Program-made: the position numbers and the translations under genes
In this document: positions 1 through 52,435 of the stretch, piece by piece
Position numbering within the stretch: position 1 is the first letter of the stretch
Layout: the number at the start of each line of letters is the position of its first letter
NCBI GenBank assembly: GCA_012026795.1
Contig: VEPM01000028.1
Span: forward strand, 1 to 52,435
Reading direction: 5' to 3'
DNA length: 52,435 bases
DNA from: Candidatus Methanoperedens sp.
GTDB taxonomy: Archaea > Halobacteriota > Methanosarcinia > Methanosarcinales > Methanoperedenaceae
Notes under the pieces: generated by a model
Database searches by the model: none
Told to the model about the DNA's origin: nothing
Seen by the model: only the letters and a program-made list of their open reading frames with translations

Positions 1-343
1 TGTTTAGAAAACTTATCAAGTTACCTAAATTATTTATTAAGGTAATCTGTTTTATACACGTTTAACCTGAATGGACGGGATAGATTTTTCATACGAAGTA
101 ATCTATTCCAAAGGGGGTACGTTTCAGCCCAAGCCTGAAGGCATTGGGCGATCTCTACCCCTTGACCCCGCACAAAGTATATATAGCAGGATATATGCTT
201 CCCGACGCTGTAAATGTTGTAGAGCCAGTAAAATCCAGTGCAAAAAGTGCAGTTATAGGCGGCATCATTAGCATGTAAATCAATGCCCGGCCTGAAAGAA
301 TGGCTGTAATGGCGGCTGCGTGTTCATATGGGGTCTGGGGTGA
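1..343. other. Non-coding or decayed stretch, no intact gene
   Basis: No intact gene can be supported here. From about 102 to 285 the third frame reads like protein (it includes PDAVNVVEPVKSSAKSAVIGG), but it follows a stop at 99 and has no start of its own. A short stretch from 71 in another frame (MDGIDFSYEVIYSKGG) could be its shifted upstream part. This may be the 3' remnant of a decayed gene. I do not recognise a family. Confidence 0.3.
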
Positions 344-3300
344 CTATTTTGCGCTTAGAACCTCGTGAATAGTTTTCAATAATCTCTCAGCAGTATAAGG
401 TTTTGGTAAAAGGGTTTGTGCACGAGTGCTTTCAATTTTTGCAAGTTTATCTTTCTCTGCTAATCCACTGGCTGCTATAATTTTGACTTCAGGGTTAATT
501 TTACGTATCGCCCGGATGCTTGCATGACCATCCATTACCGGCATCATCATATCCATAAGAACAACTTTGATTTTATCCTTATTTTGGGCATACTCTGTTA
601 CTGCCTGTGCACCATCTTCAGCAGCAAGAACATCATATCCATTTTCTTTTAATACCGAAATAGTAACCTCACGAACTGAATCTTCGTCTTCAGCAACGAG
701 AACCAATTCTCCATGTCCGAAGGGCAATTCAAGTTGCTGCTTCTCTACATTTTGTATTTCGGTTTTAGTCGCTGGCAGGTATACATTGAACTTTGTTCCT
801 TTTCCAACCTCGCTGTATACATTTATAAATCCACCGTGGCTTTTCACAATCGCAAGAGCTGTTGAAAGGCCAAGTCCTGTACCTTTACCAAACTCCTTTG
901 TCGTGAAAAACGGTTCAAATATTCTGTCAACTGTTTTAGGAGGAATACCAACCCCGGTATCCGAGACAGAAATGGCAACATAAGAACCTGCTTTGGCTTC
1001 AGCGTGCACATTCTTGTAATTTTCATCGATCACGAAATTCGAAGCTGTGATTCTCAGAATACCGCCATCCAGCATAGCATCGCGGGCATTCACGCATAAA
1101 TTCATTAGAACCTGGTGCAATTGGGTTGTGTCTCCGGATATGGTCCAGATACCAATTGGTATATCGGTTCGGATTTCAATGTTTCTTGGAAATGTCTCTT
1201 TTGCGATCTTTTCTATCTCAGATACGATGTTTGCAACATTAAGGGGAGCGCGTTCACCCTCTACACCCCGTGAGTATGACAGCACCTGCTTTATCAAATC
1301 AGCGCTGCGCTCGGAGTTTTTTTCAAGAATGGTAAGCAATTTCTGACTCTGCTCATCTTTGAATTTTTGTTTTAATGTATGCAGAGACATCATCATCGGT
1401 GTCAGTAAATTGTTGAGATTATGCGCTATACCTCCCGCAAGAACGCCTATGCTTTCCATTCGTTGCGCTCGTAATAAGTGCGCTTCAAGCTTTTTTTTCT
1501 CAGTGATATCTTTGGCGATAACAGAGAGACCATCCCTGGTTGGATAAGCATTAATTTCAAAAATGAATTTCTTATCCCCAAGCTGGTATTCATTCTCGAA
1601 ACGCTCAGGTTGCTGCGTTTTTAATGCCTCTATATAGAACTGCTCCGCTTTTGTATCTTTCACATCAGGGAAAAGCTCGTATATAGATTTTCCAATAGCA
1701 TCTTTCGCCAGAATCCCTGTAAGAGCTTCAGAGGCTTTATTCCAGTAGGTATATCTTAACCCTCTGTCCATCGCATAGAATAGGTCGTCAATGCTTTCAG
1801 TAAGCTCCCTGTAGCTTGCTTCTCTCTCCAGCAATGCTTTGTTTGCCTCTTTCAGCTCTGCTGTCCGTTCCTGAACACGTAGTTCTAACTCATCGTGCGC
1901 TTTCTGCAGCGCCTCCTCGGCTTGCTTGCGCTCGGTGATATCGGAATGCATTGCCAGGTAGCCAATGAAGTTACCGGCGGCGTCTCGCCTCGGAGAGATG
2001 TTGCTCAGAGTCCACAATATCGAGCCATCCTTCCGTCGCATCTTCCGTTCAGTATTGAAGCTACCCTGCTCTTTCAGGCGCTCACGCGCCCCAAGCACGG
2101 CTTCCCGTTCTTCAGTGCCCACGAAATCGAGGCTGGACCGTCCTACGATCTCCTCGCGCGGGTAGCCCAGCATATCAACCATGCGCTGGTTGACGTAGGT
2201 GATTGTTCCATCAGGCCCGTGGGTGGCAATGCCTTCTTCGGCTGTCTCGATGAGCCCACGATATCGCTCCTCGCTCTCGCGAAGCGCTTCTTTCGCCCGC
2301 TTTCGCTCGGTGATATCATGCATATAAATACGCACGACGCCCAGTTTTTTTACTACATGTATGGACTCGGCGAATATTCTATCTTTGATCTCAACATCAC
2401 GATAAAAAAGTTGCCCCTCTTTTTCCAGCTCCAGAGCTTTCATGATTTCTTCAAAATCGCCGGGCAAAAATATACGCACGTTGTTCTCCATCTTTAATGT
2501 CTTCAGGGCTTCCGCAGTCGCCGCATTTGAGAATGTAACCTCTCCGTTTGCATCTATCTCGATAACCGGATTAGGATTTAACTGCGGGAACGAGGCAAGG
2601 TGTTCAATTTCTCTCTCGGTTCGCTTGCGCTCTGTAATATCTCTTATTATCGCCATTCTCAGCCGACCACTCGGAGTATCCTTTACCGATACCGATAGTT
2701 CAGCGGTAAATGTTTCTCCAGTCTTCCTTCGTAGTTCCAACTCAACCCGGTTCCTGTCTGCCAGGCCATTATCAATATCATTCGGATGATCTGACTGGAT
2801 CATTAACGTGCCCGCCTGTTCTTCAGCAGCTACCAGACTGGCAAAAGAAGAACCAATTGCTTCATTCTGGCTGTAGCCGAATAATCTTTCTGCGGCTGGG
2901 CTCCAGACCAAAATCTTGCCTTTATCATCAATTGATATTATGGCATCTTTTGCCATGTTCACAAGCATACTGTAGCTTATCGCAGGCTCACGCCAGATAT
3001 TGTCCATCTTTTGGGCGAGTCCAATTCCCTTAGCCCGTGCTTCTTTGAGTGCAGATGCTGCAGCCACGAGGAAATAAGTACTACCCAGATATTGGGCTAT
3101 TCTGCCCAACCAGTTTAAGGGACTTCCAGGTGCGGCCAGGGGAGCAAGTGTTAAGCCAACAGCGATAATTGCCAGCCCCAGAGAATACCAGTAAAGAAAA
3201 CTCTCTTTGGAAGAATAATATAATCTCGCGTAGAGCGAGGCTGAGATAAAGAAGAGAATGATGTACGATATTATGATAACCCATCGGGTGTGTGTGTATC

Positions 3301-3799
3301 CCTCCCCGGTAACGAAAAACGGTGGGAAAAGTCCCCTGATTGCGGCTGTGGAAAGAATAACAAAAAATATTATGATACCTGAATAAAAAAGTATCGCAAT
3401 CGATTGTCTGGGAAACTTCTTCAGAGAATATCGGGCAGGATACTTTTCGGTACTTTGGCCTGTGCCTGATATATACAATATAGCAGCAAGCAGAGTCCCC
3501 ATGCTAAATATTGTCACTGATACATTAAGGCTATTCGGGAATATCCATCCGGCAAGCAAAGCTGAAATGCCAAAGGCCAGAGCTCCTCCACCCAGGAAAA
3601 GGGCAGGGCGTTTAGCTCCGAATACGTAGGCTGATGCCGCTATGAATGCTATAGTGAAGCCAGCGCCGCTGGTGAAGATGGTATTAAGCACCGGTAGCAG
3701 CAAATGGGGTTCGTAAGTCGTCTGTATATCAACAAAATAAAGAATTATGGCTATAGCTGTTATTAACGGAAGTGGGATAAAGCTAAAGCGCTTCAACAT
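344..3799 (-). CDS. Membrane-bound PAS-domain hybrid histidine kinase with C-terminal receiver
   Basis: A 1151-residue sensor kinase. Residues 1-265 hold about eight hydrophobic helices, a MASE-like membrane sensor. Four PAS-type segments follow at about 275-395, 400-500, 510-635 and 665-790, several closed by PAC-like 'DITERK' linkers, with a coiled coil before the last. The HisKA domain has its phospho-acceptor His in AHNLNN. The HATPase_c domain shows N (NLCVNARDA) and G boxes (DTGVGIPP, GTGLGLS). A receiver domain ends the protein, with acceptor Asp in VVLMDMMMPVMDG and the conserved Lys in LPKPY. This is the layout of a hybrid kinase that passes phosphate from His to its own Asp, probably then to a separate phosphotransfer or output protein not seen here. 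The ligand is unknown. It is transcribed alone, away from the repeat region. Confidence 0.93.
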   Translation of the reverse strand: MLKRFSFIPLPLITAIAIILYFVDIQTTYEPHLLLPVLNTIFTSGAGFTIAFIAASAYVFGAKRPALFLGGGALAFGISALLAGWIFPNSLNVSVTIFSMGTLLAAILYISGTGQSTEKYPARYSLKKFPRQSIAILFYSGIIIFFVILSTAAIRGLFPPFFVTGEGYTHTRWVIIISYIILFFISASLYARLYYSSKESFLYWYSLGLAIIAVGLTLAPLAAPGSPLNWLGRIAQYLGSTYFLVAAASALKEARAKGIGLAQKMDNIWREPAISYSMLVNMAKDAIISIDDKGKILVWSPAAERLFGYSQNEAIGSSFASLVAAEEQAGTLMIQSDHPNDIDNGLADRNRVELELRRKTGETFTAELSVSVKDTPSGRLRMAIIRDITERKRTEREIEHLASFPQLNPNPVIEIDANGEVTFSNAATAEALKTLKMENNVRIFLPGDFEEIMKALELEKEGQLFYRDVEIKDRIFAESIHVVKKLGVVRIYMHDITERKRAKEALRESEERYRGLIETAEEGIATHGPDGTITYVNQRMVDMLGYPREEIVGRSSLDFVGTEEREAVLGARERLKEQGSFNTERKMRRKDGSILWTLSNISPRRDAAGNFIGYLAMHSDITERKQAEEALQKAHDELELRVQERTAELKEANKALLEREASYRELTESIDDLFYAMDRGLRYTYWNKASEALTGILAKDAIGKSIYELFPDVKDTKAEQFYIEALKTQQPERFENEYQLGDKKFIFEINAYPTRDGLSVIAKDITEKKKLEAHLLRAQRMESIGVLAGGIAHNLNNLLTPMMMSLHTLKQKFKDEQSQKLLTILEKNSERSADLIKQVLSYSRGVEGERAPLNVANIVSEIEKIAKETFPRNIEIRTDIPIGIWTISGDTTQLHQVLMNLCVNARDAMLDGGILRITASNFVIDENYKNVHAEAKAGSYVAISVSDTGVGIPPKTVDRIFEPFFTTKEFGKGTGLGLSTALAIVKSHGGFINVYSEVGKGTKFNVYLPATKTEIQNVEKQQLELPFGHGELVLVAEDEDSVREVTISVLKENGYDVLAAEDGAQAVTEYAQNKDKIKVVLMDMMMPVMDGHASIRAIRKINPEVKIIAASGLAEKDKLAKIESTRAQTLLPKPYTAERLLKTIHEVLSAK

Positions 3800-3900
3800 A
3801 CGATTTCACCTGATTTATTTGTATTTAGATGTAATTCGGTATCTCCCATTCTAACAATATAATGAGACAAAGCCGTATATTAGCATGACGCTAATTATCA

Positions 3901-4400
3901 GGTTGCCCAAACTCCTCAATTCACCGGGCGCGCTCACGTCCTGGCTTAGATACAATTTATGACTGGGAAATTAACAAAATGGAATACATATGTCATCGGT
4001 TAAGAGAAAAATCAGAACATAGAACATGGATTGCACGGATGCCGCGGATGCGCGCGGATTGGATATCCGTGTAAATCCGCGTGATAAGCGTCATCCGCGT
4101 TCGATATAGACTAATTGGAGATTTAATAGAAACCATAAAAAGATATATTCTTAGCCATTAAATTCATTAACCGATGACAGATAAGATGGAATAAGTAAAA
4201 AAGGGGGGCTGAAAACGATTAGCTTTAGAAGTGCATGGGATAACTTACGAAAAAACCGCAGATGAACGCAGATAAACACAGATTTATTGCTATGCTTATT
4301 GAAAATAAAACTGAAAACGGATCATCAGCATAAATTATTATCCCTAAACAATAAAATTCAGGTGCGCCCGGAAATCACGATGCGTATCTGTGTTTATCTG
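3901..4400. repeat. Dispersed repeat unit, copy A (split by a small insertion)
   Basis: First copy of a roughly 293-bp unit. It starts near GCCCAAACTCCT, runs through GGGCGCGCTCAC and GGGAAATTAACAAA, and continues after an insert into GTGCATGGGATAACTTACG, AACGCAGATAAACACAG and CAATAAAATTCAGG. Without 207 bp of insert plus target duplication, its length matches copy B at 4523-4815. Most positions are identical between copies. Confidence 0.8.
3987..4185. mobile_element. MITE-like small insertion with 8-bp target duplication
   Basis: A 199-bp insert inside repeat copy A. ATGGAATA occurs immediately before (3979-3986) and immediately after (4186-4193). Copy B of the same repeat has the site only once and uninterrupted, so it serves as the empty site. 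Near its ends the insert carries a perfect 13-bp inverted repeat, TGTCATCGGTTAA (3991-4003 and 4167-4179). Its centre is a GC-rich imperfect palindrome (about 4030-4105). There is no coding capacity, so it would need a transposase in trans. Confidence 0.65.
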
Positions 4401-4413
4401 TGTTCATCTGTGG
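4256..4413. repeat. Long inverted repeat of the 'CACAGATGAACACAGAT' type
   Basis: Arms of about 28 bases at 4256-4283 and 4386-4413 are near-perfect reverse complements separated by about 100 bases. Each arm is built from degenerate ACAGATRAACRCAGAT-like steps. Copy B (about 4675-4705) has only the left arm. Such intergenic palindromes are dispersed in many archaeal and bacterial genomes. A transcript through it could form a long hairpin. Confidence 0.7.
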
Positions 4414-4522
4414 TTCCTTTGTCAGATGAAATAAAAGTATCAAAAATCAGCGCGCCCGAAAGAACACTGATTTCTCCAAAAACCGAATTAGTATTCTGTA
4501 ATTGTCTCTGCACAGTTCATAG

Positions 4523-4815
4523 GGTCGCCCAAACTCCCGAACTTACCGGGCGCGCTCACTTCTTGGCGCATATACAATAGTTGTTACGATTGGGAAATTA
4601 ACAAATGGGAATAAGTAAGAAGAAGGGGCTGAAAATTGATTAGCTTAAGTGCATGGGATAACTTACGAAAAAACCACAGATGAACACAGATGAACACAGA
4701 TTTATTGCTATGCTTATTGAAAATAAAACTGAAAACGGATCATCAGTATAAATTATTACCTCTAAACAATAAAATTCAGGCGCGCCCAAAAATAACGATG
4801 CATATCAGCGTTTAT
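4523..4815. repeat. Dispersed repeat unit, copy B (uninterrupted)
   Basis: Second, direct copy of the unit at 3901-4400, about 120 bases downstream of it. It lacks the MITE-like insert and so gives the pre-insertion sequence. The rest of the non-coding stretch up to 5029 holds only an AT-rich, TATA-like segment (AAATATATTTAAG near 4890), a plausible promoter for the gene starting at 5030. Confidence 0.8.
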
Positions 4816-5029
4816 ATGAGCAATGTTTTATTTGATATTAAACCGGAAAACCTATGATTAAAATAGCCTAAGCGTTTACTCCTAAAGAAAAATATATTTA
4901 AGCTATTGATATAATTAAGTACCATATTTAACATGTTACATAAATAGTAAATCCAGAAAATATGAAGGTTGATGGAGAAGCGGAAATGGTTGCTTGATCA
5001 ATTCAGCTTCCAAAATAGGAAAAGAAGAC

Positions 5030-7608
5030 ATGGGTAGTAAAGACGAGAAAATGGGTTTAAGAAGTATTAAAGATATCAAGAAAGAGGCAGCAAAAAAGTC
5101 GTTGATTTATCTGAAGAAAAATCAAAGACAGAGAATGCGGTAGAAAATTTAATAGAGAAAATAGAAGGTTCTTTTGAAGATGCTCAAAAGCAGACGGAAA
5201 AGAGTGTTTCTGATTTAAATATTAAACGAGTTGATCTGGAAAATACTGTCCACTTCAGAGTGGGTTTGGCATTGGAGGCAGTAAATAAATCAATTGAAAT
5301 ATTAAGGCACACATATGAATGGGTAAGAGCGGATTACCGGAAGTCCATAGCAGTGCCTCTTTCGGTAATGATACTTGTCGAATTTATTTATGTGATCTTT
5401 GTTCCTTATTTCCCATGGATCGAAGATTCGGTTTATGGGATTCCAGTTTTAAAAGTGATCATTGTTATAATAGGTTTCCTGGTTGTTTGCTTTACATATA
5501 CTGTATTACGAAAGATTAATGAAAGATTTCTCATTAGCTTTGAAAATATAGAAAAAATGATAGAAGATTTGAACCAAACAGAGCCTGCAATTGAAGAAAT
5601 AAAGCTTTCAAAACAAGAATTCAATGATACCAGGCCATTTCTTAAAAGCGTTAGGGGATTCTTAGATATTTTGATGTCTGTTGCTGGAGATTCCGTCCCA
5701 TTTATGCAAAAAACATTCGATGAATTGACCCTTCTTGCAAAGTTTGGAGAGAAGGTGGAGAGTTTCGAACTTGCTTTAAACTATTACGGTTTGCTCGAAG
5801 ATAAGATCTTTTTTGCGAGACTAAGTGAATTTGCTCCATCGAAAGCTCATATACTTGATGATGAAAAAGTTTGGGAATATCATATAGTTGAGAGCATAAT
5901 AAATAAGCTCAAGGAACAAGGAGTAAACCTCTTCAAAGATGTAATATTGCTTTTATACCGTGAACATAATGGACTTGAAACTTTAGACATTTTCAGAGCT
6001 ATAAGCACGAAAGAAGAATATATGGAGAGCCTTGCAAGAGTTCTTATTGATAGTAAAAGACTTGTGCAGCCCCCATATAATGATTTCTATAAAACAGAAG
6101 ATATAGTTCCAGTCTTGAAAAAGGTTGGATGTTTCAATCTTTCAGAGATCAATAATGTGCTTTCTAGGTCTCTAAGGCAGTTGGATTACTTAAAATCTTA
6201 TACCGAATTTCTAGTTAAGAATGGTATTAAACCAGATTTTAGGCCCAGCATCGAATTCATAATCGATGAATCTATAAATGAAAATGACGAGTTTGAGCGC
6301 CAAGTTATTAGCTTGGTTTATAAAATTGGAAAAAGAGCTTTTGACAAGATACCCTCATTGGATGATGCTTTCAAAGAAGCGTTTGCAAAAGCTTCTGTTT
6401 CTATCAAATTTCACAATGAAATATCTTTTAGGAAGAACGCATGTGAAATTTCAGCGGATGAAAGGTCAGCTGCCGTGATTACGGCTTACTATGAAAAATC
6501 GAAGGAAATAGGTGCTGTTTTATTAGAAGATTTGCTTAAAGACTTGGATTTAGTTAAATCTTCTTATGATAAAAGGGATGATGTTGAATTCAAATTCTTG
6601 ATTAGCCAATTGAGAGAGGGAAATTGGTTTGACAGCAGTGGTGCCTATATAAAAGCCTTTTTAGATGCATCAAAAAAGGAAATCAAAGAACAGATTTCCA
6701 AGATTGAAAAATTCACAATATTACAGGAGGTCGTTAAGAACACTTTTCAGAAAGTTAGGATCACTACCGTTGAGAAAGCCATTGATGCTCAAGTGTTTGG
6801 CGCATATATAATTATGTTCTCAAAGGGGAGCAAAGGGAGTAAATTAGGGCCATTAGTGAATAAGTTATCCATAAGGGATTTGGAAAATTCAAATCCTGAA
6901 GATAAGTGGCGCTACAAATCTCCTGATGATCTATAAGCCATTGAGAAAACGTATGGATTAAGGCCTAAATATGACTTTATGAATTTTTCAAACAGCACCA
7001 GGATAGGGGTTTTGGACAAAGGAGAAAAATTTCTTGAGTTCAAAAATAATTTTTTGAATGATTTAAAAATAATTCTCAAATTGGAGGAAAAATCCGGCAT
7101 TGGATTAGTGGTTCAAAGAATAACACCTTCTATTTACAGTTTCGGCCAACTTGAATACGAAGATTTAGTAGAAATAAAGGATTTAGATATTGCCAATTAC
7201 ATTGCACTCCTAGCTGGCGACCATATTCCCGAAGCAGACCAAGCAAGCGTAATAAGACTTGATAAAGATGTTGACCTTTTCGAAATTGTAAATATGAAAT
7301 CTATTTATGAACTCATCAAGGTAAAAGGTGAAGATAGCGCAGGTAATGAGAGAAAGATCTTAGAATCACTCGATTTGAAGAAGAAAATTCTAGAAAAGCT
7401 TGGAACAGATTTAAAATCATTAGCATTAGATATAGGTTCTGGGGTAAGAAGTAAGGAGGAAATAACTCCAATAATAAGGGATGTTTTGGAATATAGTTTT
7501 TCATCCCAGTTAGGTTTAAGGGGAAAAGCGAAAGATCGTGCAAATTTATTGTCAAAGCGGTTTTCAGATGTGCTGGAGCAGCTTTCACTCCTCTATAAGA
7601 TGCAGTAG
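5030..7608 (+). pseudogene. Disrupted gene for a large coiled-coil membrane protein of unknown function
   Basis: Three pieces read as one protein. From ATG 5030 a frame starts MGSKDEKMGLRSIKDIKKEAAKK and stops at 5141. The frame one base back is protein-like from about 5098 (VVDLSEEKSKTENAVE) to a TAA at 6934-6936. After that stop the same frame simply continues (AIEKTYGLRPKYDF, then MNFSNSTRIGV) to 7608. Repaired, the product would be about 859 residues: a charged coiled-coil N-terminus, two membrane helices (just after RADYRKSIA, and at PVLKVIIVIIGFLVVCF), and a long, mostly helical charged domain. I do not recognise the family. The GTG at 5260 lies inside the coding stretch and is unlikely to be the native start. 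Two lesions suggest a decaying gene or assembly errors. A programmed shift at the first lesion is possible. Confidence 0.7.
5092..5098 (+). other. A AAA AAG slippery heptamer at the -1 frame change
   Basis: In the frame of ATG 5030 the codons are GCA AAA AAG TCG. Slipping back one base re-pairs both lysine tRNAs on AAA AAA and enters the frame that stays open to 6934. This is the canonical X XXY YYZ -1 frameshift sequence known from bacterial dnaX. I see no convincing stem-loop in the 10-40 bases downstream. A poly-A indel is the simpler explanation. Confidence 0.4.
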
Positions 7609-7716
7609 AAATATTTAAAGAGAGTCTGGTTGTAATGATTATCGCAACATGATAGCATTCGTTAGCAAAATCTACGTTATAATAAAAAAATCACTAAATT
7701 CTTATACCATCGGCAC

Positions 7717-8190
7717 ATGGATGTATTACAAATGACAAGATACCAACCCATTATTGATGTGCTTATAAATAGCGGGGTTTATGACATAGTATATTTTGAC
7801 CATGAAACTGAATTACCTATCCCATATCGGAATATTGGTTTCTTGAAGAGAAATGCTTTGCAAGAACAATCTGGAAAAGGAAGAGTACTTCATAAAAAGT
7901 GGCCTGATGTCTGTGGAATTAGTAATGATAAACTTAAAATAATAATTGAAGAGGAGCGGAAACCGCCAAACAATACAATTGAAGAGGATATAAATATAAT
8001 ATCCAAATGTAAATATCTTTGGGTAGATAACAAAGAATTTCCTTTTGATCCAGAGTGTACTCTTTTTATCCTATTATATAATAACATCAACAGCATACCA
8101 GAGAATGTTATTGAGAATAAAGGTAACCTTAAAAGAATTGTTGTGTGCGATAAGCAATTATTCGAACAGAAATACACACAGTATGTTTGA
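7717..8190 (+). CDS. Hypothetical protein, possible PD-(D/E)xK-type nuclease fold
   Basis: A 157-residue soluble protein of unknown function. Its middle reads KWPDVCG, then after about a dozen residues IIIEEERKP. A PD followed by a hydrophobic strand and ERK resembles the PD-(D/E)xK metal-binding core of restriction-type nucleases, but this is motif reading only. A second ATG at 7732 is an alternative start, and neither has a clear Shine-Dalgarno site. It is a lone gene, low in GC like the disrupted gene before it. The next 218 bases show nothing notable. Confidence 0.6.
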   Translation: MDVLQMTRYQPIIDVLINSGVYDIVYFDHETELPIPYRNIGFLKRNALQEQSGKGRVLHKKWPDVCGISNDKLKIIIEEERKPPNNTIEEDINIISKCKYLWVDNKEFPFDPECTLFILLYNNINSIPENVIENKGNLKRIVVCDKQLFEQKYTQYV

Positions 8191-8408
8191 GGCAATAATT
8201 AAGTAAGATATTGTATCTTGGGATAACTACCAATGCAAATTGAAACGGTAGCATAATGATTAAAGGCACTGAGGGCCAAAGAAGCGAACGAAAATCAATC
8301 AATCCATAGTAAGAGATCGCATTTGAACCAAAAGTTACCAGAGGTATGTAACGACCGATAACAACATTTAATACCAGTCGCAATCATTTCTTCTTGAGGT
8401 GAGAGTGG

Positions 8409-9767
8409 ATGTTCATTGAAAAGCTTGTTTCCAGAGGGCTTGCTCATTTCTCCTATATTGCAGGAAATGATAGGGATGCGTTCGTAGTTGATCCTAAAAG
8501 AGATGTGGATTCGTATATTGAAATTGCGAAAAACAAATGCTGCAGGATACGGTATGTTTTTGAGACGCACTGCAATGAGGATTACCTGATAGGGTCGCTG
8601 GAACTTGAAAAGCTAACAGGTTGCAGGATAATCCACAGCAATCAAATTGATTTTGGCTATGGTGAGCCGACAGCTGAAAATGATACCTTCGACATCGGCG
8701 GCATGAAGATTAAGGTTATTGAAACCCCAGGACACTCCCCGGATAGCCTGAGCTTTGTACTTTATGCGCCCTCCGGGGAAAAACCTCTTGCTGTTTTTAC
8801 AGGGGACGCGCTTTTTTATGGAAATGTAGGAAGGACTGATCTTTTCGGAAGGGAAAAGACGGGTGAATATGCATCTATTCTTTATGACTCTGTGCACGGG
8901 AAACTCCTTTCATTAGGTGATGGAACAATCGTGTATCCAGCCCATGGAGCAGGCTCAGCATGCGGCGGCGCAATGGCAGATATTGTAATAAGTACGATAG
9001 GATATGAGCGAGCCGCAAATCCCATGCTTGATCTCACGCGTGAGGAATTTGTCGAAATGAAAAAGAGAGAAAATATTCCGCTACCCCCTTATTTTGCCAG
9101 GATGGCAGATCATAACCAGAATGGTCCAGGTTTGCTTGAGCCCGGTCGGGTCGAGCCACTGGATGCTACCACGTTCGCAGGCGTTATGTCGAACTCCACA
9201 ATCTTAGATACCCGCTCTCCTACCTCCTTTGCCAGCGCGCATATCAAAGATTCATATAATATCTGGCTCGGAGGATTGCCTTCATTTGCAGGCTGGATCG
9301 TTGATTATGAAAAGGATATCCTGCTTGTGACAGAGAGACAGGAGGATGTTGAGGCAGCGTTACGATATCTTGCAAGGATCGGGTTTGATAAAGCAAGGGG
9401 GTATCTTTGCAAGGGTATCGAAGACTGGGAGGTTCATGGAATGAGTCTTGAGCAAAGCGGTATTTATACCGTGGACAATCTTCATGAGAAACTGGCAGAA
9501 AACGAACTATTTGTGCTGGATGTTCGAAAGAAGGAGGAATACACCGGGGGTCATATTCCTGGAGCCGTAAATATATATGTGGGTGAACTTGAGAAAAGAC
9601 TGTCTGAGGTTCCGCCAGACCGTCCTGTTGTTTCTGTTTGTTCCACAGGCAACAGGTCGGGGATCGGAGCAAGCATCCTGGCGCGCGGGAATTTTAAGAA
9701 TGTGTATAACCTTATCGGAGGCATGAAAGCATGGAAGGAGAAAGGTTATCCTGCAAAAAAAGGTTAA
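8409..9767 (+). CDS. Metallo-beta-lactamase-fold / double rhodanese protein (persulfide dioxygenase-like)
   Basis: A 452-residue protein: MBL-fold domain (about 1-230), then two rhodanese domains (about 255-345 and 355-452). In ETHE1-type persulfide dioxygenases one iron is held by the first His of HxHxDH, a later His and an Asp. Here these read H54 (ETHCNEDY), H109 (GHSPDS) and D133 (TGDALF), and the GRTDLFG and YPAHG motifs are also present. The second motif His is Asn56 and the last is Tyr59, so a two-zinc hydrolase is unlikely while the mono-iron site could stand. The first rhodanese has no catalytic Cys in its loop. The second has C411 (CSTGNRS). The likely role is persulfide or sulfane-sulfur oxidation or transfer in the cytoplasm. 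Confidence 0.85.
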   Translation: MFIEKLVSRGLAHFSYIAGNDRDAFVVDPKRDVDSYIEIAKNKCCRIRYVFETHCNEDYLIGSLELEKLTGCRIIHSNQIDFGYGEPTAENDTFDIGGMKIKVIETPGHSPDSLSFVLYAPSGEKPLAVFTGDALFYGNVGRTDLFGREKTGEYASILYDSVHGKLLSLGDGTIVYPAHGAGSACGGAMADIVISTIGYERAANPMLDLTREEFVEMKKRENIPLPPYFARMADHNQNGPGLLEPGRVEPLDATTFAGVMSNSTILDTRSPTSFASAHIKDSYNIWLGGLPSFAGWIVDYEKDILLVTERQEDVEAALRYLARIGFDKARGYLCKGIEDWEVHGMSLEQSGIYTVDNLHEKLAENELFVLDVRKKEEYTGGHIPGAVNIYVGELEKRLSEVPPDRPVVSVCSTGNRSGIGASILARGNFKNVYNLIGGMKAWKEKGYPAKKG

Positions 9768-9803
9768 AGATTATACATCAAGATATCAAGATGATAACGG
9801 ATC

Positions 9804-10139
9804 ATGAATAGCAATTGTATATTCTGCAACATTATCAGGGGTAAATCTCCTGCAAATTTTATTTATAAAGATGAAAGCTTCGTGGTTTTCCATAATATAA
9901 AACCTTCAGCGCCCGTACATGTCCTGATGGTGCCTGTTGAGCACATTGAAAGTGTCAATGAGCTAAAAGAGCATAATGTGGGGGTTGTATCGAGGATGAT
10001 CCTCAAATCAAAGGAAATAGCTGAGGAACTGGGTATTAAAGACAGCGGTTACAAACTTGTAATAAACGTGGGCAGCGGAGCCGGACAGGTTATATTTCAT
10101 TTGCATATTCATCTTTTGGGTGGATGGAACAAAAGTTAA
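9804..10139 (+). CDS. HIT-family nucleotide-binding hydrolase
   Basis: A 111-residue histidine-triad protein of usual HINT size. The N-terminus has the CIFCNIIRG segment and the central FHNIKPSAPVHVLMVP strand. The signature HLHIHLL gives H99, H101 and H103, the last being the expected nucleophile. Family members cleave phosphoramidate or adenylate bonds of nucleotides, and the physiological substrate cannot be read. It starts 36 bases after the rhodanese gene and may be cotranscribed with it. It converges with the phosphoribosyltransferase gene. Confidence 0.93.
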   Translation: MNSNCIFCNIIRGKSPANFIYKDESFVVFHNIKPSAPVHVLMVPVEHIESVNELKEHNVGVVSRMILKSKEIAEELGIKDSGYKLVINVGSGAGQVIFHLHIHLLGGWNKS

Positions 10140-10141
10140 GG

Positions 10142-10822
10142 TCAGGTGTTTCTCTTTTTCAATAATTCCAATACTTCCTCCTGGGTGAGGTCATGCCATT
10201 CCTCATATGCATCAGCTACGGCAAATATTCTTGTTTCCCGGATGTTAGGGCAGAAAATTTCATCGACATAGGGAGCAACAAGATCGATTGCGCTTTCTGA
10301 TGCAGTTGGAACTGCGACAATGATCTTTGCCGGAGATAGTCTTTTTACGGAACTTATGGCTGCAAGAAGCGTGTAACCTGAAGCCAGCCCGTCATCCACG
10401 ATTATCGCTGTCCTGCCTTTCAGATCAGGAAATGGTCTTTTTCCCCGGAATATTTCCATTCTTTTATCAAGCTCACTTTTGACATCTGCGATTATTGAAT
10501 CGATTTCAGAATCGCTCAATTGAAGCTGTTCCACTAATTTCTCATTTAGCTTCACCTCTCCATTCCAGCTCATCGAACCAAACCCGGCTTCAGTGTTGAA
10601 AGGAACAGGGAGCTTTCTGACGATTATTAAATCCATCCGAAGTCCGAGTTTTTCTGCGATAGCACTTCCTACAGGAACACCTCCCGATGGTATAGCCAGC
10701 ACCATAGAATCTTTTCCGATATAAGGTCTCAGTTCTCTTGCAAGAATTTCCCCTGCATGTACCCTGTCCCTGAATACATGATTTTTATTTCTCAATTCCC
10801 TCTGTTCGATTATTTTTGCCAT
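10142..10822 (-). CDS. Predicted phosphoribosyltransferase (type I PRTase fold)
   Basis: A 226-residue soluble protein. The PRPP-binding loop reads IIVDDGLASGYT (about 140-151), with a hydrophobic run followed by adjacent acidic residues. The N-terminal half has LAIPSGGVPVG, seen in the archaeal and bacterial 'predicted phosphoribosyltransferase' group (COG1926-like), and RKLPVPFNTEAGFGS. Substrate base unknown. It is a single leftward gene, convergent with the HIT gene two bases away. Confidence 0.88.
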   Translation of the reverse strand: MAKIIEQRELRNKNHVFRDRVHAGEILARELRPYIGKDSMVLAIPSGGVPVGSAIAEKLGLRMDLIIVRKLPVPFNTEAGFGSMSWNGEVKLNEKLVEQLQLSDSEIDSIIADVKSELDKRMEIFRGKRPFPDLKGRTAIIVDDGLASGYTLLAAISSVKRLSPAKIIVAVPTASESAIDLVAPYVDEIFCPNIRETRIFAVADAYEEWHDLTQEEVLELLKKRNT

Positions 10823-10981
10823 TTGACTCCCCCGGTATTTGATGCGAACGTTTAATATTAACAGTACTCAGGAAGTTATAAATTCTATGGATATGAAATA
10901 ATATATCATGGAGTGAAGGTTATGCAAATCTGGGAAATCCGGATTGGTTAATCAAACGTTCAAAGTCAATATATCCGTTTC

Positions 10982-10990
10982 AAAGGAGGT
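10982..10990 (+). promoter_or_regulatory. Strong Shine-Dalgarno site fixing the start at 10995
   Basis: AAAGGAGGT lies four bases before ATG 10995. The open frame reaches back to 10944, but the conserved protein start (MKAAQINKYG) and this site both point to 10995. Confidence 0.8.
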
Positions 10991-10994
10991 ATAT

Positions 10995-11957
10995 ATGAAA
11001 GCAGCACAAATTAATAAGTACGGAGATAACGAGGTTGTTGAGATTAATATGAACGCGCCGGAACCAACAGTAACCCGGGGGCACCTTCTCATTGAGGTGT
11101 ATGCGGCCGGGGTTAATCCGATTGATTGGAAAATCCGCGAAGGATACATCCGGCAAAAGGTGCAGTTGAAGTTCCCGGCGACTCTGGGAGGGGATTTTTC
11201 AGGCGTCGTGGCAGAAGTGGGAGAAGGCGTTCAGGGATTCAAAAAAGGCGATGAAATTTACGGTCAGGCCAGTATCACAAAAGGCGGGTCGGGATCGTTT
11301 GCCGAATTTGCCACGGCTGATATGAATACTGCGGCACATAAACCAGGGATATTGAGCCATGCTGAAGCAGCCGCACTGCCGCTGACAGGTGTAAGTGCAT
11401 GGCAGTCACTCGTTGATCATATAGGTCTTTCCAGTGGCAAAAAGATCCTTATCCATGGGGGCGCAGGTGGTATCGGTTCAATGGCCATCCAGATAGCCAA
11501 ACACCTAAGAGCTTATGTGGCAACGACAGTCAGTTTAAAAGATATGGAGTTTGCAAGAGAACTGGGCGCGGATGAAGTAATTGATTATAAAAACCAGTCT
11601 TTTGAAGATATAATACATGACTATGATGCAGTCTTTGATACCGTAGGTGGCAAGACTTACACAGGATCTCACAGAGTGCTTAAGAGGGGTGGTATAATTG
11701 TTTCTATGTTAGAGCAGCCCAATCCTGATCTCATGGAGCAGTACAAAGTGAAGGCTATAGGACAATTAACACAGGTGACCGGAGAGCGATTATCTAAACT
11801 GGCCGAACTCGCTGATAAACGTGTTATTAAAGTACATGTTGAAAAAGCATTTCCCCTGGAAGAGGCGCAGGAAGCACTTGAGTTTCAGCAAAACGGACAT
11901 CCGCGGGGTAAGGTCGTTCTGGAGATAAAAAATACAAGAAATAAGAGCCAGGACTAA
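10995..11957 (+). CDS. NADPH-dependent quinone oxidoreductase (zinc-independent MDR family)
   Basis: A 320-residue medium-chain reductase. Residues 1-125 form the GroES-like catalytic domain (AAGVNPIDWKIREG, GGDFSGVVAEVGEGV). The Rossmann domain has the AGGIGSMAIQIAKH nucleotide loop, and the C-terminal VEKAFPLEEAQEALEF, HPRGKVVLEI is typical of QOR/zeta-crystallin proteins. The structural-zinc cysteine cluster of alcohol dehydrogenases is absent, which fits a quinone or enal reductase. The gene lies directly before rubrerythrin and may share its oxidative-stress context. Confidence 0.92.
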   Translation: MKAAQINKYGDNEVVEINMNAPEPTVTRGHLLIEVYAAGVNPIDWKIREGYIRQKVQLKFPATLGGDFSGVVAEVGEGVQGFKKGDEIYGQASITKGGSGSFAEFATADMNTAAHKPGILSHAEAAALPLTGVSAWQSLVDHIGLSSGKKILIHGGAGGIGSMAIQIAKHLRAYVATTVSLKDMEFARELGADEVIDYKNQSFEDIIHDYDAVFDTVGGKTYTGSHRVLKRGGIIVSMLEQPNPDLMEQYKVKAIGQLTQVTGERLSKLAELADKRVIKVHVEKAFPLEEAQEALEFQQNGHPRGKVVLEIKNTRNKSQD

Positions 11958-12001
11958 GTATAAATACAAATAATAAAAGTTTATTGAAGGGAGGTTTTTA
12001 A

Positions 12002-12550
12002 ATGAAAAAAATGACAGAACAGAATCTCATCAATGCTTTTGGAGGAGAAAGTCAGGCACACATGAGATATTTGCATTTTGCAAACCAGGCCGAAAGGGAG
12101 AAATTTAATAGTGTAGCGCGCTTATTCCGCGCAATCGCCCATGCTGAATATATACATGCAGGAGACCATTACAGGGAGTTAAGACACCTGGACGGGGGAT
12201 TTGTTGCAAATAGCATGGCAGCTTTTGGCCCTGGCGATTCTAAAAAAAACCTTAAACTGGCCATAGCGGGTGAGACATTTGAAATTGAGGAAATGTATCC
12301 CGTTTACCTGGAAGTGGCAAAATTCCAGGGAGAAAAAGGTGCACAAAGAAGTTTTGAATATGCGTATGGCACTGAAAAAATGCATAAGATGCTTTATGAA
12401 AAAGCATCAGGTTCAGTTAATTCGGGAAATGACGTTAAGCTTGGTCCAATCCAGGTTTGCGAAGTTTGCGGATATACCGTGGAAGGAGAAGCGCCCGATA
12501 TATGCCCATTATGCGGTGCATCCAGAGATAAATTTACGGCATTCAAGTAG
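12002..12550 (+). CDS. rbr: Rubrerythrin
   Basis: A 182-residue classic rubrerythrin. An N-terminal four-helix ferritin-like domain carries the two diiron half-sites (GESQAHMRYLHFA with IAHAEYIHAGDHY, then FEIEEMYPVYLEVA with SFEYAYGTEKMH). A C-terminal rubredoxin-like [Fe(SCys)4] domain reads CEVCGYTV ... CPLCG. Family members reduce hydrogen peroxide to water in anaerobes. GGGAGG lies about eight bases before the ATG. It ends in TAG, so amber works as a stop in this genome. It sits 44 bases after the quinone reductase gene. Confidence 0.96.
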   Translation: MKKMTEQNLINAFGGESQAHMRYLHFANQAEREKFNSVARLFRAIAHAEYIHAGDHYRELRHLDGGFVANSMAAFGPGDSKKNLKLAIAGETFEIEEMYPVYLEVAKFQGEKGAQRSFEYAYGTEKMHKMLYEKASGSVNSGNDVKLGPIQVCEVCGYTVEGEAPDICPLCGASRDKFTAFK

Positions 12551-12579
12551 GGAATAAAAAGAATGAAATTTATGGGGTA

Positions 12580-13542
12580 ATGTATATGACAAATTTTGAT
12601 GAGATGGTTACTGGTGCTGTGGATAAAGTAATACCGAGTGTTGTGAACATCAGCGAAGTAAGGTTAATGAAAAATGCATATCTCCAGGTGCATCCGGTTC
12701 CGGGAGTGGGTTCCGGTTTTATATTACATGAGGACGGCCTTATACTCACCAATGCCCATGTGGTGATGGGTTCACAGGAGATAAAAGTTGCCCTGGAAGA
12801 CGGAAGGGTATTCCCGGCCCAGATAAGGGGACTTGACACCATGAAAGATCTTGCGGTAATAAAGATCAACGCCAGGGGTCTGCCAGTTCCTAAGATTGCA
12901 AAAGACAACGATCTCAAAATCGGGCAGATGGCTATCGCCATAGGAAGCCCGCTTGGCCTTGTTGGAGGTCCCACTGTAACAGCAGGTGTCATAAGCGCAT
13001 TGAACCGGTCTATCCAGACTGAGGTGACATTCATGGAAGGACTGATGCAGACCGACGCTGCCATTAATCCGGGAAACAGCGGAGGTCCCCTGGTTAACAG
13101 CAGCGGTGAGGTGATAGGGATTAACAGTGCCATCATACCTTTTGCCCAGGGCATCGGATTTGCCATACCAATAGAGGCTGCTATGGAAATCGCATCCCAG
13201 TTGATAGAGCATGGCGAGGTCGTCAGGCCCTGGATCAGCATGAATGCCATAGATGTCAATCCCAAGCTGGTAGCATATTATAACCTGCCCACTACAAAAG
13301 GGGTAGTTATCACTGATGTAGTGAAAGGAAGCCAGGCCGATAGATCAGGTATAGAGATAGCAGATATCTTAATCCGCATGGATGGAACAGAAATAAATAA
13401 TGTCAGGGATATTATCAAAGTGCTCAATAAACATAGAGTGGGCGACATTGTCACAATGGAGTTCTTCAGAGGGCAGGAGAAAGTGAAACTTAAGACAGTG
13501 CTTGAAAAGGCACCATCCGTACAGAGTCCACAGGCTCGATAA
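12580..13542 (+). CDS. HtrA/DegP-family trypsin-like serine protease with one PDZ domain
   Basis: 320 residues. The catalytic triad reads H60 (TNAHVV), D90 (MKDLAVI) and S167 (GNSGGPLV). One PDZ domain follows (about 225-315: NLPTTKGVVITDVVKGSQA, IADILIRMDG). There is no signal peptide or N-terminal membrane helix, so unlike bacterial DegP it is predicted to be cytoplasmic. HtrA proteins degrade or hold misfolded proteins. A second ATG at 12586 is possible. It follows rubrerythrin by 29 bases and precedes a universal stress protein, consistent with a stress-response cluster. Confidence 0.94.
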   Translation: MYMTNFDEMVTGAVDKVIPSVVNISEVRLMKNAYLQVHPVPGVGSGFILHEDGLILTNAHVVMGSQEIKVALEDGRVFPAQIRGLDTMKDLAVIKINARGLPVPKIAKDNDLKIGQMAIAIGSPLGLVGGPTVTAGVISALNRSIQTEVTFMEGLMQTDAAINPGNSGGPLVNSSGEVIGINSAIIPFAQGIGFAIPIEAAMEIASQLIEHGEVVRPWISMNAIDVNPKLVAYYNLPTTKGVVITDVVKGSQADRSGIEIADILIRMDGTEINNVRDIIKVLNKHRVGDIVTMEFFRGQEKVKLKTVLEKAPSVQSPQAR

Positions 13543-13570
13543 TAAATATTTCAGGTTAAATGGGAGATTT

Positions 13571-14023
13571 ATGGTAAGTAAATTATACAGAAAACTATTG
13601 ATTGCAACGGATGGTTCAAAATATATTAAAAAAGTAGTTGATTATGGGATAGATATTGCAAATAATACCGGAGCAAAACTACATGCTATCTTCGTAGCCG
13701 ATACCATGGCATATAGCTCAATCCCGTTGTCCTCCCCGATGGAATATGCATATTCGATTTTAAGACATGAGGGTGAGGTTGCTATAAAGGATGTGAAAAA
13801 TATGGTAGAGGCCGCAGGTCTGGAGATAGAAGGAATTATTGCAGAAGGACATCCGGCTGATGAAATAATAAAGTACGCCGAAAAGAATTCTATGGACCTT
13901 ATAATGATGGGAACACTGGGAAAAAGCGGGCTTGACAGATTTCTTCTTGGCAGCGTTGCAGATAAAGTGATCCGCAACTCGAAAATACCCGTTATTGTGA
14001 TTCCTGTGAAGGATAAAAATTAG
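13571..14023 (+). CDS. Universal stress protein (UspA family, ATP-binding type)
   Basis: 150 residues from ATG 13571, which is preceded by GGGAG. The open frame extends upstream to 13502 but would overlap the protease gene. It shows the usual LLIATDGS start and the GTLGKSGLDRFLLGSVADKV signature, which fits the ATP-binding G-2x-G-9x-G(S/T) motif of MJ0577-type Usp proteins, followed by VIVIP. Cytoplasmic, role not specific. It ends in TAG and lies between the protease and S2P genes. Confidence 0.93.
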   Translation: MVSKLYRKLLIATDGSKYIKKVVDYGIDIANNTGAKLHAIFVADTMAYSSIPLSSPMEYAYSILRHEGEVAIKDVKNMVEAAGLEIEGIIAEGHPADEIIKYAEKNSMDLIMMGTLGKSGLDRFLLGSVADKVIRNSKIPVIVIPVKDKN

Positions 14024-14059
14024 AACGTATTTGTTTAAATAAGCTATGGGAGGAATTTT

Positions 14060-15169
14060 ATGAAAACTTCGATCCAGTTAGGAAAAATAATGGGTATACC
14101 GATAAAATTGCATATAACATTTCTTCTGATTCTGCCATTCTTTGCATGGAATTTTGCAGTAAACCCTTCACCGTTTGGTTTCCGCGACCAGGAAGTACCT
14201 CTCCGGTATGTCCTTTCGCTGGCTGCGGCAGTATTTCTTTTTGTCTGCGTACTATTGCATGAACTCGGACATTCTTACATAGCCAAAAAACACGGAACAA
14301 ACATCCAGAGTATAACACTTTTTCTTTTTGGCGGCGTTTCATCAATGGAAGAAATTCCAAGAGATCCAAAGACTGAGTTAAAAATGGCTCTTGCAGGCCC
14401 TGGTGTCAGTTTTTTGATAGGTTTCATATTGATAATTATAGATCTCATTTTCAAACCATCCGGTGAATCGTTTGTAGATTATTACTTCTTAAAACCGTTA
14501 AATGATCCATATCTTCGTCTTGTCTGGATGATAGCAATCATAAATATTATGCTTGGCATCTTCAACCTCCTTCCGGCATTTCCCATGGATGGCGGCAGGG
14601 TGCTCAGGGCATGGCTTGCACAGAGAATGTCCTATATCACGGCAACGCGGGAAGCAGCAGGTATAGGAAAGATGTTTGCCATCATTATGGGCATTTTGGG
14701 ATTGTTCTACAACTTCTGGTTTATGCTCATCGCATTCTTTATTTACATAGGTGCTTCGGAAGAAGAAAAATCCACAGAAATAAACTTGGTACTTGAGGGG
14801 GTCAAGGTAAAAGACATTATGTCAAAAGAAGTCCGGACCGTAACTTCGGGAATGTCCATTGAAGAGCTTGTGGAATATATATTCCGGTTCAAACATATGG
14901 GGTATCCGGTCGTGGATGATGGGCAGTTGAAGGGCATAGTGACATTTACAGACGTACAAAAAGTCCCCAGGGAAGAAAGGAAAGCCGTTAAAGTGTCACA
15001 GGTAATGACAAAAAATATTATAAGTCTCCAGGAAGATGACGATGCGGTAAATGCATTAAAACTAATGTCGATGAATAACATCGGCCGAATAATAGTTAAA
15101 AAAGGCGACAAAATTTCAGGTATAGTCTCAAGGACTGATCTCATGCGGGTTGTACGATTATTAGAATAA
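14060..15169 (+). CDS. Site-2 protease (M50) with C-terminal CBS pair
   Basis: 369 residues, an intramembrane zinc protease. The zinc site is HELGH (residues 67-71), with the third ligand at D177 in MDGGRVLRAW. About six membrane helices span 1-235. Two CBS domains follow (about 253-369: VKDIMSKEVRTV and VSQVMTKNIISL), a regulatory pair that usually binds adenine nucleotides. Such proteins cleave membrane-bound substrates, possibly gated by energy state. GGGAGG lies before the ATG. It is last in the rightward stress cluster. Confidence 0.95.
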   Translation: MKTSIQLGKIMGIPIKLHITFLLILPFFAWNFAVNPSPFGFRDQEVPLRYVLSLAAAVFLFVCVLLHELGHSYIAKKHGTNIQSITLFLFGGVSSMEEIPRDPKTELKMALAGPGVSFLIGFILIIIDLIFKPSGESFVDYYFLKPLNDPYLRLVWMIAIINIMLGIFNLLPAFPMDGGRVLRAWLAQRMSYITATREAAGIGKMFAIIMGILGLFYNFWFMLIAFFIYIGASEEEKSTEINLVLEGVKVKDIMSKEVRTVTSGMSIEELVEYIFRFKHMGYPVVDDGQLKGIVTFTDVQKVPREERKAVKVSQVMTKNIISLQEDDDAVNALKLMSMNNIGRIIVKKGDKISGIVSRTDLMRVVRLLE

Positions 15170-15180
15170 GCCATGCTTGA

Positions 15181-16128
15181 TTAAAGAATAATACCATCCC
15201 GGGCAAGTCGATCCAGCAACAAATGGAAATACAGGAATCCGCTGTAGGGCTCCCATTTTGAAAGAATACGCCTGACGTCTTCATAACTCACAGGCTCTTT
15301 TAGTTTCAGCCAGAGCTGCAGGTTCTTGCGGGCACCTATATCATCGCCAGGGAATATATGGATCCGTCCAAGACCTCGAAGCATGACGTACTCAGCTGTC
15401 CAGCGCCCCACACCCCGCAACTCACACAGGCGCTCCAGAATAGTCTCATCATCGGGTGTTTCCAGGTCTTCCGGAATTAAACGCTTATCAGTCATCATCC
15501 GGGCAAGTTCGATAATTGCACGTGCCTTATTATTGCTTAATCCCAGTCTTCGAATGTCCCGGGGTTCCAGTCCTGCCAGGTTTTCAGGGCGGGGAAAAGC
15601 GTAAACAGCTATGCTTTCTTTCTGAACAGATATGCCATAATTTGAGGCCAACTTGTTGAGCAGAAGAATGCCTAGAGTGAGCGTTATCTACTGACAGGCA
15701 ATTCCATTGACTAACGCCTCAAAGAGCGTTGGGAAGCGGGGCGGTTTGAGCCCGCGAAATCGTGCAGCCAGTTGTGCAAGTTGAGCATCTCCTGAAGCCA
15801 GTACATAGAATTCCGAGAGGTTCCGCCTGGTACCCAGCATCCGTTCTACTGTTGTTACTAAAGTGGGTTTTACTGTAGGCAATAATCCAGTGCATAAAGC
15901 TTCAATCTTGAGTTCGGGATCATCGGGCGGGCCGACCTGTGTGATTGAAATATCCACAGCCTGGCCATCCAGTGTCAGAAGCCGTCTGTACGTTTTACCA
16001 TCCCACCGATCTACAATATTATTTGCCCGGCGTCGCAAAGCCCATACTGTCAAATCCAGTCGGAAAGGTGCCACCGGTTTGATCGTGAATGAGAAGGGTC
16101 TCAAATATTTGAAATTATTTTCATCCAT
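15181..16128 (-). pseudogene. AlkA-type DNA-3-methyladenine glycosylase interrupted by one in-frame amber codon
   Basis: Two same-frame pieces together make a full-length (315-residue) HhH-GPD glycosylase. The N-terminal half ends ...FEALVNGIACQ, then TAG (15688-15690), then ITLTLGILLLNKLASNYG continues. Family members usually read ACQQVS or similar here, so TAG replaces a conserved Gln, a single CAG-to-TAG change. The helix-hairpin-helix (LRGVGRWTAEYV) and the catalytic Asp region (FPGDDIGARK) are intact downstream. AGGGGGAAA before ATG 16128 supports that start over 16158. Either a fresh nonsense mutation or, less likely, suppressed. Other genes here end in TAG, so there is no general recoding. 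Confidence 0.8.
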
Positions 16129-16239
16129 CAAAATTTCCCCCTGGTTAGTTGTTAGCATTTTATAATAATAAGAATATGGCGGAATCTTTAAATAGCAATG
16201 TCTTTGATATAAATCATAGGAACAAAAGGGAGGTTAGAC

Positions 16240-16365
16240 ATGGAATTAAAGATACAATTAGAGCATGATGAGTTTCAGCTTCACGCTGAACTTGTAAGGG
16301 CAATCCGGGTGAAAGGAAGTTCAGGATATGGAACGATAGGAGAATACTATTATGGCAAGATTTAA
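16240..16365 (+). CDS. Small conserved-looking ORF (41 aa) overlapping the ferredoxin start
   Basis: A 41-residue frame starting MELKIQLEHDEFQLHAELVR, with an excellent Shine-Dalgarno site (AAGGGAGG, six bases from ATG) and an archaeal TATA-like run (CTTTAAATA) upstream. It overlaps the ferredoxin start by 14 bases, whose own start has no clear ribosome site, which suggests translational coupling. It could be a leader peptide or a small partner protein. Family unknown. Confidence 0.5.
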   Translation: MELKIQLEHDEFQLHAELVRAIRVKGSSGYGTIGEYYYGKI

Positions 16366-16591
16366 AGTTGAGATTGAAAGACCATTATGCATATCCTGTG
16401 AGAGCTGCGTCAACATATGCCCTGAATTCTGGGAGATGGCTCCTGATGGTTTCTCCCATTTAAAGGATTCAAAAAAAGCAGGCGAGAACGAAGAAAGAGA
16501 GATGGAGGATGTGAGTTGCAATACCGAAGCGGCAGAAAGCTGCCCGGCTTCATGTATACATGTCTATGAGAACGGGAAGAAAATCATTTGA
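16352..16591 (+). CDS. Single-cluster [4Fe-4S] ferredoxin
   Basis: A 79-residue ferredoxin of the single-cluster type. C13, C16, C19 (CISCESC) and C64 (CPASCIHVY) should bind one [4Fe-4S] cluster. C23 and C56 lie where related proteins form a disulfide in place of the second cluster. Cytoplasmic low-potential electron carrier. It is preceded by the overlapping 41-codon frame and converges with the CGGC-protein gene six bases away. Confidence 0.93.
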   Translation: MARFKVEIERPLCISCESCVNICPEFWEMAPDGFSHLKDSKKAGENEEREMEDVSCNTEAAESCPASCIHVYENGKKII

Positions 16592-16597
16592 GAAACC

Positions 16598-17110
16598 TCA
16601 GTGATGTGTCCCTTCCACGATCTTAACACCCTTATTGGTTATCATCTGCTTTATTTCCTCAATATGAGGGCACCTGGCATAGCTTTTTTCAAGAAGCATA
16701 CATGAACTCAGGTGAATTACATCAATATCATGTTTCATGAGGCTGTCCACAAGCCTGGAAATTCTCCTGCCAGGGCATCCACCGCATGTGAAAAATCCTA
16801 TTATCCGGGCATCTTTCCCATATTGTTCAAAATGTACTTTTCGTTTGTTGAATGCCTTAAAACATGCAACTCCCGGACAGGTCTCACTCACTATATCGCA
16901 CCTGACGACTGCAATTTTTGTCGTTTTTTCTTCTTTTTCGTCCTTTCCCATTATGGCCCTGAATTGCAAAGCAGCTTCATTCACATCCTCGATCGACACT
17001 ATGTTTTTCCCTTTCTTTTCAACAGCTGTTTCAATGCCCATTTTGGCCATGCTTCTGACATGCTCTGGTACTTTTTCAAGTTCTTTTAATGCATCCGGCT
17101 TCCATTCCAT
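16598..17110 (-). CDS. PCP_red-like domain fused to CGGC domain (metal or redox protein)
   Basis: 170 residues. The first ~55 (WKPDALKELEKVPEHVRSMA ... IVSIEDVNEAAL) match the small helical domain found at the end of protochlorophyllide-reductase-type proteins (PF08369). The rest is a CGGC domain (PF08821), with C-rich motifs VSETCPGVACFKAF, FFTCGGCPGRR, LSSCMLLEKSYARCPH and a His-rich tail (TGTHH-like ending). These domains are thought to bind metal or Fe-S, and function is not established. Neighbours are ferredoxin and a haem-copper-oxidase-like fragment, hinting at redox chemistry. Confidence 0.82.
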   Translation of the reverse strand: MEWKPDALKELEKVPEHVRSMAKMGIETAVEKKGKNIVSIEDVNEAALQFRAIMGKDEKEEKTTKIAVVRCDIVSETCPGVACFKAFNKRKVHFEQYGKDARIIGFFTCGGCPGRRISRLVDSLMKHDIDVIHLSSCMLLEKSYARCPHIEEIKQMITNKGVKIVEGTHH

Positions 17111-17165
17111 TGTAGTTACCTCGGTCGATTATATAGAAGTTTTTTAATGGGTATTAGTATCTTAT

Positions 17166-17519
17166 TCAATTAGATGAGCTACCCATCGACTTCCAGATAT
17201 TATATATGAATATAAAATATGAAATAGCCTCTACCAGCCCGAAGATCATAACTGCTATCGCAGCATCAGAAGCATCCTTTTCTTTGAGCAGCCAGAATTG
17301 TATCATTCCGAGTTTTCTGCTATAAAGCGCCCTGCTGGTATAGCGCGGTATGCTCTCATATGCGAGGCCGAAAAGCATGAACGATACCCACCCGATAAGT
17401 GCAAAATGCGAATGCATGAAACTGTATCCGGGACCAATGGTGATAAGCACACCCAGGATTGTGCTAAGAGCGAGATACACCAGGCTTGTTTTTATAAAAA
17501 GTCGTGCCAGGTTGTTCAT
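17166..17519 (-). CDS. Short membrane protein related to haem-copper oxidase subunit I
   Basis: 117 residues with three hydrophobic helices (about 7-28, 33-55, 85-108). The second carries HSHFALIGWVSFMLFGLAYE, resembling a haem-ligand helix of cbb3 oxidase/NorB subunit I. Stand-alone proteins of this kind occur in archaea, usually slightly longer. The loop RKLGMIQFWLLKEKDASD suggests a helix present in relatives may have been shortened here. It is too small to be an oxidase, so a haem-binding or accessory role is only an inference. Confidence 0.65.
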   Translation of the reverse strand: MNNLARLFIKTSLVYLALSTILGVLITIGPGYSFMHSHFALIGWVSFMLFGLAYESIPRYTSRALYSRKLGMIQFWLLKEKDASDAAIAVMIFGLVEAISYFIFIYNIWKSMGSSSN

Positions 17520-17563
17520 GATCGTATTTAATATTTACTATATAGTATTTCAATGCCTTAATA

Positions 17564-18040
17564 TTATTTAAATCCGTACGTCACAACTTCCATGTCAGCA
17601 TCCATCAGATAATCAAAATCGATCAATTTATCCCAGCCCGCTTTCTGGAAAACCCCGCCGATGCACGCGCCCAGTATCTGGCGGTCAGGATGCTCTTTAG
17701 TGATCTCTTCTATCATCAAATTTAAACCTATTATATCCACTTCCATTTTTGGCATGGCAAGTCCCCCGAGAAGCACAACAGTATCAGAAGATGGATCTGC
17801 CTTTTTACCAAGCTGCATCCCGTAATCGGTCATTTCGACATTTGCTGCCAGGTCTTTCCTGAGGTTCGGGATAAATACCATCTCTTTTCCAGCATCACGT
17901 AAAACATAGCCAAGAAGTTCTGCAAACGGATTGCACCAGCCCGGACAGCCGATAAATGTTATTTTTTTCCTTCCCCGGGCAAGTTTACGAAATGCGGTTA
18001 GCATCCCGCCGATGCCTGACGCTTTTTCTATTGGTTTCAT
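17564..18040 (-). CDS. DUF2124 family protein
   Basis: 158 residues matching, from memory, the methanogen-restricted DUF2124 family. It has an alpha/beta fold with KKITFIGCPGWCNPFAELLG, then DTVVLLGGLAMP and LGACIGGVF. Paired Cys near the N-terminus (C52, C56) could be redox or metal-binding. Soluble, function unknown. It is the last of three leftward genes, with a TATA-like AAGGATTTATTAATG region upstream shared divergently with the TusA gene. Confidence 0.75.
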   Translation of the reverse strand: MKPIEKASGIGGMLTAFRKLARGRKKITFIGCPGWCNPFAELLGYVLRDAGKEMVFIPNLRKDLAANVEMTDYGMQLGKKADPSSDTVVLLGGLAMPKMEVDIIGLNLMIEEITKEHPDRQILGACIGGVFQKAGWDKLIDFDYLMDADMEVVTYGFK

Positions 18041-18130
18041 GAAATCACAGGAATCTGGATTGTCAAAGAAGCATATAAGGATTTATTAATGAGTCAGTTT
18101 TAAATAATCCTGAGTCAAATTGGATACCCT

Positions 18131-18367
18131 ATGTCTGACATAATTCCTGATGATACGCTTGATGTGCGCGGCGAATGCTGCCCATATCCACTCATACTCA
18201 CAAAAAAACGCGTCGAACAGTTAAAAAGTGGTGAAATCCTGCTGGTAACAGCCGATGATCCGGTTGCGCCGCAGAATATTGATTCATGGGCAAAAAAATC
18301 CGGAAATAAAATCCTTGCTGTCAATCAGGAAGGGAAAACTTTTAAAATATATGTCCAGAGAATTTAA
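18131..18367 (+). CDS. TusA-family sulfur carrier/transferase
   Basis: 78 residues. TusA fold with the signature LDVRGECCPYPLILTKK, where the Cys of CPxP is the persulfide-carrying residue. The tail matches the family's two-layer sandwich (GEILLVTADDPVAPQNI). It carries sulfane sulfur for tRNA thiolation, cofactor synthesis or sulfur metabolism. The start is ATG 18131, about 20 bases after an AT-rich promoter. The gene stands alone, divergent from DUF2124. Confidence 0.93.
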   Translation: MSDIIPDDTLDVRGECCPYPLILTKKRVEQLKSGEILLVTADDPVAPQNIDSWAKKSGNKILAVNQEGKTFKIYVQRI

Positions 18368-18385
18368 TTAAATAAGTTTAGGTTA

Positions 18386-18544
18386 TTACAACAGAGTTTC
18401 TTCGATAGTAAAAGCATCTCTTCCGCAATCCACGCATGACACCATTGCGACCCCTTTGATGAAATCAGCGTTACTTAGCGGTATTAGATGTTTACAATTA
18501 GGACACTTATATTGAGTTTCATGATATAATTTATTCATCTTCAT
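18386..18544 (-). CDS. Small zinc-ribbon protein (52 aa)
   Basis: A 52-residue frame, MKMNKLYHETQYKCPNCKHL and onward. CPNC near residue 14 and CVDCG near residue 37 are the two knuckles of a rubredoxin-like zinc ribbon. The four-Cys spacing makes chance unlikely. A second ATG (third codon) is possible. It lies in the gap between TusA and DUF99, convergent with TusA. A possible role in transcription, translation or metal delivery cannot be told. Confidence 0.65.
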   Translation of the reverse strand: MKMNKLYHETQYKCPNCKHLIPLSNADFIKGVAMVSCVDCGRDAFTIEETLL

Positions 18545-18610
18545 CACAATTATTAATGATTATTCATTGTATATATGTCTTACGGTGTTTTCCATGATTA
18601 TTGATGATAT

Positions 18611-19180
18611 TCACGCCTGGCCTTTTGATTCGCCCAGCACAACCCCGGTCGCTATAATATGTGCCACCCTGAGCGGCTCCGGGATGTTGCTGTGCGTTGA
18701 GGTTATCCGGATTATCTTAACTGCGCTTTCCTTATCAATCCCGCATAACTGGATAAAAACGGGGTTTTCCTGGTCTATTTTATGTATCGTACCGGCGCGC
18801 TGGATTATCTCCCATCTTTTTTCAGGGTCAGGGAGATGTAAAAGAGCAAGCCTGATTTTGCCAAAATCCGGGCAGGAACGCATGAAAACAATTACAGGCA
18901 GACCAGTTTCTTTGCAGATGCAGGTTATATCCACAGGATTAAATCCTGCAAATGTGACGCCATCAAGCATTATAACCCTTAGCTGGGTGTAATATTTTGA
19001 ATCCTTGATGATACGGATCAAAATATCAGTCGCATCCATGCCGTCTTTTGTGACCTCTGCTCTCAGGACCCCGTCAAGCTGCTCACCTCCGCGGAAAAAA
19101 GCCCCGATGATCATTACTTTTTCATTTATCAAAGGTGAGTCATCAATAGCAAGGATGCGAATTTCAGGTTTTATATGCAC
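18611..19180 (-). CDS. DUF99 / endonuclease dU-like family protein
   Basis: 189 residues, the usual length of the archaeal DUF99 (UPF0215) family. It reads IRILAIDDSPL at the N-terminus, VMIIGAFFRGGEQLDGVLR, the VIMLDGVTFAGFNPVDI segment and PVIVFMRSCPD. An endonuclease activity on deaminated DNA has been attributed to this fold (endonuclease dU), and the Asp-rich first strand fits a metal site. It is divergent from the next gene across a 54-base promoter gap. Confidence 0.85.
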   Translation of the reverse strand: MHIKPEIRILAIDDSPLINEKVMIIGAFFRGGEQLDGVLRAEVTKDGMDATDILIRIIKDSKYYTQLRVIMLDGVTFAGFNPVDITCICKETGLPVIVFMRSCPDFGKIRLALLHLPDPEKRWEIIQRAGTIHKIDQENPVFIQLCGIDKESAVKIIRITSTHSNIPEPLRVAHIIATGVVLGESKGQA

Positions 19181-19234
19181 TATATTTTGTTAGTTATGTA
19201 ATTTATTAAAGATTTCTATTCGATAATATTAATA

Positions 19235-20020
19235 ATGCCTCCAACAATAATGATGCTCATGAAATTTGCTGAAAGATGTCCGAAATGCGGTGGTTTTGTC
19301 CAGACAAAAAGTGTACGAAAATCCATCGGGCTTGGATTTGTTGAGATCCCGGTTGCGCAGTTCTGCCTGAATCCTGTTTGCGACTGGTACCAGGATTTTG
19401 CGGAGACGAAAAAGCCTGAAGATATTGAGGAAGGTTTCCATTTAAAAATCCCATCCATTGATAAAAGGTTGCCTGCTTATAAGAAGCCTGTAATCAAAGT
19501 ACCAGAAATATCCAGGAACCAGGTGATGGCGCTTGCTGCAATAATCGGATTAATTGCTATTTATACAGTTTTTACTTATTTCGTTCCTGTGAATCATTTT
19601 GAGCAGGGTAATGGCGTTAATCAGAAACAACCTGGACAATCAGGATTACAGAACAACAATACTACGCTGTCATCAGTTACCCCAAAAATTCCTGCTGTTG
19701 TTCCTGCAACAATACCTGCTGTCCCACCTTCGATAACCGGATCAAAAAATTATACTATAAAAATAGATGTCGGTCATGGTTTTTATCCTGGAGTCATAAC
19801 AATAAATAAATCGGACACTATAACCTGGAATAATGAGGAGAACCAGCGCCCCAGGCTCGTATTGGTAAGCAAAGAAGGTTTATTCGAAAAACAGCTCCTG
19901 CTGTATCCGGGCAGATATCAATATCAATTCAAAAATGAAGGAAGATTTAAGTTTGCCCTGGCTGAATATCCATCGTACAAAGAATATCAGAACGCAACAG
20001 GCACTGTGATCGTAAAGTGA
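19235..20020 (+). CDS. Zinc-ribbon membrane protein with C-terminal cupredoxin-like domain
   Basis: 261 residues. N-terminal zinc ribbon (CPKCGGF ... FCLNPVCDW, about residues 11-50), a single membrane helix at about 92-110 (VMALAAIIGLIAIYTVFTYF), a Pro/Thr-rich linker, then a beta-sandwich with YTIKIDVGHGFYPGVITI and DTITWNNEE, the look of a cupredoxin fold. The usual type-1 copper His/Cys/Met set is not all visible, so copper binding is doubtful. The ribbon is probably inside the cell and the sandwich outside. ATG 19250 and later ATGs are alternative starts. Confidence 0.75.
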   Translation: MPPTIMMLMKFAERCPKCGGFVQTKSVRKSIGLGFVEIPVAQFCLNPVCDWYQDFAETKKPEDIEEGFHLKIPSIDKRLPAYKKPVIKVPEISRNQVMALAAIIGLIAIYTVFTYFVPVNHFEQGNGVNQKQPGQSGLQNNNTTLSSVTPKIPAVVPATIPAVPPSITGSKNYTIKIDVGHGFYPGVITINKSDTITWNNEENQRPRLVLVSKEGLFEKQLLLYPGRYQYQFKNEGRFKFALAEYPSYKEYQNATGTVIVK

Positions 20021-20093
20021 AAATATAATGTTTATTCGTTTGGAAAATATTATATTCCCAAAACCTAATAAGTAGGTTATGGGTGAAAATTAA

Positions 20094-20327
20094 ATGGCAA
20101 TAGGCTTCGTATTGATCAACGTGATTCCCGGATCGGAAAAAAAAATATTTGATACTATGATAAAATGGGAAGAGATCCAGGAATTATATCCTCTTTTTGG
20201 TGATTATGACCTGATCGCGAAAATCCAGGCAAACGATTATGAGGGATTAAGCGAGATCGTGGTCAATAAAATAAGGGCGTTAAAAGGAGTTACTGAGACA
20301 AAAACGCTGACGGGAGCAAAATTCTGA
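20094..20327 (+). CDS. Stand-alone Lrp/AsnC ligand-binding (RAM) domain protein
   Basis: 77 residues comprising only the effector-binding half of Lrp/AsnC regulators (AIGFVLINVIPGSEKKIFD, LFGDYDLIAKIQANDYEGL, VNKIRALKGVTETKTL), with no helix-turn-helix. In the family such SAM (stand-alone RAM) proteins bind amino acids and oligomerise, and can modulate full-length regulators. The upstream gene ends 73 bases before. Confidence 0.92.
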   Translation: MAIGFVLINVIPGSEKKIFDTMIKWEEIQELYPLFGDYDLIAKIQANDYEGLSEIVVNKIRALKGVTETKTLTGAKF

Positions 20328-20379
20328 TTGCGATAGGTCCGGGAGATATTTAACTAAAATTTGGCCATCTTTTTCCATT

Positions 20380-20895
20380 ATGAAAAATAAGAAGCTGATC
20401 TTGTCTGGAATTTTATTGATTGCATTTATTATTTTGGAAGTCTATCTGTTTATACACACTACACGACCCCCTGCTAATGATGATATTGATTTCAATATTA
20501 CATTCAGGTATGGTGTTGAAGGAAAGAATGAGTTAAACACGTTCAAAGGGACATACATGAAGGATATGGTTATTGATCCTTCCATTACTGTGAATTTATC
20601 CCTGACAAAAGAAGAAAAGCAAAGAATATACCAAAAAATGAACGATACTAATTTTTTTGATTATCCGGGTTATTTTCCGCAACGCCAGGACAGATTCGTA
20701 ACTCCAAACAGTGTGTATCGTTTAAAAGTAGAATACGATTCTAAGATCAAAGAAGTATCATGGGATGATAATTCGTTATTTGAAGATGAAAATATTGAAA
20801 AAGGGCTTAATGAAATTAAAGGATTGATCATAGAAATTATTGAAGATAAAGAAGAATATAAAATAATACCAACCCCTAGAGCATTATATTTATGA
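20380..20895 (+). CDS. Membrane-anchored extracellular protein of unknown function
   Basis: 171 residues. One N-terminal hydrophobic helix (KLILSGILLIAFIILEVYLF), then a soluble, presumably external beta-rich domain (DIDFNITFRYGVEG, ITVNLSLTKEEKQRIYQKM, NSVYRLKVEYDS). I do not recognise a family. ATG 20380 follows a TATA-like TATTTAACTAAAA run by about 28 bases, suggesting a leaderless message. It converges with the Cas4-like gene. Confidence 0.7.
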   Translation: MKNKKLILSGILLIAFIILEVYLFIHTTRPPANDDIDFNITFRYGVEGKNELNTFKGTYMKDMVIDPSITVNLSLTKEEKQRIYQKMNDTNFFDYPGYFPQRQDRFVTPNSVYRLKVEYDSKIKEVSWDDNSLFEDENIEKGLNEIKGLIIEIIEDKEEYKIIPTPRALYL

Positions 20896-20906
20896 TAATT
20901 CCCTGA

Positions 20907-21665
20907 CTAAAAAAATCTCGATGCAAGAGTGGATTTTACATCGCATATCCCGATAAAACCACAATATTCGCATGGAGCATCTTTCGGTCTTTCGGGCATA
21001 AAACCTTCCTGGATTTTCTTTATCTTATCCATCACCTGCAGGACTTTCCTGCGCTCATGCCGTTTGATAACGACTGGTCTTACGATTCCCCGGCGTACAT
21101 ATTCGACAAATCCCTTTTCAACTATTGAATTGTATTTTTCCTCCACGAGGATTGAATAGGCAGTCAACTGGAGCCGGTCGCTGTTCCAGATACCATTTTC
21201 AGGCATATTGCCTGTTTTTATTATCGAAGGGACAATGCTTTCATTTATTTTTATCAACCTGTCAGGGCTGCCGGAAAATCTGAATTTATCCGAGCGTAAG
21301 ATGGGTTCATCCTGGATGAACTCGCCTGAATAGAAATCGCTATTGTCAGAAAGATTTGAAGAAATTGTTTCGATCAGGGGGCGTATATCTGTTATCGATT
21401 TGGCGATCGCTGCATCATCAATTTTGCTCAGTTCATTACGGTAAATTACACGGATCTCATTTGAGATTCTTTCAAGTTCATTATTCAGAAATGCATGTTT
21501 ATCATTGCTATTAATTGCTGATTGGTATGTCACGGATAATTCTTTTAATATTAATCGTTCCAGGTATCCGGATGAGATTTCACCTATTAATTCATGTCCC
21601 TTGTTGATGAAATAGCACATCCGGGGACATTTAAGGTAAGTGGTAATGTCTGAGACTTTTATCAT
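20907..21665 (-). CDS. Cas4/RecB-like exonuclease-family protein, not linked to CRISPR
   Basis: 252 residues. The N-terminus has YLKCPRMCYF (C13, C17) and the C-terminus CEYCGFIGICD (C232, C235, C241), the cysteine set that holds the Fe-S cluster in Cas4. Nuclease-type residues are D135 (GSPDRL), K150 (IIKTGN), Q166 and Y170 (DRLQLTAY). The acidic residue usually two before the Lys is Ile148, so cleavage may be weakened. No CRISPR array or other cas genes are near, so this is a solo Cas4-like protein. Its first nine codons and promoter are duplicated at 24191-24248. Confidence 0.82.
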   Translation of the reverse strand: MIKVSDITTYLKCPRMCYFINKGHELIGEISSGYLERLILKELSVTYQSAINSNDKHAFLNNELERISNEIRVIYRNELSKIDDAAIAKSITDIRPLIETISSNLSDNSDFYSGEFIQDEPILRSDKFRFSGSPDRLIKINESIVPSIIKTGNMPENGIWNSDRLQLTAYSILVEEKYNSIVEKGFVEYVRRGIVRPVVIKRHERRKVLQVMDKIKKIQEGFMPERPKDAPCEYCGFIGICDVKSTLASRFF

Positions 21666-21697
21666 GGGGTGTGTAAATATCCCGCTTATTTAAAAAT
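21640..21697. repeat. 58-bp direct repeat, copy 1 (5' end and promoter of the Cas4-like gene)
   Basis: Identical to 24191-24248 except for one T/C difference. It covers the first nine codons of the Cas4-like gene plus 32 bases of its promoter, including the TATA-like TTTAAATA. Outside the repeat the two neighbourhoods differ. It may be one attachment-site half of a 2.5-kb insert. Confidence 0.85.
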
Positions 21698-21765
21698 ATT
21701 GCCCATTGAGAATATGTTGGAATTGTTATGTTTCGAAAAACTGATAATTTTCATGCTGTACGAAA

Positions 21766-21829
21766 AACCACAGAGCACTCAGAGGACACAGAGAAGATTA
21801 ACTCTGTGATCTCTGCGTCCTCTGTGGTT
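21766..21829. repeat. Imperfect palindrome of the 'CCACAGAG...CTCTGTGG' type
   Basis: Two 28-base arms (21766-21793 and 21802-21829), 24 of 28 positions complementary, with an eight-base loop. It would form a strong hairpin on either strand. It resembles in style, not in exact sequence, the inverted repeat at 4256-4413, so both may belong to dispersed intergenic palindromes. Confidence 0.75.
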
Positions 21830-21903
21830 GATTCGTATTTCGAACACCTGAAAATTTGTATGAAGAAGGATGTTTGTTGTTATGGCTCTTTTACTTGGGA
21901 TAA

Positions 21904-22440
21904 TCATGTATGAGCGCCCCAAGGGGTAGGTCTGGAAGGGGTGCGTACCCCTTCCGGCGCAAGCGCAACAGCGCTTTGGGGTCTGGGGTTGACCCCAGCG
22001 CAATAAGCTCGGGGCACTCTGGACTCGTAGCATGATGATGGCTCGGAACGGACGGTGATGAGCATGTGCTGCGGTTTGTCCGCCAAAGCGTCCTCATGGA
22101 AGTTTTGCGGCAGCCTTGGCTAAAGGCGATGGTTCCTTTTTGCGTGAACGAAAGGTGTAGTTGTTTTGTGCATCCTCTTTAGCGAAAATGGATAGCGTGA
22201 GAAATCACATAAACTGCGACTGTCCGAGCATCCGGCACAGGACTGTCGCTCAGCCTCCCGCAGTAAGTACGCCTTCCGCCCACAGGCGGATTCGGGTAGT
22301 GCCCGAACCTAGTGGGAGGCGCGCTTAGCGCGGCGCTCATTACCATCATATTAAATGATTACATTCAAAATGCCGTTAAGTTATTATGGATTTCTAAGAA
22401 AATCTTCCTAAGCGCGTCCACGCTTGCGTGGCGCGCCTTG
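21904..22440. other. GC-rich hairpin array, no supported protein
   Basis: A sharply GC-richer island between AT-rich flanks, packed with short perfect hairpins: 21934-21955 (nine pairs, loop GCGT), AAGCGC-AACA-GCGCTT at 21961-21976, the branched fold at 22252-22320, and CCACGC-TT-GCGTGG flanked by GCGCG/CGCGC near 22412-22435. Open frames on the minus strand here overlap each other and look like no protein. It may be a structured RNA or a foreign element. From 22441 to 22795 I see nothing but one weak TTG frame (22541-22726). Confidence 0.5.
22252..22320 (+). ncRNA. Candidate branched RNA fold
   Basis: GCCTCCC pairs with GGGAGGC to close a junction that holds two perfect hairpins, CCGCC-CACA-GGCGG and TTCGGG-TAGT-CCCGAA (with one G bulged before CCCGAA). 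Three stems meeting in 69 bases suggest a folded RNA, or DNA cruciform. I do not recognise a family, and the strand is a guess. Confidence 0.3.
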
Positions 22441-22795
22441 GCTAATATGGAATAAAGCCGAAAGTGAAACGGAAGGAATTAGATTAGCGTATTATTATAA
22501 AGTCTAAATAGATAAAAAGTATTGATTTTATCAAAATGCCTTGTATTTATTGGTCGTGTTTTTATTACTAATAGAACAACTCAACAACATCGCAACCTCC
22601 CACTTGGTCGTCAGTGATAAGAACATTGTTCAAACTCATCTTACTTTAAATGCTTTTGAAAAATTATATATTAAATGCAGATATTTTAGGAGTTTAAAAA
22701 GCGTTAAAAAAGAAGTTGTTTCATAACAATTCATAAAAATTTATCTGGTCTTAGGAATCTTTTTATTGGCTTAAATCAAGTAAGATAACTATAAT

Positions 22796-23182
22796 ATGAA
22801 AGCTTTAATCCCTTTAGTTGAAAAGGCATGCTCAGAAAATAGTTTAAATTCACAACTGTTAGTAGATTTCTTAAAATCATTTTTTGGGAATTCTTCTATA
22901 GAAAGAGGTATAGTTTCATGGCAATTTCAAATAAAATTGAGTGTACTGGTATTACAAAAAAACATTTTTTTCGTTTTTGATTATACTAAAATTGATAACA
23001 AAGTGAAAGTTACATCTACTAATTTAAAAACTATTGATAAAATTGAGGAATCTTTTAATGGTTTAAATTATTCATGCAATTATTATTCTAAAGGGAATAT
23101 CATATTTAGTACTAATACCGATGCAGTTGAATTAAGAGAAATATTAAGAAATTTAACTAACTCAATATTAACGAGGGTGTAA
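22796..23182 (+). CDS. Hypothetical protein, first gene of a three-gene PIN cassette
   Basis: 128 residues, AT-rich coding, no membrane helix or motif I recognise. The pattern of short strands (FQIKLSVLVLQKNIFFVFDY, KVKVTSTNLKTI, GNIIFSTNTDAVELREILR) suggests an alpha/beta domain. The ATG has no Shine-Dalgarno site but lies about 20 bases after an AT-rich tract, so the message may be leaderless. The next gene starts one base after its stop, so they are almost certainly cotranscribed. Confidence 0.7.
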   Translation: MKALIPLVEKACSENSLNSQLLVDFLKSFFGNSSIERGIVSWQFQIKLSVLVLQKNIFFVFDYTKIDNKVKVTSTNLKTIDKIEESFNGLNYSCNYYSKGNIIFSTNTDAVELREILRNLTNSILTRV

Positions 23183-23183
23183 T

Positions 23184-23591
23184 ATGGAACAAGCAAAAGA
23201 GTCTTTACCACCTCAAGAACCTAAAGAGGAAAAGGACACATATGATGGGTATGACACTTCAACAAAACCGTCAAAAACTTTCATAACAGCTGGTGCTAAT
23301 GAAAGGAGATGTTGGTTAGTTTATGACCTCGGTCTTAGAGGAAATTATGAAGGTCTTTATGTATGGCTAGATAAAATGCAAGCAGAGGAATGTGGTGATA
23401 ACGTTGCAACCTTTAGTACTGAAAAAACACGAACAGAAATAAAACAAGAATTATCAGAATTTTTAAATGAGAATGTAAGAGCATATTTTATTGATTCAAG
23501 AGATTCAAAAGGAGGATTCATCAAGGGGGGAAGAAAAAAGGCACCATGGGAAGGTTACGGTAAAGAGCAAGTAGAAATCGAAGAAGAATAA
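23184..23591 (+). CDS. Hypothetical protein, second gene of the PIN cassette
   Basis: 135 residues. A charged, probably disordered N-terminus (ESLPPQEPKEEKDTYDGYDT) precedes a compact part (RRCWLVYDLGLRGNYEGLYVW, then NENVRAYFIDSRD) ending in an acidic tail. GAGGGTG lies shortly before the ATG. Its position directly before a PIN protein is where an antitoxin would be, but it lacks a recognisable DNA-binding domain. It could be a regulatory or target-recognition partner. Confidence 0.7.
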   Translation: MEQAKESLPPQEPKEEKDTYDGYDTSTKPSKTFITAGANERRCWLVYDLGLRGNYEGLYVWLDKMQAEECGDNVATFSTEKTRTEIKQELSEFLNENVRAYFIDSRDSKGGFIKGGRKKAPWEGYGKEQVEIEEE

Positions 23592-23595
23592 TTTT

Positions 23596-24051
23596 ATGAA
23601 CATTTGTGTTGATACAGGATTTCTGATCGGTCTTTATAGTGAAAAGAATCCACGTGTACACTCAAAAGCAGAAAGTTTATTTGTTCAACATTTTAATGAT
23701 AATATTCAAAATAAATTACTGGTTCCTTGGCCAATCCTCTATGAAGCAGTCGCTACACAAATGACAAAGAGTCAAAAAAGGATGGAGGCTTTAAATAGAG
23801 ATTGGAAATTTCTCTACAGACAAGGTAGACTTGAACTTTTAGACGATAAACCTTTTAGGGAAAAAGCAATTGACGAGTCTTTTGATGAAATGTTGAATGA
23901 CCCATTATATTATAGAGGTTTAAGTCTGACAGATCGGGTAATTAGAAATATGTTGTCCGATCAAAATCTAAAAATTGATTATTTCATAACATTCAACAAG
24001 GGTGATTTCATAGACATTTGTTTACGATGTCATCGAAAATTGTTGGAATGA
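23596..24051 (+). CDS. PIN-domain ribonuclease-like protein
   Basis: 151 residues with the acidic PIN set: D6 (ICVDTGFLIGLY), E50 (PWPILYEAVAT), D113 (LTDRVIRNML) and D137 (FNKGDF). These fit the Mg2+-dependent active site of PIN (VapC-type) RNases. It starts four bases after the preceding gene. The length is somewhat greater than a typical VapC, with an insert of basic residues (QKRMEALNRDWKFLYRQGR). It is likely the effector of a three-gene toxin-antitoxin-like or defence module. From its stop to 24190 nothing is seen. Confidence 0.8.
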   Translation: MNICVDTGFLIGLYSEKNPRVHSKAESLFVQHFNDNIQNKLLVPWPILYEAVATQMTKSQKRMEALNRDWKFLYRQGRLELLDDKPFREKAIDESFDEMLNDPLYYRGLSLTDRVIRNMLSDQNLKIDYFITFNKGDFIDICLRCHRKLLE

Positions 24052-24190
24052 CAAGTGTAACCACAAAATACCATAGCCTCATATTAAATTAATTCGGCTT
24101 GTTTTTAGACAATAAAGTAAGAAGTGTTGCACTTTGACCTGAATACCAACATAAATTGAAGCAAATTTATATTGTATATTAGGCTGACAT

Positions 24191-24248
24191 GTGGTAATGT
24201 CTGAGACTTTTATCATGGGGTGTGTAAATATCCCGCCTATTTAAAAAT
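24191..24248. repeat. 58-bp direct repeat, copy 2 (truncated 5' end of the Cas4-like gene)
   Basis: Repeats 21640-21697 with one mismatch. On the minus strand it still encodes MIKVSDITT, the first nine residues of the Cas4-like protein, then runs into unrelated sequence and a stop. It sits ten bases from the left target duplication of the transposon. Together with copy 1 it brackets 2.5 kb holding the hairpin array and the PIN cassette. Confidence 0.85.
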
Positions 24249-24257
24249 TTTGTGGAA

Positions 24258-24266
24258 AATGTAAGC
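24258..24266. repeat. Left target-site duplication of the transposon (AATGTAAGC)
   Basis: AATGTAAGC directly abuts the left terminal inverted repeat and is repeated exactly at 29543-29551 against the right one. Removing the element and one copy restores a continuous site. Confidence 0.85.
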
Positions 24267-24283
24267 GGCTTTGTGTAAATAGT
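24267..24283 (+). repeat. Left terminal inverted repeat
   Basis: GGCTTTGTGTAAATAGT, whose partner is the complement at 29526-29542. The inner part (TTGTGTAAATAGT) resembles the nearby iterons, so the transposase may recognise one motif throughout. Confidence 0.8.
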
Positions 24284-24288
24284 CGCTT

Positions 24289-24321
24289 CTGTGTATAAAG
24301 TCAAGTTTCTGTGTATAAAGT
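24289..24321 (+). repeat. Left subterminal iterons (2 x CTGTGTATAAAGT)
   Basis: Two identical 13-mers at 24289-24301 and 24309-24321, start to start 20 bp. The same pair recurs at the right end with the same spacing. Probable transposase-binding sites. The rest of the non-coding stretch up to 24419 holds nothing else. Confidence 0.75.
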
Positions 24322-24419
24322 AGGCTCAGGTGAAACTTGGGTATTAAAAAATAGAGATATTGAATTTGTGGTTAGTTAATCTAATGGAATAAATATTAAT
24401 AATATCAAAAATGATATAA

Positions 24420-24644
24420 GTGGGTGATATTATTAATACAGAGTATCAAAAGCCTATTGACCATCCAGACCCTCATGCAAAAATATTAAAGACGAAGCGT
24501 TATGCAAACAAAGTGAATAATAATGCAAATAGGCTATTGGCTAAAGAAACGAACGGGAAACTACAAGAAAGTGATTTGGAAGCTTTTAGATTGCTCATTG
24601 GAAGGGAACCTAAAACAGGTTCAGTGAGATGCTATAAGAAATAG
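24420..24644 (+). CDS. Small charged hypothetical protein (transposon cargo)
   Basis: 74 residues from GTG 24420. An in-frame TAA directly precedes it, so no earlier start exists. Basic, no membrane helix (DPHAKILKTKRYANKVNNNA, LLAKETNGKLQESDLEAFRL). The C-terminal LLIGREPKTGSVRCYKK is Lys/Arg-rich. It could be nucleic-acid-binding, but no family is recognised. Confidence 0.5.
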   Translation: MGDIINTEYQKPIDHPDPHAKILKTKRYANKVNNNANRLLAKETNGKLQESDLEAFRLLIGREPKTGSVRCYKK

Positions 24645-24724
24645 TTCTCTGTTAAGTTTATGTGGTAAGTGTTATTAATTATCATGAGATACTATTAGAT
24701 TAGGTAGCACTAAACAAGGTTATT

Positions 24725-24982
24725 TCAATTCGGAGTGTGGCTTTGTTCTCTTTCTGATAACACATTTTCTATCTCTTCTAATTGGTCTTCATAATAATCA
24801 TAAATTACATATAAAATTGCTCCGATAATCATTGCTATGTAAAAAACAAACCATTTTGGAGCTAATTTGTAATCTAATCCTATTTCAAGTATTGTTAATG
24901 GTGCTACCAACATAGCACCTAAAAAAATATTACTCTTACCTCTTAATCTCTCATACTTGAGTTCTATTGCCAAATTAGGCAT
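24725..24982 (-). CDS. Small two-helix membrane protein (transposon cargo)
   Basis: 85 residues with two hydrophobic helices (about 19-37 and 46-64: FLGAMLVAPLTILEIGL, WFVFYIAMIIGAILYVIYDY) and a charged acidic tail (EDQLEEIENVLSEREQ). TAGGGA precedes the ATG. It lies 16 bases after the other leftward membrane gene, so a two-gene operon is likely. Family unknown. Confidence 0.65.
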   Translation of the reverse strand: MPNLAIELKYERLRGKSNIFLGAMLVAPLTILEIGLDYKLAPKWFVFYIAMIIGAILYVIYDYYEDQLEEIENVLSEREQSHTPN

Positions 24983-24998
24983 TAAAAATCCCTACAAA

Positions 24999-25247
24999 TT
25001 ATCGCTTGAACAGAATATAGACTCCGACTACAAACATTATTAAACCGATTAATGGGTCTAATTTACCTAAAGGTGTTATTTTTCCTAAGATAGGATAGGT
25101 CTGGGGATTTGTAAGTGCAAAAAAACCATAAAATATTAAGAATAATAAAAAAGCAGCCAGCACTACATCCATTGGAGTTGTTCTATTTCTATTTCTTGGC
25201 GGCACATCATCACCAACACCGATTATGGTGTCATGAGATATATCCAT
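24999..25247 (-). CDS. Small two-helix membrane protein (transposon cargo)
   Basis: 82 residues from ATG 25247 (MDISHDTIIGVGDDVPPRNR). A longer frame reaches a TTG at 25304 but would include a GGAGGAGGTGAT run and a TATA-like TATATAAAAAG that look like control sequence. Two helices (VVLAAFLLFLIFYGFFAL and LIGLIMFVVGVYILF). First gene of the leftward pair. Function unknown. Confidence 0.6.
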   Translation of the reverse strand: MDISHDTIIGVGDDVPPRNRNRTTPMDVVLAAFLLFLIFYGFFALTNPQTYPILGKITPLGKLDPLIGLIMFVVGVYILFKR

Positions 25248-25502
25248 TTCTCTCTTTTTATATATCACCTCCTCCTGACAGTTAGGATTTTGTGTATCGT
25301 TCAAGTCAAATCAACTCTTTTTTGGCGCTACTTTCTTAATGAGTATTGAAGTAATACGACTATAAAAGACTGTTGTTTTCATTAATGAGCGATAGGATTC
25401 TGGTTTGCTCAAGCTTTGCACTTAAAGTCCTGATTTTTTGCAGATTTTAGGTGCGGATTAATTATTACATCACTATCCTTAAATATAACACCAGCTTAAT
25501 AA

Positions 25503-25661
25503 ATGCGAAAAATGTTAAATGAATTATCACTCTTTACAATAGCTGTTGGAATAGGCACGATAATCAGTGCAATAGTAGGTGTAGTAAAAGTAGTATTGAA
25601 ACGACATAAAATATTCAACGAGATAAGATTGTTGCACAAATTTTTGATTGATAAAAATTAA
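25503..25661 (+). CDS. Very small membrane protein (52 aa, transposon cargo)
   Basis: 52 residues with one helix (LFTIAVGIGTIISAIVGVVKV) and a basic tail (LKRHKIFNEIRLLHKF), a typical single-pass topology with the tail inside. It lies 15 bases before the next rightward membrane gene, so cotranscription is likely. An AT-rich TATA-like tract (CCTTAAATATAAC, near 25480) precedes it. Confidence 0.55.
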   Translation: MRKMLNELSLFTIAVGIGTIISAIVGVVKVVLKRHKIFNEIRLLHKFLIDKN

Positions 25662-25676
25662 AGTATTAGAAGCAAG

Positions 25677-25988
25677 ATGAGTCATTTAAAGGAACAGATA
25701 TTACTATCATCTGCCGAAATAATGAAGATGGTATTATTATTTTCTTCGTTACTTTTAGGAATGAAATATATGTTGCTTTATGATAGATGCAACAATGCTT
25801 GGAAAATGCTACCTAAGCTCCAATGTGAACCTGAAATTAGTACGAACTTAGTGACTGCTGGTATTATATTTTTTGTTTATTTCTGGTGTTTATTATATGT
25901 TTTCGGGCACGAGAAAAAAGAGCCGAAAAAATTGGATGATGATTTCGTCCCTTACCCAATAAAAGTAGAAAGCGAAAAAAGAATGTGA
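25677..25988 (+). CDS. Two-helix membrane protein (transposon cargo)
   Basis: 103 residues with helices at about 15-34 (MVLLFSSLLLGMKYMLL) and 58-77 (LVTAGIIFFVYFWCLLYVF), joined by a loop with two cysteines (C38, C50) that could pair outside the cell. Charged C-terminal tail. No family recognised. Second gene of a rightward pair. Confidence 0.65.
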   Translation: MSHLKEQILLSSAEIMKMVLLFSSLLLGMKYMLLYDRCNNAWKMLPKLQCEPEISTNLVTAGIIFFVYFWCLLYVFGHEKKEPKKLDDDFVPYPIKVESEKRM

Positions 25989-26043
25989 AAAAGGAAATTC
26001 AATTAAGACTCTTGATTGGAGAGCTACCACTACAATTTCATAT

Positions 26044-26223
26044 TCAAAGTTGCATCCCCTTCTCTACAACAATTCTTTTCTTTCCATCAGCTTCGACTAC
26101 AGAAACAGTTACAATTGTTTTATCATTCCATTCAAGCTCTTTAGCTTCAGGTGTCACAAAAACGACATAGTTATCATGCCAGCGTACCACCTTCTTGGCT
26201 TTTTTGGATATAATATTCTCCAT
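26044..26223 (-). CDS. Small beta-rich protein, possibly AbrB-like (59 aa, transposon cargo)
   Basis: 59 residues, MENIISKKAKKVVRWHDNYV and on, with ELEWNDKTIVTVSVV and RIVVEKG. The alternation of short strands around a W-x-D-K turn is like the swapped-hairpin AbrB fold (compare AKWKAGDKIDIEID in the gene at 27199), but shorter. It could be a DNA-binding regulator or a Sul7-like protein. The call rests on codon continuity and protein-like composition. Confidence 0.5.
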   Translation of the reverse strand: MENIISKKAKKVVRWHDNYVVFVTPEAKELEWNDKTIVTVSVVEADGKKRIVVEKGMQL

Positions 26224-26322
26224 ACTACTATCTAAATAAAAATAGCACGGTAAAAACGGTAAACGTGCTAAACACGTTATTTTTAAATAGTTGTAATAAT
26301 ATATTTAGTATAGGTGGCAAAA

Positions 26323-26955
26323 ATGGATAAACAAAAACACAAGTTAAATGTCTATTTGGTATACTTAGTAGGTCTGCTATTTCTCAGTCCAATAATTGCG
26401 AGCGCAGATGTGATAATAAAGGGAGAGGATATAATAATATCACAGGGAATAATAGGCACAAAGCCGAAGATTGTAGACGTTATTTTTGTTCCAAATGTAG
26501 ATGAACAATATTTTTTTGATAGCGATGGCAAACAAAAAGAATTTAATGTTGGCACTGTAAGGGTAACCTTTCAAAATATTGGCGATGGGCTTTGTTTTTC
26601 TGGTGTAGTATGTCCTGTTACTGTTGAGATAAAGGGAAGTAAATTTGGTTATTCTATCGGAAGCATCAATGAAAGCAGTGGATTTTATATAAATCCTTAC
26701 GGTATTGGCATTGCAGTTTTTGATGCTAAATTAGACGCCAATGAGACACAAATTGGAGAAATCATTACTGATAGTCCTACTATTATTGCAACAAGTGATA
26801 ACAAGCCAAATGGAGTACGCTATGAAGATACTAAAGTGCTAAATAACGTTAGATTTAAAGTTCCTGGAAAACCTGCTGGAAAGGCTCCTGGATTCCAAAT
26901 TGTATATGCTCTTGGAATAACGTTGCTCGCTTTTTACTTACGTAGCCATAAGTAG
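26323..26955 (+). CDS. Secreted surface protein with PGF-type C-terminal sorting signal (transposon cargo)
   Basis: 210 residues. ATG 26323 follows AGGTGG by five bases and is preferred over GTG 26314. N-terminal signal peptide (LNVYLVYLVGLLFLSPIIASA), a beta-rich body (IIISQGIIGTKPKIVDVIFV, VRVTFQNIGDGLCFSG), then APGFQIVYALGITLLAF followed by basic YLRSHK. PGF plus helix plus basic tail is the archaeosortase substrate signal known in Methanosarcinales, so the mature protein is probably lipid-anchored at the cell surface. It is unusual as cargo on a transposon. Confidence 0.75.
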   Translation: MDKQKHKLNVYLVYLVGLLFLSPIIASADVIIKGEDIIISQGIIGTKPKIVDVIFVPNVDEQYFFDSDGKQKEFNVGTVRVTFQNIGDGLCFSGVVCPVTVEIKGSKFGYSIGSINESSGFYINPYGIGIAVFDAKLDANETQIGEIITDSPTIIATSDNKPNGVRYEDTKVLNNVRFKVPGKPAGKAPGFQIVYALGITLLAFYLRSHK

Positions 26956-26984
26956 GCAGATTTTTATCTCCTACATCCCTTTTC

Positions 26985-27197
26985 TTATCTATAAGCCCGC
27001 CAGTAATCCCTGTTGCCTCTTTGCTGTTTATCTATCCAGCCACGTTTATGAAATTCCTTAAGGTACTTATCAGCAGTATTCCATGATACGTTGGCAATTT
27101 CGGCTACCTGTGTTGTGTTAAGATAATAATTGTGCTCCACTAACGCTTTTAAAATTCGTGATTCCTGCGGTTTCAACTGTGGTTTTGGATTTGGCAT
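26985..27197 (-). CDS. Winged helix-turn-helix protein (transposon cargo)
   Basis: 70 residues. A MarR/GntR-like recognition unit: ESRILKALVEHNYYLNTTQ, VAEIANVSWNTADKYLKEF, then a wing with GWIDKQQRGNRDYW. It starts one base after the AbrB-like gene, so both come from one message. Likely a DNA-binding regulator of the element. Confidence 0.8.
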   Translation of the reverse strand: MPNPKPQLKPQESRILKALVEHNYYLNTTQVAEIANVSWNTADKYLKEFHKRGWIDKQQRGNRDYWRAYR

Positions 27198-27198
27198 T

Positions 27199-27426
27199 TT
27201 AATCAGCCTTGGCTTTTCTTAACTTCAATCCTTCGTCATCGATTTCTATATCGATTTTGTCCCCGGCTTTCCATTTCGCTTCTTCAATAATCCCTGTAGG
27301 GATTTTTATCGAAAATTGCCTGGCAGTAGCATCGTACAACAATGTAACATTTTTTTTGATTGATACTGGCTCTTTTAGTCTGATTTCCGCCAAAATCTCA
27401 GGTGGGATTCTTGGTTTCTCATTCAT
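27199..27426 (-). CDS. AbrB/SpoVT-type DNA-binding protein (transposon cargo)
   Basis: 75 residues. The C-terminal half is an AbrB-type swapped-hairpin domain (FSIKIPTGIIEEAKWKAGDK, IDIEIDDEGLKLRKA). AbrB proteins bind DNA as dimers and often act as antitoxins or autoregulators. First gene of a two-gene leftward operon with the winged-helix protein, divergent from the transposase over a repeat-rich 142-base gap, so it may control transposase expression. Confidence 0.82.
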   Translation of the reverse strand: MNEKPRIPPEILAEIRLKEPVSIKKNVTLLYDATARQFSIKIPTGIIEEAKWKAGDKIDIEIDDEGLKLRKAKAD

Positions 27427-27568
27427 TATGTGAAGATAGACTATTATAGTATATAAATATATGTTTTTAGTCTTTTATGGATTAAAAGTCTTTTTTCACG
27501 TAAAGACTTATATACTTTTAAAGCAATTATGTAATAATAGACTTATAAAACATAAATAGGTGAGAACT
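27427..27568. promoter_or_regulatory. Divergent promoter/operator between element regulators and transposase
   Basis: An AT-rich gap with repeated short motifs: AGTCTTTT at 27469 and 27487, the near-palindrome AAAAGTCTTTT, and AGACTTATA at 27504-27512 and 27539-27547, 35 bp apart. TATA-like runs face both ways. AGGTGA precedes ATG 27569. It looks like an operator region for the AbrB/winged-helix pair. Confidence 0.5.
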
Positions 27569-28813
27569 ATGGAAGCTATGGATATGAGAAAAATAAAAGG
27601 TCAGCAAATAGCTGCTTCATGCAGAATAGTTAAAACCGATAAAGGCTGGCAAGTCCCATCACAATCAGGACATGGGACTTATTTAGTATATACCGAATCT
27701 TTACTGTCCAAGCCAAAATGCACATGCCCTGACCACGAATCAAGAGGAGTAATCTGCAAGCATATCTATGCTGTCGAATTAACTTTGAAGAAAGAAATCG
27801 ATGTAGATGGCAATACTACAATAACACAGACCAAAAAAATCACATACTCTCAGGATTGGAAGGCATACGACCAAGCCAAGACCAAAGAAAGGCTTCTGTT
27901 TCTTGAATTACTCAATGACCTGTGCAAAGGTCTATCAAATCCAGAATATAAGTTTGGAAGACCTACTTTACCAGTATCAGACATGGCATTTGCATCAGCC
28001 CTTAAAGTATACTCTACATTCTCCTTGAGGAGGTTTACAGGCGACATGGAGATTGCTAAAGAAAGAGGGTATATAGACCAAGTACCATGCTTTTCAGCAG
28101 TAGGACATTTCATACAAAGAGAGGATTTAACACCTGTATTGCTGGAATTGATACTGAAATCTGCATTACCACTTAAAGAAGTCGAACATGATTTCGCAGT
28201 GGATAGTTCTGGCTTTTCTACATGCAGATTCGATAGGTGGTTTTCCTTCAAATGGGGACGTGAAATATCATCCAGAATATGGATAAAAGCCCATCTTATA
28301 AATGGAGTAAAGACGCATATTGTTACTGGCATAAAGATAACAGAAGCTTATGCCAATGACAGTCCACAGTTCCCAGAACTCGTAAGCGCAACAGCCGAGA
28401 ATTTCCAGATTAACGAGGTCTCAGCAGATAAGGAATATTCAAGCAGGAAGAACTTTGAAGTCGTCTCCTCCTTAGGTGGAACTGCTTTCATTCCATTCAA
28501 GAGCAACGCTACAGACAAGCAAAGAGGCTCGCCAATCTGGAGCAAAATGTATCATTACTTCATGTATAACAAGGAGATGTTTTTAGAGCATTACCACAAG
28601 AGAAGCAACGTGGAAACAGTATTCCACATGATAAAAGCCAAATTTGGCGATTCAATAAGGAGCAAGACAAAAACAGCACAGGTAAACGAGGTATTGCTCA
28701 AAATCCTCTGCCATAACATCTGCGTGGTAATTCAAGAGATGTTCGAGTTGGGCATTCAGCCCAATTTTTGTAACCAAAATCTTGCTTGCTTACCAAGCAA
28801 CGAGAAGGCTTAA
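27569..28813 (+). CDS. Transposase, SWIM zinc finger plus IS4-type DDE domain
   Basis: 414 residues from ATG 27569. An N-terminal SWIM zinc finger (KCTCPDHESRG, then CKHIYAVEL, about 50-75) probably binds the element ends. The RNase-H-like catalytic core has D212 (FAVDSSGFST), D287 (VSADKEYSSRKN) and E349 (KRSNVETVFHMIK), the DDE triad with the Y-2-R-3-E-6-K-like arrangement of IS4-superfamily enzymes. The gene looks intact. It is the only recombinase in the element and the evident motor for its movement. GTG 27560 is an alternative start. Confidence 0.92.
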   Translation: MEAMDMRKIKGQQIAASCRIVKTDKGWQVPSQSGHGTYLVYTESLLSKPKCTCPDHESRGVICKHIYAVELTLKKEIDVDGNTTITQTKKITYSQDWKAYDQAKTKERLLFLELLNDLCKGLSNPEYKFGRPTLPVSDMAFASALKVYSTFSLRRFTGDMEIAKERGYIDQVPCFSAVGHFIQREDLTPVLLELILKSALPLKEVEHDFAVDSSGFSTCRFDRWFSFKWGREISSRIWIKAHLINGVKTHIVTGIKITEAYANDSPQFPELVSATAENFQINEVSADKEYSSRKNFEVVSSLGGTAFIPFKSNATDKQRGSPIWSKMYHYFMYNKEMFLEHYHKRSNVETVFHMIKAKFGDSIRSKTKTAQVNEVLLKILCHNICVVIQEMFELGIQPNFCNQNLACLPSNEKA

Positions 28814-28909
28814 AATTCTTATTTCTCTTTTTTAACATATAACAAAGTATAAACGAACATATTGCAGAAGACACTATTATAATGTTAAAAATAGTGATAG
28901 GTTGTAGTC

Positions 28910-29422
28910 ATGAATGTTACATTGATAAGCGTAATAGTTGCATTGGCAGTGTTAATTTTAAAAATGGAGTTCTCTTCAAAGCGGATTAATGATTTTATGA
29001 CCTTTTACGATAAATCACTATCTGATTTGGCGAAAGCAGAACAAAAAAGAATAATTGATGAAAAACAACATAACAACGCTGCGAATGAAATTAATAAATA
29101 TTATAAGGATTTTACAAAAGGTTATGTTGGTTATGTTATATTAAAATTGATTAAACCTGCTGAATGGTTAAAAAATTTTTTACCTATGCTCTTAATATTT
29201 GAAGTATTACATATTACTTTACAGGAATTTGGGTGGTCTGGTTTTTACGATGGAAGATATCCTGGGCTGAATAAACTATATGTGGTAATTATAATTTTGT
29301 TTATAATTTTTATTATGTTTGTACATTTAGCTTTTGAACTATTTATGTCTGATAAAAAAATTCGTGACTTAGAATCTAAAATTGCGTCAGTTATAGCGAG
29401 GTATATTTACGATATGCTCTGA
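28910..29422 (+). CDS. Membrane protein with central coiled coil (transposon cargo)
   Basis: 170 residues: N-terminal helix (VTLISVIVALAVLIL), a charged coiled-coil stretch (NDFMTFYDKSLSDLAKAEQK ... NAANEINKYYK), two more helices (about 90-108 and 120-146, LYVVIIILFIIFIMFVHLAF), and a short cytoplasmic tail. No family recognised. Last gene before the right end, 97 bases after the transposase, with its own TATA-like tract. Confidence 0.7.
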   Translation: MNVTLISVIVALAVLILKMEFSSKRINDFMTFYDKSLSDLAKAEQKRIIDEKQHNNAANEINKYYKDFTKGYVGYVILKLIKPAEWLKNFLPMLLIFEVLHITLQEFGWSGFYDGRYPGLNKLYVVIIILFIIFIMFVHLAFELFMSDKKIRDLESKIASVIARYIYDML

Positions 29423-29478
29423 CCTTTATATCCTGATTCCCAGACTCACAACTTTCGGTATCAGCTTTTTTACCATTC

Positions 29479-29511
29479 CTGTGTAAAAAGTGGTATGTCT
29501 GTGTATAAAGT
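29479..29511 (+). repeat. Right subterminal iterons
   Basis: CTGTGTAAAAAGT (29479-29491) and CTGTGTATAAAGT (29499-29511), 20 bp start to start, as at the left end. They face the same direction as the left pair rather than being inverted. The terminal repeat itself is inverted. Confidence 0.75.
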
Positions 29512-29525
29512 TACTGGGTTTGGCT

Positions 29526-29542
29526 ACTTCTTACACAAAGCC
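29526..29542 (-). repeat. Right terminal inverted repeat
   Basis: ACTTCTTACACAAAGCC, the complement of the left end with two mismatches, directly followed by the target duplication. Confidence 0.8.
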
Positions 29543-29551
29543 AATGTAAGC
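29543..29551. repeat. Right target-site duplication (AATGTAAGC)
   Basis: Exact copy of 24258-24266, abutting the right terminal repeat. Confidence 0.85.
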
Positions 29552-29639
29552 GCAAACTATTTATGTAATTAAGAATTAACCAGATAATAAATAGACCGGT
29601 TGTGCTAAAGATAGTAAAGTTTAGTCACAAAAATATAAG

Positions 29640-29758
29640 CCCGTTTATTAACGGGAGAGGAAAATTATTTAAAACCATACTTAAAAGTCCGAGATGCAGG
29701 GGGATTTTCCTGAAAAGGTGTTATGGTAAATGCATCAATAATAAAATGGAGGTAAAAT
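29640..29758 (+). promoter_or_regulatory. Leader of the repeat-protein gene: small hairpin, TATA-like run, ribosome site
   Basis: CCCGTT-TATT-AACGGG (29640-29655) is a perfect hairpin. A TATA-like TTATTTAAAAC follows near 29665, and GGAGGT lies about six bases before ATG 29759. This leaves a leader of about 65 bases, unusual beside the many leaderless genes. From 29552 to 29639 nothing is seen. Confidence 0.45.
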
Positions 29759-30952
29759 ATGGTTAATAACAAAACTAAACTTGTACTGTTATCTATAGCT
29801 GCAATAACTTCATTGCTTATGGGCAATGTTTTTCAAGTTTATGCAGCTCCGGATCAACAAAAAGTTCCCACCCTGGTGGTTTTTGTAAATGTAATCAATG
29901 ATGACGGCGGTGCAATGATGGCATCTGATTTTGTAGTAAGTGTTACAGCAAAAGATCCATCGCCAGCCATATTCAGTGGTACGGAAACAGGAACAACCGT
30001 TACTATGAAAAATAGTGAATATAAAGTTACTGAACTTGCAGTCAAAGGTTACGACGTATCATATTCACCGGGATGTTCCGGGCGGATAAATAATAACGAA
30101 GCAAAAACCTGTGTAATAACCAATTATGACAAAGCATCGTATTTGAAAGTAATCAAACATGTAATTAATGATAACGGAAGTACGGCTATTGCTTCTGATT
30201 TTGGAATAAATGTTTTTGGCAATAATCCCAACCCGGCTTATTTTGTGGGTTCAGAAACAGGTACTGATGTAAAAATCGGCGCAGGGTACTATAGCGTGAA
30301 TGAAAATTGGAATCCAGAATATATTACATCGTATTCGCCTGATTGTTCTGGTCAAATAAACATGGGTGAAAACAGGACATGTACCATAACCAACGATGAT
30401 ATACCCAGGGCTCAATTAGTCGTCATCAAACAAGTAATTAATAATGATGGCGGTACAGCAAGCTCATCTGACTTCACAATGTATGTAAATGGCAATTCCC
30501 CCTCGCCAGGTGTGTTTCAGGGGTCTGAAACCGGCACTAATGTAACAATCTATGAAGGCTACTATTATGTCGGGGAAAATTCAAGATCAGATTATTCTCA
30601 AACAAACTCTGCTGATTGTAGTGGTTATATTAAAGGCGGTGAAATTAAGACCTGCACAATAACGAATGATGATATAGCGCCATCTCACCTGATAGTAACC
30701 AAAAATGTGATCAATGATAACGGCGGCAAAATGACAGCAGCTGACTTTACAATGTTTGTATACGGAAACAACCCGTCACCAGGTGCATTTCAAGGGTCGG
30801 AGACTGGTACAGATGTGAATATCTATTCAGGATGGTATAATGTAGATGAGTCCTACAATCCGGAATATAGCAGATCCTTTTCTGGCGACTGCTCTGGTTA
30901 CATAAATCCTGGCGAAACAAGGACCTGTACTGTAACCAACGACGACATATAG
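29759..30952 (+). CDS. Secreted protein of four tandem prealbumin/Cna-B-like repeats
   Basis: 397 residues. Signal peptide (LVLLSIAAITSLLMGNVFQV, cut near YAAP), then four repeats of about 88-90 residues. Each opens with a hydrophobic strand and VINDDGG-like turn, has SDF, then GxETGTxVxxxxGxYxVxE, and closes with C(S)GxIxxGExKTCxITNDD. The two Cys in each repeat may form a disulfide. Such beta-sandwich repeats occur in many surface proteins of archaea and bacteria. No membrane anchor or sorting signal is seen at the C-terminus, so it may be released or bound by the S-layer. It begins just outside the transposon. Confidence 0.8.
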   Translation: MVNNKTKLVLLSIAAITSLLMGNVFQVYAAPDQQKVPTLVVFVNVINDDGGAMMASDFVVSVTAKDPSPAIFSGTETGTTVTMKNSEYKVTELAVKGYDVSYSPGCSGRINNNEAKTCVITNYDKASYLKVIKHVINDNGSTAIASDFGINVFGNNPNPAYFVGSETGTDVKIGAGYYSVNENWNPEYITSYSPDCSGQINMGENRTCTITNDDIPRAQLVVIKQVINNDGGTASSSDFTMYVNGNSPSPGVFQGSETGTNVTIYEGYYYVGENSRSDYSQTNSADCSGYIKGGEIKTCTITNDDIAPSHLIVTKNVINDNGGKMTAADFTMFVYGNNPSPGAFQGSETGTDVNIYSGWYNVDESYNPEYSRSFSGDCSGYINPGETRTCTVTNDDI

Positions 30953-31035
30953 ATTGAAAATAGATTCATATATGAAGACGGAAAGAATTAATTTCTCTCC
31001 TCGTCCTCATTTTCTTTTTTTGTTTAAAATTGGAA

Positions 31036-31767
31036 TTATTTACCAAGCACTTCTTCGAAAACCCATGCATGCTCATGAGGTTTTGTAAGGAATTCAAGAT
31101 TTTTTAAATCCCGAACAAGCCCATACATCTCTTTGCTTTTCTGCAATCCTATTTCTTTAAGATTGGCGGGTTTGCCAGGCTTGATTTCGGGCACATGTCC
31201 ATATCGCGGATTTTTAACCATTCCTTTATCCAGGATGAAATATGCGCCTCCGCCCTTTTCTTTTATTGGCTGGTATATGGACTCAAAGTCGCGTGCCACC
31301 CAGTTAGCCATTTTCAATACTTTATTTGATGTATTGATGGTAAGATGCCCGTAGCCTGGCGGAATAATCACCTTATCGCCTGCGCCTGCTTTTACCAGGA
31401 TCACATCATTTATTCCTTCATTATCCGGTTTTTGCAGCATATAAGTTGCTTCGCCTCCCAGTACTTCATATATTTCAGGATACGTGATTTGAGTTCCTGG
31501 AACAAGCGGATGATAATGACCTGCTGTTTTTACAAATTCACATCCCAGCATCTGCGGCGGGATGATAGTGATATCGTACCTGAGGCCATGTTCTTTCATG
31601 GCAGCAGCATCTTTTTTGCTCAGTGAAAGCTCCCGGTACATATAATATAATTCAGAATTTCCTGCACTTGAAAGCCAATTACGATCATAAATGACATCTT
31701 TCATGTCGGAAAGCATACGTATACCTGGCTTGACTCCCCTTGATATCATATCCAATGTCAACTCCAT
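31036..31767 (-). CDS. pgiA: Cupin-type glucose-6-phosphate isomerase
   Basis: 243 residues, archaeal cupin PGI (PF06560), unrelated to the bacterial enzyme. Metal site residues read H84 and H86 (TAGHYHP), E98 (YPEIYEVLGGEA) and H141 (PPGYGHLTIN). It interconverts glucose-6-phosphate and fructose-6-phosphate in the cytoplasm, and so supplies sugar phosphates for the surface glycans made by the genes to its right. It is divergent from the phosphodiesterase-like gene across a 126-base gap with TATATATA-like runs facing both ways. Confidence 0.92.
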   Translation of the reverse strand: MELTLDMISRGVKPGIRMLSDMKDVIYDRNWLSSAGNSELYYMYRELSLSKKDAAAMKEHGLRYDITIIPPQMLGCEFVKTAGHYHPLVPGTQITYPEIYEVLGGEATYMLQKPDNEGINDVILVKAGAGDKVIIPPGYGHLTINTSNKVLKMANWVARDFESIYQPIKEKGGGAYFILDKGMVKNPRYGHVPEIKPGKPANLKEIGLQKSKEMYGLVRDLKNLEFLTKPHEHAWVFEEVLGK

Positions 31768-31893
31768 TATGTATAATAGTGCAGTTCATTATATATATTC
31801 TGCGCCTATTGATGATCACTGTAGAAATTATATTATGATACGCCGAATGACTATACACAATCTTTTTATTTCATTCCCCCTAATCAGCGCTAT

Positions 31894-33273
31894 ATGATAA
31901 AAAATTCTGTAATTATATTATTATCTATATTATTCATTTTAATACCATTCCCTGCAGCATCCGTATCTGAAATAACATTGAATGAAGTGAAAAGACCGCA
32001 AAGCGCTATCCTTTTCATAGTTGATGGCTTTGGCTCTTCATATTATTATCCTGAAACTTCACCTTTAGCATCAGACGGCTCTTTGCTTTCAAAAGCAAAG
32101 ACCGGGAACCTGTCATTCGGAACAAGGATCGCGGATATAAGGACAAAAATTCCTGTAACTGGTATCGCACACTCGGTAATTGTTACGGGATTTTCCGATT
32201 CAAATGAGGAGATCGTGGGCTACCCGGATGCTACAATATTTGATATCACAAGAGAACATGGCCTTGTAAATCTTGCTATAATGGAAAGGGGAGATTTTAT
32301 GAATATGCGAAGCGAGCAGGATATAATTCTATTTGCCGAAAATAATTCTATTGATGAGCCGCTCATGTCAATACAAACAAAGAATGCACCTGAGGGCGTT
32401 TATGATCTGATGTATGAATGGAAGATGAAACTCCCTTCTTATCTTGATGGTAAAAAAGGTGTGGATAAATATTCTGCATATAACAGATGGGGCATTGATG
32501 CCGCAAATGCCGCAGCTTTAAATATGATAAAAAAACATCCTTCGCAGAGATTCCTCCTGACTGTGAATATCGGGGCAATTGATAGCGGTGGACATAATAT
32601 GGGAGATGATGATTACATGAAATTGATCGAGAGCCTTGATTCGGATATTTATCCCCTTTATAAGACAGCGCTTGACAATAATATTGCATTCTTCCTGACA
32701 GCAGATCATGGAATGTCTTTTGCAACAATAAACGCACGGCGTGGAGGGCATAGCTCTGATAAATATTCAACAAAGATTGAGAGCCTGAAAATACCTCTTG
32801 TAATACTCTCCCCGAATACATTAACGGGAGTTGTCGGCGGTGAATATGGACAGGAAGACATTGCTCCTACTCTCCTTGGTGTTCTTGACCTTCCGGATAA
32901 TCTCCAGTATGGAGATGGCAATGCCATCAATATAAAAAAATATGCCAGTATCTATGTAAAAGCTGATTCGAAATACCAGGTATCATTATGGAATAATGGC
33001 CAAAAACTATCTGAACATTCGGATTCCGAACTTATTTTCACGGGGCTTCCCTTGAATTCAAGTTATACCCTGAAAGCAGCAGGAGATGGCGGTACGTTTG
33101 AAGAAATAGTATCCCTTGATTCTGATAAACAATTCAGTTTTAAAAAACCGGAGAGTTTATTCAATAGTTTATTCAATATCAGTAACAGGGCATTGATCGC
33201 AATTATCCTGATATTGATTGTTAATATTGCAGGATTGATGGTCATAAGAAGGATCATGCAAAGTCGGCTATGA
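31894..33273 (+). CDS. Secreted alkaline-phosphatase-superfamily enzyme with C-terminal membrane anchor
   Basis: 459 residues. Signal peptide (VIILLSILFILIPFPAAS), catalytic domain with metal ligands D44 (FIVDGFG), D230 and H234 (IDSGGHNMG), D271/H272 (TADHGM) and H286 (GGHSSD), then a small beta domain and a final helix (LIAIILILIVNIAGLMVI) with a basic tail. Family enzymes hydrolyse phosphate mono- or diesters, and the substrate is unknown. Outside-facing and membrane-anchored. Its 3' end overlaps the convergent deacetylase-like gene by 20 bases. Confidence 0.86.
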   Translation: MIKNSVIILLSILFILIPFPAASVSEITLNEVKRPQSAILFIVDGFGSSYYYPETSPLASDGSLLSKAKTGNLSFGTRIADIRTKIPVTGIAHSVIVTGFSDSNEEIVGYPDATIFDITREHGLVNLAIMERGDFMNMRSEQDIILFAENNSIDEPLMSIQTKNAPEGVYDLMYEWKMKLPSYLDGKKGVDKYSAYNRWGIDAANAAALNMIKKHPSQRFLLTVNIGAIDSGGHNMGDDDYMKLIESLDSDIYPLYKTALDNNIAFFLTADHGMSFATINARRGGHSSDKYSTKIESLKIPLVILSPNTLTGVVGGEYGQEDIAPTLLGVLDLPDNLQYGDGNAINIKKYASIYVKADSKYQVSLWNNGQKLSEHSDSELIFTGLPLNSSYTLKAAGDGGTFEEIVSLDSDKQFSFKKPESLFNSLFNISNRALIAIILILIVNIAGLMVIRRIMQSRL

Positions 33274-34195
33274 ACTCTTGAGGGGTTATAAATACAGCTT
33301 CTAATTTCTTTTTCTTTGCAATTGCTATAATATTATTTAGATTTCGCTCAAAATTATTCAAAGAAAACAGCCTGTCTTTTTCTCCGATATCACAGGGATG
33401 GAAATATGTATTTAATAAATATTCCTGATTATAAACGATGTTATTACTAAAATTTCTAAAAAATATCGGATGTTTTGCGATATTTGCAGCCATATTTCTT
33501 TTAATTATGAAGATTTGCCAGAAAAAAGGCATTGTATAATTTGTTATTGGGATTTCCATGATGTTATGATTGTTAGAAGGATTATCGTCCCTGGTCCTGT
33601 AATCTTTTTTCGAGGGAAAATAAGGGCATGCTGATGTATTCTCCCAATCATAAATATTACAGGTATCCCTGCTGTTTATAAGGCCGGGAATGGCTGACAG
33701 GTCACATTTGATGCCAAAGGAATCTACTAAATCCATTGTGTAATTGTTATGGAAGCACCAGCCCATTTTTACACTATTTATTCCAAATAGTTTTGATATT
33801 TCATGATAGCCATTTTTAAGGCATGAGGATATCCAATCATTATCATTGATTTCCTGATACCATATATTTTTTAGTTCATCATATCGCCATAGATGAGGAT
33901 GCCATCCGATTTCATCACCTGATTTTTGTTGCTCGTTCCATAATGACAGGTATTCTCTGGCCGGATAGCACCAGTCATTCCACTGTGTGTTGATTTGCTG
34001 ATCCGACCTCAGGAACCAGGTAATTTTAGGAGAGAGTCCCCGTTTTTTTTCAAATATTCCTATCTTTTCTTTTAATCTGAGAATAGACTGAATAGTCTTG
34101 TCCCATATATTTTCTTTAATTAATGCTTTCGGTTCGTTTGTCTCAATTACAGGATCAGTATCGCATCCGATTATTACATATAATTTTTTTGCCAT
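33254..34195 (-). CDS. Polysaccharide-deacetylase-like protein
   Basis: 313 residues from ATG 34195. The longer frame to 34234 would overlap the upstream gene. Motifs include IGCDTDPVIE (first strand, with the Asp pair of the NodB-type metal site), GDEIGWHPHLWRYDELK (H-x-H site) and WCFHNNYTMDLVDSFGIKCD. This suits a carbohydrate deacetylase-like barrel acting on glycan precursors. Second gene of a leftward pair with the FemAB-like gene, 16 bases apart. Confidence 0.72.
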   Translation of the reverse strand: MAKKLYVIIGCDTDPVIETNEPKALIKENIWDKTIQSILRLKEKIGIFEKKRGLSPKITWFLRSDQQINTQWNDWCYPAREYLSLWNEQQKSGDEIGWHPHLWRYDELKNIWYQEINDNDWISSCLKNGYHEISKLFGINSVKMGWCFHNNYTMDLVDSFGIKCDLSAIPGLINSRDTCNIYDWENTSACPYFPSKKDYRTRDDNPSNNHNIMEIPITNYTMPFFWQIFIIKRNMAANIAKHPIFFRNFSNNIVYNQEYLLNTYFHPCDIGEKDRLFSLNNFERNLNNIIAIAKKKKLEAVFITPQEFIADFA

Positions 34196-34211
34196 ACTAT
34201 TATTTTTAGGA

Positions 34212-35090
34212 TTATTTATAGAACTTAAGAGCAAGTTCCATAATTATATTTTTAAGATATACAATCGGAATTCTATATGTGTATAATTCCCTGTATTCTC
34301 CACCAAAACTTTTTTTGAACTCGGTTGGCCCATGGTTTTTATTTATGATTGCGCCTCCCATATCATAGTAAGCATATCCCTGATCTTTTCCCCATTTTAT
34401 AATTTCCCAGTTCAGGAGATTATTTGGGCGATATTTTCCGGAATTTGAATCCATAGCAGATAACCAGTTGAGAATACCTTTATTAAGTAACAGGAATGTT
34501 CCGGCTATTACTTTATCCTCAGATTTTGCCAGAAATAAACGGGATATATCAGGATTGTTGAATAAATCATATACCAGGCCATATTTTTGTCCCTCGAACT
34601 CTTTGGTTTTTACGGCAACTTCGTATAATTTCCACCACGCGTTAAAATCATTTTCATGCTTAGCTTCCTCGATAATTACACCACTTTCGTTAGCCTGCCT
34701 GATCTTTTGCCTGACATTTCTATGAAAATTTTTCCATATATTTTCACAATCAGGATCATTATCCTTAAAATCTATGACAAATGTACCCCCTGATTTTATA
34801 ATATATTTTTTAATGGTGTCGTCTTTATATGGTGTAATTATTTCCAGGAAGGCCACATTTTTTCTGGCAGATACGATCCTTGATTTTTGGACAATAGATA
34901 AAAAATCTTCCAGATCGGGTGAATGAATTTTCATGAACGTATATCCAAAAACCGGAAGCCTGTGGAAATAAGCAATTGTGGTATCAATCTTTGAAAGTTC
35001 AAAATTCTTATATTTGCAATATGATCCCATAAATATCTCATTTTGCATTATATCATGGCCATCCCATTTTATTGTTTTTTTTTCATTCAC
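34212..35090 (-). CDS. FemAB/GNAT-like acyl- or aminoacyl-transferase
   Basis: 292 residues. Two tandem GNAT-like folds, with the second clear: KSEDKVIAGTFLLLNKGIL, YRPNNLLNWEIIKWGKDQGY, YYDMGGAII, and FKKSFGGEYRELYTYR, the pattern of FemAB and BioF2-like proteins. In bacteria they add amino acids to cell-wall precursors. In this archaeon it probably modifies a sugar amine of a surface glycan. Promoter divergent from the flippase. Confidence 0.85.
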   Translation of the reverse strand: MNEKKTIKWDGHDIMQNEIFMGSYCKYKNFELSKIDTTIAYFHRLPVFGYTFMKIHSPDLEDFLSIVQKSRIVSARKNVAFLEIITPYKDDTIKKYIIKSGGTFVIDFKDNDPDCENIWKNFHRNVRQKIRQANESGVIIEEAKHENDFNAWWKLYEVAVKTKEFEGQKYGLVYDLFNNPDISRLFLAKSEDKVIAGTFLLLNKGILNWLSAMDSNSGKYRPNNLLNWEIIKWGKDQGYAYYDMGGAIINKNHGPTEFKKSFGGEYRELYTYRIPIVYLKNIIMELALKFYK

Positions 35091-35258
35091 TTTTTTATCA
35101 CCCGGAATATAAATCCATTAAATTTTCTATCCTTATATACTTTAATCCCCATTCCATGATGACCAATAAAATATACAATCACCTGCCTTATATATAAATA
35201 ATCAAGATAATCTACATATTGTGCTTTAAGGCACTTGGTCGTACTCCAATCAGGCGTT
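35091..35258. promoter_or_regulatory. Divergent promoter region between the FemAB-like gene and the flippase
   Basis: TATA-like runs CTTATATACTTT (about 35131) and CTTATATATAAATA (about 35188) lie in an otherwise AT-rich gap with no coding signal. Each could serve one direction. Confidence 0.45.
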
Positions 35259-36482
35259 ATGTATAATCATATCAAAAGATACCTGGGCAATTCCCTCTTG
35301 AAAAATTCTTTTTTCCTTCTCATGGGCAGTTACTTTAATGTAGCAGCTGGTTTTTTTTTCTGGATTATCGCAGCAAGATTTTACTCTATTGAAGATGTGG
35401 GCATGGCAACAGCAGTTATGTCTTCTTTAGGACTTGTAATGCTATTATCAAGATGTGGCTTTGATCACTCTATTATTCGCTATCTTCCTGTTAATGATAA
35501 AAAAAAGGTTTTCAACTCATGTTTGATGGTAACTACAGTTTCTACTATTTTCGTGGGATTTATTTATATTTCAGGCATCAACTATTTCTCCACAGGTCTA
35601 CCCTTTATGCAGGATTTTAAATTCGTAATGATCTTTCTTATATTTGCAGTTCTGAACTCAATAACTTCAATAACTGGAAACGCTTTTGTAGCTATAAGAG
35701 GCGGGGATCTTTTTTTCTTTCAAAATGTTTTGCAGGGCATAAGGGTGCCCCTTTTAATTCCACTTGTATTTCTTGGAAGTTTTGGCATATTCGGATCTGT
35801 AGGTATATCATACCTGGTTGCCACTTTTTTTTCTTTTTTAGCCATTAAAAAACATATTGGGTTAAATTCCAGGATAGATAAAGCATTTATCAAACAATCT
35901 TTGTCATACTCATCAGGCAATTACATATCACAAGTCCTGATGGTCGCCCCGACATTAATACTGCCAATATTGATCTTAAATTTATCCGGAGAGACTGAAG
36001 CCGCCAAATATTATATCGCATATGCTATCGGGAATCTTGTCTTGATTATCCCGGATTCGCTGGGGACTTCACTGTTCGTGGAAGGAAGCCACGGCGAAAG
36101 CCTTAAGAAAAACATAAAGAAGGCGCTGGTTGCAATTTATTCTTTCCTTATTCCATCTGTAGTATTTCTTTATTTCTTTGGGGATGTTCTTCTTGGTTTT
36201 TTTGGAAAGAACTACATGGGAGCTTTTGAGCTTTTGAGATATTTTGCAATATCAAGCTTTTTCGTTGTCGCATATTCATTATTTGTTCCTATCCAGAAAG
36301 TAAGGATGGAAATTGAAAGCATTGTGAAACTGAATTTGTTAAGGTTTCTGCTCCTGCTTGGATCGAGTTATATTTTTATTTCAATATTTGGAATCCCAGG
36401 CGCAGGATATGCCTGGATGCTAACACATGTAGTTTTAGGGATGTTGATCTACCTGCTGGTAAAAAAGAATGGGTGGATTTAA
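35259..36482 (+). CDS. Polysaccharide flippase (Wzx/MATE-type)
   Basis: 407 residues from ATG 35259 (MYNHIKRYLGNSLLKNSFFL). The frame extends to 35235 but the conserved start is here. About 12 membrane helices over the whole length, with the Wzx-like opening NSFFLLMGSYFNVAAGFFFW and conserved AARFYSIEDVGMATAV. It should move lipid-linked oligosaccharides from the inner to the outer face of the membrane. It converges with and overlaps by four bases the leftward glycan operon, and probably serves that pathway. Confidence 0.9.
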   Translation: MYNHIKRYLGNSLLKNSFFLLMGSYFNVAAGFFFWIIAARFYSIEDVGMATAVMSSLGLVMLLSRCGFDHSIIRYLPVNDKKKVFNSCLMVTTVSTIFVGFIYISGINYFSTGLPFMQDFKFVMIFLIFAVLNSITSITGNAFVAIRGGDLFFFQNVLQGIRVPLLIPLVFLGSFGIFGSVGISYLVATFFSFLAIKKHIGLNSRIDKAFIKQSLSYSSGNYISQVLMVAPTLILPILILNLSGETEAAKYYIAYAIGNLVLIIPDSLGTSLFVEGSHGESLKKNIKKALVAIYSFLIPSVVFLYFFGDVLLGFFGKNYMGAFELLRYFAISSFFVVAYSLFVPIQKVRMEIESIVKLNLLRFLLLLGSSYIFISIFGIPGAGYAWMLTHVVLGMLIYLLVKKNGWI

Positions 36483-38005
36483 GATAGATATATTTCTATA
36501 TATCCAGAATAATATATTTTTTTTATTTTCGGATTAGTATTTATTTTATCTTTAGAAAACTTCCATGTCCTGATGATTTTCCAATTTTGGAGACTCATTC
36601 TACTTAGATCATAATTTACAATGAAATATTTACTTTCTGAATTATTTGATTTTTGAAGCAGAAATACCACATCATCTATAGATAAAATTTTCATATGCTC
36701 GCGTATTTTCGTATAATTAATATCCTCTACCTGTTTTTCATGATGCATAATGAAGAAATTTTTTGTTAACTCATCAGATACTGCTATTGATGACCTGACG
36801 GTTTTTTCTAAATACCAGTATGCAGAATATTCAATATAACCATATTTATTTTCGTCTGTATCTATTAAGTTATTGCTATAATTTTCATAATAATAAACAG
36901 GCACCAGGACCATTAATAACAGAACAACAAAAATTGCCCAGGTTTTGAATTTATCTGAGAATCTATATAACCAGATAGTGCAAACTATTCCAGGAAGATA
37001 AATCTGGGTAATTGCAAACTGGGCTAAAAAAAACCTTATTGAAGCATATGAGACTGCAAAAAGAATAATTGAACATACGACAGTATCAAAAAAATTAATA
37101 GGATTCTTTGCCCTTAATTTTCCAAGCATTATTATTGAAAAAGCTAATATTGAAACTAATAATGCCGAATATTTTATTAAACTGATTATAGAGATTATTC
37201 CGGGATAGCTGATATAGAGTTCACTCAAAGGAGTCTGTACGCTTTCAGTAGAAACGTATGATAACATAAATTTATCAACAGCAGTTACATCTCTTAACTG
37301 ATTATTCAAGATTGTTGGGATAAAAACATCATATACGAACTTTAATAATCCAAAATTAAATACTATCAGTATAATGAATATATTTAGATAATTTCTTTTC
37401 ATATTATCTTTTCTGACATTTGATATAAACTTCAAAAGAAAAAGCAACAATGACAAGATGACCAAAAATAATAAAGATACTGCAAATATATCGTAGGATA
37501 TGATGGCCAGTGACATACCAGGGAGTATTAAAAGGATCCGGAATTTCCACTCTTCTTCATTTTTTTTCTCTGCGATTTTAAAAACAATAAAAAGCATCGT
37601 GTAAAATATGATCCATCCTAACGCATGAGGCCAGAAAAAAACTTTATCAGTACCATTTGTGCTTGAGATGAGTTCTATTAAAGTAATTAAACTTGACAAT
37701 AAATAACTCCCGGATATTTTATATATAAAAACATAAAAAACAATCAGATACGGGATAAACTGAATCGGTAAAAAAACAAATTCTTTTGCAGGAATTTCAG
37801 TAAGAATGTTTATTATGGCTCCTGTCATATAAAAACCTGGTGCGATTTGTTCGGCTTCCTTGGAAAACAGATATCCGTGTTGGACGGTCTCAGACATTAC
37901 CAGCATATGTTTTGGTGCAAAACCATCTAATGTACCGTTAAAAATCATCAATGGCACAATAAAAGCCATAGACAGGATTATTAAACTTATTTTTTTGTAT
38001 CTCAT
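36479..38005 (-). CDS. Multi-spanning membrane protein, probable glycan polymerase or glycosyltransferase
   Basis: 508 residues with about 11-12 helices and a C-terminal external domain of about 110 residues (from NNLIDTDENKYGYIEYSAYW). This resembles GT-C-type enzymes or O-antigen polymerases, but no DxD/ExD motif is firm. Last gene of the leftward operon. Its start overlaps the GT4 stop by four bases (ATGA type), so it is translationally coupled. Confidence 0.7.
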   Translation of the reverse strand: MRYKKISLIILSMAFIVPLMIFNGTLDGFAPKHMLVMSETVQHGYLFSKEAEQIAPGFYMTGAIINILTEIPAKEFVFLPIQFIPYLIVFYVFIYKISGSYLLSSLITLIELISSTNGTDKVFFWPHALGWIIFYTMLFIVFKIAEKKNEEEWKFRILLILPGMSLAIISYDIFAVSLLFLVILSLLLFLLKFISNVRKDNMKRNYLNIFIILIVFNFGLLKFVYDVFIPTILNNQLRDVTAVDKFMLSYVSTESVQTPLSELYISYPGIISIISLIKYSALLVSILAFSIIMLGKLRAKNPINFFDTVVCSIILFAVSYASIRFFLAQFAITQIYLPGIVCTIWLYRFSDKFKTWAIFVVLLLMVLVPVYYYENYSNNLIDTDENKYGYIEYSAYWYLEKTVRSSIAVSDELTKNFFIMHHEKQVEDINYTKIREHMKILSIDDVVFLLQKSNNSESKYFIVNYDLSRMSLQNWKIIRTWKFSKDKINTNPKIKKIYYSGYIEIYLS

Positions 38006-39189
38006 TTTCCATTAAAATCTCTTTTAGCAATCTCATAAACTTTAAGGATGTCACTGGCAATATTCTGCCATCTGAATTTTTCCGAATAACCCCTTATTTT
38101 TTCTGTATCCCATACTTTATCCAGGGCAGTTAATATGTTTTCAGCTAAATATCCTGAATTCGCAGGCTCACACAATAAACCATATTCTCCAGATGTAATT
38201 ATTTCGGGAATTCCCCCAACCTTTGTTCCGATAAAAGGCTTTCCGCAGGCCAGGCATTCCGGCAATACCGTAGGATTACCTTCTTTCAAACTCGGTAAAA
38301 TAAATATATCACAGGCGTTCATCCAGATCGGGATTTCTTCATGTGTTTTCCTGCCGACCAGTTTGATTTCACTCTCCAATCCCATTGTACGAATTTGTTT
38401 TTCCAGGTTCTTTCTTAATTTTCCGGTTCCTATTATAATACACAGGATATCTCTTCTCCGTTTTTTAACTTCATTAATGGCTTCAATAAGATACTTATGT
38501 CCTTTTATTTCATCATACATATTCCCGACATTCAATAAAATTTTTTTATTGTTAACCTGTAAATTTAATTTTTCCTTACACTGGAGCCCGTCAAGCGCAG
38601 TAAACTTATTATGATCAAATCCATTAGGTATAAAATGCACTTTATTTAATGAAACACCGACATTGTCAAAAAATTGAATATCACCTTTTCGTACCCGGAT
38701 AATAGCATCACATGATTTCCAAGATTTAATGAATACCGGATCTTTATTTTCAATCGCATTTTTAAAAGTAACCGAGGTATGTTCCGTAATTATTACAGGC
38801 ACATTAAATTTTTTCTTTAATTCAATTGCGACTGCCCCGGATGGCCAGGTATAATGAGCATGGATCAGATCGAATTCCAGTCCTTCTTTCTGGATTTTGT
38901 CTATTATCGCTCTTTTCTCCAGGTATGTCCAGTTCTTTCGTCCGTAAGAATAGAACACAGGAAAATTCAAATATTTTAAAAAATAAACCTGAATATTTTC
39001 AAATATATAATCTTCTTGCTTTATTTTCCTGGTATATTCAATTCCATAAGGAGCAGGAGAAATCACATAGATGTTATCAAAAAAAAATCTCAGGTGTTTT
39101 ACCTGTTCTTTAATGAAAATGCCACCGATATACAGGTTCTCCCTGTCCGGGAAATTATTGCATATTACAAGTAAATTCCTGTCTGTCAT
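38002..39189 (-). CDS. GT4-family glycosyltransferase
   Basis: 395 residues, GT-B fold. The acceptor half has FDLIHAHYTWPSGAVAIELK. The donor half has KKILLNVGNMYDEIKGHKYL and the family E-x7-E region (LPSLKEGNPTVLPECLACGK, then GGIPEII). It adds a sugar from an NDP or lipid donor in a retaining reaction. ATGA overlaps at both ends place it inside the operon. Confidence 0.93.
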   Translation of the reverse strand: MTDRNLLVICNNFPDRENLYIGGIFIKEQVKHLRFFFDNIYVISPAPYGIEYTRKIKQEDYIFENIQVYFLKYLNFPVFYSYGRKNWTYLEKRAIIDKIQKEGLEFDLIHAHYTWPSGAVAIELKKKFNVPVIITEHTSVTFKNAIENKDPVFIKSWKSCDAIIRVRKGDIQFFDNVGVSLNKVHFIPNGFDHNKFTALDGLQCKEKLNLQVNNKKILLNVGNMYDEIKGHKYLIEAINEVKKRRRDILCIIIGTGKLRKNLEKQIRTMGLESEIKLVGRKTHEEIPIWMNACDIFILPSLKEGNPTVLPECLACGKPFIGTKVGGIPEIITSGEYGLLCEPANSGYLAENILTALDKVWDTEKIRGYSEKFRWQNIASDILKVYEIAKRDFNGK

Positions 39190-40520
39190 TTTCGCATCTC
39201 ATTTATTACATATTTATATTTACCAGCCCCTGTCCTATCGATTTTATCGACAAATTTAAATTCCACATTCCATCTTTCACTTTTCAATCTTACTTCATGT
39301 AATATTTTATTTAACTGCATTTCATCAAAATATTCATCTATAACTATCTTAATAATGATTTTATCCAATTTTTCCTGGATGATTTGATATTCTTTTATTC
39401 CCTGGCAAAATTTCCAGAATATATATATAAAGAACCATCCATTGACATTCTTCCCTTCCGGTGTCAGCAGGAAATCCACGCTCCTTCCAGCTACCTCTTT
39501 TAATAGCTTATATCCCCGGCCGCAGCTGCAAATATCATCAGCAAGGTTTCCTAAATCGTTTGTATCATATCTTATAAAAGGCATCGAATAATTATAAAGA
39601 CTGGTTGCCAGTATTTTCCCTTCGCCGGTCTCTAACTGATTTCCTTCCGGATCTGCAATTTCCATAATTCCCCTCTCAGTATCAATATGCAATCCGGCAT
39701 GATCCGGGCATTCATAAGCACTGATGCCGCCATCATTCAATCCATAAGTATCCAGTACCTCACAATGAAAAATTTTCCCTATCTGTTCCTTCATGTGAGG
39801 ATACAGCTTCTCGGAGGTTGTGAATACCAACAAGGGTTGATCTATTTCCAAGTTATTTTTTTCAATCCGGTTAGCAAAGAAGTATAGTGAAGATACATAT
39901 CCCCTCAAAAATTTTGGCTTGAATGAATTTATGATCTTAACATATTTCCGCATTTGTGCTTCTCCCATATCAAAGGAAGAGAGTTTCCTGATATTCCTGG
40001 CAATTTCATGAACTCTTTTGTCCAGGTAAGATTTTGTCCCGATATCTAACGAAGAGCCTGCCAGGAATACCATCTTATCCCCGAGCTCATAACCTCCATA
40101 TCCCCATCCCCTGTATAACAGGGCACCACTGAGAAACCTGTCAGGCTTGCTTAACCTGTATTTAAAGGGCGTACCTGTTGAACCTCCTGTAACCCCCTCA
40201 TAATAATTTATCCTGTTCAAATTAACAGGCTGGAAATCCTCCCAGTTTGATTTTATATTTTCCTTTGTAAGTACAGGAAGTTTCTGCAAATCTTCTATTT
40301 TTTTTATATCTGCCGGGTCCAATCTCAAATCTTTAAAGAGGTTATGATAATAAGGAACATTTTTATAAGCAAAATTGATCATATGCCTTAATTGCTTCTC
40401 TTGTTCTTCTTTTAACTCATCATAAGATTTCCATTGATTCCGGATCAATTTTTTATAGATCGAATAAAAATTCCTGTCTGCAACTTGATGTGCTAATATG
40501 AATAATTCTTTATTAAACAT
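39186..40520 (-). CDS. CapK / phenylacetate-CoA-ligase-like adenylating enzyme
   Basis: 444 residues of the CapK/coenzyme F390 synthetase group of the ANL superfamily. The AMP-binding loop reads VTGGSTGTPFKYR (about 105-118), and DTYGLNDGGISAYECPDH and SLYNYSMPFIRYDTNDLG follow. In capsule clusters these proteins are thought to activate an acyl group or amino acid for glycan decoration. It overlaps the DUF354 gene by eight bases upstream and the GT4 gene by four downstream. Confidence 0.9.
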   Translation of the reverse strand: MFNKELFILAHQVADRNFYSIYKKLIRNQWKSYDELKEEQEKQLRHMINFAYKNVPYYHNLFKDLRLDPADIKKIEDLQKLPVLTKENIKSNWEDFQPVNLNRINYYEGVTGGSTGTPFKYRLSKPDRFLSGALLYRGWGYGGYELGDKMVFLAGSSLDIGTKSYLDKRVHEIARNIRKLSSFDMGEAQMRKYVKIINSFKPKFLRGYVSSLYFFANRIEKNNLEIDQPLLVFTTSEKLYPHMKEQIGKIFHCEVLDTYGLNDGGISAYECPDHAGLHIDTERGIMEIADPEGNQLETGEGKILATSLYNYSMPFIRYDTNDLGNLADDICSCGRGYKLLKEVAGRSVDFLLTPEGKNVNGWFFIYIFWKFCQGIKEYQIIQEKLDKIIIKIVIDEYFDEMQLNKILHEVRLKSERWNVEFKFVDKIDRTGAGKYKYVINEMRK

Positions 40521-41601
40521 CTTTTTTATTCCTTTTCATATTTTTCATATTTTTAATTGCATGAAAACTTTCAGGATAATTCTCTATAAACCGGATCATG
40601 AACTCATTTGGATCAATCTTATCTGTCATTAAAATCTCCTGTTTCTTTTTCCATTCATTTTTTATATCGGATTTTCTGATAAGCTCGATTGCTTTTTCGA
40701 TTGCTTTATCCTGGTCTCTGTAACTTAACATCAAACCATATCTTTGTTCAAGTTCAATGAAATTGCCCATTGTCCCGGCAAGCGATGAAACATATATTGA
40801 AGGTGTACCCAGAATTGCGCTTTCAGTCGCCATGGTTCCTCCCTCGCCTAAATATAATGTGGCAAAAAATAATAAATCATGTATCTTCTCCGGAGAAATT
40901 GTTATGCGATATTTCTCAAATTCGCAGGGCAACGGACTTTCAGAGGAAATAATCACACGCCCGTATTTACTGAATTCTTCCACAGCTTTTCGTTTTGCAT
41001 CCACTGAAAGCCCGCTTTGTCCAATATCATGATGTGCATCCCATGCAACAAAACGTAAAATAAAGAATTTATCTCCTGGTGAGAGATTTAATTCAGACAA
41101 TACCATGGGATCAGGGGTGAAATAATCAGGATGAAGATAAAACATTTCTTTATAAGCATCAAATCTTAATTGTTTTTTTCCAAGATCATTTTTAAAACAA
41201 TCCGGGGTAATGATAACATCTGTACAAAGCTTTGCTATAAATAGACAAAATGTGGAATGTTCAGTATCTTCAAAAATAATATGCTCTTTTCTAAATAAAA
41301 AACTATTTATTGCCATCATCGGAGATGCCCTGCCAATATATATATCCGGTTTGAATCTTTTGCTGATTTGAAAGATCCTGATTAATGTCTTTATAAAAAT
41401 TATCCCTTTATCAATTATGGTTTTTCCCGAGGTATTTGAAATAATTTCATAATTAATATTGAAAATATCCAGCAATTCCAGATCCCTGTCTTTATTTATC
41501 GCAACAACCTTTACAATATGACCTTTCTTTTCAAGTTCCCGGATAATATATTTGAATTGATGTGCCCATGAAGGATGTTCAATAGATAATAAAAATTTCA
41601 T
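40513..41601 (-). CDS. DUF354 family (GT-B / UDP-GlcNAc epimerase-like fold)
   Basis: 362 residues. Opening MKFLLSIEHPSWAHQFKYII with RFKPDIYIGRASPMMAI, and a C-terminal half with LYLGEGGTMATESAILGTPS, which is the UDP-binding region of GT-B folds. DUF354 proteins occur widely in archaeal glycan clusters, and function is unproven. It starts right after the amidotransferase stop, so it is tightly coupled. Confidence 0.88.
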   Translation of the reverse strand: MKFLLSIEHPSWAHQFKYIIRELEKKGHIVKVVAINKDRDLELLDIFNINYEIISNTSGKTIIDKGIIFIKTLIRIFQISKRFKPDIYIGRASPMMAINSFLFRKEHIIFEDTEHSTFCLFIAKLCTDVIITPDCFKNDLGKKQLRFDAYKEMFYLHPDYFTPDPMVLSELNLSPGDKFFILRFVAWDAHHDIGQSGLSVDAKRKAVEEFSKYGRVIISSESPLPCEFEKYRITISPEKIHDLLFFATLYLGEGGTMATESAILGTPSIYVSSLAGTMGNFIELEQRYGLMLSYRDQDKAIEKAIELIRKSDIKNEWKKKQEILMTDKIDPNEFMIRFIENYPESFHAIKNMKNMKRNKKDV

Positions 41602-43638
41602 TTACTTCCTCCCCTGAAATCGGGTCTCATATATCCTGGGAACTGAGTTGATAATTTCTAAAGTTTCATCGAAATTAATGCCAATAGTATCGCAGTACCA
41701 TTTTATCGATTCATATCTTGGTTTATTTTCATCTTCAACCAGTTCTAAAGCTTTCTCTCTCGTTATCATGCCTTCCCTTATCTGGTTACTGCGAAATGTA
41801 TCATTCTCGGTAAAGCCTGTAATTGCTCCATAGATATAATTATAAAAAGCAGCAGTGCCATCTCCTATTCTCCATGTTGTGCGTGTATCGGGAGCCAGTT
41901 CCCATTCGTATTCTTTTATTAATGTCGATTCAATCTCCTTTTCATTCCATTCGATATATCGGTATAAATTCAGATATTCATGGGGCATCATATAATATGA
42001 AAAATAGGCGCTCATTGTGTCAAATATCGAAGAATTAATATATGAAGGATTTCTTATATATTGGTTTAAATAATATGCAGCTAACTTTATTTTATTCGCA
42101 CCCGCAAGAGAATATGTGTGCTCACCTCCAAAACCGGGTTTGATCCCGCAATATCCCGATTTGAAAAAGGTGTTTTCCAGCATATTTTCGCATAGAATAA
42201 CTAATTTGATACCGGTTTCTTCCATTAGCTTGTTGGCATAATAGAAATATTGTTTATCTCCTGCCATGAATAAAGGAATCATTCCCAGGTCTGGTTTTTT
42301 AAGCCATGCATTTACATTTTTTCGGATGTTTTCTCTTTTTTTATTTATATCGGCAGACACCAGTACATTCTCAACACCCAATTTACCACACATCCTGGCA
42401 ATATTTCTTCGTGCAAGATCTGTAACCATGCCCCAATCATACGTATAAGTAATAGGATTCATTTTTAAAACATTCTTGACATAGTGTAATCCATAGCTGC
42501 TGTCCCTCCCTCCGCTAAAAGCTACGATGCAATCCGGATCTCCACTTTTACTCCGGTATTTTGCAGCCAGTTTTTCCAGGGCATCCTTACCCATTACTTC
42601 AGTTTTTTTATGATTTCTGCAATAATTGCATACACCTGCAACATCATATTCTATAAACGGCATTGTTTCAGGGAGAAGACACTTTGCACAGCGTTTTATA
42701 GTTCGGGTATCAGGATAAAATCTTTGTGCCCTTTGCGGTGAGCGTTCAATTAATCTTTGATTGCTTATCATGTCATTTAACTCTGAGCGACTGTACAAAA
42801 CGTTAATATTTTTCAAAGAGTTACATTTTTTAATTGAATAATTAATACATTCCTTATTATTTAGCTCAATTTTTATTAAATCCAGGCTATGGGTATTTAT
42901 CACATAACCGATTCCCGGCCTGACCTGCGATATTTCATAATTCCCCAAAATTTTCTGCAATTTTTGTTGTTTTATTACTGTATTTAATATATAAAGTTCT
43001 GATGCAAAAATATAGATATTACCTTCTGAGTTCTTACATAAATATAGAGAGCCATTATTTGTAGCTAATAACAGATGATTAATATCATTGAATAATAATG
43101 CTACTGATGCAGTACCTTTTATGAGCCTGAAACTTTCTTGAACAGCATTTATTAATGAATTCCGGTGATTATAGAAATAACGAATTAAACTCAATAAGAT
43201 TTCAGTGTCCACGTCGTATTTTTTGCCTAAATATGGAAATTTATTCCAGAGTTCATCATTATTCACAATTATGCCATTATGAATTCCCACTATCCCATCT
43301 TTTATGACCGGCTGATTATTTTCAATAACCTGCCTGGCGCCATTTGTCACTAATCTGGAATGCCCGATTATAGTAACAGGTTGAGAATATTTATGTTTTT
43401 TATTAGATATATTTAATGCAGAATCCAGAATTTCATTGAATTCTTTACTATCTATCAAAACAGATGCCGGAACAGGGCATTTGTAAACCTTTATTTCATC
43501 ATCAGAATTTATTGCAATTCCTGCTGCTTCTTTACCTCTTGATTCGGATAGCTTGAATAGGTTAGTTACTATTGATTTTAATTGCTTGCTGTTAATACCT
43601 GAATCATTTTTTACCGCTATCCCGAAAATGCCGCACAT
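41602..43638 (-). CDS. Fusion of class II glutaminase with N-acetyl-sugar amidotransferase (WbpG/PseA-like)
   Basis: 678 residues. The N-terminal domain (about 1-240) is a class II (Ntn) glutamine amidotransferase: Cys2 is the nucleophile (MCGIFGIAVK), with SRGKEAAGIA and VGIHNGIIVN. The C-terminal domain (about 310-678) is an N-type ATP pyrophosphatase with a zinc-type pair CAKCLLPETMP ... CNYC and P-loop FSGGRDSSYGLHYV (about 372-380). Stand-alone WbpG/PseA proteins make acetamidino sugars using ammonia from a separate HisH-like glutaminase. Here a different glutaminase type is on the same chain, in the style of asparagine synthetase, so ammonia could pass internally. The start is fixed by the need for Cys2. 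Confidence 0.88.
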   Translation of the reverse strand: MCGIFGIAVKNDSGINSKQLKSIVTNLFKLSESRGKEAAGIAINSDDEIKVYKCPVPASVLIDSKEFNEILDSALNISNKKHKYSQPVTIIGHSRLVTNGARQVIENNQPVIKDGIVGIHNGIIVNNDELWNKFPYLGKKYDVDTEILLSLIRYFYNHRNSLINAVQESFRLIKGTASVALLFNDINHLLLATNNGSLYLCKNSEGNIYIFASELYILNTVIKQQKLQKILGNYEISQVRPGIGYVINTHSLDLIKIELNNKECINYSIKKCNSLKNINVLYSRSELNDMISNQRLIERSPQRAQRFYPDTRTIKRCAKCLLPETMPFIEYDVAGVCNYCRNHKKTEVMGKDALEKLAAKYRSKSGDPDCIVAFSGGRDSSYGLHYVKNVLKMNPITYTYDWGMVTDLARRNIARMCGKLGVENVLVSADINKKRENIRKNVNAWLKKPDLGMIPLFMAGDKQYFYYANKLMEETGIKLVILCENMLENTFFKSGYCGIKPGFGGEHTYSLAGANKIKLAAYYLNQYIRNPSYINSSIFDTMSAYFSYYMMPHEYLNLYRYIEWNEKEIESTLIKEYEWELAPDTRTTWRIGDGTAAFYNYIYGAITGFTENDTFRSNQIREGMITREKALELVEDENKPRYESIKWYCDTIGINFDETLEIINSVPRIYETRFQGRK

Positions 43639-43652
43639 ATATGTACCTATAG

Positions 43653-45188
43653 TTATTTCAAAATCCCGATATTTCCGCTCCTGCTTTTATCAGCCTGCAT
43701 GTCAAAGAGCATCGCAAATAAAAGGAACTGGATTCCCATAAGTGTTATAAAAGCCGAAAGTAGCGGGAAGTTTTGAGAAACAGGGATTTGATGCCATTTC
43801 TGCATGGATATCCAGAAGCCAAAAATTACTCCTGAAGGCACAAGCACTATTCCTGCTATATAAAAAAAGACAAGCGGATGGAAATCAAGCACAACATACT
43901 TTATTTTCAGTCTCCATAAAAATCCCCTGAAATTCATTGGAGCGACCTTCATAATATAACTGATATATTTGATCTTTGATTTCTCACAACCATAACGGGC
44001 TGGCATCACAACATCTTCAACCCTGACGCCAAAGGCATTCAGTTTTATAAGCATATCATTACAATAGCCGTAATATGGAAAAATATCATCCAGATTCAGC
44101 ACTTCAAGCGCCTGCCTGGATATAGCTGTGTATCCATTTTGCGGATCCATTATATGCCAGTATCCGCTGCCTATCTTTGTGATTATAGTAAGCATTGCAT
44201 TCCCCAGGAATCTCCATTTGCTCATTCCCTTACGGAAATCTTTGCTTATCAGCCTGTTCCCTTTGGTATAATCCGCCCTTCCTTCAATTATAGGGATAAT
44301 CAGGCGGGGGAGCTGATCAGGATCCATCTGGTTATCTCCCGCCATTACAGCAACAATATCCATTCCATCTTCAAGAGCCAGTTTATACCCTGTTACTATT
44401 GCTGCGCCTACTCCTTTATTAGTCTTGTGACATACGGCAACTATCCTTTGATCAATGATGCCCTTTAAAATTTCAGGGGTCCTGTCATTGCTGCAATCAT
44501 CAATGACATATATCCTTTTAACATAATCCGGTATACCTTTTAGCGTTTCCTCTATCAAAAGTTCTTCATTATATGCAGGAACAACTACGGCGATATTGTA
44601 ATCTTTGAACTGATGAAAGTTGGATTGATCATCCTGGCCAATATATTTTATTTTTAGATTATTTTTCTCTGCTTGATATATGATATCTTTTACTGTTGAT
44701 CCATTTAAATTTCTCAAAACAATATTTTTCAAACATTCAGTCGATAAACCAATACATTCTTTCTTTTCAATATCTCTTTTATTTAAACGGACATGTAGCC
44801 GCGAGTATGGGATATTGGTTTTTTCTTTTGAATTTACAACAATATCATAACCTTCATTCCTGATTGGCTCGATAATCTTTGGTATAATATCAGGTGCTTC
44901 ATCAGAACTCATCATGACTATTATTTTTGCGTCCTTCTGCATGGCAATTTCAAACTCATTCTTAAATTCTCCCCTCCGGCCATTTTTCGCAGGATAGTTA
45001 TAAACTTCAGCGCCAGCAAGCTGTGCTATTTCTACCGTACTATCATTGCTGCCACCATCGATAACGATGATACGGTCAGCATACCTGTGAGCTTTAATAA
45101 CTACACTGCCAATGGTCGCTTCTATGTTAAATGCATGAAAAATAATCGCTATTGCTCTGGTATTGTTATGGTTATTATTTTCCAACAT
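43653..45188 (-). CDS. Tandem GT2 glycosyltransferase with C-terminal membrane helices
   Basis: 511 residues. Two GT-A-like segments: a first, shortened one (about 10-125: ADRIIVIDGGSNDSTVEIA, MMSSDEAPDII) and a full dolichol-phosphate-mannose-synthase-like one (about 205-420: IAVVVPAYNEELLIEETL, YVIDDCSNDRTPEIL, MAGDNQMDPDQLP, DPQNGYTAISRQAL). Two helices end the protein (PLVFFYIAGIVLVPSGVIF and FPLLSAFITLMGIQFLLFAM). It likely starts the glycan on a polyprenol phosphate. First gene of the operon, with a TATA-like TTTATATAAAA upstream. Confidence 0.9.
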   Translation of the reverse strand: MLENNNHNNTRAIAIIFHAFNIEATIGSVVIKAHRYADRIIVIDGGSNDSTVEIAQLAGAEVYNYPAKNGRRGEFKNEFEIAMQKDAKIIVMMSSDEAPDIIPKIIEPIRNEGYDIVVNSKEKTNIPYSRLHVRLNKRDIEKKECIGLSTECLKNIVLRNLNGSTVKDIIYQAEKNNLKIKYIGQDDQSNFHQFKDYNIAVVVPAYNEELLIEETLKGIPDYVKRIYVIDDCSNDRTPEILKGIIDQRIVAVCHKTNKGVGAAIVTGYKLALEDGMDIVAVMAGDNQMDPDQLPRLIIPIIEGRADYTKGNRLISKDFRKGMSKWRFLGNAMLTIITKIGSGYWHIMDPQNGYTAISRQALEVLNLDDIFPYYGYCNDMLIKLNAFGVRVEDVVMPARYGCEKSKIKYISYIMKVAPMNFRGFLWRLKIKYVVLDFHPLVFFYIAGIVLVPSGVIFGFWISMQKWHQIPVSQNFPLLSAFITLMGIQFLLFAMLFDMQADKSRSGNIGILK

Positions 45189-45296
45189 ATTGGCTCTATC
45201 TCTGAGAATATGTTAAATCTGATTAAATCCATATAAGGCTTTATATAAAAAAATAATTATAATAATTATGATTATGATCATTTATTAGAATTTTGA

Positions 45297-45590
45297 ATGA
45301 ATAAGTATATACATTTATTTTTTCATTTATTAATAATGTCTATTGTACTCTGGGTTTCATCTGCAGGTAGCCTACTATCTAATACTATACCAATCAGTAT
45401 GGTTACAGGACTGGCAATAGGCGGTGTCCCGGCGATAATTTTATTGATTTTATTGATATCTTCAAAAGATATAATTTTATCAAGCAAGTACAAGGATGAT
45501 GTAAATGTGGATTTTTTAAATATTATGATATTACCTCTACTGATTGTTTTTACTTCTATTGTAATCTTTAAGATTGTTATGATTATATAA
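45297..45590 (+). CDS. Small membrane protein, three helices
   Basis: 97 residues with three hydrophobic helices (about 5-25, 35-58, 74-95). No motif or family recognised. It is preceded by a TATA-like TTTATATAAAA about 55 bases upstream and overlaps the convergent CPBP protease gene by eight bases. Confidence 0.55.
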   Translation: MNKYIHLFFHLLIMSIVLWVSSAGSLLSNTIPISMVTGLAIGGVPAIILLILLISSKDIILSSKYKDDVNVDFLNIMILPLLIVFTSIVIFKIVMII

Positions 45591-46332
45591 CAAAAGGCAA
45601 TATACCGAATAATAATATATTATTTACTCCATGCGCCATTACAACGAATGGAAGACTTCTTGTTTTTTGAAAGCTAAATCCCAGTATTAAACCCGCAGAA
45701 AATGCAAAAAGGATCTCATAATAACTGGAATATCCCGAACTCATGAAACCGGATATAACACCTGCTATGAGTAATCCGGCCATTGGTCCTGAATTTTTTT
45801 CTATGCTTTGCTGGAGAAGGGACCTGAATAAAATTTCTTCACAAAGGGCTGAGAAAAAAATCATTATAATGGCCAGTATAAATAAATTAAGTAAATCTGG
45901 TTCCGGGATCAGAGGATCCGGGACAAGAATATTATATTCGAATAAGGCCAGTCCGATTCCCAGGAGAATGGAAACTGGCAATAAATAAAGATTTTTGTAC
46001 GTTAATCCGATATGACTATTGCTTAATCCCTGTTTTTTTATTAATAGAATTATAGGAATAAACATTATTAAATACAAAGCTGCAAGCCAGTAAATAGTGA
46101 AGGAAACAAAGACAGGCAATGATAAATTAAGGATGCGAAGAAGTGAAACCAGGGAAAGCGATTGAATAACCTGATGTTTCTTTTTTGAAATTAATAATAT
46201 TAATATTAGAATACTATTAAATGAGTGCACTGCTATGGTGAGAAGTCTTTGTCCTGAGAAAAATAAGATTTCTGCTAATATGATTAAAAGTATGGATGTG
46301 ATCTCATATTTTTTTAATTTATATTTATTCAT
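45583..46332 (-). CDS. CPBP (CAAX-type) intramembrane metalloprotease
   Basis: 249 residues, about seven helices. The family motifs are EEILFRSLLQQSI (motif 1, EExxxR), FAFSAGLILGFSFQ (motif 2) and MAHGVNN (motif 3, H..N). In eukaryotes the family trims prenylated proteins. In prokaryotes roles include peptide processing and immunity. The gene is 34 bases downstream of the S2P gene and probably follows it in one transcript. Confidence 0.88.
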   Translation of the reverse strand: MNKYKLKKYEITSILLIILAEILFFSGQRLLTIAVHSFNSILILILLISKKKHQVIQSLSLVSLLRILNLSLPVFVSFTIYWLAALYLIMFIPIILLIKKQGLSNSHIGLTYKNLYLLPVSILLGIGLALFEYNILVPDPLIPEPDLLNLFILAIIMIFFSALCEEILFRSLLQQSIEKNSGPMAGLLIAGVISGFMSSGYSSYYEILFAFSAGLILGFSFQKTRSLPFVVMAHGVNNILLFGILPFVI

Positions 46333-46366
46333 AAAACAAGACCATAAAGGGTATTTTAAAATTATT

Positions 46367-47452
46367 TTACCCCATCTGGAAAGGCACCAGGGTAAAACAC
46401 AGCAAGCCCAGGAAAAAAGTTATTACCCCCAATGCCATTCTTCCTTTCCCGAGCGGTATATCATCATTCAGGGGCTTGGGATGCCCGGCTGCTGTAAAAA
46501 ACGAAAGGAAGATACCCCATAATACCCATATAAAACCATTGCTGTTCAGAATAATTGTGATATAGAAACCAAGAGAAATAAGGATAAATGGAATTATTCT
46601 GGATGCTTTTTTTGCTTTTTCACCAATCATTGCGCGAAGAACATGACCACCATCAAGTTGTCCTGCCGGGATCAGGTTAAGAGCTGTTACAAGCATCCCG
46701 ACCCAGCCTGCAAACGCTATCGGGTAGTGGATTATACTTCCATCTCCTGCAGGTATAATGCGGTTTACCAGTTCAAATAGTAAAGGAGTGCCAAGTTCTA
46801 TCTGTAAATGCTGGGCCGTTTGTACTATCGGGGGCTGGAGAAGTCCGATTGCTGTTACGATTATAGATACAATAAGCCCGATAATAGGGCCTGAAATACC
46901 TACATCAAACAGGGCTTTCCGGCTGGGTATGGGTCCACGGTGTCTGATCACGGCCCCAATCGTGCCTATCGGGTTAGGGAACGGTATAAAATACGGTAAT
47001 GACGTTTGCATACCATGCTTTTTCGCTACTAAATAATGGCCTGCCTCATGTGCTCCAAGCACAGCCATGATAGCGATAGTAAACGGCAATCCTTTCAGTA
47101 TATCGGCAGAGGATGTGAGCGGATTTGCGCCAAAAAGATAAGAACCTTCAATCATAGTCATGAAAATGGTAGCAATTGCAAGAACATAATTTATCCAGAG
47201 GCGCTCTTTTGCAGGCGAGAATGGTGATACTACGAGAATGTGTTCGCCAAGTTCGTATTTTATTGTGAACTGGAAACCTTTTTCAGAAAATAGCGGCCAT
47301 AGCTTCTGGAAGATGATCTTTATATCTTCCTTTGGGGTGCCAAAAAAATAAATATTACCATCTGCATGCTGGATATCATAGATAGAAAAAACCTGGTTTA
47401 TTTTCTCTCTAAGCTCCTGTTCTGTCATAGATGCATTTTCAAGATTATTCAT
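46367..47452 (-). CDS. Site-2 protease family zinc metalloprotease (M50)
   Basis: 361 residues. An N-terminal cytosolic domain (about 1-95) precedes six to seven helices. HEAGH (VLGAHEAGHYLVAKKHG, about residues 135-151) and QLDGGHVLRA (about 265) are the zinc site. The architecture is the archaeal/plant EGY-like S2P without PDZ or CBS. A second S2P in this window besides the CBS type at 14060. Likely membrane-protein processing. Confidence 0.93.
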   Translation of the reverse strand: MNNLENASMTEQELREKINQVFSIYDIQHADGNIYFFGTPKEDIKIIFQKLWPLFSEKGFQFTIKYELGEHILVVSPFSPAKERLWINYVLAIATIFMTMIEGSYLFGANPLTSSADILKGLPFTIAIMAVLGAHEAGHYLVAKKHGMQTSLPYFIPFPNPIGTIGAVIRHRGPIPSRKALFDVGISGPIIGLIVSIIVTAIGLLQPPIVQTAQHLQIELGTPLLFELVNRIIPAGDGSIIHYPIAFAGWVGMLVTALNLIPAGQLDGGHVLRAMIGEKAKKASRIIPFILISLGFYITIILNSNGFIWVLWGIFLSFFTAAGHPKPLNDDIPLGKGRMALGVITFFLGLLCFTLVPFQMG

Positions 47453-47520
47453 CTGTGCTTATATGATCTATTCTATATAATGAATGTAACGCAGTAATTT
47501 AAATGAATAAAATGAAAAAA

Positions 47521-47922
47521 TCAGGCTTTTTCTTCCATCGGGACAAATTTTGTCCCGTAATATATCATTCCTTTATCGCTTTCCTCACCAAGCTTCCTGA
47601 AAGCTGACCTGACCCTCATGCCAATACATATCTGTGAATGATCACATATTACCTGGGACGTAAGGCTTGGACCTTCATCCAGTTTTATTATAGCAAGAAT
47701 ATAAGGTGTAAGCTTGGAATAATCTTTCGCTGAAGTATGTACGATTGTATATGTTACAACAACACCTGAGCCTTTGAATTTGAACGGACTTACAATACCG
47801 TTTCTTCTGCATTTGGGGCACATGTTCCTGGGTGGATAGAAAAACCTGCCGCATTTTTCACAATGTGTTCCTATGAGATTATAAAGATTCTTAAGTCTTC
47901 TCCAAAATCTTGGGACTGACAT
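47521..47922 (-). CDS. DUF35 Zn-ribbon/OB-fold bridging protein of the thiolase-HMGS complex
   Basis: 133 residues. N-terminal helix, zinc ribbon (CEKCGRFFYPPRNMCPKC, about 20-38), then an OB fold (GVVVTYTIVHTSAKDYSKL). In methanogens this protein (PF12172/PF01796) bridges acetoacetyl-CoA thiolase and HMG-CoA synthase so that the thermodynamically poor acetoacetyl-CoA intermediate is passed directly. It follows the thiolase gene by two bases, which fits equal-amount translation. Confidence 0.92.
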   Translation of the reverse strand: MSVPRFWRRLKNLYNLIGTHCEKCGRFFYPPRNMCPKCRRNGIVSPFKFKGSGVVVTYTIVHTSAKDYSKLTPYILAIIKLDEGPSLTSQVICDHSQICIGMRVRSAFRKLGEESDKGMIYYGTKFVPMEEKA

Positions 47923-47924
47923 AC

Positions 47925-49094
47925 TTATTTCTCCCTCCCGAAAATATGAACGACAGCAGTGCCTCCCGAACCTCCGACATTATGCGTAAGACCGATCTTT
48001 GCACCGTTTATCTGCCGCTTCCCGGCTTCACCACGAAGTTGAAGTGTTATTTCAACAGCCTGTTTTACTCCTGTAGCGCCAACAGGATGGCCGCATGCTT
48101 TTAATCCACCTGACGGGTTTATGGGGACTTTTCCTCCAAGGGCCGTCATGCCTGATTCTGTTGCAGGCCCGCCTTCCCCTTTCTTAACAAATCCAAGGTC
48201 TTCAATAGCACAGATCTCGGCAATTGTGAAACAATCATGGACTTCTGCAAAACTTATATCCTTTGGCTTGAGTTTTGCCATCTTGTAAGCCCAGTTCGCT
48301 GCTGCGACAGTGGCATCAAGCGTTGTAATATCGGGTCTGTCATGAAGCGAAATTGTGCCGCTTGCCTGGGCAGATGCCTTTACATAGACAGGAGTGTCAC
48401 AATATTTCTTTGCAATTTCAGCCGGGGCAATTACCACAGCCGATGCGCCATCTGTGATCGGGGAACAATCAAAGACTCTCAAGGGGTCTGCAACCATCAG
48501 GGAATTTGTTACAGTTTCAATTGAAATTTCATTCTGGAACTGCGCTTTTGGATTCATTGTCCCATTGTGGTGGTTTTTCACAGCCACTGCTGCCAGCTGT
48601 TCCTGTGTTGTTCCATATTTATGCATGTGAAGCCTTGCGATCATAGCATACAGTCCGGGGAATGTTGCGCCCATAATACCTTCCCATTCCCTGTCAGCAG
48701 CTGCTGCAAGAGCATCCGTTGTTGTCTCAACACCCACATCGGTCATTTTCTCAGCTCCCCCTGCTACCACAATATCATGGTAACCCGATGCTACCGCAAG
48801 GATACCCTGGCGTAATGCAAGCCCGCCCGATGCGCATGCTGCTTCCACGCGCGTTGAAGGGACATTAAGGCTTGCAAGGCCGGAATAATCCGCAATAAGC
48901 GCTCCGAGATGCTCCTGTTCGATGAACCGTCCGCCGCTCATATTTCCCACATAAAGCGCATCGATCTTCCCGCCCTGGACATTGGCATCTTCTATTGCGC
49001 TCACCCCGGCCTCCACAAACAACTCCCTGAAGGATTTATCCCATAATTCGCCGAATTCCGTACATCCGACTCCGATAATTGCCACATCTCTCAT
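47925..49094 (-). CDS. Acetoacetyl-CoA thiolase (archaeal SCP-x-like type)
   Basis: 389 residues. Nucleophile C87 ([11 protein letters not shown]), HDCFTIAE, and [13 protein letters not shown] (C334, H336) are the catalytic signatures. It condenses two acetyl-CoA to acetoacetyl-CoA, first step of the mevalonate pathway leading to the isoprenoid chains of archaeal lipids. It sits between the DUF35 gene and HMG-CoA synthase, in the order known for the ternary complex. Confidence 0.94.
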
Positions 49095-49122
49095 TATTTC
49101 ACCTTGTTTGATTTATCCGATT

Positions 49123-50163
49123 TTATAATTTAATTTTACCTTTATGTCTTGCATAGGTCGCATAATTGATATATACAGGATTTGCCAGCAATGTTTCAAC
49201 GCCCGGTGCCCTGTTTCGTATTTCATCGATCCTGTCAGTCACCGTAAAGCTGAATGCATCGCTTCCGGCGCCTGAACCGAAAGAAGTCATGAATATCCGG
49301 TCTCCTGCTTTTGCAATATCGAGAGTTGCCGCAAGTCCCATCATGCATGAACCCGAATATGTATTTCCAAGACGCGGAACAACAAGTCCGGGTTTTATCT
49401 GCTCACCGGTAAAACCAAGCATCTTTGCAACGCGGGTTGGGAACTTGCCGTTTGGCTGGTGGAATATTGCATAATTGTAATCCGAAGGTTTTGTGCCCAT
49501 TCTTTTCATAAGGCCCTCGGCAGCAGATGAGACATGTTTGAAGTACCCCGGTTCTCCCGTGAATCTTCCCCCGTGTTCGGGATAAGGCATTCCTTCTCTT
49601 CTCCAGAAGTCCGGTGTATCTGTAGTGTATGAATATGTGGATTCGATATTTGCAACCTGGTCTTTCTTTCCGATTATATAGGCTACTCCGCCTGCGGCAG
49701 CAGTATATTCCAGCGCATCCCCTGGCGCGCCCTGGGAAACATCCGAACCAATTGCCATACCAAGCTCGATCATTCCTGTTTCTACCATGCCCATACATGT
49801 CTGGATAGCAGCAGTTCCTGCCTTGCATGCGAACTCAAAATCCGCGACAGTGAGGTCTGGTGTAGCCCCAACAGCTTCGGCTATAACGGTGCTTGAAGGT
49901 TTGACCGCATAAGGATGGCTTTCCGAACCTGTATATACCGCCTGGATTTTTTCCGGGTTTATATTTGCCCGGTTAATTGCATAACGTGCAGCTTCTACTG
50001 CGATTGTTATTGTGTCCTCATCAAGATCAGGCACTGATTTTTCAAAAACCATAAGCCCATCAATTATGCTATTTGCGTTCGCGCCCCATACCCTTGCTAT
50101 CTCTTCAACCCGTATCCTGTATCTGGGTATATAAGCACCATACGAAACGATTCCAACATTCAT
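49123..50163 (-). CDS. Hydroxymethylglutaryl-CoA synthase
   Basis: 346 residues, usual archaeal length. Catalytic residues E81 ([10 protein letters not shown]), C113 (FACKAGTAA) and H235 ([12 protein letters not shown]) are present. It makes HMG-CoA from acetoacetyl-CoA and acetyl-CoA, feeding mevalonate and archaeal lipids. First gene of a three-gene operon (HMGS, thiolase, DUF35) read leftward. GAGGTA precedes the ATG. Confidence 0.95.
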
Positions 50164-50178
50164 TTTTGTACCTCTTTT

Positions 50179-50199
50179 TTGTTAAATATTATATAACAA
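50179..50199 (-). promoter_or_regulatory. Inverted repeat over the TATA region of the HMG-CoA synthase operon
   Basis: TTGTTA and TAACAA arms flank an AATATTATA core that also serves as the TATA box. A regulator bound here would block the basal promoter. The XRE-type gene next door is the natural candidate. Confidence 0.4.
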
Positions 50200-50216
50200 T
50201 AATAATACTGATAATA

Positions 50217-51017
50217 TTAATGTTTAAGATCATGGGACGTAAGGGCGCGGATCAAGTCTGGCATTGGCATAACCGTCGCAATCAGCGGAACATGTTCGAT
50301 CTCTGCTATCTTTGCTGCTATTTTGTCCACCTGTGATGACGGGATTCCATGAATTACCACCAGTGCAGGCTTCAGGTTTGTTACCCTCAGGGCAACCATA
50401 GGAGACCTGCCTGTTGATACCTGGGTGAAGATCATAGCTCTTTCAGAGCTCCATCCATATAATTTCTGGAATTCATTGTAAGATAACTGGAGGATCGCTC
50501 TTAAGCTATCCACAATTGTATAACCGTATAATGGTTTTATTTGTTCGGGCGGGGGTCTGTAAACCACTTCCCCATTTACGAGTTTTATGAGCTCTTCTAT
50601 GGAAATCGGGGACAGGTACTCATGAATCTCATATATGGAGTCTGCGCTAAAACCACCCCGTAGCATTCCTTCATAAGAACGGATTTTGGCGCCACCGCGT
50701 GCAGTATCCATTTCAAGTATTGCTTCCACTATCTTGCTGACGATGAAAATCCCCGGGGATTTTCTCCTTCCGCTTTCATAATCACTTATTACGGAAGGGG
50801 AAACTTTAAGAAAAGAAGCCAGGTCTGACTGGGAGATATCAAAGCCTGCCCGCCATTTCTTTAATGTCTCACCGGGATTATCCGATAAAGTGATCTCACC
50901 TGCCATTTTTTCAGCCAGTCTGTTCTTCAGGTCATGATAAGAGCCGTTTATTACAGGAGGATTAATACCAGATGCGGTAGAGGCAGGAGTCGAAGCAATA
51001 TCTGCTTTTTCGGTCAT
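50217..51017 (-). CDS. XRE-type helix-turn-helix regulator linked to the mevalonate operon
   Basis: 266 residues from ATG 51017. The open frame reaches to 51074, but a TATA-like TTTAAA lies inside that extension, so the later ATG is preferred. The N-terminal half has an XRE helix-turn-helix (KWRAGFDISQSDLASFLKVS, VISDYESGRRKSPGIFIVSK). The C-terminal half (about 140-265) is a separate domain typical of archaeal regulators (LYGWSSERAMIFTQVSTGRS, ALVVIHGIP). It lies directly upstream of HMG-CoA synthase in the same direction and may control it and itself. Confidence 0.85.
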   Translation of the reverse strand: MTEKADIASTPASTASGINPPVINGSYHDLKNRLAEKMAGEITLSDNPGETLKKWRAGFDISQSDLASFLKVSPSVISDYESGRRKSPGIFIVSKIVEAILEMDTARGGAKIRSYEGMLRGGFSADSIYEIHEYLSPISIEELIKLVNGEVVYRPPPEQIKPLYGYTIVDSLRAILQLSYNEFQKLYGWSSERAMIFTQVSTGRSPMVALRVTNLKPALVVIHGIPSSQVDKIAAKIAEIEHVPLIATVMPMPDLIRALTSHDLKH

Positions 51018-51053
51018 ATGTGGGCGAAGTATAGATTTAAAGGGATATAAAAC

Positions 51054-51082
51054 TAACGAAACGGGCATCGTCAAATAACGAA
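51054..51082. promoter_or_regulatory. Repeated TAACGAA motif upstream of the XRE regulator
   Basis: TAACGAA occurs at 51054-51060 and 51076-51082, 22 bp apart (two helical turns), just upstream of the regulator's TATA-like run. It may be an operator or activator site. Confidence 0.3.
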
Positions 51083-51167
51083 GTGGTTTTAATATGGCGT
51101 TTTAAAGTACAACTCCATTCGTAGTTATAGCAATCTCTTTTAATATCCTTGCCTATTAATAATAACA

Positions 51168-51947
51168 ATGCCAGAAAATGAAAAAAATCCGGGCGAAGAG
51201 AAGCTCCTCATACTGCCGCTGGGAGATGCATCAAAGAAGATAACGCAGGTAATCTCAAACGATACGGCAAGGCAGATAATCGAGCTTCTTGCTGATACGC
51301 CTCTTTCTGCTTCGGATATTGCCCAGAGTCTGCATGTGCCCCTTACCACCATTGCTTACAATCTTGAGAACCTGGAAAACGTGGGACTGATAAAAGTCGA
51401 AAAGATAAAATATAGCGAGAAAGGGCGGGAGGTCAAGATATATGCGCCTGTCAGAAAACTCATCATTTTAGTGCCGGAAAAGACAGACAGGAACTCTGTT
51501 GGTGACATACTCAGGAAGTACCTGGGAATAATATTAGCAGCAGTGTTTGCTTCAAGCATAATTGAATTTTTCATGAGAAGCGCTGGAAGGAACGCGGGTG
51601 ACTTACTTATAACAAATGAATTAAAATCACAACCTGTCCCCCCGGCCATTCAGGATTTATCGAACACATCCATGCCTGTCAGTATAATTAATGAGACAGT
51701 AAAGAGTGGAGAGGCTGGTAGAGCAGTTCCATCAATAAATGCCTGGGATGCAAATGCAACTGCTGCGGTCCCTGTGCAGCCGCCCTCAGTGGATAATGGT
51801 GCAATAAGCAGGGCTGCGCCTGATATATTCACAAACCTGGCGAACGCAATTAATGCACACCCCGGATTTGTATTTCTTCTTGGATGCCTGTTTGTAGTTG
51901 CAATACTTGTAATTATGGATTATAGGAAAAAGAGAAAAAAGAGCTGA
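51168..51947 (+). CDS. ArsR-like winged-helix regulator with two membrane helices
   Basis: 259 residues. Residues about 25-95 form a winged helix-turn-helix (ARQIIELLADTPLSASDIAQ, TIAYNLENLENVGLIKVEK). A helix at about 118-135 (LGIILAAVFASSIIEFFM) leads to an external Pro/Ala-rich loop of about 95 residues, then a second helix (PGFVFLLGCLFVVAILVIM) and a basic tail. A one-component membrane-bound transcription factor, sensing unknown, with its DNA-binding part inside. Divergent from the XRE gene. Confidence 0.88.
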   Translation: MPENEKNPGEEKLLILPLGDASKKITQVISNDTARQIIELLADTPLSASDIAQSLHVPLTTIAYNLENLENVGLIKVEKIKYSEKGREVKIYAPVRKLIILVPEKTDRNSVGDILRKYLGIILAAVFASSIIEFFMRSAGRNAGDLLITNELKSQPVPPAIQDLSNTSMPVSIINETVKSGEAGRAVPSINAWDANATAAVPVQPPSVDNGAISRAAPDIFTNLANAINAHPGFVFLLGCLFVVAILVIMDYRKKRKKS

Positions 51948-52020
51948 TGGTACAAAATGTCTCTATTGCAGGTTATGAGCCGAAAAGCTTATCTTTACAG
52001 GTGTAAATAATAACAAACAC

Positions 52021-52329
52021 ATGTTAAAGCTCACAACCAACTCTGTCTCAGAGCTCTCAAAGCTCCTCGGATTCTTCGGGAACGAGCAGCGCCTCTGCAT
52101 ACTCAAAGCAATATCAGTGCAGGAGAAGTACGCAAGGGAAATCTCGGAGGAAGTTGGCATCTCAAGACCTCTGGTCAACATATACCTGAAGCAGTTCGAG
52201 AAGCTTGGACTTGTAAAAGGCAGAAGCGAGGTATCGGAAGAATCGCCATATTTCAGGAGATACTATAAATCAGTACCTTTTGAGCTGGTTGTGAGCCTGG
52301 ATGTAATTCAAAATATGAAGGAGGAATAA
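52021..52329 (+). CDS. ArsR-family winged-helix transcriptional regulator
   Basis: 102 residues. Helix-turn-helix with LGFFGNEQRLCILKAISVQE, YAREISEEVGISRPLVNIYL and a wing (GLVKGRSEVSEESPYFRRYY). No metal-binding Cys set, so not a metal sensor of the ArsR/SmtB type. It follows the membrane regulator by 73 bases. The remaining 106 bases of the window show no gene. Confidence 0.9.
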   Translation: MLKLTTNSVSELSKLLGFFGNEQRLCILKAISVQEKYAREISEEVGISRPLVNIYLKQFEKLGLVKGRSEVSEESPYFRRYYKSVPFELVVSLDVIQNMKEE

Positions 52330-52435
52330 AAATGAAGTAACTATTCAGACCCCCTTTTTCCGGTTAAGCCAGACAATACTGGCAAATTTTCTCTAAAACA
52401 GCAACATTGAAAATAATTATCCGAAAAACCAATAT

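What the first reader, a model, noticed from the sequence alone, without database searches (positions are those of the whole stretch)
24258..29551. Complete cargo-carrying archaeal transposon, apparently undescribed
Seen: 17-bp terminal inverted repeats (15/17), a perfect 9-bp target duplication touching both, one intact SWIM/DDE transposase, its own AbrB and winged-helix regulators, and about eight passenger genes. At 5.3 kb it is several times a normal IS4-type element. Known: 9-bp duplications fit some IS4-superfamily groups. Inferred: a self-mobile element moving envelope genes between archaea. Intact ends and transposase suggest recent movement.
Basis: partly seen in the sequence, partly recalled or inferred. 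Interest (0 to 1): 0.88.

Follow-up and report, generated by a model that had tools for sequence, protein, structure and literature searches.

The report
Transposon family carrying restriction-modification cargo
The 5.3-kb stretch is a complete "jumping" DNA unit belonging to a widespread family, found in archaea and bacteria, that I could not find described; its members carry exchangeable passenger genes, and in more than half of the complete ones these include anti-viral restriction-modification enzymes.

Summary
Window 24267-29542 is a unit transposon: 20-nt terminal inverted repeats (17/20), exact 9-bp target duplication AATGTAAGC, an intact DDE transposase with a SWIM zinc finger, divergent AbrB and winged-helix regulators, and 7-8 small passenger genes. 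Chance gives none in 100 simulated windows. It is not unique: I delimited 44 distinct complete elements (2.35-9.1 kb, none bare) in DPANN archaea, Methanosarcinales, Eremiobacterota, Chloroflexota and viral-labelled contigs. Of 55 end pairs matched by inverted repeat alone, 37 have a 9-bp duplication; none has 4-8 or 10+. Ends are asymmetric arrays of repeated boxes. Cargo is swapped freely; 24 of 44 carry a Pfam-confirmed DNA methyltransferase, usually within a restriction-modification system. The window's own cargo is orphan membrane/secreted proteins. SWIM-less distant cousins in the same order are bare 1.4-1.5 kb ISs. In the window's genus a second family joins a related SWIM module to an IS6-type catalytic domain, with 9-bp duplications and type I RM cargo. 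"IS4-type" is off (nearest model IS5, below cut-off); "moving envelope genes" is unproven. I found no description of the family; ISfinder could not be searched.

The parts
24258..24266 (.). target-site duplication, left copy AATGTAAGC
   Evidence: exact match to 29543-29551
24267..24286 (+). left terminal inverted repeat GGCTTTGTGTAAATAGTCGC
   Evidence: 17/20 to the right end; same GGCTTTG ends in 40+ relatives
24289..24321 (+). two subterminal boxes CTGTGTATAAAGT (24289, 24309), pointing inward like the terminal box
   Evidence: same array in relatives
24420..24644 (+). passenger ORF, 74 aa, no family
24725..24982 (-). passenger ORF, 85 aa, 2 predicted TM
24999..25304 (-). passenger ORF, 101 aa, 2 predicted TM
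25503..25661 (+). small ORF, 52 aa, 1 predicted TM (uncertain gene)
25677..25988 (+). passenger ORF, 103 aa, 2 predicted TM
26044..26223 (-). passenger ORF, 59 aa, no family
26314..26955 (+). passenger gene, 213 aa, N-terminal hydrophobic/signal-like segment; no homologue in 185 other genomes of the order except one weak hit
26985..27197 (-). winged-helix regulator, 70 aa (TrmB-like)
   Evidence: Pfam 2.2e-6; 39% identical over 57 aa to the wHTH of the SWIM/IS6-type element L243
27199..27426 (-). AbrB/MazE-like regulator, 75 aa, divergent from the transposase
   Evidence: small DNA-binding gene in the same slot in most relatives
27569..28813 (+). transposase, 414 aa (417 from an upstream GTG): N-terminal SWIM finger C51-C53-C63-H65, DDE residues D212, D287, E349
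28910..29422 (+). passenger gene, 170 aa, 2 predicted TM, no relatives found
29479..29511 (+). two subterminal boxes CTGTGTAAAAAGT / CTGTGTATAAAGT, facing the right terminal box
29523..29542 (-). right terminal inverted repeat
29543..29551 (.). target-site duplication, right copy AATGTAAGC

Best explanation
Window 24267-29542 is an intact member of a widespread, apparently undescribed family of single-transposase 'unit' transposons whose business is carrying passenger genes. Proposed mechanism: the transposase binds the terminal box and the array of subterminal boxes, which have a fixed but different orientation at each end (SWIM, or whatever N-terminal domain replaces it, is the likely DNA reader). 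It pairs the ends, cuts with its DDE RNase-H domain and inserts the whole unit with a 9-bp stagger. A small divergent DNA-binding gene (AbrB plus winged helix here; Zn-ribbon or ribbon-helix-helix elsewhere) probably represses it. The cargo between the ends is exchanged between elements and is most often a restriction-modification system, which would protect or addict the host. In this copy the cargo is a set of small membrane/secreted proteins of unknown function. SHOWN: ends, 9-bp duplications, family-wide end architecture, cargo diversity and turnover, RM enrichment. INFERRED: roles of SWIM and boxes, regulation, present activity, benefit of the cargo.
For: Same ends and 9-bp duplications in relatives 39-66% identical in transposase. 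37 of 55 TIR-only end pairs carry a duplication of exactly 9 bp, none of 4-8 or >=10; a shifted control gave none of 9. All 44 distinct elements are 2.35-9.1 kb. 24 of 44 carry a Pfam-confirmed DNA methyltransferase. tblastn with these finds relatives in 21/44 elements (222 kb) but in only one segment of 519 kb of flanks. Transposases 89% and 81% identical carry unrelated cargo, while a PD-(D/E)XK gene 73-80% identical sits in elements whose transposases are 43-61% identical. RM label scattered on the tree: 14 changes, shuffled mean 13.8. Fold matches ISCth4 and Tn5 transposases weakly.
Against: No movement observed. The window element is single-copy. The empty site is one-sided: the right flank runs uninterrupted through TAAGC|GCAAACTATTTAT in G044 and G070, but the left flank is not homologous there. 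The window's cargo is not RM. Seven of 44 transposase ORFs showed no SWIM finger: four are a related clade that lacks it and carries cargo, and three are broken or incompletely read ORFs, so SWIM is not strictly required. Four of the 44 boundary calls (L183, L185, L187, L202) are weak.
Confidence: 0.93

Rival explanations
1. An ordinary IS (IS5-like) that once trapped neighbouring genes between its ends: a one-off passenger-bearing IS, not a cargo-specialised family.
For: The closest curated model is IS5_2. Distant cousins with GGCTTTG ends and 9-bp duplications are bare 1.36-1.53 kb ISs.
Against: All 44 delimited elements carry cargo, with methyltransferase genes concentrated in them. The end arrays and regulator slot are conserved.
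Confidence: 0.05
2. Chance pairing of a short inverted repeat and a 9-mer around a stand-alone transposase gene.
For: 9-mers recur often in AT-rich DNA (8.5 pairs per shuffled window at only >=12/20 inverted-repeat match).
Against: 0 of 100 simulated windows reach >=17/20; the same ends recur in dozens of independent loci.
Confidence: 0.005
3. An integrated virus or plasmid, with the small membrane proteins as virion or conjugation parts.
For: The cargo is several small membrane/secreted proteins with an AbrB and a winged helix, as in some archaeal MGEs.
Against: No Pfam hit to integrase, capsid, ATPase or replication protein. 9-bp duplication with DDE transposase ends. Sister elements with the same ends carry RM instead.
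Confidence: 0.02
4. The window's own cargo is an uncharacterised membrane-acting defence or addiction module, analogous to the RM cargo of its sisters.
For: Guilt by association: 24/44 elements carry RM; other non-RM sisters (L027, L029, L035, L180, L187) also carry small membrane proteins.
Against: No homology to any tested family; envelope adaptation or decay are equally open. Position-equivalent membrane proteins of other elements are not detectably homologous.
Confidence: 0.35

Closest known systems
IS5 family insertion sequences (NCBIfam IS5_2 model)
   Same: DDE_Tnp_1 catalytic domain; best of the transposase models tested; distant SWIM-less cousins with GGCTTTG ends and 9-bp duplications are bare ISs.
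   Different: Below the curated cut-off in all members tested; added N-terminal SWIM module; arrays of subterminal boxes with end-specific orientation; always cargo, 2.35-9.1 kb.
IS4 family
   Same: Same DDE_Tnp_1 superfamily; 9-bp duplications occur there (Tn5/IS50, own knowledge); weak fold match to Tn5 transposase.
   Different: IS4_1 model scores 33 bits against IS5_2 at 124.
Tn7-like transposons with defence cargo (PMC8649781)
   Same: Unit transposons with interchangeable, often defensive cargo; multiple binding sites with different arrangement at the two ends (the latter from own knowledge of Tn7).
   Different: One transposase, not TnsABC(D/E/Q); 9-bp not 5-bp duplications; no fixed attachment site seen; 2-9 kb.
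IS-linked mobile restriction-modification (PMC3031569)
   Same: RM systems moving with transposase-bearing DNA.
   Different: There, RM lies between two IS copies or moves in co-integrates; here RM is internal cargo of one unit transposon.
SWIM + IS6/IS240-type elements of the window's genus (L242, L243, L246; found here)
   Same: Related SWIM N-terminus (39-47% over 65-90 aa), TIR box repeated subterminally, 9-bp duplications, divergent AbrB + winged helix, RM cargo.
   Different: Catalytic domain is DDE_Tnp_IS240 (IS6-like), ends GGTTCTGTCAAATCT; a different transposase family.

Membership tests
DDE unit transposon | Terminal inverted repeats flanked by a fixed-length target duplication | tested here: met
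   Window; family-wide 9 bp
DDE unit transposon | Intact DDE transposase inside the ends | tested here: met
   DDE_Tnp_1 1.9e-20, D212/D287/E349 invariant in 13 sequences
DDE unit transposon | Empty target site in close relatives | tested here: inconclusive
   Right flank continuous without the element in G044 and G070; left flank diverged
DDE unit transposon | Demonstrated transposition | not testable with these tools
   Needs an assay
IS5 family | Score above the curated model cut-off | tested here: not met
   IS5_2 122-133 bits against 140 for four members
IS5 family | Compact element without passenger genes | tested here: not met
   All 44 elements 2.35-9.1 kb
IS5 family | Listing in ISfinder | not testable with these tools
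   ISfinder not available
IS4 family | Best match to the IS4 transposase model | tested here: not met
   33.5 bits, cut-off 115
Composite (two-IS) transposon | An IS copy at each end | tested here: not met
   One transposase only; ends are 20-nt repeats plus short boxes
Tn7-like | TnsB/TnsC genes and 5-bp duplication | tested here: not met
   No such genes among the ORFs; 9-bp duplication
Family defined here (SWIM/IS5-like cargo transposons) | (R)GCTTTG ends + subterminal boxes + 9-bp duplication + related transposase + cargo | tested here: met
   Window and 43 further elements, two of which begin CGCTTTG

The most novel reading that the evidence does not exclude
A modular SWIM DNA-reading domain with its repeated end boxes is a general 'cargo-carrier' device that has been joined at least twice to unrelated DDE catalytic cores (IS5-like and IS6-like). 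Each time it produced a one-transposase transposon with 9-bp duplications that is specialised in moving restriction-modification and other defence genes between DPANN archaea, their likely hosts and bacteria.
Probability: 0.45. Interest if true: 0.82.

Novelty: new variant of a known kind. Interest (0 to 1): 0.72.

Why it matters
It gives a concrete, sequence-delimited vehicle for the movement of restriction-modification genes in archaea, especially tiny-genome DPANN lineages whose gene-transfer routes are poorly known. Cargo-carrying prokaryotic transposons are usually multi-protein (Tn7, Tn3) or two-IS composites; a single-transposase family that always carries cargo, next to bare cousins, makes testable what lets a transposase tolerate long elements. 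The mechanically definable ends also provide a way to find new, possibly defensive, gene families by reading cargo between them.

Tried and rejected
Chance origin: rejected by simulation and family-wide duplications. Other copies or MITE-like ends in the own genome: none; only the two ends match GGCTTTGTGTAA exactly, and one-mismatch hits are near the control level. Plasmid and phage records: only 24-28% identical IS5-like hits among those listed. Hypothesis 'SWIM presence equals cargo': weakened, because the SWIM-less clade L183-L186 also carries cargo. Cargo relatives: 213-aa protein absent from 185 other genomes of the order except one weak partial hit, and no relatives of the 213- or 170-aa proteins in viral contigs or of the 170-aa protein in 12 genomes of sister elements. 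Joined-flank search for a clean two-sided empty site: only the right side is conserved. Key reviews on IS diversity and mobile RM were not held. Literature searches for a SWIM-transposase cargo family found nothing matching.
Full report
CHECK OF THE OBSERVATION. The element proper is 24267-29542 (5276 bp). The terminal repeats match at 17 of 20 positions. A search of the whole window for any exact 9-mer duplication flanking a >=17/20 inverted repeat returns this pair alone, and none in 100 simulated windows of the same dinucleotide make-up. The element is single-copy in its 3.59-Mb genome. The host belongs to an order of 186 held genomes which, from genome sizes and gene content, I infer to be Methanosarcinales, with a genus resembling Methanoperedens; this was not tested directly.

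A FAMILY, NOT A SINGLETON. Relatives of the transposase at 53-65% identity lie mainly in DPANN archaea (Aenigmarchaeota, Nanoarchaeota, Pacearchaeota) and at 39-50% in Eremiobacterota, Chloroflexota, other Methanosarcinales and viral-labelled contigs. One 53% hit, in a Fusobacteriaceae MAG contig of 3.7 kb, may be misbinned. In samples of two DPANN phyla 42 of 371 and 21 of 156 genomes have a match at E<=1e-60, and in Eremiobacterota 14 of 149 with the L030 transposase as query. Reading outward from each transposase for an inverted repeat plus exact 9-mer delimited 43 elements, two of them the same element in two genomes. L229 and L230, from other genera of the window's own order, bring the total to 44 distinct elements. 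When ends are paired by inverted repeat alone, 37 of 55 pairs show a duplication of exactly 9 bp and none shows 4-8 or 10 and more; shifting the right flank by 20 nt gives none of 9. Target sequences have no evident consensus.

END ANATOMY. The transposase-upstream end is a terminal box followed by one to three direct copies of a box every ~18-20 nt (window: TTGTGTAAATAGT, CTGTGTATAAAGT, CTGTGTATAAAGT). The downstream end has the terminal box, then boxes in the opposite orientation, facing it (window 29479 and 29499 on +, terminal 29526 on -). The same asymmetry is seen in most relatives, and the box changes in step with the terminal repeat (TGTGTA/TGTGTA, TGTTTAA/TGTTTAA, TGCCCAA/TGCCCA, TGTGGCG/TGTGGCG). 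This is what a transposase that reads the box would leave behind; that reading is inferred.

TRANSPOSASE. SWIM residues C51-x-C53...C63-x-H65 and DDE residues D212, D287, E349 are invariant in 13 aligned members. An AlphaFold2 model from the same alignment (mean pLDDT 73.7) gives weak fold matches led by ISCth4, Tn5 and integrase structures. NCBIfam puts the protein nearest IS5_2, below its cut-off for all four members tested. 37 of 44 transposase ORFs carry SWIM; a clade of four (L183-L186) lacks it and still carries cargo, and three others are interrupted or incompletely read.

REGULATOR SLOT. A small DNA-binding gene usually lies just upstream and divergent: a zinc ribbon (C..C.HEW...CP.CKS.YW) in about 15 elements, ribbon-helix-helix in about 8, AbrB in the window and in its sister L020. 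Control of transposition is the natural inference, not shown.

CARGO. Pfam confirms a DNA methyltransferase in 24 of 44 elements: N6_Mtase/Eco57I/TaqI with HSDR_N, type III Mod with ResIII helicase, EcoRI-type and D12 enzymes, N4/N6 enzymes with Mrr-like or BstXI nucleases, C5 enzymes with HNH or Vsr. PADLOC agrees. The cargo methyltransferases match other elements in 21 of 44 cases (222 kb) but only one segment of 519 kb of flanking DNA. Cargo is exchanged: L025 and L068 transposases are 89% identical with unrelated cargo; L023 and L027 are 81% identical, one RM and one membrane proteins; conversely a PD-(D/E)XK accessory gene is 73-80% identical across elements with transposases 43-61% identical. 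On the transposase tree the RM label needs 14 changes, the same as shuffled labels. The window element groups with Aenigmarchaeota elements (SH-aLRT 92, not starred). Its own cargo of small membrane or secreted proteins has no recognisable relatives; several sisters (L027, L029, L035, L180, L187) also carry small membrane proteins.

BARE COUSINS AND A PARALLEL FAMILY. In the same order, SWIM-less transposases 22-24% identical sit in bare ISs of 1364-1529 bp with GGCTTTGGGACAAAAT-type ends and 9-bp duplications (L248-L252, L254, L258). In the window's own genus, 11 genomes hold a second type: a related SWIM module (39-47% identical over 65-90 aa) on an IS6/IS240-type catalytic domain. Three delimited examples (4994, 4449, 4780 bp) have GGTTCTGT ends, subterminal copies of the end box and 9-bp duplications. 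L242 and L246 carry type I HsdM and HsdS; L242 and L243 carry divergent AbrB and winged-helix genes in the window's order, the winged helix 31-39% identical to the window's. The SWIM module, the regulators and a taste for RM cargo thus recur on two unrelated catalytic cores.

INSERTION HISTORY. In two same-genus genomes (G044, G070) the right flank runs without a break through (T)TAAGC|GCAAACTATTTAT, with no element, but the left flank is not homologous, so the empty site is one-sided. The perfect duplication and intact transposase fit a fairly recent insertion.

NOVELTY. Mobile RM systems between IS copies (PMC3031569) and defence cargo in Tn7-like elements (PMC8649781) are known. I found no account of this single-transposase cargo family in the held open-access library. 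ISfinder and most subscription reviews were out of reach, so 'undescribed' stays provisional. I file it as a new variant of a known kind: a DDE unit transposon, nearest IS5, with a new end architecture and obligatory cargo.

Noticed in passing
L242:3151-8144 (+); L243 3427-7875 on the reverse strand; L246:2766-7545 (+): Second cargo-transposon type in the window's genus: SWIM N-terminus on an IS6/IS240-type transposase, GGTTCTGT ends, 9-bp duplications, type I RM cargo (tested in L242 and L246); 11 of 186 genomes of the order, all in this genus.
   Followed up: partly
L248:6010-7538 and L249-L252, L254, L258: Bare 1.36-1.53 kb ISs with GGCTTTGGGACAAAAT-type ends, 9-bp duplications and SWIM-less transposases: likely cargo-less cousins.
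   Followed up: partly
window 21640-21701 and 24191-24252: 62-nt direct repeat (97% identical), the second copy ending 5 nt before the left target duplication; also in other genomes of the genus. The 2.55 kb between the copies holds a PIN-like gene (23596-24051).
   Followed up: no
L186:6416-7063, L199:5176-5820, L200:6261-6914, L026:10219-10983: Recurrent PD-(D/E)XK (RecB/Cas4-like) accessory gene next to RM cargo, 48-80% identical between elements with distant transposases.
   Followed up: partly
L183:10286-11689 and L211:7605-9038: Shared ~470-aa cargo protein (43% identical) with no Pfam match; candidate unknown defence gene.
   Followed up: no
L023, L025, L030, L068, L080, L207, L229, L230 and others, upstream of the transposase: Small zinc-ribbon gene (C..C.HEW...CP.CKS.YW) divergent from the transposase in about 15 elements; no Pfam family above cut-off where tested.
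   Followed up: partly
L029:3319-6932 and 6971-10911: Two elements 38 nt apart, both flanked by the same 9-mer CGCTGCTCG: possible tandem or repeated targeting of one site.
   Followed up: no
L207 and L208: Identical 8209-bp element in two different MAGs (same site judging by the complementary duplications), carrying type III Mod, ResIII helicase and a DUF2779-type nuclease.
   Followed up: no
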